DNA of 34,851 bases from a filamentous cyanobacterium CCP3 (GTDB lineage Bacteria; Cyanobacteriota; Cyanobacteriia; Phormidesmidales; Phormidesmidaceae). The notes under the pieces are model-generated. The model was not told the origin of the DNA, ran no database searches, and saw only the letters and a program-made list of their open reading frames with translations. This document shows, one piece after another, positions 1 through 34,851 of this stretch. The translations under genes were made by a program, and so were the position numbers. How positions within the stretch are numbered: the first letter of the stretch is position 1; the number at the start of each line of letters is the position of its first letter. The stretch is from assembly GCA_003022385.1 (NCBI GenBank), contig PYGV01000023.1, forward strand, positions 1 to 34,851. Direction: 5' to 3'.

Positions 1-82
1 GAGCCGTGTGCGGTGAGAGTCGCAAGCACGGTTCTGAGGGGAGGGGGTGACAGCAATGTCACCTTCTTACCCGACTCTCAAC
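1..82 (+). mobile_element. Group II intron, 3' end (domains V and VI)
   Basis: The first 34 bases fold as a group II intron domain V. GAGCCGTG (1-8) pairs with CACGGTTC (27-34), a short bulge follows, and an upper stem GCGGT/GTCGC is capped by a GAGA (GNRA) tetraloop. The AGC catalytic triad lies at 2-4. A domain-VI-like hairpin follows (GGTGAC/GTCACC near 51-63) with a candidate branch-point A in the CTTACCC strand near 69. The intron should end at an AY dinucleotide, probably AC at 81-82. The rest of the intron and any reverse transcriptase gene lie left of the window. The intron reads toward the 3' end of the integrase gene, on the opposite strand. Confidence 0.8.
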
Positions 83-108
83 TTACTCCGACTAAGGTGG
101 GATGATCA

Positions 109-142
109 GGGGATTTGAGGAGGGCCAACTCCTCAAATCCCC
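109..142. repeat. Perfect 14-bp inverted repeat (stem-loop)
   Basis: GGGGATTTGAGGAG (109-122) is perfectly repeated in reverse complement at 129-142 around a 6-nt GGCCAA loop. It lies between the group II intron end and the integrase stop codon. It could terminate integrase transcription, which runs leftwards, but no T-run follows the stem in either direction. It could also be a hairpin recognised by the intron or another mobile element. Confidence 0.6.
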
Positions 143-205
143 GCCTAGAATCATTCCCCGCAGTCTTACCTTGCCAGAAGTAGGCTACAAGTTCAACCGT
201 ATTGG

Positions 206-1171
206 CTAATCAATATTTAACGGACTCCTGACACCCCGGCCCCCTCGATTGAGCACATGGGTGTAGATCATCGTTGTCTTCACATCTTTGTGGCCCAATA
301 ACTCTTGCACCGTGCGAATGTCGTAGCCATCTTCGAGTAAATGAGTAGCAAAACTGTGGCGAAACGTATGGCACCCAATCCGCTTAGCAGTACCAGCGTC
401 ACGGACAGCTTGCTTTAGCGCTTTCTGCACACCACTCTCATGCAGATGGTGACGGCGAATAGCACCACTGCGAGGATCTCGTGAACGCCCTGTCGAAGGG
501 AACACAAACTGCCAAATCCAGGCGCGATCGGCGTGGGGGTATTTGCGTTCTAGGGCAAAAGGCAGGTAGACCGAGCCATAGCCCTGGTCTAAATCCAATT
601 GATGTAAGCGCTTTACTTTGCAAAGGTGCTCTTGCAAAGGCTCAATCAAACTGTCAGCCAGCATAGTCACCCGACTTTCGTTGCCCTTAGTGTCGCGCGC
701 TACAATCTGGCGCTGGGCAAAATCAATGTCTTTGACTCGTAAACTTAGTCCTTCACTAAGACGCAAACCACTGCCATACAAAACTTTGATCACCAGCCCG
801 TGAACTCCTGAAAGATTTTGCAGAATGGAGCGAACTTCGCTTTTCGTCAGCACTGTAGGCAGATAGTTTGAGCGTTTTGCCCGCACTGCATCCAATACCC
901 CTAGGTCTTGATTAAGTACATTTCGATACAAAAACAGCAGGGCACTGAAAGCCTGATTCTGAGTTGAAGCCGATACATGCCCTTCCACAGCTAGATGGGT
1001 CAGAAATGCTTCGACCTCTGCCCCGCCCATATCTTTTGGATGCTGCTTGTTATGAAAGAGAATGTACCTGCGAATCCATCCGACATAACTTTGCTCAGTT
1101 CGATAGGAATAATGCTTTAAACGAATCGCGTCACGGACCTGGTCAAGCAGCTTTCGGGGTCGAGATTCCAT
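206..1171 (-). CDS. intI: Integron integrase, tyrosine recombinase
   Basis: This 321-aa tyrosine recombinase inserts and excises gene cassettes by recombining attI with single-stranded attC hairpins. The catalytic set is complete: R137 (in SGLRLSE), H268 and R271 (in [12 protein letters not shown]), H294 (in LLGHKD) and the nucleophile Y303 (in MIYTH). The extra domain that separates IntI from XerC/D is present at about residues 195-245, with ALERKYPHA followed by DPRSG and RRHHLH. The N-terminal SAM-like domain spans about 1-95. The length is typical of the family. No clear Shine-Dalgarno precedes the ATG at 1171, so translation may be weak. A LexA-like box lies 23 bp upstream. The gene faces away from the cassettes, as expected. 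Confidence 0.95.
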
Positions 1172-1192
1172 AGCGAGGAGGGTAGATGTCAG

Positions 1193-1208
1193 TAGTATTA
1201 ATGTACTA
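1193..1208. promoter_or_regulatory. LexA-like (SOS) box upstream of intI
   Basis: AGTATTAATGTACT (1194-1207) matches the cyanobacterial LexA consensus RGTACNNNDGTWCB at all specified positions but one (GTAT for GTAC). It sits inside the inverted repeat TAGTA-N6-TACTA (1193-1208). It is 22-37 bp upstream of the intI start codon. SOS control of intI by LexA is established in proteobacteria; here it is inferred from the motif and its position. Confidence 0.5.
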
Positions 1209-1345
1209 AATGCTACATCCCTAGCCCGCGCATTGACTATGAAGATTTGCTGAAGCTATCGGCATAACGCCCTTCAGCGAGACTATTATGCGGAACAACT
1301 TCTGATCAAACACCCATATATAGGCCATTATCACGACTTGATTCG

Positions 1346-1415
1346 GCATAACACCCGAATTCAGGTAGATAGCCCGCCAAAATTCTATATAACATCCAAA
1401 TTTGGGCAGTTATGC
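1346..1415 (+). other. attC-like site in the attI zone (70 bp)
   Basis: The outer boxes GCATAAC (1346-1352) and GTTATGC (1409-1415) are perfect reverse complements. An inner stem pairs CCCGAATT (1354-1361) with AATTTGGG (1399-1406), including one G-T pair. The intervening sequence carries no gene. It could be an attC left behind by a lost or empty cassette, or part of attI. Confidence 0.45.
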
Positions 1416-1465
1416 GGACGACTTTCGGTATAACCACCCCTGGCGAGGGTGATATGTAACGTTGG

Positions 1466-1503
1466 TTCTGGCTAACTACCCTGCTGCAGGGTGTTAGCCA
1501 GAA
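1466..1503. repeat. Compact hairpin carrying att-like core boxes
   Basis: The left arm 1466-1483 pairs with 1487-1503 over 17 bp, with one extrahelical T (1477) and a 3-nt loop. The stem contains GGCTAAC (1470-1476) and its complement GTTAGCC (1493-1499), so it looks like an attC reduced to its ends. CTAACTAC (1472-1479) can instead pair with GTAGTTAG (1530-1537), which would give a 70-bp attC-like fold ending in GTTAGAC. No T-run follows, so it is a poor intrinsic terminator. Confidence 0.55.
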
Positions 1504-1598
1504 TTGAGAAAGGAAAGTCAGCATAAGCAGTAGTTAGACAGCTAATTCGTAACTCTTTCCAGTCTTTACTATCTAGTCTCAAAAAAATGAGGTGATAT

Positions 1599-2249
1599 AT
1601 GGTTTCTTTACGTCTTCAGGAATTCTTAGATGCGAAGGGTTTAACGATAGCTGAATTGTCTCAAATAACCGGCATTAGTGAAAATTTGTTACAGGCATAC
1701 GTTCAAAATTCTATTGAGCTTAATACAGAGAATGCTGAAAATTTTAGAAAGATTGCTGCCAGGTTGAATGTTCCTGTTGCCAAATTGATTCGACCATCGC
1801 ATAAACAAGCAGGGGTTAGTTTCAAGATCGTAGAAAAAGCTAAAAGTCAAGGATTAGATCTTACTGATCTTTCGGAGCGATCTAATACCCATCCATTGAT
1901 TTTGGCAATTTATAGCACTCAGGTGCTACTGAAAGATAAATGGGCAGAAGCACAAACACAGGACAATATTCATCGTATTGCAACAGAATTAAACAGCACA
2001 CCGCAAGAACTAGTAGTGGTTAAGGATCCTCCAATTACTCAACTACGAATGGGAGACTTTTTGCAGGAAAAGGGATTGTCATTAGAAGAACTGAGTCTAC
2101 TTTCTAATATTCCAGTAGAAGCACTTGATCTTTTAGTCTCGCAGCCTTTTGATCTTACGAGCTTTAGAGATCTCGAAAGAGATTGGATTCTTTGGCCATC
2201 TTTTTGTTGTGAATATCTTTGGTGCTGTAGAAGTGAAAGATGGCTGTAG
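1599..2249 (+). CDS. Three-repeat helix-turn-helix protein, probably the 5' part of a split gene
   Basis: This cassette-1 ORF has a good ribosome site (GAGGTGA, 7 nt before the ATG). It contains three XRE-like HTH repeats of about 72 residues. The recognisable cores are LQEFLDAKGLTIAELSQITGI, then KSQGLDLTDLSERSNTHP, then LQEKGLSLEELSLLSNIPVE. Repeats 1 and 2 end in similar helices (FRKIAARLNVP, IHRIATELNST). Repeat 3 instead runs into a Trp/Cys-rich tail after about residue 185. The matching helix (LRALEISKEIG) is encoded in another frame from 2155, which indicates a frameshift near 2150-2160. The ORF overlaps the next gene by 10 nt. The region is visibly AT-rich. The ligand or DNA target is unknown. 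Confidence 0.6.
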   Translation: MVSLRLQEFLDAKGLTIAELSQITGISENLLQAYVQNSIELNTENAENFRKIAARLNVPVAKLIRPSHKQAGVSFKIVEKAKSQGLDLTDLSERSNTHPLILAIYSTQVLLKDKWAEAQTQDNIHRIATELNSTPQELVVVKDPPITQLRMGDFLQEKGLSLEELSLLSNIPVEALDLLVSQPFDLTSFRDLERDWILWPSFCCEYLWCCRSERWL

Positions 2250-2261
2250 AAGTGAAAGACG
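2224..2261 (+). repeat. 19-bp tandem duplication at the ORF junction
   Basis: GCTGTAGAAGTGAAAGATG (2224-2242) is immediately repeated at 2243-2261 with one mismatch (CG for TG at the end). Both copies encode AVEVKD, but in different frames. The first copy is in frame with the displaced end of HTH repeat 3, the second with the downstream ORF. Since 19 is not a multiple of three, the duplication shifts the frame. The junction also supplies the ATG (2240-2242) used as start of the downstream ORF. Confidence 0.85.
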
Positions 2262-4186
2262 ATGTAATAGCTCACAAAAAAGAACAGCTTAAATTTTCCT
2301 TTAAAAGGAGAATCGTAGGGGTAGTTCTAGCAAGCTTAGGTGTGCTATCAGCTTCATTGTTTAGCTTTGTCGCTTTTCTTTCAGTCGGACTAGTTTTAAT
2401 TCAAAATTACGACTTTAAATCTATTTCTGAAGCTGGGCTTTCTGGATTAATAGGATTCGCCTTACTTATATTCATTTATGTAGTGACTACTGTCCTTCCT
2501 GGTTTTATCGGATTTAGAGTATTTTCTGGCACTACTGTAGCAATCTGTGCTGCTTGTTTTGGATTTGTTAGCTATTTTGGTTTCTTATTACATTTAAAGG
2601 ACTTAAGTAGCCCCTTTCTGCTTGTAGTCTTGGGAATATTAATTGGCTGGATAGGTGAGTTTATATCATCCGTTAGTATTGTTCTTGTCTACTCTTTTTG
2701 GAAATCAACCGGAGTTTTTCTATCAATATTTTTCTCTGGCCTTTCATCTGCATTTTTTGTGAAAGATATGTCGGTTAGGCAAGGAGTAACTAGCGTTGAT
2801 ATATTGCTCTCATTTACAGGTATTACGCTCAATTTGATATCAGTATTTATAATTTCTCGGAGGGCAATTAGAGAGGAAAAAGACTTTGCTTGGTTTCGTG
2901 AGCAGGCAATATTTTTATCAAGTTTTTGGAATATTTCATTCTATAAGCAAGACCTTACAGATCAAAGCCTTGACGACCTGGATCTTAGCCATGTTGATTT
3001 CCGAGAGGCAAAAATTCACCATACAAGTTTTAGAGGTGCTAGAAACCTTGAATTTGCTCGTCTCCAAGGAACTATCTTGGCAGATCTTAAAGTACGAAAA
3101 TTACTGACTACATCAGAAGAGAGCGAACCTTCTGACAAGAACTTTAGTCATCTTAATTTAGTAGGCGCAAACCTAAGCAATTTAAATCTAGCAGGGACAG
3201 ACTTTACAGGTGCAAATTTAGCAAATGTAGATTTTAGTAAATCGAACTTAGCTGGAGCTGATTTTACAAATGCCCAGCTTTTTAATACTAATTTTTCTGA
3301 TGCCTGCTTAACTGAAGCTTGTATCTGTGATTGGGCTATAAATCATCAAACTCGCTTTGAAAATACGAAGTGTGATTGGGTCTACTTAAAAAGAGGGAAG
3401 TTTGGCCCATTAGAAAAAAAACCTGATTTTGGCGAATTTAAACCTGGCGAATTTGAAAAATGGATCAGGCAATTACAAGACACAATAGATATAATTTTGC
3501 GAGAACAACCAAATGTTCGAGCTTTGATTAGAGCCATTGAGAAGGTTGCATACAGTTCTGGAGGGCTTGATCCTTCACGATTTAGTATAGAAAGTAAAGG
3601 AGAAAATCTATATGTCGCAAGAGTAGGAACAGCTCCCGAAGCTGATAAGGCTGAACTTTCTAATACAATCATTGTCAATTACAACTCAATAAACGAGTTG
3701 ATGATACAAGGGGAGAGTAACCGTTTATTTTTAAATCCTGGAGGAGGCTATATGGAAACTCAAAATCAGAATATCAGTGCCGGTGGAAACCTTGATATGT
3801 CTAGTGGAACAAGGGTTAACATTGAAGGGGATATTACAGGCTCTAGTATTACCCTTGGTGATCTGAATGGTCAAGTTTCTAACACTATTCAGTCTATTCG
3901 GGATATTGAAGGAGATAACCAGAATCTTGCAGAAATCCTTGGAGCTTTACAGTCAGCTATTAATAATGATCAGGCTTTATCTGAATCGCAAAAGCTTCAG
4001 GCTATGGAGGCAGTAGCAACTTTGGCAGAGGAATCACAAAAACCCAAAGAACAGAGGCTACCTAAAATTTGTTCAATGGCAATGAATGCACTTAAGGGCA
4101 TAACTAGTACTCTCACAGATGCCAGTAAGTTAGCTGATCTGCTGAAAACTCATCTGCCAACCCTAATTAAGTTGTTGGGGCTATAA
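2240..4186 (+). CDS. Multi-pass membrane protein with pentapeptide repeats
   Basis: This 648-aa product of cassette 1 begins with a basic segment (FKRR). About six hydrophobic segments follow between residues 20 and 205. A pentapeptide-repeat region spans about 232-280 and 303-352 (for example NLSNLNLAGTDFTGANL), with the A(D/N)LXX pattern that forms a right-handed quadrilateral beta-helix. The C-terminal half is soluble, with a GDITGSSITLGDLNGQ-type stretch (about 545) and a terminal helical bundle (about 565-648). The reading frame is continuous with the preceding three-HTH ORF if one 19-bp copy is removed and an upstream frameshift repaired. The ancestral product was therefore probably one long HTH-membrane-pentapeptide protein. 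Function is unknown; a sensor or defence role is speculation. Confidence 0.75.
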   Translation: MAVEVKDDVIAHKKEQLKFSFKRRIVGVVLASLGVLSASLFSFVAFLSVGLVLIQNYDFKSISEAGLSGLIGFALLIFIYVVTTVLPGFIGFRVFSGTTVAICAACFGFVSYFGFLLHLKDLSSPFLLVVLGILIGWIGEFISSVSIVLVYSFWKSTGVFLSIFFSGLSSAFFVKDMSVRQGVTSVDILLSFTGITLNLISVFIISRRAIREEKDFAWFREQAIFLSSFWNISFYKQDLTDQSLDDLDLSHVDFREAKIHHTSFRGARNLEFARLQGTILADLKVRKLLTTSEESEPSDKNFSHLNLVGANLSNLNLAGTDFTGANLANVDFSKSNLAGADFTNAQLFNTNFSDACLTEACICDWAINHQTRFENTKCDWVYLKRGKFGPLEKKPDFGEFKPGEFEKWIRQLQDTIDIILREQPNVRALIRAIEKVAYSSGGLDPSRFSIESKGENLYVARVGTAPEADKAELSNTIIVNYNSINELMIQGESNRLFLNPGGGYMETQNQNISAGGNLDMSSGTRVNIEGDITGSSITLGDLNGQVSNTIQSIRDIEGDNQNLAEILGALQSAINNDQALSESQKLQAMEAVATLAEESQKPKEQRLPKICSMAMNALKGITSTLTDASKLADLLKTHLPTLIKLLGL

Positions 4187-4218
4187 GTTTTAGGCGTTAA
4201 GTATGCGTAGATGTGGCT

Positions 4219-4305
4219 ATCTAACAACCCCGCTGCACCGGAACGAAGTCAGGTTTTCAGCAAGATGCAAAAGTTATCTGCGTCCGGTGAGCGGGAACGT
4301 TATCT
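4219..4305 (+). other. attC site 1 (87 bp)
   Basis: R'' is ATCTAAC (4219-4225) and R' is GTTATCT (4299-4305). The left arm CCCGCT-G-CACCGGA (4229-4242) pairs with TCCGGTGAGCGGG (4283-4295) over 13 bp, leaving a single extrahelical G at 4235 in the left arm, the asymmetry known from attC sites. The apical part (4243-4282) is variable. The cut at G4299^T4300 closes cassette 1. A 78-aa ORF across this site is ignored because it merely crosses the recombination site. Confidence 0.85.
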
Positions 4306-4382
4306 CGCTTCGATTTAACTGTGGGACGGTTCTTCAAGGCGACCTGTTTGTCTCTGGGCTTGCTGTAGCGAACCCATACCTG

Positions 4383-4400
4383 AGCACTACCCCTAGTGCT
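4383..4400. promoter_or_regulatory. Palindrome upstream of the PIN/RHH pair, candidate operator
   Basis: AGCACTA-CCCC-TAGTGCT is a perfect 7-bp inverted repeat that ends 11 bp before the toxin start codon. TAGTG recurs at 4402-4406. Ribbon-helix-helix antitoxins of this type usually autoregulate through such palindromes, so it is a likely operator; this is inferred from position. Confidence 0.45.
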
Positions 4401-4411
4401 ATAGTGGTGTC

Positions 4412-4849
4412 ATGCCTGGTTCAGCTTCGTTTAGGATAGTTGTCGATACCAATGTCGTTTTTGAAGGTCTGACCAAGCAAGGCAGGGCTTCAGGCTTAAT
4501 TGTTGATGCTTGGTTGGCTGGTCTGATGGTAGTTTGTGTCTCCAATGCGCTGGCCTATGAATATAGTGACGTGCTGTCTCGCAAGCTATCAGAGGAACGG
4601 TGGAGCAGAGTAAAGCCCGTGTTGGGGCAACTCCTGAGTATTGCTCAATACACCAACATTTATTTTTCGTGGCGACCGACTTCTCCAGACGCAGGGGACG
4701 ATCTCGTGATCGATTGTGCGATGAATGCAGGTGCGATCGTGGTTACGTCTAATATTAGAGATTTCCAGAAGGCAAAAGAGTCGCTGGGGCTGCAAGTTTT
4801 AACCCCTGTGCAATTTGTAGAGGTATTAGCATCAGGAGGAAAATCATGA
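4412..4849 (+). CDS. PIN-domain ribonuclease toxin (COG1569-like)
   Basis: This 145-aa PIN-domain protein is predicted to be the RNase toxin of a toxin-antitoxin pair. The acidic metal-binding residues are visible: D12 in VVDTNV, E50 in ALAYEYSDVL, D97/D101 in DDLVIDCAMNAGA and D117 in TSNIRDF. The Asp-Thr-Asn start and the SNALAYEY segment are typical of the COG1569 subfamily. Its stop overlaps the next start (ATGA at 4846-4849), so the two genes are translationally coupled. The order is toxin first, antitoxin second. The pair is the sole content of cassette 2. Such pairs in sedentary integrons are thought to stabilise the array by addiction. Confidence 0.85.
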   Translation: MPGSASFRIVVDTNVVFEGLTKQGRASGLIVDAWLAGLMVVCVSNALAYEYSDVLSRKLSEERWSRVKPVLGQLLSIAQYTNIYFSWRPTSPDAGDDLVIDCAMNAGAIVVTSNIRDFQKAKESLGLQVLTPVQFVEVLASGGKS

Positions 4850-5187
4850 GCCGATTGACTTTACGATTGCCTGAGACCTTGCATCAACAGCTTGCTCAGC
4901 TTGCTGAAGGTGAGGGGGTGTCGCTAAATCAGTACATTGTCTATGCCTTGACCCGCCAAGCAGCCTTAGCTCCTGCAATTCAAGTCGTCCCTCAACCAGA
5001 AGTTGAGCAACAACAGCAGGCATTCCAGTCTTTGATAAAGCAGTTAGGGCAGGTTTCGTCTGCAGAGGTTGAGTCTGTTTTAGCGGCGCGTGAGCAAACT
5101 GAGCCGGAAGCAGATCTGAGTACAGAGGTCATTGCGCGCCTCAAGGAACAAGTTCAGACAGGCATGAATAAATCAGATCGGAGTTAG
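4846..5187 (+). CDS. Ribbon-helix-helix antitoxin (HicB/Arc-like)
   Basis: This 113-aa partner of the PIN toxin starts with a ribbon-helix-helix fold: the beta strand LTLRLP followed by ETLHQQLAQLAEGEGVSLN and a second helix QYIVYALTRQ. It would bind DNA as a dimer through the strand. The rest (about 50-113) is a Gln/Glu-rich toxin-binding tail. It is preceded by AGGAGG inside the end of the toxin gene, which together with the ATGA overlap fixes the start. attC site 2 begins 9 nt after the stop codon, as expected for a compact cassette. Confidence 0.8.
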   Translation: MSRLTLRLPETLHQQLAQLAEGEGVSLNQYIVYALTRQAALAPAIQVVPQPEVEQQQQAFQSLIKQLGQVSSAEVESVLAAREQTEPEADLSTEVIARLKEQVQTGMNKSDRS

Positions 5188-5195
5188 CGCCAGCC

Positions 5196-5281
5196 AGATA
5201 ACAAGTCGCCACACTGGAACGGTGAAAAGTAGTTGGTGAGTAGCAAAGGTAGTCTGCGTCCGGTGGGCTTGGTCGTTATGC
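5196..5281 (+). other. attC site 2 (86 bp)
   Basis: R'' is AGATAAC (5196-5202) and R' is GTTATGC (5275-5281). GCC-A-CACTGGA (5208-5218) pairs with TCCGGTGGGC (5259-5268), including one G-T pair and an extrahelical A at 5211. The inner segment GCAAAGGTAGTCTGCGTCC resembles the same part of attC 1 and 3, so the sites form one family. The complement of R'' (GTTATCT) equals the R' sequence that opens cassette 2 at 4299-4305. Confidence 0.85.
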
Positions 5282-5394
5282 AGCTTCAGCTTTTGGCAAA
5301 GACACAATCTAGAATTTACTGAGGCACGGCGTCGCTCTGATAATATGGGGCGTAGAACGATCGCGCTTCAATTAAATAATCGTGCAGCTCAGCT

Positions 5395-6144
5395 TCAAAC
5401 GTTCATAAATCCACCATCAACAACGAGATCTGCGGCTGTTATGTAAGATGACTCATTGCTAGCAAGGAAAACGACACCAGCAGCAATCTCCTCTGGTTTT
5501 CCGAATCGCCCTAATGGAGCAGATTGCTTCACATAGTCACCAAAACTGTTGAGTGCTTCTGGTGATAGCCCCATTCTGCTATGAAAATTTGTAGGTACAA
5601 AGCCAGGACTGATCGCATTAACCCGTATCTGGCGGGATGCTAGTTCGGCTGCCAACGTTCGAGCCAACGATCGCACCGCCGCTTTTGTGGCAAAGTACAC
5701 ACTTCCCATGTCCGCCCCCTTCTCATTAACGGCTGATGCATTCAAAATAACGCTTGCCCCTTCATTCAAGAGTTCAGCAAGTTTCTGCACCGTGAAGAAA
5801 ACACCTTTGACATTAACATTAAATTGGTCATCATAGAATGCTTCATCAATAGTAGCCAGGGGTGCAAACAACCCGACACCGGCATTGGCAAACAGAATAT
5901 CCAGCCCACCAAATTCTGCTTTTACCTGTGCTGCCAGTGATTCTAGGTCAGGTAGAGAGCGAACATCAGCTTTAACTGGAATCACCGCTTCACTTAGTTC
6001 TTTCGCAGCAGCTTGCAAACGCTCGTCATTCTGTCCAGTAATGATGACTTGTGCTCCTTCTGTAACAAACTGCTTGGCAGTTTCAAATCCAATTCCAGTG
6101 GTGCCTCCAGTGATAACGGCTGTTTTGTTCGTTAATCGTGCCAT
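5395..6144 (-). CDS. Short-chain dehydrogenase/reductase (classical SDR)
   Basis: This 249-aa NAD(P)-dependent oxidoreductase of the classical SDR family has the Rossmann motif TGGTTGIG (12-19), NAG (87-89), catalytic S137, Y150 and K154 (YFATK), and the C-terminal VDGGF motif. The substrate is unknown. It lies in cassette 3 downstream of, and in the same direction as, a TetR-family regulator, with a 64-bp gap that contains a palindromic box (6180-6191). This suggests TetR control of the enzyme. Both genes run against the array direction, so they cannot use an integron promoter and must have their own. Confidence 0.9.
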   Translation of the reverse strand: MARLTNKTAVITGGTTGIGFETAKQFVTEGAQVIITGQNDERLQAAAKELSEAVIPVKADVRSLPDLESLAAQVKAEFGGLDILFANAGVGLFAPLATIDEAFYDDQFNVNVKGVFFTVQKLAELLNEGASVILNASAVNEKGADMGSVYFATKAAVRSLARTLAAELASRQIRVNAISPGFVPTNFHSRMGLSPEALNSFGDYVKQSAPLGRFGKPEEIAAGVVFLASNESSYITAADLVVDGGFMNV

Positions 6145-6179
6145 GATGATTCCTCTCTTGTTAATGGCGATAAACTTAA

Positions 6180-6191
6180 ACCAATTGGTAT
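6180..6191. promoter_or_regulatory. Candidate TetR operator upstream of the SDR
   Basis: ACCAATTGGTAT, with the palindrome ACCAATTGGT, lies 36 bp before the SDR start. A near-identical box in the other orientation (ATACCAAATGGT, 6821-6832, one mismatch) precedes the tetR gene. Two copies flanking the regulator suggest the binding site of the adjacent TetR protein. Confidence 0.5.
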
Positions 6192-6208
6192 AAATTAAAG
6201 CAAAAAAA

Positions 6209-6799
6209 TTAGGTGGTTTTGAACAATGCTAGTGTTGCTTCTACAGTGCTGCATAAAAGCGTTTCATCTTCCAAGACTCGACCAATTAATGCCATGCCTT
6301 GTGTTGTACAAAGCAATAGACGCGCTAGGTTGCGGGAACTAACAGTTGTGTTGATCTCGCCTGCTTTTTGAGCGCGGTCGATCGCAATACAAAAGGCATC
6401 TTCCATTGCCTGGAGGTGGTAGCGCAAAATCGATGCAACTTCCACCTCATCCGTATCAAAATCAGCAATGTTAGTACCTAACATACAGCCTTGACTTCCG
6501 GGCAACGAATGTCGTTGCTGCAAGTCTTGGAGAACTTGCTCCAGGTTTTCCAAGGGCGAACCCGGATCTAAAAGCTGATCTCGAATGGACTTCACCGCTG
6601 TCTGAGCATAGTGGTCTAATGCCTTGAGGAAGAGCGATCGCTTGTTTCCAAACGTATCATAGAGACTCTTTTTACCGATTCCCATATGTTCAAGCAGTTC
6701 AGCGAGGCTGGCTGCCTCGTATCCTCGCGCCCAGAACACTTCCATTGCCCCTGCCAGGGCAATTTCAGGATCGAATTGTTTCTCAGGTCCTCTGCTCAT
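6209..6799 (-). CDS. TetR/AcrR-family transcriptional repressor
   Basis: This 196-aa regulator has an N-terminal HTH (about residues 12-60: ALAGAMEVFWARGYEAASLAELLEHM then IGKKSLYDTFGNKRSLF), typical of TetR proteins. A helical ligand-binding domain of about 130 residues follows. Its C-terminal half resembles the TetR_C group that often controls a neighbouring SDR. It is divergent from the NTF2-like gene and upstream of the SDR. Matching boxes at 6180-6191 and 6821-6832 are likely operators, so it probably represses itself and both neighbours until an unknown ligand binds. Confidence 0.88.
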   Translation of the reverse strand: MSRGPEKQFDPEIALAGAMEVFWARGYEAASLAELLEHMGIGKKSLYDTFGNKRSLFLKALDHYAQTAVKSIRDQLLDPGSPLENLEQVLQDLQQRHSLPGSQGCMLGTNIADFDTDEVEVASILRYHLQAMEDAFCIAIDRAQKAGEINTTVSSRNLARLLLCTTQGMALIGRVLEDETLLCSTVEATLALFKTT

Positions 6800-6820
6800 G
6801 GTGGTATAGTAGCATTACTT

Positions 6821-6832
6821 ATACCAAATGGT
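6821..6832. promoter_or_regulatory. Candidate TetR operator in the tetR/NTF2 divergent region
   Basis: ATACCAAATGGT lies in the 54-bp gap between the divergent tetR (start 6799) and NTF2-like (start 6854) genes. Its reverse complement differs by one base from the box at 6180-6191. Its position would allow repression of both divergent promoters. Confidence 0.5.
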
Positions 6833-6853
6833 CAAAGTTTTTGAGGACAACCT

Positions 6854-7240
6854 ATGACAAACCTTGAAATTATTCAGGAACTGTATCGAGCGTTCCGTGA
6901 GAAGGACTATGATGCCTTCCTGCGAGTCTGCACTCCTGATCTGGAATGGATTCAGAATGAAGGATTCCCGCGAGGAGCGACTCACCGAGGAGCCAAGGCG
7001 GTTGTCGAGGGCGTTTTCAAAGCGTTCGATGGCGACTGGGAATCGTGGTCGTTTGACATTGAGCAGTATCTAGATGCCGGGAAAACAGTCATCGTGATTG
7101 GCAGTTACGCGGGTCGCTATCGCTCAACGGGTAAGTCGTTTCATTCTGCCGCAGCTCATGTGTATGATCTTTGTGATAGAAAAGTCTCTCGATTTCGGCA
7201 ATTTACGGATACTAAAGTAATCTGGGATGCAATGAGTTGA
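6854..7240 (+). CDS. NTF2/SnoaL-like alpha+beta barrel protein
   Basis: This 128-aa single-domain protein of the nuclear-transport-factor-2/SnoaL superfamily starts LEIIQELYRAFREKDYDAFLRVCTPDLEW. A loop and helix with GAKAVVEGVF follow, then beta strands WSFDIEQYLDAGKTVIVIGSYAGRY and a FHSAAAHVYDL strand. Members are small hydrolases, isomerases or ligand binders in a conical pocket; the substrate here cannot be told. It is the only plus-strand gene of cassette 3 and ends 15 nt before attC site 3. Proteins of this fold (for example Bal32a) are known from environmental integron cassettes. Confidence 0.85.
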   Translation: MTNLEIIQELYRAFREKDYDAFLRVCTPDLEWIQNEGFPRGATHRGAKAVVEGVFKAFDGDWESWSFDIEQYLDAGKTVIVIGSYAGRYRSTGKSFHSAAAHVYDLCDRKVSRFRQFTDTKVIWDAMS

Positions 7241-7255
7241 TCGGTGGCAATTACT

Positions 7256-7341
7256 GCATAACAATAGTGGTGCAGCGGACTGTTAGAGTCAGTGGCGATG
7301 TGGCAAAGGTGATCGGCAGCTGCTAACCACGACCGTTAGCT
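7256..7341 (+). other. attC site 3 (86 bp)
   Basis: R'' is GCATAAC (7256-7262) and R' is GTTAGCT (7335-7341). GTGGTGCAGC (7267-7276) pairs with GCTGCTAACCAC (7319-7330), with two unpaired bases (T7324, A7325) on the right arm rather than one on the left. The inner GCAAAGGTGATC segment matches attC 2. The complement of R'' (GTTATGC) equals the R' sequence that opens cassette 3 at 5275-5281. The stem is weaker than in the other sites. Confidence 0.75.
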
Positions 7342-7494
7342 GGCTCGGCATCCAGTCCTTATACTTGTCCTTCAAGGTTATCTGCATACTAGAAAAAATT
7401 CAGGAGATATTCGATTGAGGCAGTTGTTTGAGAGCGATTCTTCGAAGGAGAGACTGTGCCAGCTAACACCGAGCGCTTGCTTAGAGACAGTACT

Positions 7495-7803
7495 TTACAA
7501 CTCCAAAGCATCAATGCTTTGGGCAAGAGTAATATCGTTCATTGTGATTCCACCCGCATCATGGGTCGTCAGTTGAACTGTGACCTGATTGTAAACATTA
7601 AACCATTCAGGGTGATGCCCGTTAGTTTCTGCAATCAATGCAACGCGAGCCATAAAACCAAATGCTTCGATAAATGAGGTAAATTGAAATTGGCGGTAGA
7701 GCTTGTCGTCTACAATCTGCCAATGATTGAGTTTTTTTATTGCATACTCTAGTTCATCTGCTGATAACACAGAGAGCTGATTGACACTTTGATGGCTAGT
7801 CAT
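7495..7803 (-). CDS. Pterin-4a-carbinolamine dehydratase
   Basis: This 102-aa enzyme dehydrates 4a-hydroxytetrahydropterin in pterin cofactor recycling (PCD/DCoH/PhhB family). The active-site signature is present: E59, then H63-H64-P65 in NGHHPEW, Y71, H81 and D90 in MND. The length is full for the family. It is on the minus strand at the start of cassette 4, against the array direction. No phenylalanine hydroxylase lies nearby. Cyanobacteria often carry PCD for other pterin roles, so the physiological partner is open. Confidence 0.9.
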
Positions 7804-8101
7804 AAAATGTATGTCTCCAATACCTTTACTAGGATCAAGTCAAATTGGGAGAGTCTCGGAAAGAGTTGAACGCCCTATTTGAGTCACCTTAAGGGGCCAT
7901 GTTGTCCTCACCCATGAATCAATAAACAGTCGCATCCCAAAGATAGAAGCGGCTATGTCAACTCCAGACTCTTTTCGTCATCGGCGCATGGTAAATTCGG
8001 CACGCCAATTGTCGATGAAATAATGATGCAGATTGTGGATTTTGCCAATGCGGTAGGTGATGGACACCGTTAGCTAGCGATCTCAGTTCGAAATCGCACA
8101 T
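7804..8101. other. Intergenic stretch with a gene remnant and a lone R'-like core
   Basis: No complete gene is visible. A plus-strand frame open from 7918 ends in HGKFGTPIVDEIMMQIVDF with its stop at 8070-8072, and looks like the C-terminal end of a lost gene. The stop overlaps GTTAGCT (8069-8075), identical to the R' of attC 3. No complementary AGCTAAC box is found upstream. This may be a decayed cassette junction between the dehydratase and the MFS/Coq4/TetR module. Confidence 0.35.
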
Positions 8102-9307
8102 TTATGCGTAGCCATCGTTAGCATTCGACCATAAAGAAATCAGCACCGTGACTAACATAGTGATGCCCGCCGACACAAATAAACCTGTCAGATTAACGTC
8201 TAGGAGCGCACCAGAAATAGCCTGAGAAAATGGATCTAGCGCCACCGAAGCAAACATAACTAGACTCATCATGCGGCCCTGCATCGAGGTAGCAGTCTCC
8301 TGTTGCAGCCAAGTCAACCCAAGTACTCCGATAATGCCCCCACCAATTCCCATCAAGATGATGATGGCTGCGGCTGTCCAGATATGAGGGGCAAATCCTA
8401 GAGCCACCAGCCCTAAACCTAGCCCCAAGCCCAGCAACAATAGGGGGGTTTTTAGCTGCTTAAGGGCACTCAGTTGACCGGCAACCCAGACTCCCAGTAA
8501 AGCGCCAACGCCGTAGGCCGATTGTAGGTAGCCAAAGGTTGTTGCATCGCCACTAAACCGCACCGTGACCAGCTCGGCAACACCTACCACAATCGGCCCC
8601 AAAAGCGCAAAGTTAATCATGGCAATCAGCAGCAAACTGATCCGAATACCTGAGTGTTGCCAGGCATAGTGCAAGCCTTCCACAATGCTGCTGGTGAAGG
8701 CTTGAGGGTTGACCCAAACAGCCGCAGAGCTGGGGCGGGTTCGTACTAAATAGATGCAGCCTGCCCCGATCGCAAAGAGAACTGTATTGAAAGCAAAAGC
8801 AGCGGTTAACCCCAGGGTGCCAATGGCCAACCCAGCAGCGGCTGGCCCAATCACATTGGTCAGTTGCTCACTCCCCTGCATCCAGGCATTGGCCTGACCG
8901 AGGCGAGCTTTGCGAATCAGCCGGGGCAGTAGGGCTAGCGTGGCGGGATACAAAAAGGCTTCGGCAATGCCAGAGAGCAGCGAAATCGCCACTACGATCT
9001 GAAAATTAAACCCATCGGTGAACAACATTACGGTCAACAATCCCGCCAGAATTGTATTTGTGACGGTGGCGATCGCCGCAATGGTGTTAGGCGGCAGGCG
9101 ATCGCTAATGGCACCACCGACGAGCATTAACACACCACGGGGAATGGCCGCGGCCATTAATACCGCTCCCAGGGCCATGCCTGAACCTGTTTTTTGCAGG
9201 ACAAGCCAGGTTAAGGCCACAAACCAGAATTGTGCCGCACAAAAAATAAACGTTTGACCAAACCAGAGCCAGCGAAAATTGGGCAGTCGCAGCAGTGATT
9301 GCAGCAT
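8102..9307 (-). CDS. Major facilitator superfamily transporter, probable drug/metabolite exporter
   Basis: This MFS protein of about 401 aa has about 12 membrane segments. The N-terminus LRLPNFRWLWFGQTF leads into TM1, and the A-like loop GGAISDRLP (TM2-3) is present, as in the TetA/enterobactin-exporter-like MFS group. The start at 9307 (ATG) is preferred over a TTG 57 nt upstream because family alignment begins near LLRLPNF. It is downstream of the Coq4-like gene in the same direction (83-bp gap), probably one transcript. It is encoded against the array in cassette 4, next to a divergent TetR, an arrangement typical of regulated efflux. Confidence 0.85.
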   Translation of the reverse strand: MLQSLLRLPNFRWLWFGQTFIFCAAQFWFVALTWLVLQKTGSGMALGAVLMAAAIPRGVLMLVGGAISDRLPPNTIAAIATVTNTILAGLLTVMLFTDGFNFQIVVAISLLSGIAEAFLYPATLALLPRLIRKARLGQANAWMQGSEQLTNVIGPAAAGLAIGTLGLTAAFAFNTVLFAIGAGCIYLVRTRPSSAAVWVNPQAFTSSIVEGLHYAWQHSGIRISLLLIAMINFALLGPIVVGVAELVTVRFSGDATTFGYLQSAYGVGALLGVWVAGQLSALKQLKTPLLLLGLGLGLGLVALGFAPHIWTAAAIIILMGIGGGIIGVLGLTWLQQETATSMQGRMMSLVMFASVALDPFSQAISGALLDVNLTGLFVSAGITMLVTVLISLWSNANDGYA

Positions 9308-9390
9308 AGTTTTTAAGATGGTAGGGGATGAGCTGCGGGCAACAAGTCGGTGGGTAGATGGCAAAATCCATCACCCACCGACCCAGTGGT

Positions 9391-10122
9391 CTACTTCTGA
9401 ATAGGCTGAATATTCAGCTCAGCCTGCCATTGTTCAAGCGGCTTTTCCCAGCCCTCTTCCCACTTTTGAGCAAACAAAGATTGGGCATTTTTGCCCATTT
9501 GCAGCCCCCGGTCGATCGCCTCAATTAATTGAGGCAACTGTGCTGGTTCCCGCAAGGTCATCGAAATCAAACTATTGCCGACCAGCATGGTTCCTACGGG
9601 ATAGGCAAACTGAGACAGGTAAAAGGCCTGCAAGCCAATTTCATCAATAAAAGAGACGTCAAAACCCGTGATGATATGCCAGATATCGTGGGTTTGACTG
9701 ATCCGTACTTCCACATAATGGGCGTCCGACTCCGCTGTCATTCCTTTGTGAAGGTTCGGGTCAAAGCCCATTTTTTTCAGCTTTGCCGCGTAGATATAGC
9801 CCAGAGAATCCTGGGGCAAGGTGAGGAGTTGATCGAGATCATGGGCCGGGGGAAGGTAGCGATCGCGAATCAGTGCCGCATTAGCCGGATCCTGTTTTAA
9901 GTGATGAGCCATTAAGTCGTAGGAGGGAGTGTCTAACAAACCGTAGGTCAGTTCGCCGACGGCATCTAGGCTATTGTCTCCAAATAACATCGATACCGAA
10001 GATTTAATGAGCAGCAGCTTTGACAGAATCGATTTAAATCCTTGAACAATTGGATTTTGCGTCTGTTTTTGCCCAGGAGCGTTCACAGAAGCGTTGGACG
10101 TAGCGGAATTAATGAGTTGCAT
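9391..10122 (-). CDS. Coq4-family protein
   Basis: This 243-aa homologue of Coq4 belongs to a family needed for oxidative C1 decarboxylation/assembly in ubiquinone biosynthesis. The Zn-binding motif HDxxH-x11-E is intact (H145, D146, H149, E161 in THDIWH...DEIG). Cyanobacteria make plastoquinone rather than ubiquinone, so the role here is not that of yeast Coq4; such homologues occur in cyanobacteria without assigned function. It is the first gene of a likely operon with the MFS transporter and is divergent from tetR. Co-transcription with an exporter suggests a shared hydrophobic quinone-like or terpenoid substrate, which is speculative. Confidence 0.8.
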   Translation of the reverse strand: MQLINSATSNASVNAPGQKQTQNPIVQGFKSILSKLLLIKSSVSMLFGDNSLDAVGELTYGLLDTPSYDLMAHHLKQDPANAALIRDRYLPPAHDLDQLLTLPQDSLGYIYAAKLKKMGFDPNLHKGMTAESDAHYVEVRISQTHDIWHIITGFDVSFIDEIGLQAFYLSQFAYPVGTMLVGNSLISMTLREPAQLPQLIEAIDRGLQMGKNAQSLFAQKWEEGWEKPLEQWQAELNIQPIQK

Positions 10123-10553
10123 GAGAAATCACTCCAAAAATTCAAAGGTTGATCAATTGCAAACGTTTAGACAAAGTCAGAGGCGTAGGCTTCTACCAGA
10201 GCAAGTCACTGAGCAGCCCATAGACACTGACAAAATCAATCCGGGCGATTGCCCTCAGCCATCGGATCTGGGCCTGATGACGCTGCACCCCGGACGCCAA
10301 ACACAATTGGAATAGCGCGAGCACCAGCATCAACCAGGGAGAGCACTTGTACCGCACAAACCGAAAGCCAACGTAGCCACATTGCACTGCACAAAGAGAA
10401 ATCACAGCAGGGAACTCCTCTGAACCAGACGTAGCATCGAGCGCATCAAAATATGAGCAATGCTCACATTTACAAGATATGAGCGCCCCTCATGTTTTGT
10501 CAAGTATAATGTGAGCAATAGTCGCGTTTTATTTGAGATGAGGACTGATCGAA
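10123..10553. promoter_or_regulatory. Divergent regulatory region with TGAGCA operators
   Basis: This 431-bp gap lies between coq4 and tetR. Its right half holds three related boxes: the perfect palindrome TGAGCA-A-TGCTCA (10454-10466), ATGAG-CGCCC-CTCAT (10479-10493), and a half-site TGAGCAAT (10512-10519). A TATAAT (10505-10510) lies between the last two and is a likely -10 element for tetR. These are candidate operators of the adjacent TetR. The left half shows no gene. Confidence 0.5.
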
Positions 10554-11225
10554 ATGTCTAATAGCCTGCCTAGCCCAACTGGAATGCGTCGCCAACCGCG
10601 ACAAGCCCGCAGTCAGGAGCGCGTCAACCGGATTCTGGATGTGGCCGAAGCACTGTTTATCGCAGAGGGCTATAACGCTACAACGACCAGTGCGATCGCA
10701 AAGCGCGCCAAGGTCGCGATCGGGTCGCTCTACCAGTTTTTCCCCGACAAGGCAGCCATTTTGCAGGGCTTAGCCCTGCGCTACAGTGACCTTCTCTATC
10801 AGCGACTATCAGAGCCAGCCCCAGAAACCCTGGCCGCCCTACCTCTGGCTGACTATGTGGATCTCATCATTGATACGACCGATCAATTTTTCACGGATTA
10901 CCCTGGCTACTACGCCATTTTTATGCCGCTTCAAGGCACCATGCCAGAGTTGCAGAAGATTGAAGCGGCTGCCGACGCCCAACTGATTCAAGACATGGCC
11001 ACTGAATTGTCTCTGCGCGGTGTGGGGCTAGACGCTGCGGATTATGAGGCGATGGCCTTTGTCCTGGTAAAGGCGATCGGCACATTACTGTGGCTTGCCC
11101 TGGGTCAAGAAAAACCGTTTCGGCAGCGCCTGATGGCAGAAACAAAACGGCTCACTTTACAATACTTGCAAAGCTATTTTTCATCGGATCTAATCCCAGC
11201 TAACGTTCCGGCTGGAGCAGACTGA
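10554..11225 (+). CDS. TetR/AcrR-family transcriptional repressor
   Basis: This 223-aa TetR regulator has an Arg-rich lead (RRQPRQARSQERVNRIL). The HTH spans about 25-70 (ALFIAEGYNATTTSAIAKRAKVAIGSLYQFFPDKAAIL), and a helical ligand domain follows. It is divergent from the coq4-MFS operon, with several TGAGCA-type palindromes between, and so probably controls that operon and itself. Its stop codon (11223-11225) lies inside attC site 5, which begins at 11198. The reading frame therefore runs through the R'' box and left arm of the recombination site. Confidence 0.88.
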   Translation: MSNSLPSPTGMRRQPRQARSQERVNRILDVAEALFIAEGYNATTTSAIAKRAKVAIGSLYQFFPDKAAILQGLALRYSDLLYQRLSEPAPETLAALPLADYVDLIIDTTDQFFTDYPGYYAIFMPLQGTMPELQKIEAAADAQLIQDMATELSLRGVGLDAADYEAMAFVLVKAIGTLLWLALGQEKPFRQRLMAETKRLTLQYLQSYFSSDLIPANVPAGAD

Positions 11226-11284
11226 CAACGTTGGTTATGGTTCTAGCTGGGGCTGCTTGCCGCCGCCCAGCTGGAACGTTAGAC
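11198..11284 (+). other. attC site 5 (87 bp), last of the array
   Basis: R'' is AGCTAAC (11198-11204) and R' is GTTAGAC (11278-11284), a perfect GTTRRRY core. CTAACGTTCC (11200-11209) pairs perfectly with GGAACGTTAG (11273-11282). The stem continues GGCTGG (11210-11215) with CCAGCT (11267-11272), one G-T pair included, with an extrahelical A at 11216. The complement of R'' (GTTAGCT) equals the R' that opens cassette 4 at 7335 and also the lone box at 8069. This is the strongest hairpin of the array. The tetR stop codon lies inside it. Confidence 0.88.
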
Positions 11285-11414
11285 AAAGTCCAAGCCCTGG
11301 CTTCGCACGACTTTTGAAATAGCTGAGGTACTAGCAAAGATGCTTTGGCAGGTTTGATGGGTTATCGTCTGGGTAGTCTAGCGTTAAGGTACTTAGCGAT
11401 CGCTCGCACCCCCT

Positions 11415-12908
11415 ATGGCCCCTACCGCAGACATCATCATCATTGGCGCTGGCATCTCGGGGCTGGCTGCAGGCTGCTACGCGCAAATGAACGGCTACCG
11501 CAGCCAAATTTTTGAGGCCAGCGACCTGCCGGGAGGGCTGTGCAGCAGCAGGTCTCACCAGGGCTACACCTTCGATGGCGGTATTCACTACATCTTTGGC
11601 ACCGGGGCGGGGCAGCCCTTTTACCAACTCTGGCAAGAGTTGGGGGCAGTGCAGGGGCTAGAGTTTGTGAATCAAACAGAGTTTATGCAGATTCGTGGCT
11701 CCCAGGGCGACCTGCTGCGGGTGCACAGCCAGCCCGACGAGTTGCAAGCGCATTTGCTTTCCCTGGCTCCAGAGGATGCCAAGCTAATCGAAGGGTTTTG
11801 CATAGGTGTGCGCAAGTTCAAAGCCTTTGACCTGTCGATGCTGCAGCAAAAGCCCAAGTCGCTGATGACCGCCACTGACTGGGCACGGCTGGGCAAACAG
11901 GTGCTGCCCTTTATGGGCGTACTCGGCAAGTGGAGCCAGCTGTCGCTGCGGGACCTGGCCGGGCAGGCGAAAAACCCGTTTCTGCGAGCGGCGATGCCCC
12001 ACATGTTTGCCTGGCCCGATGTGCCGGTGATGGTGGGGATGTCGCTGCTGGCCTACCTCGACAACGGCAATGCAGGGTTTCCGGTGGGGGGCGCGATCGC
12101 CTTTGCCCACGCCATTGAGCAGCGCTATTTGGATTTGGGTGGCGAAATTCACTACTCGGCTCCGGTGGCGCAGATTCTAGTTGGGGATGACCGGGCGGCA
12201 GGCATTCGCCTGGAGAACCAGGAGGAATTGCGGGCCGAGCGGGTAATTTCGGCCTGCGACGGTCGCCGCACCATTTTTGATTTGCTCAAGGGCGAGTACA
12301 GCAACCGCAGAATCGAAAAGCTCTATGACGGGCATATGCCCATTCACTCGCAGTTGCAGGTGCTGCTGGGTGTAGATATGGACTTGAGCCAACAGCCCCC
12401 CTGGGTGACGCATTTGCTGGAGGAGCCAGTGGCGATCGCAGGCCAGAACCACTCTGAAATCGGCGTTAAGCACTACGGCTTTGACCCCTCGCTAGCCCCG
12501 CCTGGCAAGTCGGTCGTGAGCCTGATGCTGACCACCCACCACCGCGACTGGCAGACCAGCGACAATCCCAGCCGCGATGCCGAGAGCCTGATCGACCGCA
12601 TGGAGCTGTTTTACCCAGGTCTGAGAGCAGCCACAGAATGCATGTCCGTAACCACGCCCCTCAGCCTGGAGCGCGCCACCGGCAACTGGCAGGGGGCCAG
12701 CAGTGGCTGGCTGCTGACCAAAGACACCCTGCCCTTGATGATCAAAGGCGTGCCCAAGCGCCTGCCGGGGCTAGAGCACTTCTACATGGTGAGCCAGTGG
12801 ACGGAGCCGGGCGGCAGTTTGCCCATTGTGGCGCTCTCAGGTCGCAACATGATCTATGAAATTTGCCGCGAGGACGGTCGGGCGTTTGAGGCATCTATAC
12901 CCAGTTAG
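11415..12908 (+). CDS. FAD-dependent oxidoreductase, phytoene desaturase/retinol saturase-like
   Basis: This 497-aa flavoprotein of the CrtI/CrtISO/retinol-saturase superfamily has the N-terminal dinucleotide motif IIIIGAGISGLAAGCYAQ (about 8-25), with the acidic ribose ligand E36 in IFEASDLPGG. GYTFDGGIHYIFG follows. The C-terminal FAD segment GGSLPIVALSGRN is near 465-478. It probably desaturates or isomerises a polyene or other lipid; substrate identity cannot be read. It lies outside the integron and has the GC-rich composition of the core chromosome. The ATG follows a HIP1-type GCGATCGC. Confidence 0.85.
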   Translation: MAPTADIIIIGAGISGLAAGCYAQMNGYRSQIFEASDLPGGLCSSRSHQGYTFDGGIHYIFGTGAGQPFYQLWQELGAVQGLEFVNQTEFMQIRGSQGDLLRVHSQPDELQAHLLSLAPEDAKLIEGFCIGVRKFKAFDLSMLQQKPKSLMTATDWARLGKQVLPFMGVLGKWSQLSLRDLAGQAKNPFLRAAMPHMFAWPDVPVMVGMSLLAYLDNGNAGFPVGGAIAFAHAIEQRYLDLGGEIHYSAPVAQILVGDDRAAGIRLENQEELRAERVISACDGRRTIFDLLKGEYSNRRIEKLYDGHMPIHSQLQVLLGVDMDLSQQPPWVTHLLEEPVAIAGQNHSEIGVKHYGFDPSLAPPGKSVVSLMLTTHHRDWQTSDNPSRDAESLIDRMELFYPGLRAATECMSVTTPLSLERATGNWQGASSGWLLTKDTLPLMIKGVPKRLPGLEHFYMVSQWTEPGGSLPIVALSGRNMIYEICREDGRAFEASIPS

Positions 12909-13108
12909 CCGCCATCTGTTTGATGTAGAACCCCGCCCCCACCTACCCACTCACAATTCCTACTGGCAAAAGGTTATATATTGCGATCGCACATCAAGGT
13001 TCGTTGCGGTCTTTCGCCTGGGTCTGAGCTGGGTAGGACAATAGAGTTAAGGGAGACGGTTGCAAAGAACCACCCCGACAGGTGCTCAGGCATCAGGAGG
13101 ATAAACCC

Positions 13109-13228
13109 ATGCTATCCCTCGCATTTACGTACCACGACACGCTCTACCTCGCGACCGAGCTTGGTGCCCTGGGGCTGGTGCTCTGGCTGTGCTGGCTGAC
13201 CCCTCGCCTCAAACACCTCCAGTTCTAA
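13109..13228 (+). CDS. 39-aa single-pass membrane micro-protein
   Basis: This short ORF has a strong AGGAGG placed 8 nt before its ATG. It encodes a polar N-terminus (MLSLAFTYHDT), a hydrophobic helix (about residues 12-31, LYLATELGALGLVLWLCWL) and a basic end (TPRLKHLQF). That layout resembles the small subunits and micro-proteins common in thylakoid complexes, but I do not recognise the family. It lies 76 nt upstream of the universal stress protein gene in the same direction and may be co-transcribed with it. Confidence 0.6.
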   Translation: MLSLAFTYHDTLYLATELGALGLVLWLCWLTPRLKHLQF

Positions 13229-13304
13229 GCGTGCGTCACTCATGCTGACCCAAACGCTTCAGGCATCAGCCCGGCATCACAGTTCCAGCTATTGGGAGAA
13301 AACC

Positions 13305-13829
13305 ATGTACCGCAAAATTTTGGTTGCCCTAGACAACAGCCCCAGCAGCGACGCTCTATTCACCCACGCCCTTGAACTGGCCCAGGCCACAGGCGGTGAG
13401 CTACTACTGGTGCACAGCCTCTCCAGCCAGGAAGACAGCAGCCCATTGCCCATGTCAGCGACTCTCGACAGTATTTACTGGGCACCCGGCACCGAGATCG
13501 ATCTAGAAGCCTGGCGGCAGGAGTGGGTGCGCTACGAAACCGAAAGCCTGGAGCGTCTGCGCCATTTTGCGGCGATCGCAAACACAGCCGGAGTTACCGC
13601 TGAGTTTCGGCAGCTGGTTGGCAACCCCGCCACCGCCATTTGCAAAGCGGCTCAGGAATGGCATGCCGACCTGATTCTGATTGGCAATCGGGGCCGCTCT
13701 GGCCTGAGCGAGCTGGTGTTGGGCAGCGTTAGCAACCACGTTATGCACCGCGCCCCCTGCTCTGTGCTGGTAATGAAAGCGGCGGCTCTGAGTGAGGCTG
13801 AGCCCCCTGCGATCGCCAGAGTCTCCTAG
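13305..13829 (+). CDS. Universal stress protein (UspA family)
   Basis: This single Usp domain of 174 aa opens with YRKILVALDNSPSSDALF. It closes with the nucleotide-binding signature LILIGNRGRSGLSELVLGSVSNHVMHRAPCSVLVMK, the G-2x-G-9x-G-(S/T) motif of ATP-binding Usp proteins. The start at 13305 is chosen over an upstream ATG at 13242 because the family begins at YRKILVALD and GGGAG precedes it. It follows the membrane micro-protein gene in the same direction. Confidence 0.9.
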   Translation: MYRKILVALDNSPSSDALFTHALELAQATGGELLLVHSLSSQEDSSPLPMSATLDSIYWAPGTEIDLEAWRQEWVRYETESLERLRHFAAIANTAGVTAEFRQLVGNPATAICKAAQEWHADLILIGNRGRSGLSELVLGSVSNHVMHRAPCSVLVMKAAALSEAEPPAIARVS

Positions 13830-13857
13830 CTGCAAGCAAGTCATCTTATGGGTTCAT

Positions 13858-13936
13858 CCGCATGGGTTAGCGAAACGTAACCCATGCGGACGTTGGATTT
13901 TGTTGGGCTTCATTCCGCAATCGCAACCTACGTCTA
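13858..13936. repeat. Hairpin plus interspersed cyanobacterial-type repeat
   Basis: CCGCATGGGTTA (13858-13869) is perfectly inverted at 13878-13889 around an 8-nt loop, 28 bp after the Usp stop, and could act as a transcription-attenuating stem. It runs into TGTTGGGCTTCATTCCG ... CAACCTACG, which resembles the short palindromic repeats scattered in many cyanobacterial genomes. Copy number cannot be judged from this window. Confidence 0.5.
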
Positions 13937-14119
13937 TTTATTTTATTGACAGCAGCCTACTGATTACAGGTCTAACCCGTCCGGCTCGCACCCCCACCTC
14001 ACCCCCTCCACTGCAAAGACAGTGCTGCAGTACTCCTATTTATGGGGGAATACAAGCGAGCTTTAGAATCATTTAGGATCCGTAGCTAGCGGCAGCTTGA
14101 GCCCGACGTAACGATTCGT

Positions 14120-14500
14120 GATCTTTTTCTTCAACTTTCCTGGGGAAAACCGAGAAAATTTCGGGGAAAAGCGACATCTTTAAATGGGATAACCTATCCC
14201 ACTGGAGGTAGATCGCTCTAGCGCCTTCCATAGGTGTGGAAACTGACGACTATTCCCCACCACTTTTCCCCAGTAGCGTTAGTGGCCTAACCGCGATCGC
14301 CAAAACGCTTCAGGGCTTTTCCCCAGTTTTCACACCCCCTTCTACTACGACTATCTTTTAAATTTTTCTTCTTCCGGAAGGCAGCCCTTACTGAACAGGG
14401 TCGGCATTGATAGGGCCAAAGAAGGGTGATAGGATGAGCACCCAATCGAAAAGTAACTGCTTTCAAATTCGCTGAAAAGCTTTGTGCATAAGGGATCCAG
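14120..14500. other. Putative chromosomal replication origin (oriC) upstream of dnaN
   Basis: The 815-bp gap before dnaN has no gene but contains a cluster of DnaA-box-like 9-mers. Exact TTTTCCCCA occurs at 14264-14272 and 14317-14325 and, inverted, at 14141-14149. TTTTCCCCG is inverted at 14162-14170. GTTTCCACA is inverted at 14235-14243. TATTCCCCA is at 14251-14259. A perfect TTATNCACA box is inverted at 14483-14491. An AT-rich stretch (14341-14371) lies inside the cluster and may be the unwinding element. Cyanobacterial origins are often next to dnaN with TTTTCCACA-type boxes, so this is a good candidate. Confidence 0.65.
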
Positions 14501-14644
14501 CTCTGGAGAAGGCCGACCAAAAAGCAGCTTTACAGGCAATCTATTGCAAAGGTGAGATACTGCTAGTACGGAATCAGCCAGGTGTCACAGACGGGCATTC
14601 TTGACTTGCATTCCCTGTCCACCGCGTTTTCTTTCTCCGCTGCC

Positions 14645-15775
14645 ATGAAGTTTATCTGCCCCCAGAGCGAGCTGAGTGCTCAACTGTCGTCGGTGAGCCG
14701 TGCCGTATCGTCGCGCCCCAGTCGCCCTGTGCTGGCCAATATTTTGGTTAAGGCCGATATTGAGAGCCAGTCGGTCACGCTGGTTGGCTTTGACGAAGTG
14801 CTGGGCATCGAAAGCCGCTTCAGCGCCCAGGTTGATGAACCCGGTACCCTCACCCTGCCCGCCAAGCTGTGGGGTGATATTGTCTCGCGGCTGGCCAATG
14901 AGGACATTACCCTGGAATCGGACGGCGACAGCACCACGGTGACGCTCACCTCATCTTCCGGTCGTTACGAGGTGCGGGGGCTGAGCGCCGAAGACTACCC
15001 TTCGCTGCCCACGGTAGAAGATGGTGAGGCGATCGCCCTTTCTGCCGATGCCCTGCTCAGCGGCCTGCGCGGCTCGCTGTTTGCCACCAGCGGCGACGAA
15101 ACCAAGCAGGTGCTCACAGGCGTGCACCTGATGTCTGAAACCGACGCCCTAGAGTTTGCTGCCACCGATGGCCACCGCCTCTCGGTCGTGCAGACCACCG
15201 ACGAAGCCGCCACCGAAACCCCGGCGATGGATGTCACCGTGCCCGCCAAAGCCCTGCGCGAGTTAGAGCGCATGATTCAAGGCTATACCTCTAACCAGCC
15301 GGTGGCTCTGCGGCTCGATGAAACCCAGGTGCTGTTTGACCTGGGGGCGCAGCGCCTCACCACTCGCCTGCTGGAGGGGCAGTACCCCAACTACCGCCAG
15401 CTGCTGCCCAAGCAGTTTGCCCGCCAGGTCACTGTCGATCGCCGCCTGCTGATGTCGAGCCTGGAGCGCATCGCGGTGCTGGCCAGCCAAAAAAACGACA
15501 TCATCAAAATCACCCTCAACAGCGCCGATCAGTCGATTGCGCTCTCGGTCGAAGCCCAGGAAGTGGGCAGCGGTCGCGAAGACCTGCCCGCCCAGGTGAC
15601 TGGCGACGACCTCGATATCGCCTTTAACGTGCGCTACCTGCTGGACGGTCTGAAGGCGTTTGACACCACTGAAGTGCAAATGCAGTGCAACGCGGCCACC
15701 AGCCCGGCGGTGTTTGTACCCCTGGGCGAAACCAAGATCACCTACCTAGTCATGCCCGTGCAGATTCGGGGGTAG
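14645..15775 (+). CDS. dnaN: DNA polymerase III beta subunit (sliding clamp)
   Basis: This 376-aa protein forms the ring-shaped processivity clamp of the replicase and consists of three tandem clamp domains. Typical segments are MKFICPQSELSAQLSSVSRAVSSRP at the start, LTGVHLM and ATDGHRLSV in the middle, and LLDGLKAFD followed by VMPVQIRG at the end. The ATG at 14645 is chosen over a GTG at 14582 because clamp proteins begin at MKF. It lies directly downstream of the DnaA-box cluster, the usual dnaN-oriC arrangement in cyanobacteria. Confidence 0.96.
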   Translation: MKFICPQSELSAQLSSVSRAVSSRPSRPVLANILVKADIESQSVTLVGFDEVLGIESRFSAQVDEPGTLTLPAKLWGDIVSRLANEDITLESDGDSTTVTLTSSSGRYEVRGLSAEDYPSLPTVEDGEAIALSADALLSGLRGSLFATSGDETKQVLTGVHLMSETDALEFAATDGHRLSVVQTTDEAATETPAMDVTVPAKALRELERMIQGYTSNQPVALRLDETQVLFDLGAQRLTTRLLEGQYPNYRQLLPKQFARQVTVDRRLLMSSLERIAVLASQKNDIIKITLNSADQSIALSVEAQEVGSGREDLPAQVTGDDLDIAFNVRYLLDGLKAFDTTEVQMQCNAATSPAVFVPLGETKITYLVMPVQIRG

Positions 15776-15909
15776 GTGTAACTGTAAGGGTAGTGCTTAG
15801 ACTTCAAGGCATTGCCCTCGTATTGAACGGTCATTAGCCTTCATCCACTGGTGCCATGGAAGTAACAGGTGCCAGAATAGAACCATTTCGGTTGCGTTCT
15901 GGTGTCTCT

Positions 15910-16155
15910 ATGCCCATCAACCTTACTTTGAAGAATATTCCTGATGCTGTATACGAGCGGTTAAAGGACGCCGCTGAACGGCATCGTCGCAGCTTAAACA
16001 GTGAGGCGATTGTGTGCCTAGAAACTGTGCTGCTACCTAACAAAATTCCGCCTAGTGAACGGTTGGCTCGGGCACGTGCCCTGCGGGCATCATTGCTGCA
16101 AAGTGAGTTTCGTGCCGAAGACATTGACGTAGCCAAGAGGTTAGATCGACCGTGA
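15910..16155 (+). CDS. VapB/FitA-like ribbon-helix-helix antitoxin
   Basis: This 81-aa antitoxin begins MPINLTLKNIPDAVYERLKDAAERHRRSLNSEA, an Arc/FitA-type ribbon-helix-helix. A toxin-binding tail contains two short helices. The start at 15910 is preferred over an upstream ATG at 15856 because the DNA-binding strand begins at INLTLKNIP. It overlaps the PIN toxin start by 4 nt (GTGA at 16152-16155), implying translational coupling. Confidence 0.85.
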   Translation: MPINLTLKNIPDAVYERLKDAAERHRRSLNSEAIVCLETVLLPNKIPPSERLARARALRASLLQSEFRAEDIDVAKRLDRP

Positions 16156-16499
16156 TCGTTGTTGATTCAAACGTGCTGGCTTACCTGTATTTACCCTGCG
16201 AGCATACGGCAGCAGCTGAGCAACTGCTTGAGCGCGATCCTGAATGGGTCGCACCTATTCTTTGGCGCAGTGAGTTCCGCAACATTTTAGCCGGGTACTT
16301 GAGGCGACAGATTATTACCTTTGACCAGGCGTACGACTTGCAAACTGAGGCCGAGTCGCTGATGAACGGAGGCGAATTTGAAGTTGATTCGCGATCGGTA
16401 CTGGAACTTGTGCGCGATAGCGATTGCTCTGCCTACGACTGTGAGTTTGTTGTTTTGGCCATAATGCTCAACACCACTTTGGTATCTATGGATGGATAA
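16152..16499 (+). CDS. VapC-like PIN-domain toxin, possibly shortened
   Basis: This PIN-domain RNase of the VapC group has the four acidic positions D5 (VVDSNVL), E41 (WRSEFRN), D96 (SAYDCEFV) and D114 (VSMDG). The TAA stop comes right after MDG. The same frame then stays open for more than 50 codons, beginning EAIEGFPNAH, which resembles the end of related toxins (xxxxAFP). A recent nonsense change may therefore have removed the C-terminal helix. It starts with GTG, overlapping the antitoxin stop by 4 nt. Activity is uncertain. Confidence 0.8.
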   Translation: MIVVDSNVLAYLYLPCEHTAAAEQLLERDPEWVAPILWRSEFRNILAGYLRRQIITFDQAYDLQTEAESLMNGGEFEVDSRSVLELVRDSDCSAYDCEFVVLAIMLNTTLVSMDG

Positions 16500-16714
16500 G
16501 AAGCTATTGAAGGCTTTCCCAATGCACACAAGAGTGTTAACTGGCGAGTCGGCAAACCCTTGCTGAATCGCTTTAAAGTTGTCCCAGCTGACGCCCCTGT
16601 GAATAAACCGCTGCTCGGTAGGTCGATCGCCAAGCTGAACCATCGCTACCCTCTGGGGTTTCTTCTCCTATGATGCCCCATCGTTTAGGTTGCAAGCATT
16701 GGTAGATTATGGAC

Positions 16715-17365
16715 CTACAGTTTCGGGCTATCGTTCTGCGATCGCGAGAGTTTTTGGCGGCGCAGCAGTAGGGCCGCGATCGCAGCCCCTACCCCACCTA
16801 CCGCGATCGCAATACCCCAAACCCAACTAGGCTGGGCTGGGGCGGCTACAGTCTCGCGATCGCCAGATGCGGGGATTGGTTCTGAGCTGCCCTCGTTGAC
16901 TGCTGGCTGAGGTGGTTTGGCGGTGCTGGCACTCCCGGCGGCAACCACGGTGGTGTAGCTCAGCTCAAAGGGCGTGAACGCTGCATCATTGGTGGGGCTA
17001 CCCGTGAGCACAATGCGGTATTCGCCCACCTCAGGAAACGTGATCTCTGCGCCAGGCACGTTTTCGAAGCTTTCCGGCGACATCGCTGTTAGCGTCGGCT
17101 GCATTACGGGTGCGGAGGCCTTCTGGTTAGCCCTGTAGACCGCCAGGTTGCAGTCACACTCCTCCAGGGGAATGACCCTGCCGCCCTGCTGGGTGAGGGC
17201 GACCCACACTCGGGCTGTTTCTCCGGCTTTGGCGCTGTGGTTGGGCTCCAGGTGCCAGGTGCCCGCGACATCGCCAGAAACTTCGGTCTTGTGGGCCTGG
17301 GCTGGTAGCCCAGGCAAGAGACCCAGGCATACCAATCCAGCGAGGCTAATGCTTGGCCGAGGCAT
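16715..17365 (-). CDS. Secreted or membrane-anchored protein of unknown function
   Basis: This 216-aa protein has a signal peptide (about 1-24, ending GLPAQA-HK). A beta-rich extracytoplasmic domain (about 25-145) contains DCNLAVY and a GEYRIVLTG strand. A Pro/Ser-rich linker (145-180) follows, then a membrane helix (about 183-203) and a basic tail (RRQK). Its start overlaps the end of the TauE/SafE-ferric-reductase gene by 20 nt, so the two are co-translated and probably work together. The fold resembles small extracellular domains linked to metal handling, but no named family is claimed. Confidence 0.75.
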   Translation of the reverse strand: MPRPSISLAGLVCLGLLPGLPAQAHKTEVSGDVAGTWHLEPNHSAKAGETARVWVALTQQGGRVIPLEECDCNLAVYRANQKASAPVMQPTLTAMSPESFENVPGAEITFPEVGEYRIVLTGSPTNDAAFTPFELSYTTVVAAGSASTAKPPQPAVNEGSSEPIPASGDRETVAAPAQPSWVWGIAIAVGGVGAAIAALLLRRQKLSRSQNDSPKL

Positions 17366-18545
17366 AGTACTTTTCTAGAGACAACAGCGACCAAAACCAG
17401 GGCCAGCGCAGCAGCAGCGCTAGCAGGGCCAGGGTAAGCAGGGCGATCGCCGCCAGCCAGTTAGCGTGCTCAAACCCACCCAGGTAGTGCGACCCCAGCA
17501 GCAGCGTGTGGGCCACCACCAGCACAAAAATCGGCAGACTGAGCAAGTGCAGCCGCCGCCACCGATAGCCCAGGTAGCGCTGGGCCTGGTCAAAGCTGGT
17601 CAGAGCCAGGGGCGTCATCAGCCCAAAGGCGACAATGCCCGCCCAGCCGCCTACCTGCAGCCGGGGCAGCAAAAAGGGCAGCGCCAGTGGGTTCCAGCCC
17701 ACGGTGACTATGTGGCCAATGTGGGCCACCGACAGCACAAACGCCCCCACCCCCAGGGCGCGACGGTAGACCAGCAGCGATGACCAGAGGAGGCTAACAG
17801 GGCGAGCAATCAGCGCCAAAAACAGGCAAATCAGTGCGCCGTGCCCAGTCAAATCAACACTGCCGCTGCCCCGAAAGACCGTGAGTAGGCCAATTACCAG
17901 AGTGATCCAGCCGCCGAGGCGAAACAGTTGGCTCCGCCTGTCGCTGCTCATCCATCCGGTAGAGACGCCGACCCCCAGCATCATCGGCAGGGTGCCGAGG
18001 CCAAAGGCCAGCATGGTGGCCCCGCCTGCCCAGGGGTCGGTGGTTTCTGCCGCTTTGAGCTGAGCCGCATACAAAAACCCGCAGGGAATCAGCCCCCAGG
18101 CCAGCCCCAGCAGCAGCGGCGTCCAGCGCTGAGGGTTGAGCGAGAGGGCCTGCATGGCGCGGCTGAGGCGATCGTGCAGGCCAGACATGGGGTTGAGGAA
18201 GGGCACTTTGGGCATGTGCTGGGGGCTAATTTGGGCCAGCCCAAACCAGATCAGCAGCAGCCCGGTGACGACGGCAACCCCCTGCCGCAGTGGACTGCCG
18301 ATGCCCGCCATTTGCCCACTGGCCACCAGCACCGAGCCCAACGCACCGATGGCAATGCCGACCAGGGTGTAGCTAATCAGCCGCCCGAGGTTGAGCAGCA
18401 GGTGAAACGAAATGTGCTGCCAACGGCTGGGCTGAGTCCTTGATTGAGACAGGGAAAAAGCCACCGTAATAGGCCCACACATTCCCAGGCAGTGGCCAAA
18501 ACTGCCTAAAAATCCAAGGCTGGCGATGAGCAGCAGATCGAGCAT
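17346..18545 (-). CDS. Membrane fusion: TauE/SafE (DsbD-like) plus ferric-reductase-like heme domain
   Basis: The N-terminal half (about 1-230) is a sulfite exporter TauE/SafE / cytochrome-biogenesis-like domain with the motif GHCLGMCGP and the repeated GLIPCGFLY. Both carry Cys residues typical of this family, which is linked to copper or redox transport. The C-terminal half (about 245-385) has membrane helices with spaced histidines (SVAHIGHI; RRLHLLSLPIFVLVVAHTLLLGSH), as in ferric-reductase/MsrQ-like heme-binding domains. The ATG at 18545 is chosen over TTG at 18566. It is the first gene of a two-gene unit with the secreted protein. Confidence 0.75.
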   Translation of the reverse strand: MLDLLLIASLGFLGSFGHCLGMCGPITVAFSLSQSRTQPSRWQHISFHLLLNLGRLISYTLVGIAIGALGSVLVASGQMAGIGSPLRQGVAVVTGLLLIWFGLAQISPQHMPKVPFLNPMSGLHDRLSRAMQALSLNPQRWTPLLLGLAWGLIPCGFLYAAQLKAAETTDPWAGGATMLAFGLGTLPMMLGVGVSTGWMSSDRRSQLFRLGGWITLVIGLLTVFRGSGSVDLTGHGALICLFLALIARPVSLLWSSLLVYRRALGVGAFVLSVAHIGHIVTVGWNPLALPFLLPRLQVGGWAGIVAFGLMTPLALTSFDQAQRYLGYRWRRLHLLSLPIFVLVVAHTLLLGSHYLGGFEHANWLAAIALLTLALLALLLRWPWFWSLLSLEKYYASAKH

Positions 18546-18668
18546 TCCAGGGAAAGGCGAGCACAACGGGGTATTTTTGAGGTTAACACCCTACCTTGCC
18601 CGACGTCCTTGACCAGGCGTCTGTTGACGTAATGCTCAAAGGCTGAAGTCGGCTCTGTGGCTTCAAGA

Positions 18669-19802
18669 TCAGTCGCGGGGGCGCGGCACTCGCAGCCGGG
18701 GCGATCGCGGCCTTTGCACCAGCTTTTGCCAGATGTGCTCGTAGCGCTGGGCCATCGTTTGGGCTGTAAACTGCGCCGCCGCCAGGGCTCGCCCCTGCCG
18801 CCCCAGGCGATCGCGCAGGGCGGCATCCTTCTGCAATTGGCGCAGGGCTTTGACCAGACCCATCACATCATCTTTCTCTACCAAAAGCCCGGTTTCGCCC
18901 TCAATCACGGCCTCGGCCACGCTACCCACCCGCGTTGCCACCACGGGGCGAGCCGCCAGCATGGCCTCAACGATCGCCAGGGGAAAGCCCTCCGATCGCG
19001 AGGGCAGCGCGAAAATGTCCACATTGGGCAGGTGGGTGCGGGGGGTGTCAGACCACCCCAGCATCGAAACGCGATCGCCAATGCGAAGATCTTGTACTAG
19101 CTGCTCTAGGGCACTACGTTCTTCCCCATCGCCCCAGATGACGAGGTAGGCATCCTCGACCTGGGCGATCGCGCGCAGCAGAATGTCGTGGGCTTTTACC
19201 GCATCCATACGACCTACGGTGCCTACAATGAGCCGATGATCTTTACGGGCTGGGGTGTGGGCTGGCTCGAAGGCAAGGTCAGGCACCCCGTTGGGCACCG
19301 AGATCACCGAGTGGCGACCCAGAGCGTAAAAATCCTCCATGCGCCGGGCCGATGCGTTGCCCACTGCGACGTGGGCATCTACCCGTAACGACAGCGATCG
19401 CGTGCGCCACAGGGCCAGGGCATCGGTAGTTCGCAGCGGCAGCTGATCAACCCGTACCACCCGCGCTCCGGGAACCGTTAGCGCTGCTGCTAGGCCAATC
19501 GCACCCGCCCAGGGAGTGCACAGGTTGAGATGCACAATATCGGGCCGCAGGCGATGCAGCGTGGTCATGTGAGCCGCTAGCGAGGACAGACCGCTGGGGG
19601 GTAAGACAATTTTAGCGGCGCTGGGGCGCTGGGCGGCGATCGCATCCACTACGTTCTCTGCAACGCCCACTACGGTAATCTCAATCTCGTTTGATACCGC
19701 TGCAACCAGATGGCCCAGGCTCAGCTCTGCCCCACCCAGCCCCAGAGAATCGGTATACACGACAACTCGCAGCGGCCTCTGGGCACCGCTGGCTAACGAC
19801 AT
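18669..19802 (-). CDS. Glycosyltransferase, GT4 family
   Basis: This retaining GT-B glycosyltransferase of about 377 aa has an N-terminal Rossmann domain with the GLGGAELSL loop (acceptor side) and a C-terminal nucleotide-sugar domain. The latter carries VGTVGRMDAVKAHD and the EX7E motif in SRSEGFPLAIVEAM. It probably adds a sugar to a lipid or polysaccharide at the cytoplasmic membrane; donor and acceptor are unknown. The ATG at 19802 is given, with a GTG 15 nt upstream also possible. It stands alone, with no polysaccharide cluster visible here. Confidence 0.88.
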   Translation of the reverse strand: MSLASGAQRPLRVVVYTDSLGLGGAELSLGHLVAAVSNEIEITVVGVAENVVDAIAAQRPSAAKIVLPPSGLSSLAAHMTTLHRLRPDIVHLNLCTPWAGAIGLAAALTVPGARVVRVDQLPLRTTDALALWRTRSLSLRVDAHVAVGNASARRMEDFYALGRHSVISVPNGVPDLAFEPAHTPARKDHRLIVGTVGRMDAVKAHDILLRAIAQVEDAYLVIWGDGEERSALEQLVQDLRIGDRVSMLGWSDTPRTHLPNVDIFALPSRSEGFPLAIVEAMLAARPVVATRVGSVAEAVIEGETGLLVEKDDVMGLVKALRQLQKDAALRDRLGRQGRALAAAQFTAQTMAQRYEHIWQKLVQRPRSPRLRVPRPRD

Positions 19803-20050
19803 GAAGGTTGAGTTCACAGGTTGTAAATAACATTTGGATGCTAACCATTCAGCAATGTTTGGCAGCCAAATGCCATCTCTACCCAGACAGAGCGCTGCCT
19901 AGACAGGAGATAGAGGGCTTAAAACACACCTACGGTCGGAAACCGAGCCTGGGCTTGCAGGCAGTCCCATGCCCGTAGAGCTGCCGCGACAGCCAGTCCT
20001 GCTCGATGGCGTGCATAGCAAAGGCGCGGGCGCGATCGAGCCATAGACGC

Positions 20051-21088
20051 TCAAGCTCCTGCCTCGCTGATGACGACTTTGCCTTTCACCTGGCGCTGTT
20101 CAACGTAGCGAATGGCGGCGGGCACCTCACTCAGGGGATAGCAGCGATCGATATAGGGCCTGATCTTTTCGGTTTCGAGCAGTTCTTTCAGGGTCGTTAG
20201 GTCAGCCTGACTGGTTTTTTGCTCCAGACACGTCACTCTGTGGCGGCTGGTTCTCGCAATCCAGGGACCGAGCAGCATTGTTATCAAAAAGTGGGTCATA
20301 GAGCCGCCAATCAGAACATAGGTGCCGCCTGGCGTGAGAGCGGGTAGGTAGTCGAAGACTGAGCGATAGGCCGCCGCATCAAGGATTAGATCGTAGCGCT
20401 GCCCGGGTTGAGTGATGTCGGTCTGGGTGTAGTCAATGACGTGATCTGGGCTGAGGGATTGCACCATCGCTAGTTTTTGCGGGCTGCACACAGCCGTCAC
20501 CTCAGCCCCAAAGGCCTTGGCTATTTGCACCGCAAACGACCCCACCCCGCCAGAGGCCCCATTGATCAGCACCTTTTGCCCTGGCTGCACCTGTCCAACA
20601 TCTCGCAGCGCTTGCAGTGCGGCTAGCCCTGCCCCCGGGACGGCTGCCGCTGCTGCCAGGGAAATATTGGCAGGCTTGTGCACCAGAGTGGTTTCGGCAG
20701 CGCAGACGTACTCAGCAAAGGCACCAAACCCGTCTTCTGACAAGTTGCCAAAGACCTCATCGCCGGGCTGAAACTGCGTCACCTCTTTGCCAACCGCTAC
20801 CACCCGTCCGGCTACGTCAGAGCCGAGGGTCTTAATTTTAGGCTGGCGCAGCCCGCCAAAGATCAGGCGAATGAAGAATGGTGTACCCCGCATCAGGTGC
20901 CAGTCGCCAGCATTTACCGAGCTAGCCTGCACCCGAATAAGTACGCCATGGTCAGAAACGACTGGGCGATCGACCTGCTCCAGGTGCAGGACATCGGGCG
21001 AGCCGTACTCAGTCTGCACGATCGCCTGCATGGTTGCCTGTCGGGACGTATCGCCCGCTTGAGGAGTAGCGGCATTCAAAGGTTGCAT
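20051..21088 (-). CDS. MDR-family NAD(P)-dependent alcohol dehydrogenase / quinone oxidoreductase
   Basis: This 345-aa medium-chain dehydrogenase has an N-terminal GroES-like domain (SSVNAGDWHLMRG, GSDVAGRVVAVG) followed by a Rossmann domain with LINGASGGVGSFAVQIAKA. The catalytic zinc cysteine is absent, which places it with the zinc-free NADPH:quinone reductase/RTN4IP1-like group. It is divergent from a TetR gene (21262) with a double palindromic operator between them, so expression is probably derepressed by a reactive or toxic ligand. Confidence 0.88.
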   Translation of the reverse strand: MQPLNAATPQAGDTSRQATMQAIVQTEYGSPDVLHLEQVDRPVVSDHGVLIRVQASSVNAGDWHLMRGTPFFIRLIFGGLRQPKIKTLGSDVAGRVVAVGKEVTQFQPGDEVFGNLSEDGFGAFAEYVCAAETTLVHKPANISLAAAAAVPGAGLAALQALRDVGQVQPGQKVLINGASGGVGSFAVQIAKAFGAEVTAVCSPQKLAMVQSLSPDHVIDYTQTDITQPGQRYDLILDAAAYRSVFDYLPALTPGGTYVLIGGSMTHFLITMLLGPWIARTSRHRVTCLEQKTSQADLTTLKELLETEKIRPYIDRCYPLSEVPAAIRYVEQRQVKGKVVISEAGA

Positions 21089-21139
21089 GGCATGGTCTCC
21101 GGGGAAGGGTTGATGAGCGGGAACGGGGCAAACACACTC

Positions 21140-21174
21140 AACTTACACTGTAAGTTTAACTTACGGCGTAAGTT
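21140..21174. promoter_or_regulatory. Tandem palindromic TetR operators
   Basis: Two copies of AACTTAC-N3-GTAAGTT lie at 21140-21156 (spacer ACT) and 21158-21174 (spacer GGC), repeating every 18 bp. They sit between the divergent dehydrogenase and tetR genes. Two helical-phase palindromes are the expected target for two TetR dimers. Confidence 0.85.
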
Positions 21175-21261
21175 TGTCAAGATGAGAAGCGAGCCAATCT
21201 CTGGGGCGACCTCTGGGCTGAGGAGATCTGGTTTGACGGTTCTGTTAGGTAGCTGGTTTAG

Positions 21262-21930
21262 ATGGTGAAAGCGAGCGATTCTGCACCCCTGCCTCAGGTG
21301 CCGCTAAGCCGGGAGCGGGTGCTGCATGCCGCCCTCGACCTGGCCGATGCTGAGGGCCTGGAGGCGCTCTCAATGCGGAAGCTAGCCCAGGCCCTGGGCG
21401 TCAAGGCCATGTCGCTGTACAACCATGTGGCCAGCAAAAACGACCTGATCGACGGCATCGTCGATCGGGTGATTGATGAGATTGAGCTGCCCGATCGCGC
21501 CCTGGACTGGAAGCTGGCGATGCGGCAGCGGGCTGTGTCGGCCCACGCTGTTCTGCTGCGCCACCCCTGGGCGACGCTGGCGATTGTGTCGCGCATCAAT
21601 GCTGGGCCAGCCATGTTGCGCTACGTCGATGCAACCCTGGGCTGCCTGCGGGAGGCGGGCTTTTCAATGGAGATGGCCGATCACGCCTGGAACGCGATGG
21701 ACAACCACATCTATGGCTTTACGCTACAGGAACTCAACTTTCCTTTTGACGCATCGGAATACGCCCAGGCGGCGGAGAGCTACCTGGCTTTTATTCCTGT
21801 CGATCGGTACCCCTACCTCAACCAGCTCACCCACTGCATTATTGCCGGTCGCTACGATGGCCTGCACGACTTTGAGTTTGGGCTGGGGTTGATTCTCGAT
21901 GGCCTGGAGCGGCTGCGCCGCCCTGCTTGA
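21262..21930 (+). CDS. TetR-family repressor with TetR_C-type ligand domain
   Basis: This 222-aa regulator has the HTH SRERVLHAALDLADAEGLEALSMRKLAQALGVKAMSLYNHVASKNDL at about 15-65. A C-terminal domain of the tetracycline-repressor type follows (LLRHPWATLAIVSRINAGPAMLRY). It probably represses the divergent zinc-free MDR dehydrogenase through the double palindrome at 21140-21174. Its 3' end overlaps the convergent endonuclease III gene by 92 bp. Confidence 0.9.
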   Translation: MVKASDSAPLPQVPLSRERVLHAALDLADAEGLEALSMRKLAQALGVKAMSLYNHVASKNDLIDGIVDRVIDEIELPDRALDWKLAMRQRAVSAHAVLLRHPWATLAIVSRINAGPAMLRYVDATLGCLREAGFSMEMADHAWNAMDNHIYGFTLQELNFPFDASEYAQAAESYLAFIPVDRYPYLNQLTHCIIAGRYDGLHDFEFGLGLILDGLERLRRPA

Positions 21931-22648
21931 GATTTGCCTGTCCGTAGGGGCACAAAGGCAGCACTACACAGCGATCGCAGGTCGGCTTTTGATAAAAGCA
22001 GCACCGCTGCCCGTGCAGCATCATCACTTCGTGGTGGTCGTAGACCTGCTGAGCATTCCAATCGTCGGGCAAGAGCGCTTCCAGCACCGCGTGGGATGGC
22101 CCCACCGCCAGGGTTTTAGCAATTAGCCCCAGCCGCTGGGCAACGCGGTGGTGGTGGCTATCGACTGGCAGCGCTCGCCCGCGCAGCTGGCTAAAGCACA
22201 GTACCGCTGCGCTGGTCTTGGGGCCAACTCCCGGCAAGGCTTCTAGCCAGTCGCGAGCTTGTCTGGTCGGCATATCTTTTAAGAAATCGAGCGACCATTC
22301 GCCGTTGGTCGCCTCCCCAACTAACCGCAGCACCTGCTGAATGCGGGGCGCTTTTTGCTCGGGCCAGGTGCAGGGGGCGATCGCGGCCTCAACCTCTGCC
22401 GTGGGGGCATCGCGCACCGCCGCCCAGGTTGGGAACTGAGCCACCAGCTGCTTAAATGCGCGACCCGAATCGCGGTTTTTGGTGCGGTGCGACAGCAGTG
22501 ATGAAACCAGCTCGCTTAGCGGGTCGAGGCTATGAAAATAAGGAATTGGGCAGCCGTATTCGGCACAGAGGCGATCGTGAATGGCGATTGCCTTGGGCTG
22601 CAAATCTGCGTTGACTGGTTGGCTCACCAAAACTCTGACCCTGCTCAC
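21839..22648 (-). CDS. Endonuclease III-like DNA glycosylase (HhH-GPD, 4Fe-4S)
   Basis: This 269-aa base-excision-repair glycosylase of the Nth/HhH-GPD superfamily has the helix-hairpin-helix LEALPGVGPKTSAAVL with the catalytic Lys. The catalytic Asp is in VDSHHHRVAQRLGL. The iron-sulfur cluster cysteines are in CCFYQKPTCDRCVVLPLCPYG. The C-terminal tail of about 35 residues after the cluster is Ala/Gln/Ser-rich, longer than usual, and overlaps the 3' end of the convergent tetR by 92 bp. GTG is taken as the start since no early ATG exists. Confidence 0.88.
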   Translation of the reverse strand: MSRVRVLVSQPVNADLQPKAIAIHDRLCAEYGCPIPYFHSLDPLSELVSSLLSHRTKNRDSGRAFKQLVAQFPTWAAVRDAPTAEVEAAIAPCTWPEQKAPRIQQVLRLVGEATNGEWSLDFLKDMPTRQARDWLEALPGVGPKTSAAVLCFSQLRGRALPVDSHHHRVAQRLGLIAKTLAVGPSHAVLEALLPDDWNAQQVYDHHEVMMLHGQRCCFYQKPTCDRCVVLPLCPYGQANLKQGGAAAPGHRESTPAQTQSRAGHRSDRQ

Positions 22649-22810
22649 TCTGCTCAGCAGTCTAACGACTTAGAGGTGGGGGCAGGCTTTACCTACGGAG
22701 AGAGCTAAATGGCTTAGAGCCCCCCATCTGGCGCCATGCTCCCTCATTGGAAAGATGTTGCCCTGCCCTGGGGTCTTTAGGATGCCAGTAAAGGCAAAAA
22801 TTACGAAACT

Positions 22811-23152
22811 ATGAGCAACACCACCATCATTAAAGTCACCTCCGAAGCCGCCCCGACGGGCTCTATGGGGCAAAAGCATCTGGCCCTGAGCAAAAAATTA
22901 GCGATGCGGCTGTGGGAAAATGAGCAGCCTGGCGAGGCCAAGCCAGAAACTCAACGGCCCTATGAGGCGATCGGCTATGTCATTAGCGGGCGCGCTGAAC
23001 TGCACCTCGAAGGTCAGATGGTGGTGCTCGAACCCGGCAACTCTTGGGTCGTCCCCGAAGGCGCTTCTCACACCTACAAAATTTTGGAACCCTTCACCGC
23101 CGTTGAAGTGACAACGCCCCCGGCTGTGGTCCACGGGCGGGATCAGGCCTAG
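22811..23152 (+). CDS. Small cupin-domain protein
   Basis: This 113-aa single-domain cupin has its second conserved motif as GNSWVVPEGASHTYKI, with Gly, Pro and His in the expected positions. The first motif (YEAIGYVISGRAELHLEG) lacks the usual HxH pair, so metal binding is doubtful and it may be a non-catalytic ligand binder. It is a free-standing gene. Confidence 0.82.
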   Translation: MSNTTIIKVTSEAAPTGSMGQKHLALSKKLAMRLWENEQPGEAKPETQRPYEAIGYVISGRAELHLEGQMVVLEPGNSWVVPEGASHTYKILEPFTAVEVTTPPAVVHGRDQA

Positions 23153-23216
23153 CGCTTGTATGGTCTGGGAATATCAGCCCCACCCTGGTGCCCTAGCTCT
23201 GCCTGGGCACCCCGTT

Positions 23217-23272
23217 TTCTCATGCTAAGAGGCAAAGCCTCCGATTCTCATGCTAAGAGGCAAAGCCTCCGA
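23217..23272. repeat. Two tandem 28-bp repeats with hairpins
   Basis: Two perfect 28-bp units (23217-23244 and 23245-23272) begin TTCTCATGCTAAG. Each contains the small stem GAGGC-AAA-GCCTC. They lie between the convergent cupin gene and the hypothetical gene, where a terminator would be expected. There are only two units, so this is not a CRISPR array. Confidence 0.85.
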
Positions 23273-23322
23273 CAATCATCCAGCGCAGAGCATTGGAACC
23301 AGGGACACGAGTGCAGCGTAAC

Positions 23323-24150
23323 CTAGTACGGGGCCTCGATCGCTTCAAACACCATATCGTTGGAGTCGAATAGAACCGATTCACCCGCCAATCCATTGGG
23401 CTTGACTTGAGCAGCCCAAAGCTTTCCTTCTGTGGCCCAAACCAGCCGTTTGCCGTCTAGCTCGGCCCACTCCCAAGTTGGGCAAGTGATGGGCGCTGCT
23501 GAGTTAGGCCCAACCAGTTCGTGCTCATCCCAATAGCAGCCTTTGCCCACCGGAGCACCCACTTCGGCATGGGCAATTTTGCGCAGCGTCCAGCCGTGGC
23601 CAATGGGTTTTTCAAAAATGTCTTTGTCCTGCCATTTGCGAATTTTGATGCGGTCTAACCAGGTCCAGCCGTCTCGAAGCAGACGCGGGTAATACACGCT
23701 CAAACACTCGCCGCCACAGCCGCCTTCGGGCTGGTACTGGGTATCTCGTTGCAGGGCTGGCGCATTGGGCGATTCTGCGTGGCCGTAGCCGTCATTCAAC
23801 CAGTATTTTGTTTTTCCGGTCCACAGGCCGCCACCGTGCCAGCAGTCACCCTTCGGAAAAAGCGCGATCGCCTTCAGGTAGGGCACTCGCGAAATGGCCG
23901 TCCAGGCCCCCCTCGCTTCTGACTGCCACTGGCCGTTCATGGCGAAATAGATGGCGTGTTTGCCGTCGGGCGAGATATCGCTGCGGCGTTCATAGATGCG
24001 GCCTTTGAGCCATTGCCCAAGCTGGAATTGGTCGCGATCGCGATCCCAGAGCAAAGTAGCCACGCGTTTGGATGGCCCTCTGCGAATCACCAGACCAACG
24101 GGGGCATGACTGGCGAGCAAAACGTGAATTCGAGGCGGAAACCGTGACAT
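23323..24150 (-). CDS. Conserved hypothetical protein, possibly beta-propeller-like
   Basis: This protein of about 275 aa is Trp- and Gly-rich. It has repeated strand-like blocks such as RRSDISPDGKHAIYFAM, TWEWAELDGKRLVWATEGKLWAAQV and GLAGESVLFDSNDM, which recall WD40/TolB-like propeller blades. It has no signal peptide or membrane helix. The ATG at 24150 is chosen over a TTG at 24174. I do not recognise a named family. It is a lone minus-strand gene. Confidence 0.7.
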   Translation of the reverse strand: MSRFPPRIHVLLASHAPVGLVIRRGPSKRVATLLWDRDRDQFQLGQWLKGRIYERRSDISPDGKHAIYFAMNGQWQSEARGAWTAISRVPYLKAIALFPKGDCWHGGGLWTGKTKYWLNDGYGHAESPNAPALQRDTQYQPEGGCGGECLSVYYPRLLRDGWTWLDRIKIRKWQDKDIFEKPIGHGWTLRKIAHAEVGAPVGKGCYWDEHELVGPNSAAPITCPTWEWAELDGKRLVWATEGKLWAAQVKPNGLAGESVLFDSNDMVFEAIEAPY

Positions 24151-24351
24151 TAGAATAAGTCTTGAAACAGCCAAACAGCCATAGCGCAGAACAGTGGATC
24201 ACCAATATTTTCAACTGCTCTTAAAAGTGCCCAGCCATGGCGACGCCGGTTTCTTTGACAACGTTCCTTAATCTTGAGCGAATTAAAATCCCTCTTTAGG
24301 TGTAGTGAATGACTGGGGGACAGCCCTGTAGCCTTAAATGGCACCAAGCCA

Positions 24352-25302
24352 ATGAGGATGACGGTAGGAATGGCGCTGGAAACGGTAGAGCAAGCCCAGG
24401 CTGTAACTCTAGAAAATACTGAAATCAGGTTGACGCTTCGGCCTGACTTAGGCGGGCGCATTGATCAGCTAGAAGACTTGAGAAATGGACATGCCTGGCT
24501 CTGGCATCCCGCTGACTATGCGCCTGAGACAACGCGATCGCTACCGGTCGGCGCATCCTTCGATGACCACTGGACCGGCGGCTGGGACGAGGTCTTTCCT
24601 AACGATGCGGCTGGTGAATTTCAGGGGCGAAATTTGGCCGACCACGGCGAGCTGTGGTCGCAGCGGTGGCAGGTTTTAGACAGAACACCCCTCAGTATCA
24701 CGCTGGGCTACCAGTGCCAGACAGTGCCAGTGTGGGTTAAAAAGACCATGCAGCTCGATGCCAATCGGCCTGATGCCAGCCTGGTTTACGAGTTCCAAAA
24801 TCAGTCTGAGCAGCAAATTCCGTTCTTGTTTAAGCACCATGCCGCGATCGCGATCGAAGCTGGCGATGAGATTCTGCTGCCCGACTGTTGGGTAGAACCA
24901 GCGTTTCTGGAGTTCAGCAAAATCATTGGCCAACCCGGCAAAACACGCTTTCCTAAAGCGATCGGGGCCAGCGGTGAAGCGGTGGACTTGCGAGTGATGC
25001 CGCCGCCCTCCTCGCAGCTGCAAGAGTTCTACTACACCTCTGAGCTATCGCAGGGGTTCTGCGGCATTCGTCACCAGCGCAGCCAGTCGGCTCTGCTCAT
25101 GACCTTTGATATCGCTGACTTCCCCTACGTCTGGATGTTTCAAAGCTATGGCGGGTGGCGGGGGCACTATGTGGTGGTGGTAGAACCCTGCAGCACGCTG
25201 CCTTCTGATCTAGAAGAAGCTTGCCACAATGGTACAGCAGCGCTGCTGCAACCCCAAGAGCACCAGCAGCGCAGGCTCACGCTGCAATTGCAGCGCGATT
25301 GA
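24352..25302 (+). CDS. Aldose 1-epimerase-like (galactose-mutarotase fold) protein
   Basis: This 316-aa protein has a galactose mutarotase-like beta-sandwich. Key stretches are IRLTLRPDLGGRIDQLEDLRNGHAWLWHP, DDHWTGGWDEVFPND, a mid-protein KHHAAIAI (with the His usually in the active site) and late FPYVWMFQSYGGWRGHYVVVVEPC. It probably interconverts anomers or binds a sugar or sugar phosphate. It stands alone on the plus strand ahead of the DUF29 gene. Confidence 0.8.
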   Translation: MRMTVGMALETVEQAQAVTLENTEIRLTLRPDLGGRIDQLEDLRNGHAWLWHPADYAPETTRSLPVGASFDDHWTGGWDEVFPNDAAGEFQGRNLADHGELWSQRWQVLDRTPLSITLGYQCQTVPVWVKKTMQLDANRPDASLVYEFQNQSEQQIPFLFKHHAAIAIEAGDEILLPDCWVEPAFLEFSKIIGQPGKTRFPKAIGASGEAVDLRVMPPPSSQLQEFYYTSELSQGFCGIRHQRSQSALLMTFDIADFPYVWMFQSYGGWRGHYVVVVEPCSTLPSDLEEACHNGTAALLQPQEHQQRRLTLQLQRD

Positions 25303-25338
25303 TAGGCTATACATAGGTAAAGAGCCAGGGGACTTACA

Positions 25339-25773
25339 ATGGCTAGCCTATACGAGACAGACTTTTACGCCTGGACTCAGCAGCAGTCAGCGCTGCTGAG
25401 ACGAAACGTCCTGGAAAAATTAGATTTGCCCCACCTCGTAGAGGAATTAGAAGACTTGGGACGACGAGAGCGGCAAGAGCTTCGAAACCGCCTGAGCGTG
25501 CTGTTGGGGCATCTGCTGAAGTGGCAATACCAACCAGAGCAGCGAGGTAATAGCTGGCGGGCCACCATTCGCGAGCAGCGCACTCAGGTTCAGCTAGTGT
25601 TGACCGATAACCCCAGCCTCAAGCCCTATCTGGCCGAAGCGCTGGCCATTGCCTATCAACTCGGCCAAGATCTGGCCGTACAAGAAACTGGCCTTGACTA
25701 CGATACTTTCCCTGCTGAGTGCCCCTACACCCTGACTCAAATTCTCGGCGAAACCTTCTTGCCCAGTCCCTAG
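25339..25773 (+). CDS. DUF29-family protein
   Basis: This 144-aa protein of the cyanobacteria-enriched DUF29 family begins with the hallmark LYETDFYAWTQQQSALLRR. LVEELEDLGRRERQELRNRLSVLLGHLLKW follows, then a helical C-terminal part. Biochemical function is unknown; many paralogues per genome and proximity to mobile DNA are typical. The terminator downstream (25784-25807) serves the opposite psbA gene. Confidence 0.9.
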   Translation: MASLYETDFYAWTQQQSALLRRNVLEKLDLPHLVEELEDLGRRERQELRNRLSVLLGHLLKWQYQPEQRGNSWRATIREQRTQVQLVLTDNPSLKPYLAEALAIAYQLGQDLAVQETGLDYDTFPAECPYTLTQILGETFLPSP

Positions 25774-25777
25774 GCAA

Positions 25778-25807
25778 ACAAAAAACGCCCCAGATGTCTG
25801 GGGCGTT
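25778..25807 (-). terminator. Rho-independent terminator of psbA
   Basis: On the minus strand an 11-bp perfect stem, AACGCCCCAGA/TCTGGGGCGTT (25784-25794 with 25797-25807), is followed by a T-rich run (25778-25783). It lies 54 bp after the psbA stop codon and fits an intrinsic terminator for that highly expressed gene. Confidence 0.9.
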
Positions 25808-25861
25808 GATTACCTTCATTCGACCTGTCACAGAATGGATGAGGCCTTAGCCTCTTAGAAC

Positions 25862-26947
25862 CTAACCGTTGATAGCAGGAGCCTGCAGGGCAACGGGGGT
25901 AACCTCACCGGCAGCCGCCAGGTCAAGGGGGAAGTTGTGAGCATTGCGCTCGTGCATCACTTCCATACCCAGGTTCGCCCGGTTGATCACATCCGCCCAG
26001 GTACCAATCACGCGGCCCTGGCTATCGAGAATCGACTGGTTGAAGTTGAACCCGTTCAGGTTGAACGCCATCGTGCTGATGCCCAAGGCGGTAAACCAGA
26101 TACCCACAACCGGCCAAGCACCCAAGAAGAAGTGCAGCGAGCGGCTGTTGTTGAAGCTGGCATATTGGAAGATGAGACGACCGAAGTAGCCGTGGGCCGC
26201 CACGATGTTGTAAGTCTCTTCTTCTTGGCCAAACTTGTAGCCGTAGTTCTGCGACTCGGTCTCGGTGGTCTCACGCACCAGCGAGGAGGTCACCAGAGAA
26301 CCGTGCATAGCAGAGAACAACGAACCACCGAACACACCAGCAACGCCCAGCATGTGGAAGGGGTGCATCAGAATGTTGTGCTCAGCCTGGAACACAATCA
26401 TGAAGTTGAACGTACCCGAGATACCCAGAGGCATGCCGTCCGAGAACGAACCTTGGCCCAGGGGGTAGATCAGGAACACGGCGGTAGCCGAAGCCAGAGG
26501 AGCGCTATAGGCAACGCAGATCCAGGGGCGCATGCCCAGGCGGTAGCTCAGTTCCCACTGCCGACCCATGTAGGCAAAAATGCCGATCAGGAAGTGGAAC
26601 ACAATCAGCTGGTAGGGGCCGCCGTTGTACAGCCACTCATCGAGGGAAGCGGCTTCCCAGATCGGGTAGAAGTGCAGGCCAATCGCATTTGACGAGGGCA
26701 CAACCGCACCAGAGATGATGTTGTTGCCGTACATCAGCGAACCAGCCACGGGCTCACGGATGCCGTCAATATCGACCGCAGGGGCGGCGATAAAGGCGAT
26801 GATGAAGCAAATGGTCGCGGTTAGCAGGGTGGGGATCATCAGTACGCCGAACCAGCCCACGTACAGGCGGTTCTCGGTGCTGGTCACCCACTGACAAAAC
26901 CGCTCCCAAGCTCCCGCATTGTCGCGGGCGCGAAGAGAAGTAGTCAT
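25862..26947 (-). CDS. psbA: Photosystem II D1 protein
   Basis: D1 binds the PSII electron-transfer cofactors and most manganese-cluster ligands. The 361-aa product starts MTTSLRARD. It has Y161 and D170 ([10 protein letters not shown]), H190 ([11 protein letters not shown]), H215 (SAMHGSL), S264 (YASFNN), H272 (RSLHFFL), and H332, E333, H337, D342 and A344 ([15 protein letters not shown]). The C-terminal extension after A344 is removed on maturation. Residue 130 is Gln (YMGRQWELS), the low-light D1:1-type identity; high-light forms carry Glu. The ATG at 26947 is chosen over an in-frame start 24 nt upstream. Confidence 0.98.
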
Positions 26948-27063
26948 GGTAAGAGTGCCAATGAATAACAACGAAAAATGAATTATGGATGATTAGCAAC
27001 TAAATCCAAGTTCAGGTGTGAAGGGTTACCGCAGGCAAAACTTCAGCCTTCGAACCGGAGTGG

Positions 27064-27090
27064 ATACTACCCATCCATATGCAGTGTAAA
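27064..27090 (-). promoter_or_regulatory. Candidate psbA promoter
   Basis: On the minus strand TTTACA (27085-27090) and TAGTAT (27064-27069) are separated by 15 bp (16 if CTTTAC is used), upstream of a leader of about 110 nt. It resembles a sigma-70-type psbA promoter. The spacing is slightly short. Confidence 0.35.
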
Positions 27091-27155
27091 GTTTCTCTTT
27101 TCTCCAGCAAATCGTGAGAAAGGAAAGTTTATTTCGTTGCACAAAAGTAAATGAG

Positions 27156-27503
27156 TTAGCCCGGTGGCCACCCCAAACCCCGACCCCCTAGCAGGTGCAG
27201 GTGTAAATGGTAGACCGTTTGCCCGCCGTTGCTTCCAGTATTAATCACCACTCGATAGCCGTCTTCAGTTAGGCCCGATTGGTCAGCGATTTCCTTAACA
27301 GTTAGCAACAAATGTCCTAACAGTTCTTTATCGTCTGCGGTTGCATCGGAAAGTTTAGGAATCGGCTGTTTGGGAATCACCAGAATGTGAGTTGGGGCCT
27401 GGGGCGTAATGTCGGTAAACGCCAGGCAGAGATCATCCTCATAGACAATATTGGCCGGAATCTCTTTGCGAATGATTTTGCCAAAGATGGTGTCGCCACT
27501 CAT
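27156..27503 (-). CDS. HIT-family nucleotide-binding protein (HINT-like)
   Basis: This 115-aa protein of the histidine-triad superfamily has the catalytic HxHxH motif ([11 protein letters not shown]) near the C-terminus. The N-terminal [20 protein letters not shown] is typical of HINT phosphoramidases, which hydrolyse AMP-lysine or AMP-amine substrates. It lies upstream of psbA on the same strand but with its own promoter gap. Confidence 0.95.
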
Positions 27504-27548
27504 GGGAAAAGTTGAGCTAAAAGACGCCGCTATTGTCGCACGGGCCCA

Positions 27549-27574
27549 TTAATCGCACACCTTAATCGCACACC
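27549..27574. repeat. 13-bp tandem repeat at a stop codon
   Basis: TTAATCGCACACC occurs twice in perfect tandem (27549-27561 and 27562-27574). The right copy contains the TAA stop of the DAO-Rieske gene (KVCD-stop), so the second copy is untranslated duplicate sequence just past the gene. Confidence 0.8.
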
Positions 27575-29079
27575 TTTGGCTCCAGCGGCTTGACGGCAGG
27601 GCCGTGGAGAATATTGCCTTCGCAGCTAAAGCGGGAGCCGTGGCAGGGACAATCCCAGCTCTTTTCGGCCTGGTTCCAGGCGACGATGCAGCCCAGATGA
27701 GGGCACACGGCCGAGACGGTGTGCAGCTGGCCGCTGTCGTCGCGGTAGGCGGCAATCTTGCTGCCCTTGTGGGTGACGAGTTTGCCCTCGCCGGGGCCTA
27801 CGCTGTCGGCGGAGTCAAACAGGCCCTTGAGGCGATCGCCCACCCAGTGAGCGCCCACTTCCAGGTTTTGCTGAATAGACGTGGTGGTGACAAAGGGCGT
27901 GGGGCGAGTGGACTCGTACAGCTCGGCCCAGGGATTTTGAATGCCGAGAATGCGGTCTGATAGCACCATCGCCGAGAGAATAGACTTGGCCATGCCCCAG
28001 AGGCTAAAGCCGGTGGCAACAAAGGTGTGCTGGTGGGCCGGGGTGAGCTGGCCGATGTAGGGCAGCTTGTCAAACGAAATGTAGTCCTGGGTTGACCAGC
28101 GGTACTCAGGCTCGACCCCAAAGGTGCTGCGCAGGTAGCTCTCCAGGCGTTCAAAACGCTCATCGGTGGCCTGGTCTTCGCTGCCAACTTTGTGGCCTTC
28201 ACCGCCCACCATTAGCACCGTGCCGCCATCGGCAGCGGGGGTAGAGCGAATCGAGCGGTAGTTTTCGCCGACGCCAATGTACATGTCTTTGGGGGCTTGA
28301 GCTGGGTCAATGCGCCCGCCGACAATGTAGGACCGCTTGGGGTAAGTTTTGGCAAAGTAGAGGCCAATATCCAGAATGGGCAAGTTGGTGGCAATCACCA
28401 CATCCTGAGCGGTGACGGTGGGGCCGTTGTGGGTGATGACGCGGCAGGGGCTTTCGCCCTCGACGGTTTTGACGCGGGTTTGCTCAAAGACGTGGCTGCC
28501 GTCGCCGGGTAGGGTAGCTGCGATCGCCAGCGTGAACTTGCGCGGGTGAAACTGGGCCTCGTTGGGCATCATAATCGCCCCAGTGACCGGGAAGGGCAGA
28601 TCGACGCTCTCGACAAAGCTGGCGGGCAGGCCCAGGCTCTGGGCGGCTTCAACCTCGTCTTTGACCTTGGTTAGCCCATCAGCATCGGTGGCAAAGGTGT
28701 AGTTGGTCTTGCGCTCAAAGTCGCAGTCGATGTTGTCGGCGGCAACCAGGTCGGCCAGGCGAGCGATCGCGGCCCGGTTAGATTCGCCAAACAGCTGCGC
28801 CTTCTCGTGGCCGTGCTGCTTGATCAGATCGGCATAGATCAACTGCTGCAGGGCCGCGACTTTGGCCGTGGTATGGCCCGAAACGCCAGCCCCAATGCGA
28901 TCGGCCTCGATCAGCGCCACGGTCTTGCCCGCCTGCTTCAGCAGTTTAGCGGTGGTCACACCTGCTAGCCCCGCCCCCACGATCGCCACATCCACGCTGA
29001 TGTCCTGACTCAGAGTTGGGTAGCTAGAGGGCAGCGTGGAGTCAATCCAGTACGAAACGTGGCGTCCGGTGAGCGTCAT
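27562..29079 (-). CDS. DAO-type FAD oxidoreductase fused to a Rieske [2Fe-2S] domain
   Basis: This 505-aa fusion has an N-terminal FAD-binding domain (VAIVGAGLAGVTTAKLLKQAG at about 31-51, acidic E58 in VALIEAD) and a DAO-like substrate domain to about 400. A C-terminal Rieske cluster domain follows (CPHLGC ... CPCHGSRF, about 463-488). The Cys-His-Cys-His ligands are all present. The substrate is unknown. Such DadA-Rieske proteins are common in cyanobacteria and some other bacteria. A 13-bp tandem repeat spans its stop. Confidence 0.92.
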   Translation of the reverse strand: MTLTGRHVSYWIDSTLPSSYPTLSQDISVDVAIVGAGLAGVTTAKLLKQAGKTVALIEADRIGAGVSGHTTAKVAALQQLIYADLIKQHGHEKAQLFGESNRAAIARLADLVAADNIDCDFERKTNYTFATDADGLTKVKDEVEAAQSLGLPASFVESVDLPFPVTGAIMMPNEAQFHPRKFTLAIAATLPGDGSHVFEQTRVKTVEGESPCRVITHNGPTVTAQDVVIATNLPILDIGLYFAKTYPKRSYIVGGRIDPAQAPKDMYIGVGENYRSIRSTPAADGGTVLMVGGEGHKVGSEDQATDERFERLESYLRSTFGVEPEYRWSTQDYISFDKLPYIGQLTPAHQHTFVATGFSLWGMAKSILSAMVLSDRILGIQNPWAELYESTRPTPFVTTTSIQQNLEVGAHWVGDRLKGLFDSADSVGPGEGKLVTHKGSKIAAYRDDSGQLHTVSAVCPHLGCIVAWNQAEKSWDCPCHGSRFSCEGNILHGPAVKPLEPKVCD

Positions 29080-29590
29080 GGGGTAAGACCAGAATGAGAG
29101 GATAGCTTAATCCTCTCGTTCTAAAGTCCTATTCCCCTCTCTCTAGAGCGGTAACTCGATACCTGCCGTTGGGAGTAATGCTGTCGATGGGGGTTAGGGT
29201 AGTAGAGGAAGGTCAGGGGTAGGGGAGTAATAGAAATCCGAATCGCACAATGCCGGTTCCAAATAGGCAGCTTGCGTAGGGGGCATAGGCGAAGCCAACC
29301 CAGAGGCTTTACAGTGTTTGCCCAGCCCAGCCAGTAGCCAAAGCGGATTCAGCATAAGGGGCAGGGGTTTTGGCGTACGGAGGAGCGGTATATCTCCGGG
29401 TTGCTGGAGACAACCGGAGAAATTGGCGAGCAAAAAGGGCAGTCTTCGCAATCTTGTGAGATAAGCATCCTGCCTGTCCTGGAGAGACAGTTGGGACGGC
29501 TATCCCACAGAGTATTCAGTCAGGATTTGGCATTACACAAAATCTTGAGCATCCTGACAATAAAGACGCCAGAAGGATGCGATTGCCACA
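29080..29590. other. Intergenic stretch with a small hairpin, no gene
   Basis: About 510 bp with no credible gene; an 85-codon frame here lacks protein-like composition. A hairpin pairs CTCCGG-G-TTG (29394-29403) with CAACCGGAG (29411-29419) around a 7-nt loop. Nothing else is recognised. Confidence 0.4.
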
Positions 29591-30043
29591 TCAAAAGGCC
29601 CGGCGCAGGCGCTCTAGCAGCACCTGCAGCTGTTCTAGCTCGACCGGGCTCAGCTGCTCAAAGCGCTCCTTTATACAGGCAATGTGGGCAGGAAACACCT
29701 CTTCAAACACCGCTTGCCCAGCGGTTGTGAGCTGCACCACAACGCTGCGGCGATTGTCGGCGGGGGTTTCGCGCTGCACCAGCTGCTTCTGCACCAGGCG
29801 ATCGACTACCCCAGTCAGAGTGCCCTTGGTAATCAGGGTTTTTTCGCCAATGTCGCCCATGGTCATGCCCTGGGTGTTGCCCAGGGTAGCAATCACGTCG
29901 AACTGGGCGGGGGTGAGGTCAAACTGCCGCACGTGGGCGTCAGAATAGGCCGAAAACGCCTGGTACGTGCGGGCCAGCTCCCGCATAACCGGAATGAACG
30001 GCTCCTGAGCCGCCTGAACAGATGAAGCAGAGGGCATCGGCAT
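29591..30043 (-). CDS. MarR-family transcriptional regulator
   Basis: This 150-aa winged-helix regulator has the recognition helix in MTMGDIGEKTLITKGTLTGVVDRLVQKQLVQRE. The wing DNRRSVVVQLT follows, with dimerisation helices at both ends. It lies 30 bp downstream of the apocarotenoid oxygenase stop on the same strand. A palindrome GTTAGA-N5-TCTAAC (30062-30078) in that gap is a likely autoregulatory operator. Confidence 0.92.
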   Translation of the reverse strand: MPMPSASSVQAAQEPFIPVMRELARTYQAFSAYSDAHVRQFDLTPAQFDVIATLGNTQGMTMGDIGEKTLITKGTLTGVVDRLVQKQLVQRETPADNRRSVVVQLTTAGQAVFEEVFPAHIACIKERFEQLSPVELEQLQVLLERLRRAF

Positions 30044-30061
30044 CAGCCCCTTATAGTTCTA

Positions 30062-30078
30062 GTTAGATTAATTCTAAC
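30062..30078. promoter_or_regulatory. Candidate MarR operator overlapping a stop codon
   Basis: GTTAGA-TTAAT-TCTAAC is a perfect 6-5-6 inverted repeat 19 bp upstream of the marR start. It includes the TAG stop (30074-30076) of the upstream apocarotenoid oxygenase. Size and position fit a MarR dimer site. Confidence 0.6.
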
Positions 30079-31597
30079 CCTGAGCTTCCTGAGAGCCAGC
30101 CTCTGGCCCAAAGTAGTGGGGCACAAAGCTACCGTGCAGACCGTAGGGCACGTGGTGGGGCAGCTTTAAGCGAGCCACAGGGCCAGCCTCAATGTCTTTG
30201 CCCTCCAAAATCACCAGGTCAGAGCACTGGCGCTCAGCGTTATACATCAGCACCAGCACCCAGCCGTCGTCTTCGCCCTGTCCCTGGGGGCGGGGCACAA
30301 ACAAGGGCTCGCCCATAAACCCGCGTGGGGCAGCGCTCCACACCTGGGTTTCGCCTGTGTGGGTATCGAGCTTAAGCAGGGCTTGCAGCGGCGCGTTGCC
30401 CTGGGGTGCGTGGGCGGTGCCAATAAAGAGATAGCGGTAGGGCCGCCCCAGGAAGTCGGGGTGCAGGGTGGGAAACTCCACACAGCGGGGCACTTGTTTG
30501 CTGACCTCAGCCGTATCCGCCTCTAGATCGAGGCTAAAGCGCCACAGTTCCCCTGCTGGCACACTGTCAAAGTTGACGTCGCGAAAGTCGCTGCTGCCGT
30601 CTAAAGAGGGGAAACTGCCGTAGCAAACAGAATCAACTACAATCTGGCCATCCTGCTCAAAGGCATTGGCGTGGTGAAACACAAAGCAGGGGTCAGTTTC
30701 GATCACCTGCATGGGGTCGCCATTGCGGGGAACGATCAGAATTTTGGTTGGTTCTTTAGGGTTGAAGCTAATGCATTCTGCCGCGCCCTTGAACCCCAGC
30801 AAAAAGGGAATTGGCCCGAAGCTCACCGGGTTTTGGAAAAAGATGGCGTAGTTGGGGGTGAGGGCAAAGTCGTGAATAAAGGCAAAGCCAGGAATCGAAT
30901 GGCTGTGCTGGCGGATAGCATTGCCCTGGGCGTCGATTTCGTAGAGCGTGATCTTGCTAGATAGCCCGGTTTTGAGCGAAAAGCCTACCAGTCGCTGGTC
31001 GCCGTGGTGGCCAGGGTCGATTTTAGGGTGAGCGGTGAAGGAACCGCCGGGAGCAATCAGCCCGTTTAGATAGTCTAGCCCCAGGGTTTCTAGGGTAGCG
31101 GGGTCCAAACGGTGGGGCTCGGCTGCTTCCCACAGGGCCAATAGCTTGTCGGCCCAGTAGACGATGTGGGTGTTGGCAATATTCTTGAGGTTGAGGTCAA
31201 AGGCGTTGGCCAAAGGACCGCCGGGCTTTTGGGTGCCAAACACGCCGCGATACAGCGGTTTGTCAGCCTGCTGCTCGGCTACGTAGCCTTCTGTGCGCAC
31301 AAAGCGGTTGCGAAAAAATGCTTTCCCCTCTTGAATGGCAAGGCTGCTGATCATGCCATCCCCATCAAACGGGTGCTTGACGGAGTAGCCGTTGACGTCG
31401 AGCAGGCCGGGGCCATTGCGAAACAGGGTGCCCTCAAGCTCTGCCGGAATGTGGCCCTCAATGTCGGTAACCCAATAGCTGTACTCGTTGGGCTGAGAGC
31501 GATAGCCGCTGCTCCAGTCTTCGACAGAAAAAGCGGCGTTAGACCCGGCCTCAGCGGCGGTCATGGTAGGGGAGTTGATGATGGGGTAGGTAGGCAT
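30074..31597 (-). CDS. Carotenoid cleavage oxygenase (apocarotenoid 15,15'-oxygenase-like)
   Basis: This 507-aa member of the RPE65/ACO family cleaves apocarotenoids to retinal-type products. The four iron-binding histidines expected in the seven-bladed propeller are seen at H190 (FTAHPKIDP), H242 (FIHDFALT), H308/H309 (CFVFHHANAFE) and H488 (YGLHGSFVPHY). GTLFRNGPGLLDVNG near residue 57 is the conserved family start. It is closest in type to Synechocystis Sll1541. It lies upstream of marR, possibly co-transcribed. Confidence 0.93.
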   Translation of the reverse strand: MPTYPIINSPTMTAAEAGSNAAFSVEDWSSGYRSQPNEYSYWVTDIEGHIPAELEGTLFRNGPGLLDVNGYSVKHPFDGDGMISSLAIQEGKAFFRNRFVRTEGYVAEQQADKPLYRGVFGTQKPGGPLANAFDLNLKNIANTHIVYWADKLLALWEAAEPHRLDPATLETLGLDYLNGLIAPGGSFTAHPKIDPGHHGDQRLVGFSLKTGLSSKITLYEIDAQGNAIRQHSHSIPGFAFIHDFALTPNYAIFFQNPVSFGPIPFLLGFKGAAECISFNPKEPTKILIVPRNGDPMQVIETDPCFVFHHANAFEQDGQIVVDSVCYGSFPSLDGSSDFRDVNFDSVPAGELWRFSLDLEADTAEVSKQVPRCVEFPTLHPDFLGRPYRYLFIGTAHAPQGNAPLQALLKLDTHTGETQVWSAAPRGFMGEPLFVPRPQGQGEDDGWVLVLMYNAERQCSDLVILEGKDIEAGPVARLKLPHHVPYGLHGSFVPHYFGPEAGSQEAQG

Positions 31598-31709
31598 CTC
31601 GATTGGGAAGGTAAAAGATATAGACGGATTACAAAGACAGGGTGCATAACCCTAGGCGGTAGTGCCATCCATCGGCCTGCCTATTGCAGGCGCGATCGCT
31701 GGCCCTGAG

Positions 31710-33128
31710 CTAATCGGGGTCACCAACGGCAACGGGGTGCTCGGTTGAGACAGCGGCAAACAGAGCGGTGGATACCCCAGCTGTTTCAGCGGGAGGTAGC
31801 GCTTCGGCGTGACTGTCGCCAACGCTCTGCGACGATGACGACGGCAGCAAAAACAGCAGCGGCAGCGGCAGCAGGGTAGTGAGGTTGGTAATCAGCACCA
31901 GCTCCCACAGGTTGTCGAAGTTGGTTTCGGTCACGCTGAGCCAGTGGGTGAGCACGGCCCCCAGCTCGTGGGAGAGCAGCCCAGCTAAATTCACCACCGA
32001 CATCAGTAGGGCAAACAGAGTGGCCTCGACGCCGGGGGGGCAGAGGCGGGCCGAGAGCACCAGCACCGGCATAAATGCGATTTCGCCCATGACGGTGAGC
32101 ACTAGGCTGTCGCCCAGGCTAAACCACTCATCGCCAATACCCAGGCTGCGGTTGACGTGGGTAACCAGCAGCAGCATGCTCATGCCGAGGACGCTGGAGA
32201 GCACCGTTGACCAGGCAAAAATGGTGCGAAAGGGCACCGTGCGCAAAAATCGCTGAAACACCCAGATGCCCAGCAGCGCCGCCAGACTAGTCACCAGCCG
32301 CACTCGGCCCAAAAACTCGGGCTGAAAGCCCAAATCGTTGGTGGTAAAGAAAAAGAAGGCAGCGTCGGCGGTGGGGGTAGCCTGCCAAAAAAATAGAAAC
32401 AGGGCAGGCATCCAGATCGCCCGCTGGCGAACGGCCTGCCACAGCTGCTTAACCTGGTTGCCCACCACCGTCCAGCTAGGCGAATCGACCGGGTCTTCAG
32501 TAATCAGCACCGCGACGACGGAGACAATCAGCGGAAAGGTGGCGGTAATGCCAAACACCGCGCGGGTGCTGATGTGCTGAAGCAGCGCCCCGCCCAGGTA
32601 GGCGGTGAGCACGCCGCCCACTGCTGAAGTACCCCAGGCCAGCGATTGCAGGGTGCCAGCTTTGCCCAGCGATTCACCCCGAGCGCGCTCGACCACCAGC
32701 GAATCGACGATAACGTCGCTGACAGCGACGGAGAGAGAGCTGAGGGTAATAGCCGCGATCGCAGTCCAGCCCGACTGCACTACCGTCGCCAGCGCCAGCC
32801 ACGCTCCGGCCCCTAAAATTCCCGACAAGATCAGGTAGGGTCGCCGCCGGTAGCCAAAGATGGGTAGCCCATCCGACAAAAGGCCAAATACGGGCTTGAT
32901 CGTCCAGGGCAGCGTGGCGATACCGCTGAGGGCGGCTACTTCTGCTGGGGTTAGCCCCAAATCGTCTTTGAGAAAAAAGCTCACCGCCAGCCGGGCCAAA
33001 CCCAAAATACCCTGCACAAAGTACACCAGCAGAATGGCGGCCAGTTCTGAGGTCAGGGGCTGGCCCAGGAGAATGCGATTCTCCACAAAGCCTTTGATGC
33101 CGCTGGTTGAGGGGGAGGAAGCCGTCAT
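31710..33128 (-). CDS. Folate/biopterin transporter, MFS (BT1/FBT family)
   Basis: This 472-aa protein has about 12 membrane helices. Characteristic BT1-family blocks are YFVQGILGLARLAVSFFLKDDLGLTPAE, GLPIFGYRRRPYLI and SVAVSDVIVDSLVVERAR. Synechocystis Slr0642 of this family transports folates. A polar, Ser/Ala-rich cytoplasmic tail of about 45 residues ends the protein. It lies 112 bp upstream of the apocarotenoid oxygenase gene on the same strand. Confidence 0.9.
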   Translation of the reverse strand: MTASSPSTSGIKGFVENRILLGQPLTSELAAILLVYFVQGILGLARLAVSFFLKDDLGLTPAEVAALSGIATLPWTIKPVFGLLSDGLPIFGYRRRPYLILSGILGAGAWLALATVVQSGWTAIAAITLSSLSVAVSDVIVDSLVVERARGESLGKAGTLQSLAWGTSAVGGVLTAYLGGALLQHISTRAVFGITATFPLIVSVVAVLITEDPVDSPSWTVVGNQVKQLWQAVRQRAIWMPALFLFFWQATPTADAAFFFFTTNDLGFQPEFLGRVRLVTSLAALLGIWVFQRFLRTVPFRTIFAWSTVLSSVLGMSMLLLVTHVNRSLGIGDEWFSLGDSLVLTVMGEIAFMPVLVLSARLCPPGVEATLFALLMSVVNLAGLLSHELGAVLTHWLSVTETNFDNLWELVLITNLTTLLPLPLLFLLPSSSSQSVGDSHAEALPPAETAGVSTALFAAVSTEHPVAVGDPD

Positions 33129-33766
33129 GAATAAATCAGTCTTGCTAACTTGCTAGGAGTTCGATCGAAACGCGCTCTCGGATTTGTTAAGAAATGTCAA
33201 TGGTTCTCCCCATGATAACCCGCTGTTACCAGTGGGTGGGGTGCAGCCTGCCGGGTTAGTCTACCGAGGGGCAGAAAATTTCAGCGTCAAAAACCTTGAG
33301 CATATTGAGATTAGGCGGTTCTGAATTGGCTCAGAAACTCCTCCATCGGATCAATGGCACGACTTGAGAATGAGGTTGGGGCCTGGGGTGGCTGGCGGTA
33401 GGGCAGCCCTGCCCAGGTCGAAGGTTGAACGTGGCGCGATGGAATTTTGTCGCCGCGTTACCCACTGGGCTTCGCGGGGAGTAGCGAGGCGACTGGCAGA
33501 GTCAGCCAGGCTTGGGTCGATTTTGATGCGGCAGAATAGCTTGTTTTTGGAAATATTTGGCCGTTTAGCGGCGAGATTGTCCCTCATGGCTCCCAGGGTT
33601 TTCGTATTGACTCCCCTGGCGAATACTGCAATAGTTGAGCGTAATTCTCGGGTACGCACCAAATCTGGGTCAATCAATGGGTTTTGCGCCTCAGCATATT
33701 CCTGTTTTGCCAGTGGACTTGGTATATTTGCCTAGCCTTTATTTCTTTGCCGCCCCCGTCACAACG
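33129..33766. other. Intergenic region with a possible degraded minus-strand gene
   Basis: A minus-strand frame without an ATG runs about 33351-33722. Its first part (AEAQNPLIDPDLVRTRELRS, then a GVNTKTLGAMRDNLAAKRP block) reads like real protein. Its second half (ATPREAQWVTRRQN onward) reads like an interspersed repeat with a GCGAAGCCC core. It may be a gene truncated by a repeat. A weak palindrome, TAACCCG (33216-33222) with CGGGTTA (33252-33258), lies upstream of the transporter. Confidence 0.3.
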
Positions 33767-34851
33767 ATGCAGTATTCAGTCAAGCTTCTCGTTGCCGCGC
33801 TGCTCGCCCTTAGTCCGGCAGCCCATCCTGCTCTGAGGGAGTTTGCCCTGGCTCAGGTTGCCCAGTCTCCCGCGTTTTCGCTGCCCGAAACGGTGCCTTC
33901 AGGAACCACGCTGTCGATCCAGAGTTCCCCAAATTTGGGCTTTGCTGCCGAGGCCCTGAAGCAGGAGTTTGAGGCGGCCTACGAGGGCACCGAGGTCGGG
34001 GTAGAGGTGACCAACAGCGATGAGGCGATCGCGGCCCTCATCGACGGCGATGTTGACCTGGCGGCGATCGGGCGACCGCTCACAGAAGAAGAGCAGGCGC
34101 AGGGCTTGAATACAGTGGCCCTGGAGCGGGCCAAAATTGCAATCATCGTTGGCCCCGACAACCCCTTTGAGGGCAATCTCACCTTTGCGCAGTTTGCCGC
34201 CATGTTTCGCGGCGAAATTACCGACTGGTCGGAGGTTGGCGGTGAGCCCGGCCCAATTCGGTTTGTCGATCGCCCCGCAGACAGCGACACCCGCCGATCG
34301 CTCAGCCAGTACGAAGTGTTTACCAGCGCTCCCTTTGAAGCCGGACCCAATACCGAGACGGTTGCTGAAGACGACACAGCCGATGTGATTCAGGCGCTAA
34401 ACGACGACGGCATTGGCTATGCGATCGCGCCCCACGTGATTGACCAGCCAGCGGTCGCTATCGTGCCCATGCACCAGACCCTGCCGGACGATCCCCGCTA
34501 TCCCTACTCTCAGCCCCGCTATTTCGTCTACAGCGGTGAGCCTAGCCCTGCGGTAGCGGCCTTTTTGGGCTATGCCACCTCCCCAGAGGGGCTGGCGGCA
34601 TTTACGGCAGCGCAGGTAGCCGAGGTCGGGGACGTGGCTGAGGGGGTAACCGCCCCAGCAGACCCGGTTGCAGAAGACACCCCAGCGGCGGCTCCGGCCG
34701 ACGCGGAGGCTGACCCAGAGGCGGTGGCCCCAGTACCGGACGAAACAGCCCCGGTTGTAGCCGACAATGACGGAGGATTTGCCTGGTGGTGGCTGCTGTT
34801 GCCCCTCGCGGCCCTGGGCGGGTTGGCCTGGCTGCTCGGTCGCGGCAGAAG
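33767..34851 (+). CDS. PstS-like substrate-binding protein with membrane anchor (3' end outside window)
   Basis: The ORF is open to the window edge: 361 complete codons plus 2 nt. It has a signal peptide (about 1-28, MQYSVKLLVAALLALSPAA) and a periplasmic-binding fold of phosphate-binding type (about 40-265; LSIQSSPNLGFAAEALKQEF, VDLAAIGRPLTEEE, MFRGEITDWSEVGG, GIGYAIAPHV). An acidic Pro/Ala-rich linker (about 280-325) and a membrane helix WWWLLLPLAALGGLAWLL near residues 341-358 follow. Free PstS proteins lack the anchor; in cyanobacteria such proteins continue into further domains (DUF4912 in some). Confidence 0.85.
   Translation, partial: MQYSVKLLVAALLALSPAAHPALREFALAQVAQSPAFSLPETVPSGTTLSIQSSPNLGFAAEALKQEFEAAYEGTEVGVEVTNSDEAIAALIDGDVDLAAIGRPLTEEEQAQGLNTVALERAKIAIIVGPDNPFEGNLTFAQFAAMFRGEITDWSEVGGEPGPIRFVDRPADSDTRRSLSQYEVFTSAPFEAGPNTETVAEDDTADVIQALNDDGIGYAIAPHVIDQPAVAIVPMHQTLPDDPRYPYSQPRYFVYSGEPSPAVAAFLGYATSPEGLAAFTAAQVAEVGDVAEGVTAPADPVAEDTPAAAPADAEADPEAVAPVPDETAPVVADNDGGFAWWWLLLPLAALGGLAWLLGRGR

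Follow-up and report, generated by a model that had tools for sequence, protein, structure and literature searches.

A cyanobacterial integron cassette that pairs a triple-HTH protein gene with a membrane pentapeptide protein gene

Near one end of contig C294, from the 5.8 Mb genome of the filamentous cyanobacterium CCP3, a stretch of AT-rich DNA encodes HTH repeats, membrane helices and pentapeptide repeats, raising the question of whether this is one broken gene or two complete ones and what its products might do. A preliminary description of the contig, which was analysed over its full 34,851 nucleotides (the window), placed a single gene at 1599–4186 and considered a defence role worth testing. 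The coordinates are correct, and the region most probably holds two genes. Their pairing, domain make-up, carriage on a cassette, patchy spread and occupation of a variable site in common with conflict-type peptidase systems emerge from computation. As for function, we favour a regulator and a membrane sensor or effector carried as accessory, mobile, conflict-type cargo, a reading given slightly under an even chance; a defence or cell-death role for the pair is plausible in view of the chromosomal site that it often occupies, which in other genomes carries caspase- and protease-type conflict genes.

The integron and the two genes of its first cassette

An apparently intact gene for an integron integrase, IntI (321 aa), lies on the minus strand at 206–1171 (TIGR02249, 469.8 bits against a cut-off of 265); all other features given here are on the plus strand. 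Just outside the integron, positions 1–75 match the 3′ end of a group II intron, in the domain V/VI region (Rfam RF00029, 60.6 bits). From the position of the integrase and the presence of a GTT core, the attI core is likely to reside at 1451–1467, with GTTGGTT at 1461–1467 as the putative junction, which would therefore place cassette 1 at 1462–4299, between this core and its attC. That attC (4216–4305, stem score 13) has a fold z of −2.69, bettered by only 3 of 200 shuffles, and can be aligned with three other attC sites of the same genome. A scan for paired attC-like boxes returned two sites in the window at a score where shuffled sequence averages 0.1 matches per shuffle (stem score at least 12). 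A strict scan for attC cores was empty, since those of this integron differ from the canonical form, and the sites described come from a relaxed core scan. With an integrase, an inferred attI and an attC 3′ of the coding region, the locus has the components of an integron gene cassette, as the preliminary description had proposed, and the integron is best read as a chromosomal one.

Cassette 2 encodes a toxin-like PIN-domain protein (4412–4849; PIN_3, 67.5 bits) and a HicB/RHH-type antitoxin-like protein (4846–5187; HicB, 38.2 bits), and the neighbours of cassette 1 in the window are accordingly the integrase, PIN and RHH genes. Its attC (5196–5281) is recognised by alignment with that of cassette 1 and with attC sites on contig C223, its own fold having a z short of significance. 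Further along the window, an attC-like site with a perfect GTTAGAC core (11201–11281) overlaps the 3′ end of a TetR-type gene (10554–11225), and may indicate a cassette array reaching this far or a solitary site. Contig C223 of the same genome carries a second piece of cassette array, with attC sites related to that of cassette 1 at 1502–1581 and 2445–2525 among a NUDIX-type gene, an unknown gene of 263 aa and a PIN-like gene.

The leader of cassette 1, upstream of the first gene, contains a near-perfect hairpin (1466–1503) with a DNA fold z of −5.67, equalled in none of 200 shuffles. Possibly it serves as an operator or a structural element; no second good copy was found across the genome. 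G+C content is about 0.36–0.38 across the coding region, against 0.52–0.64 in most of the window past 10.5 kb, and the proposal that the region is AT-rich and came from another source by horizontal transfer holds up.

The coding region consists of two open reading frames in different frames, ORF1 (1599–2249, 216 aa) and ORF2 (2240–4186, 648 aa), which overlap by 10 bases (2240–2249). Conceivably, these could be the halves of one gene split by frameshifts, whether as a pseudogene or through sequencing error. The overlap coincides with a 17-nt direct repeat at 19-nt spacing (2224–2259) that extends across the ORF1 stop and the ORF2 start, with the ORF2 start codon where one copy meets the other, the kind of place where frames shift; furthermore, the third HTH repeat of ORF1 is truncated. 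Yet at 15 loci besides the window, drawn from a 77-locus alignment-based scan of species genomes together with further Nostocaceae genomes, the HTH and pentapeptide genes are adjacent and separate, and they are fused at none. These loci span Nostocaceae, Microcoleus, Laspinema, Phormidium and Pseudanabaena, and one resides on a plasmid: in Nostoc N6, pNPM4 carries an HTH gene (238 aa), 15 bases and then a pentapeptide gene (671 aa), an order repeated in Desmonostoc. The ORF1 homologues likewise have a short third repeat and a Cys-rich tail, and conservation of this tail at their ends indicates that ORF1 ends at its proper place. On these homologues a single frameshifted gene was rejected, and a split gene of any origin is very improbable; the homologues support the strong inference that ORF1 and ORF2 are two complete genes. 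In place of the joined, membrane-tethered HTH protein of the preliminary description there would be two proteins, which could interact.

Architecture of the two proteins

ORF1 is predicted to encode a soluble protein of DNA-binding type. Xre/Cro-type HTH domains are matched above the Pfam cut-offs (HTH_26, 38.2 bits against 22; HTH_3, 34.8 bits against 23), and the repeats fall at residues of about 1–68, 70–143 and 146–190. The AlphaFold model (pLDDT 84.5, pTM 0.68) displays two full Xre-type repeats and a shortened third, in agreement with the three HTH-like repeats first described, and the third is short in the homologues as well. The top Foldseek matches are Xre regulators (SaPI2 Stl, CylR2 and SinR among them), each spanning about one repeat, and the best E value, 8.5e-4, applies to 75 columns only.

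Beyond the repeats is a feature absent from the preliminary description, a Cys-rich tail (FCCEYLWCCRSERWL, 2205–2228) containing C203, C204, C209 and C210. These four cysteines lie within the last 14 residues of ORF1, which has none elsewhere. Two to six cysteines occur in the last 24 residues of 16 of the 17 homologues, and over all of them this segment holds 50 cysteines against 33 in all the rest, an enrichment reached in 0 of 2000 shuffles among homologues that are not independent. The tail is encoded in all 17; in the homologous operon of Desmonostoc, the HTH gene stops early and the tail lies behind the premature stop. In that of Nostoc CHAB 5715, it is the pentapeptide gene that is split.

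The AlphaFold model of ORF2 (pLDDT 73.2, pTM 0.53) comprises a helical membrane part, modelled with middling confidence, followed by a beta-helix, an alpha/beta domain and, after a disordered stretch, a terminal domain of five helices. Hydropathy, K/R counts and the helices of the model together predict six transmembrane segments within residues 36–206 (2345–2857), matching the number of about six expected beforehand. Positively charged residues precede the first hydrophobic segment and follow the last, and both ends of the protein are therefore predicted to be inside, which would put the beta-helix on the cytosolic side. The beta-helix itself, at residues of about 233–380 (2936–3379), is secure: PF00805 scores 64.9 bits, Foldseek returns HetL, MfpA and QnrB1, and the protein has the at least eight tandem A(D/N)LXX repeats and the right-handed beta-helix that define the pentapeptide repeat superfamily. 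The helical C-terminal domain also noted at the outset appears in the model as five helices (residues about 539–645; 3854–4174), and is widespread in cyanobacterial relatives. Among relatives of ORF2 in related genomes that lack an HTH partner, the membrane regions are built from low-complexity repeats of Ala/Val/Gly or Ala/Val/Phe that vary in length between proteins.

The alpha/beta domain between the beta-helix and the disordered stretch (residues about 381–494; 3380–3721) was not part of the preliminary description and is conserved in the family. No solved structure was found to match it. In the model, residues 415–494 follow a beta-alpha-beta-beta-alpha order, as in an RRM-like fold, and the order of strands and helices from about residue 415 recalls that of bacterial TRADD-N domains, which in cyanobacteria are found alongside pentapeptide repeats (PMC7159879, PMC8195603) and are marked by an RRM-like fold with a conserved Ser between strands 2 and 3. 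A TRADD-N identity, a lead taken from that work, was confirmed by no search, and no TRADD-N entry stood among the sequence or structure matches listed. The C-terminal domain gave a weak match to PDC-M14B (6.1e-5 over about 90 residues), and PDC-M14 was dropped as a clue to this domain after a single weak Nostocaceae match in 60 genomes. No recognised toxin or enzyme domain was detected in ORF1 or ORF2 by the searches made.

Distribution and genomic neighbourhoods

The ORF1 family is rare. In its own order the window stands alone among 63 genomes (0 of 62 others), and full-length matches in a phylum sample of 386 genomes were confined to the window and a single genome of Nostocaceae. Of 217 Nostocaceae species, 12 carry the family or the pair. 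Matches outside the family in a phylum-wide HTH profile search were nearly all single generic Xre domains. By comparison, 43 of these 63 genomes contain relatives of the C-terminal part of ORF2, frequently as multiple copies, and a search with the whole protein found relatives on 41 plasmid records. Patterns built from ORF2 alone detected no relatives in genome and viral contigs, a search of the viral contigs with a closer alignment found none, and no curated family covering the whole architecture was found. In a tree of 34 pentapeptide proteins, those linked to an HTH gene group together, with 3 changes where shuffling leads one to expect 11.7 (none of 500 shuffles as low); two rows in this cluster scored as unlinked, L049 and L053, end at contig ends. 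The window ORF2 lies on a long branch, and no row exceeds 48% identity to it.

These distributions bear on the possibility that the pair is a toxin-antitoxin-like addiction module, in which the Xre protein would repress or neutralise a membrane protein that is harmful when unchecked. In its favour, the regulator gene comes first and overlaps the membrane gene behind it; modules of this kind abound in integron arrays, the adjoining cassette being PIN/RHH, and structure searches liken ORF1 to Xre antitoxins and CapH. Nevertheless, ORF2 is a multi-domain protein of a length far above the usual toxin size, many of its relatives exist without any HTH partner, and no NCBIfam antitoxin model reaches its cut-off, all of which make this reading improbable.

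In Nostocaceae the pair resides mostly between a subtilase (S8) gene and a gene for a 99-residue protein, with glgC next. This arrangement was surveyed in 80 genomes, 37 of which have subtilase and glgC colinear within 8 kb. The interval is 0.5–1.1 kb, an empty site, in 25 of the 37 and exceeds 3.7 kb in 8. Two of these long inserts are the HTH-pentapeptide pair; one contains a CHAT gene, a trypsin-like gene and an HTH-less pentapeptide relative of ORF2; three contain a large gene with a common start, which in the one tested against Pfam encodes caspase, nSTAND1 and WD40 domains and has a Trypco1 gene beside it; one has Pepco and FGE-domain genes; and the last, judged by eye, looks biosynthetic. 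Throughout the interval the gene for the 99-residue protein is constant while the cargo changes. The site is thus variable, and the pair alternates there with conflict-type modules. Because the site otherwise holds caspase, CHAT, trypsin, Trypco1, Pepco and FGE genes, it lends indirect support to the defence idea, with the reading of its contents as conflict cargo made post hoc on 37 genomes.

The surroundings of the pair are different in other lineages: it lies beside glgC in Microcoleus, beside a glycosidase gene in Laspinema and Phormidium, near toxin-antitoxin-like genes in Pseudanabaena, on a plasmid, and in the integron of the window. Within the order to which the window belongs, close relatives of ORF2 that lack an HTH partner lie in divergent orientation to a Trypsin_2-WD40 gene. 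The 103 near neighbours of the wider pentapeptide family include 4 NACHT and 3 CHAT genes, and neither family is among the first 25 listed for 103 distal genes; with related loci and a post hoc comparison, this defence enrichment is suggestive only. The preliminary description had held that homologues in stable contexts would count against its proposal, and here the result is divided: most do occupy one syntenic chromosomal place, but they do so patchily. Their concentration at one site in Nostocaceae may reflect vertical descent with loss instead of frequent transfer.

A pair that senses stress or the state of the envelope, unconnected with defence, would fit part of this picture. ORF2 would then respond to membrane, redox or nutrient state and sequester or release ORF1 in an anti-sigma-like manner. 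A cytosolic beta-helix would suit such a role, as would redox sensing by the Cys tail, and most homologues adjoin glgC and a glycosidase gene. There are also precedents, in that HetL, a pentapeptide protein, binds the regulator HetR (PMC7476756), and the cyanobacterial pentapeptide proteins HglK and RfrA have developmental or transport roles (PMC8145042). The patchy spread, and a variable site in common with caspase, CHAT and trypsin genes, fit accessory cargo better than a housekeeping function, and we consider a sensing pair of this kind rather unlikely.

A possible conflict module and its relation to known systems

If the pair is instead mobile conflict-type cargo, as we favour, ORF1 would be a soluble regulator of three Xre-type HTH repeats and a Cys-rich tail, and ORF2 a six-helix inner-membrane protein holding its beta-helix, alpha/beta and helical domains in the cytosol, where it could act as the membrane-anchored sensor or effector of a defence or cell-death module. 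ORF1 might control the expression or the activity of ORF2, probably binding DNA at the operon promoter and perhaps contacting the cytosolic beta-helix of ORF2, by analogy with the docking of HetL on HetR (PMC7476756). The Cys tail could act as a switch that responds to redox state or metal, or else in docking. In its boldest form, the proposal is that cyanobacteria possess a membrane conflict system of two genes that has not been described before: a triple-HTH protein with a C-terminal Cys switch would control a membrane-anchored pentapeptide scaffold effector, and the module would move among plasmids, integrons and a chromosomal hotspot, where it takes turns with caspase and CHAT systems, and would protect against phage or trigger cell death. 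We regard this version as doubtful.

Xre regulators, like membrane pentapeptide proteins, are an established kind of protein; neither the family libraries nor the literature searched yielded the conserved operon with a Cys-tailed triple-HTH partner. Pentapeptide proteins of cyanobacteria are very numerous and their functions almost all unknown (PMC8145042). One subfamily now gains a dedicated partner gene, a conserved Cys tail and a genomic address in common with caspase and protease conflict modules, and its function thereby becomes directly testable. If the pair is defensive, integron-borne defence would extend to cyanobacteria.

In PADLOC-DB 2.0.0, no model covers ORF1 or ORF2, and the matches are partial and weak. 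The match to capH is weak and generic (E 1.5e-5), and neither the CapP protease nor the CD-NTase expected of a CBASS CapH-CapP locus is among the window neighbours. Each ORF1 repeat has the same fold as SinR, CylR2, SaPI2 Stl and CapH; unlike these regulators, ORF1 has three repeats per chain and a Cys-rich tail. ORF2 likewise falls below the NCBIfam equivalog cut-offs for HetL (50.9 against 260), Alr5209 (57.5 against 125) and Qnr (39.8 against 240).

The pairing of HetL with HetR resembles that of ORF2 with ORF1, in both cases a pentapeptide protein with a DNA-binding regulator. In contrast to ORF2, HetL is soluble and has a single domain, and HetR is not of the Xre type. HglK of Anabaena PCC 7120 is another cyanobacterial protein with N-terminal transmembrane segments and a pentapeptide beta-helix; four segments are predicted in it, and its 36 repeats are C-terminal (PMC8145042). 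ORF2 differs in its six segments, in its internal repeats followed by alpha/beta and helical domains, and in its HTH partner gene, and is not a member of the HglK type, in which the repeats are C-terminal with nothing after them.

The cyanobacterial conflict systems of Kaur et al. include caspase, STAND, trypsin-Trypco and TRADD-N components with pentapeptide repeats (PMC7159879, PMC8195603), and pairings of Trypco1 with trypsin are among their marks (PMC7159879). ORF1-ORF2 is like them in the use of pentapeptide repeats as a scaffold and in the variable chromosomal site; unlike them, its operon contains no NTPase, caspase or EAD. The association with caspase, STAND and trypsin-Trypco genes is found at the Nostocaceae site and is absent from the window. 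The anti-phage cassettes of Vibrio encode different proteins from this large 2.8 kb cassette, and they too are integron cassettes, the present one occupying the first position. Vibrio integrons are established stores of anti-phage cassettes (PMC12409362), which makes a test worthwhile here.
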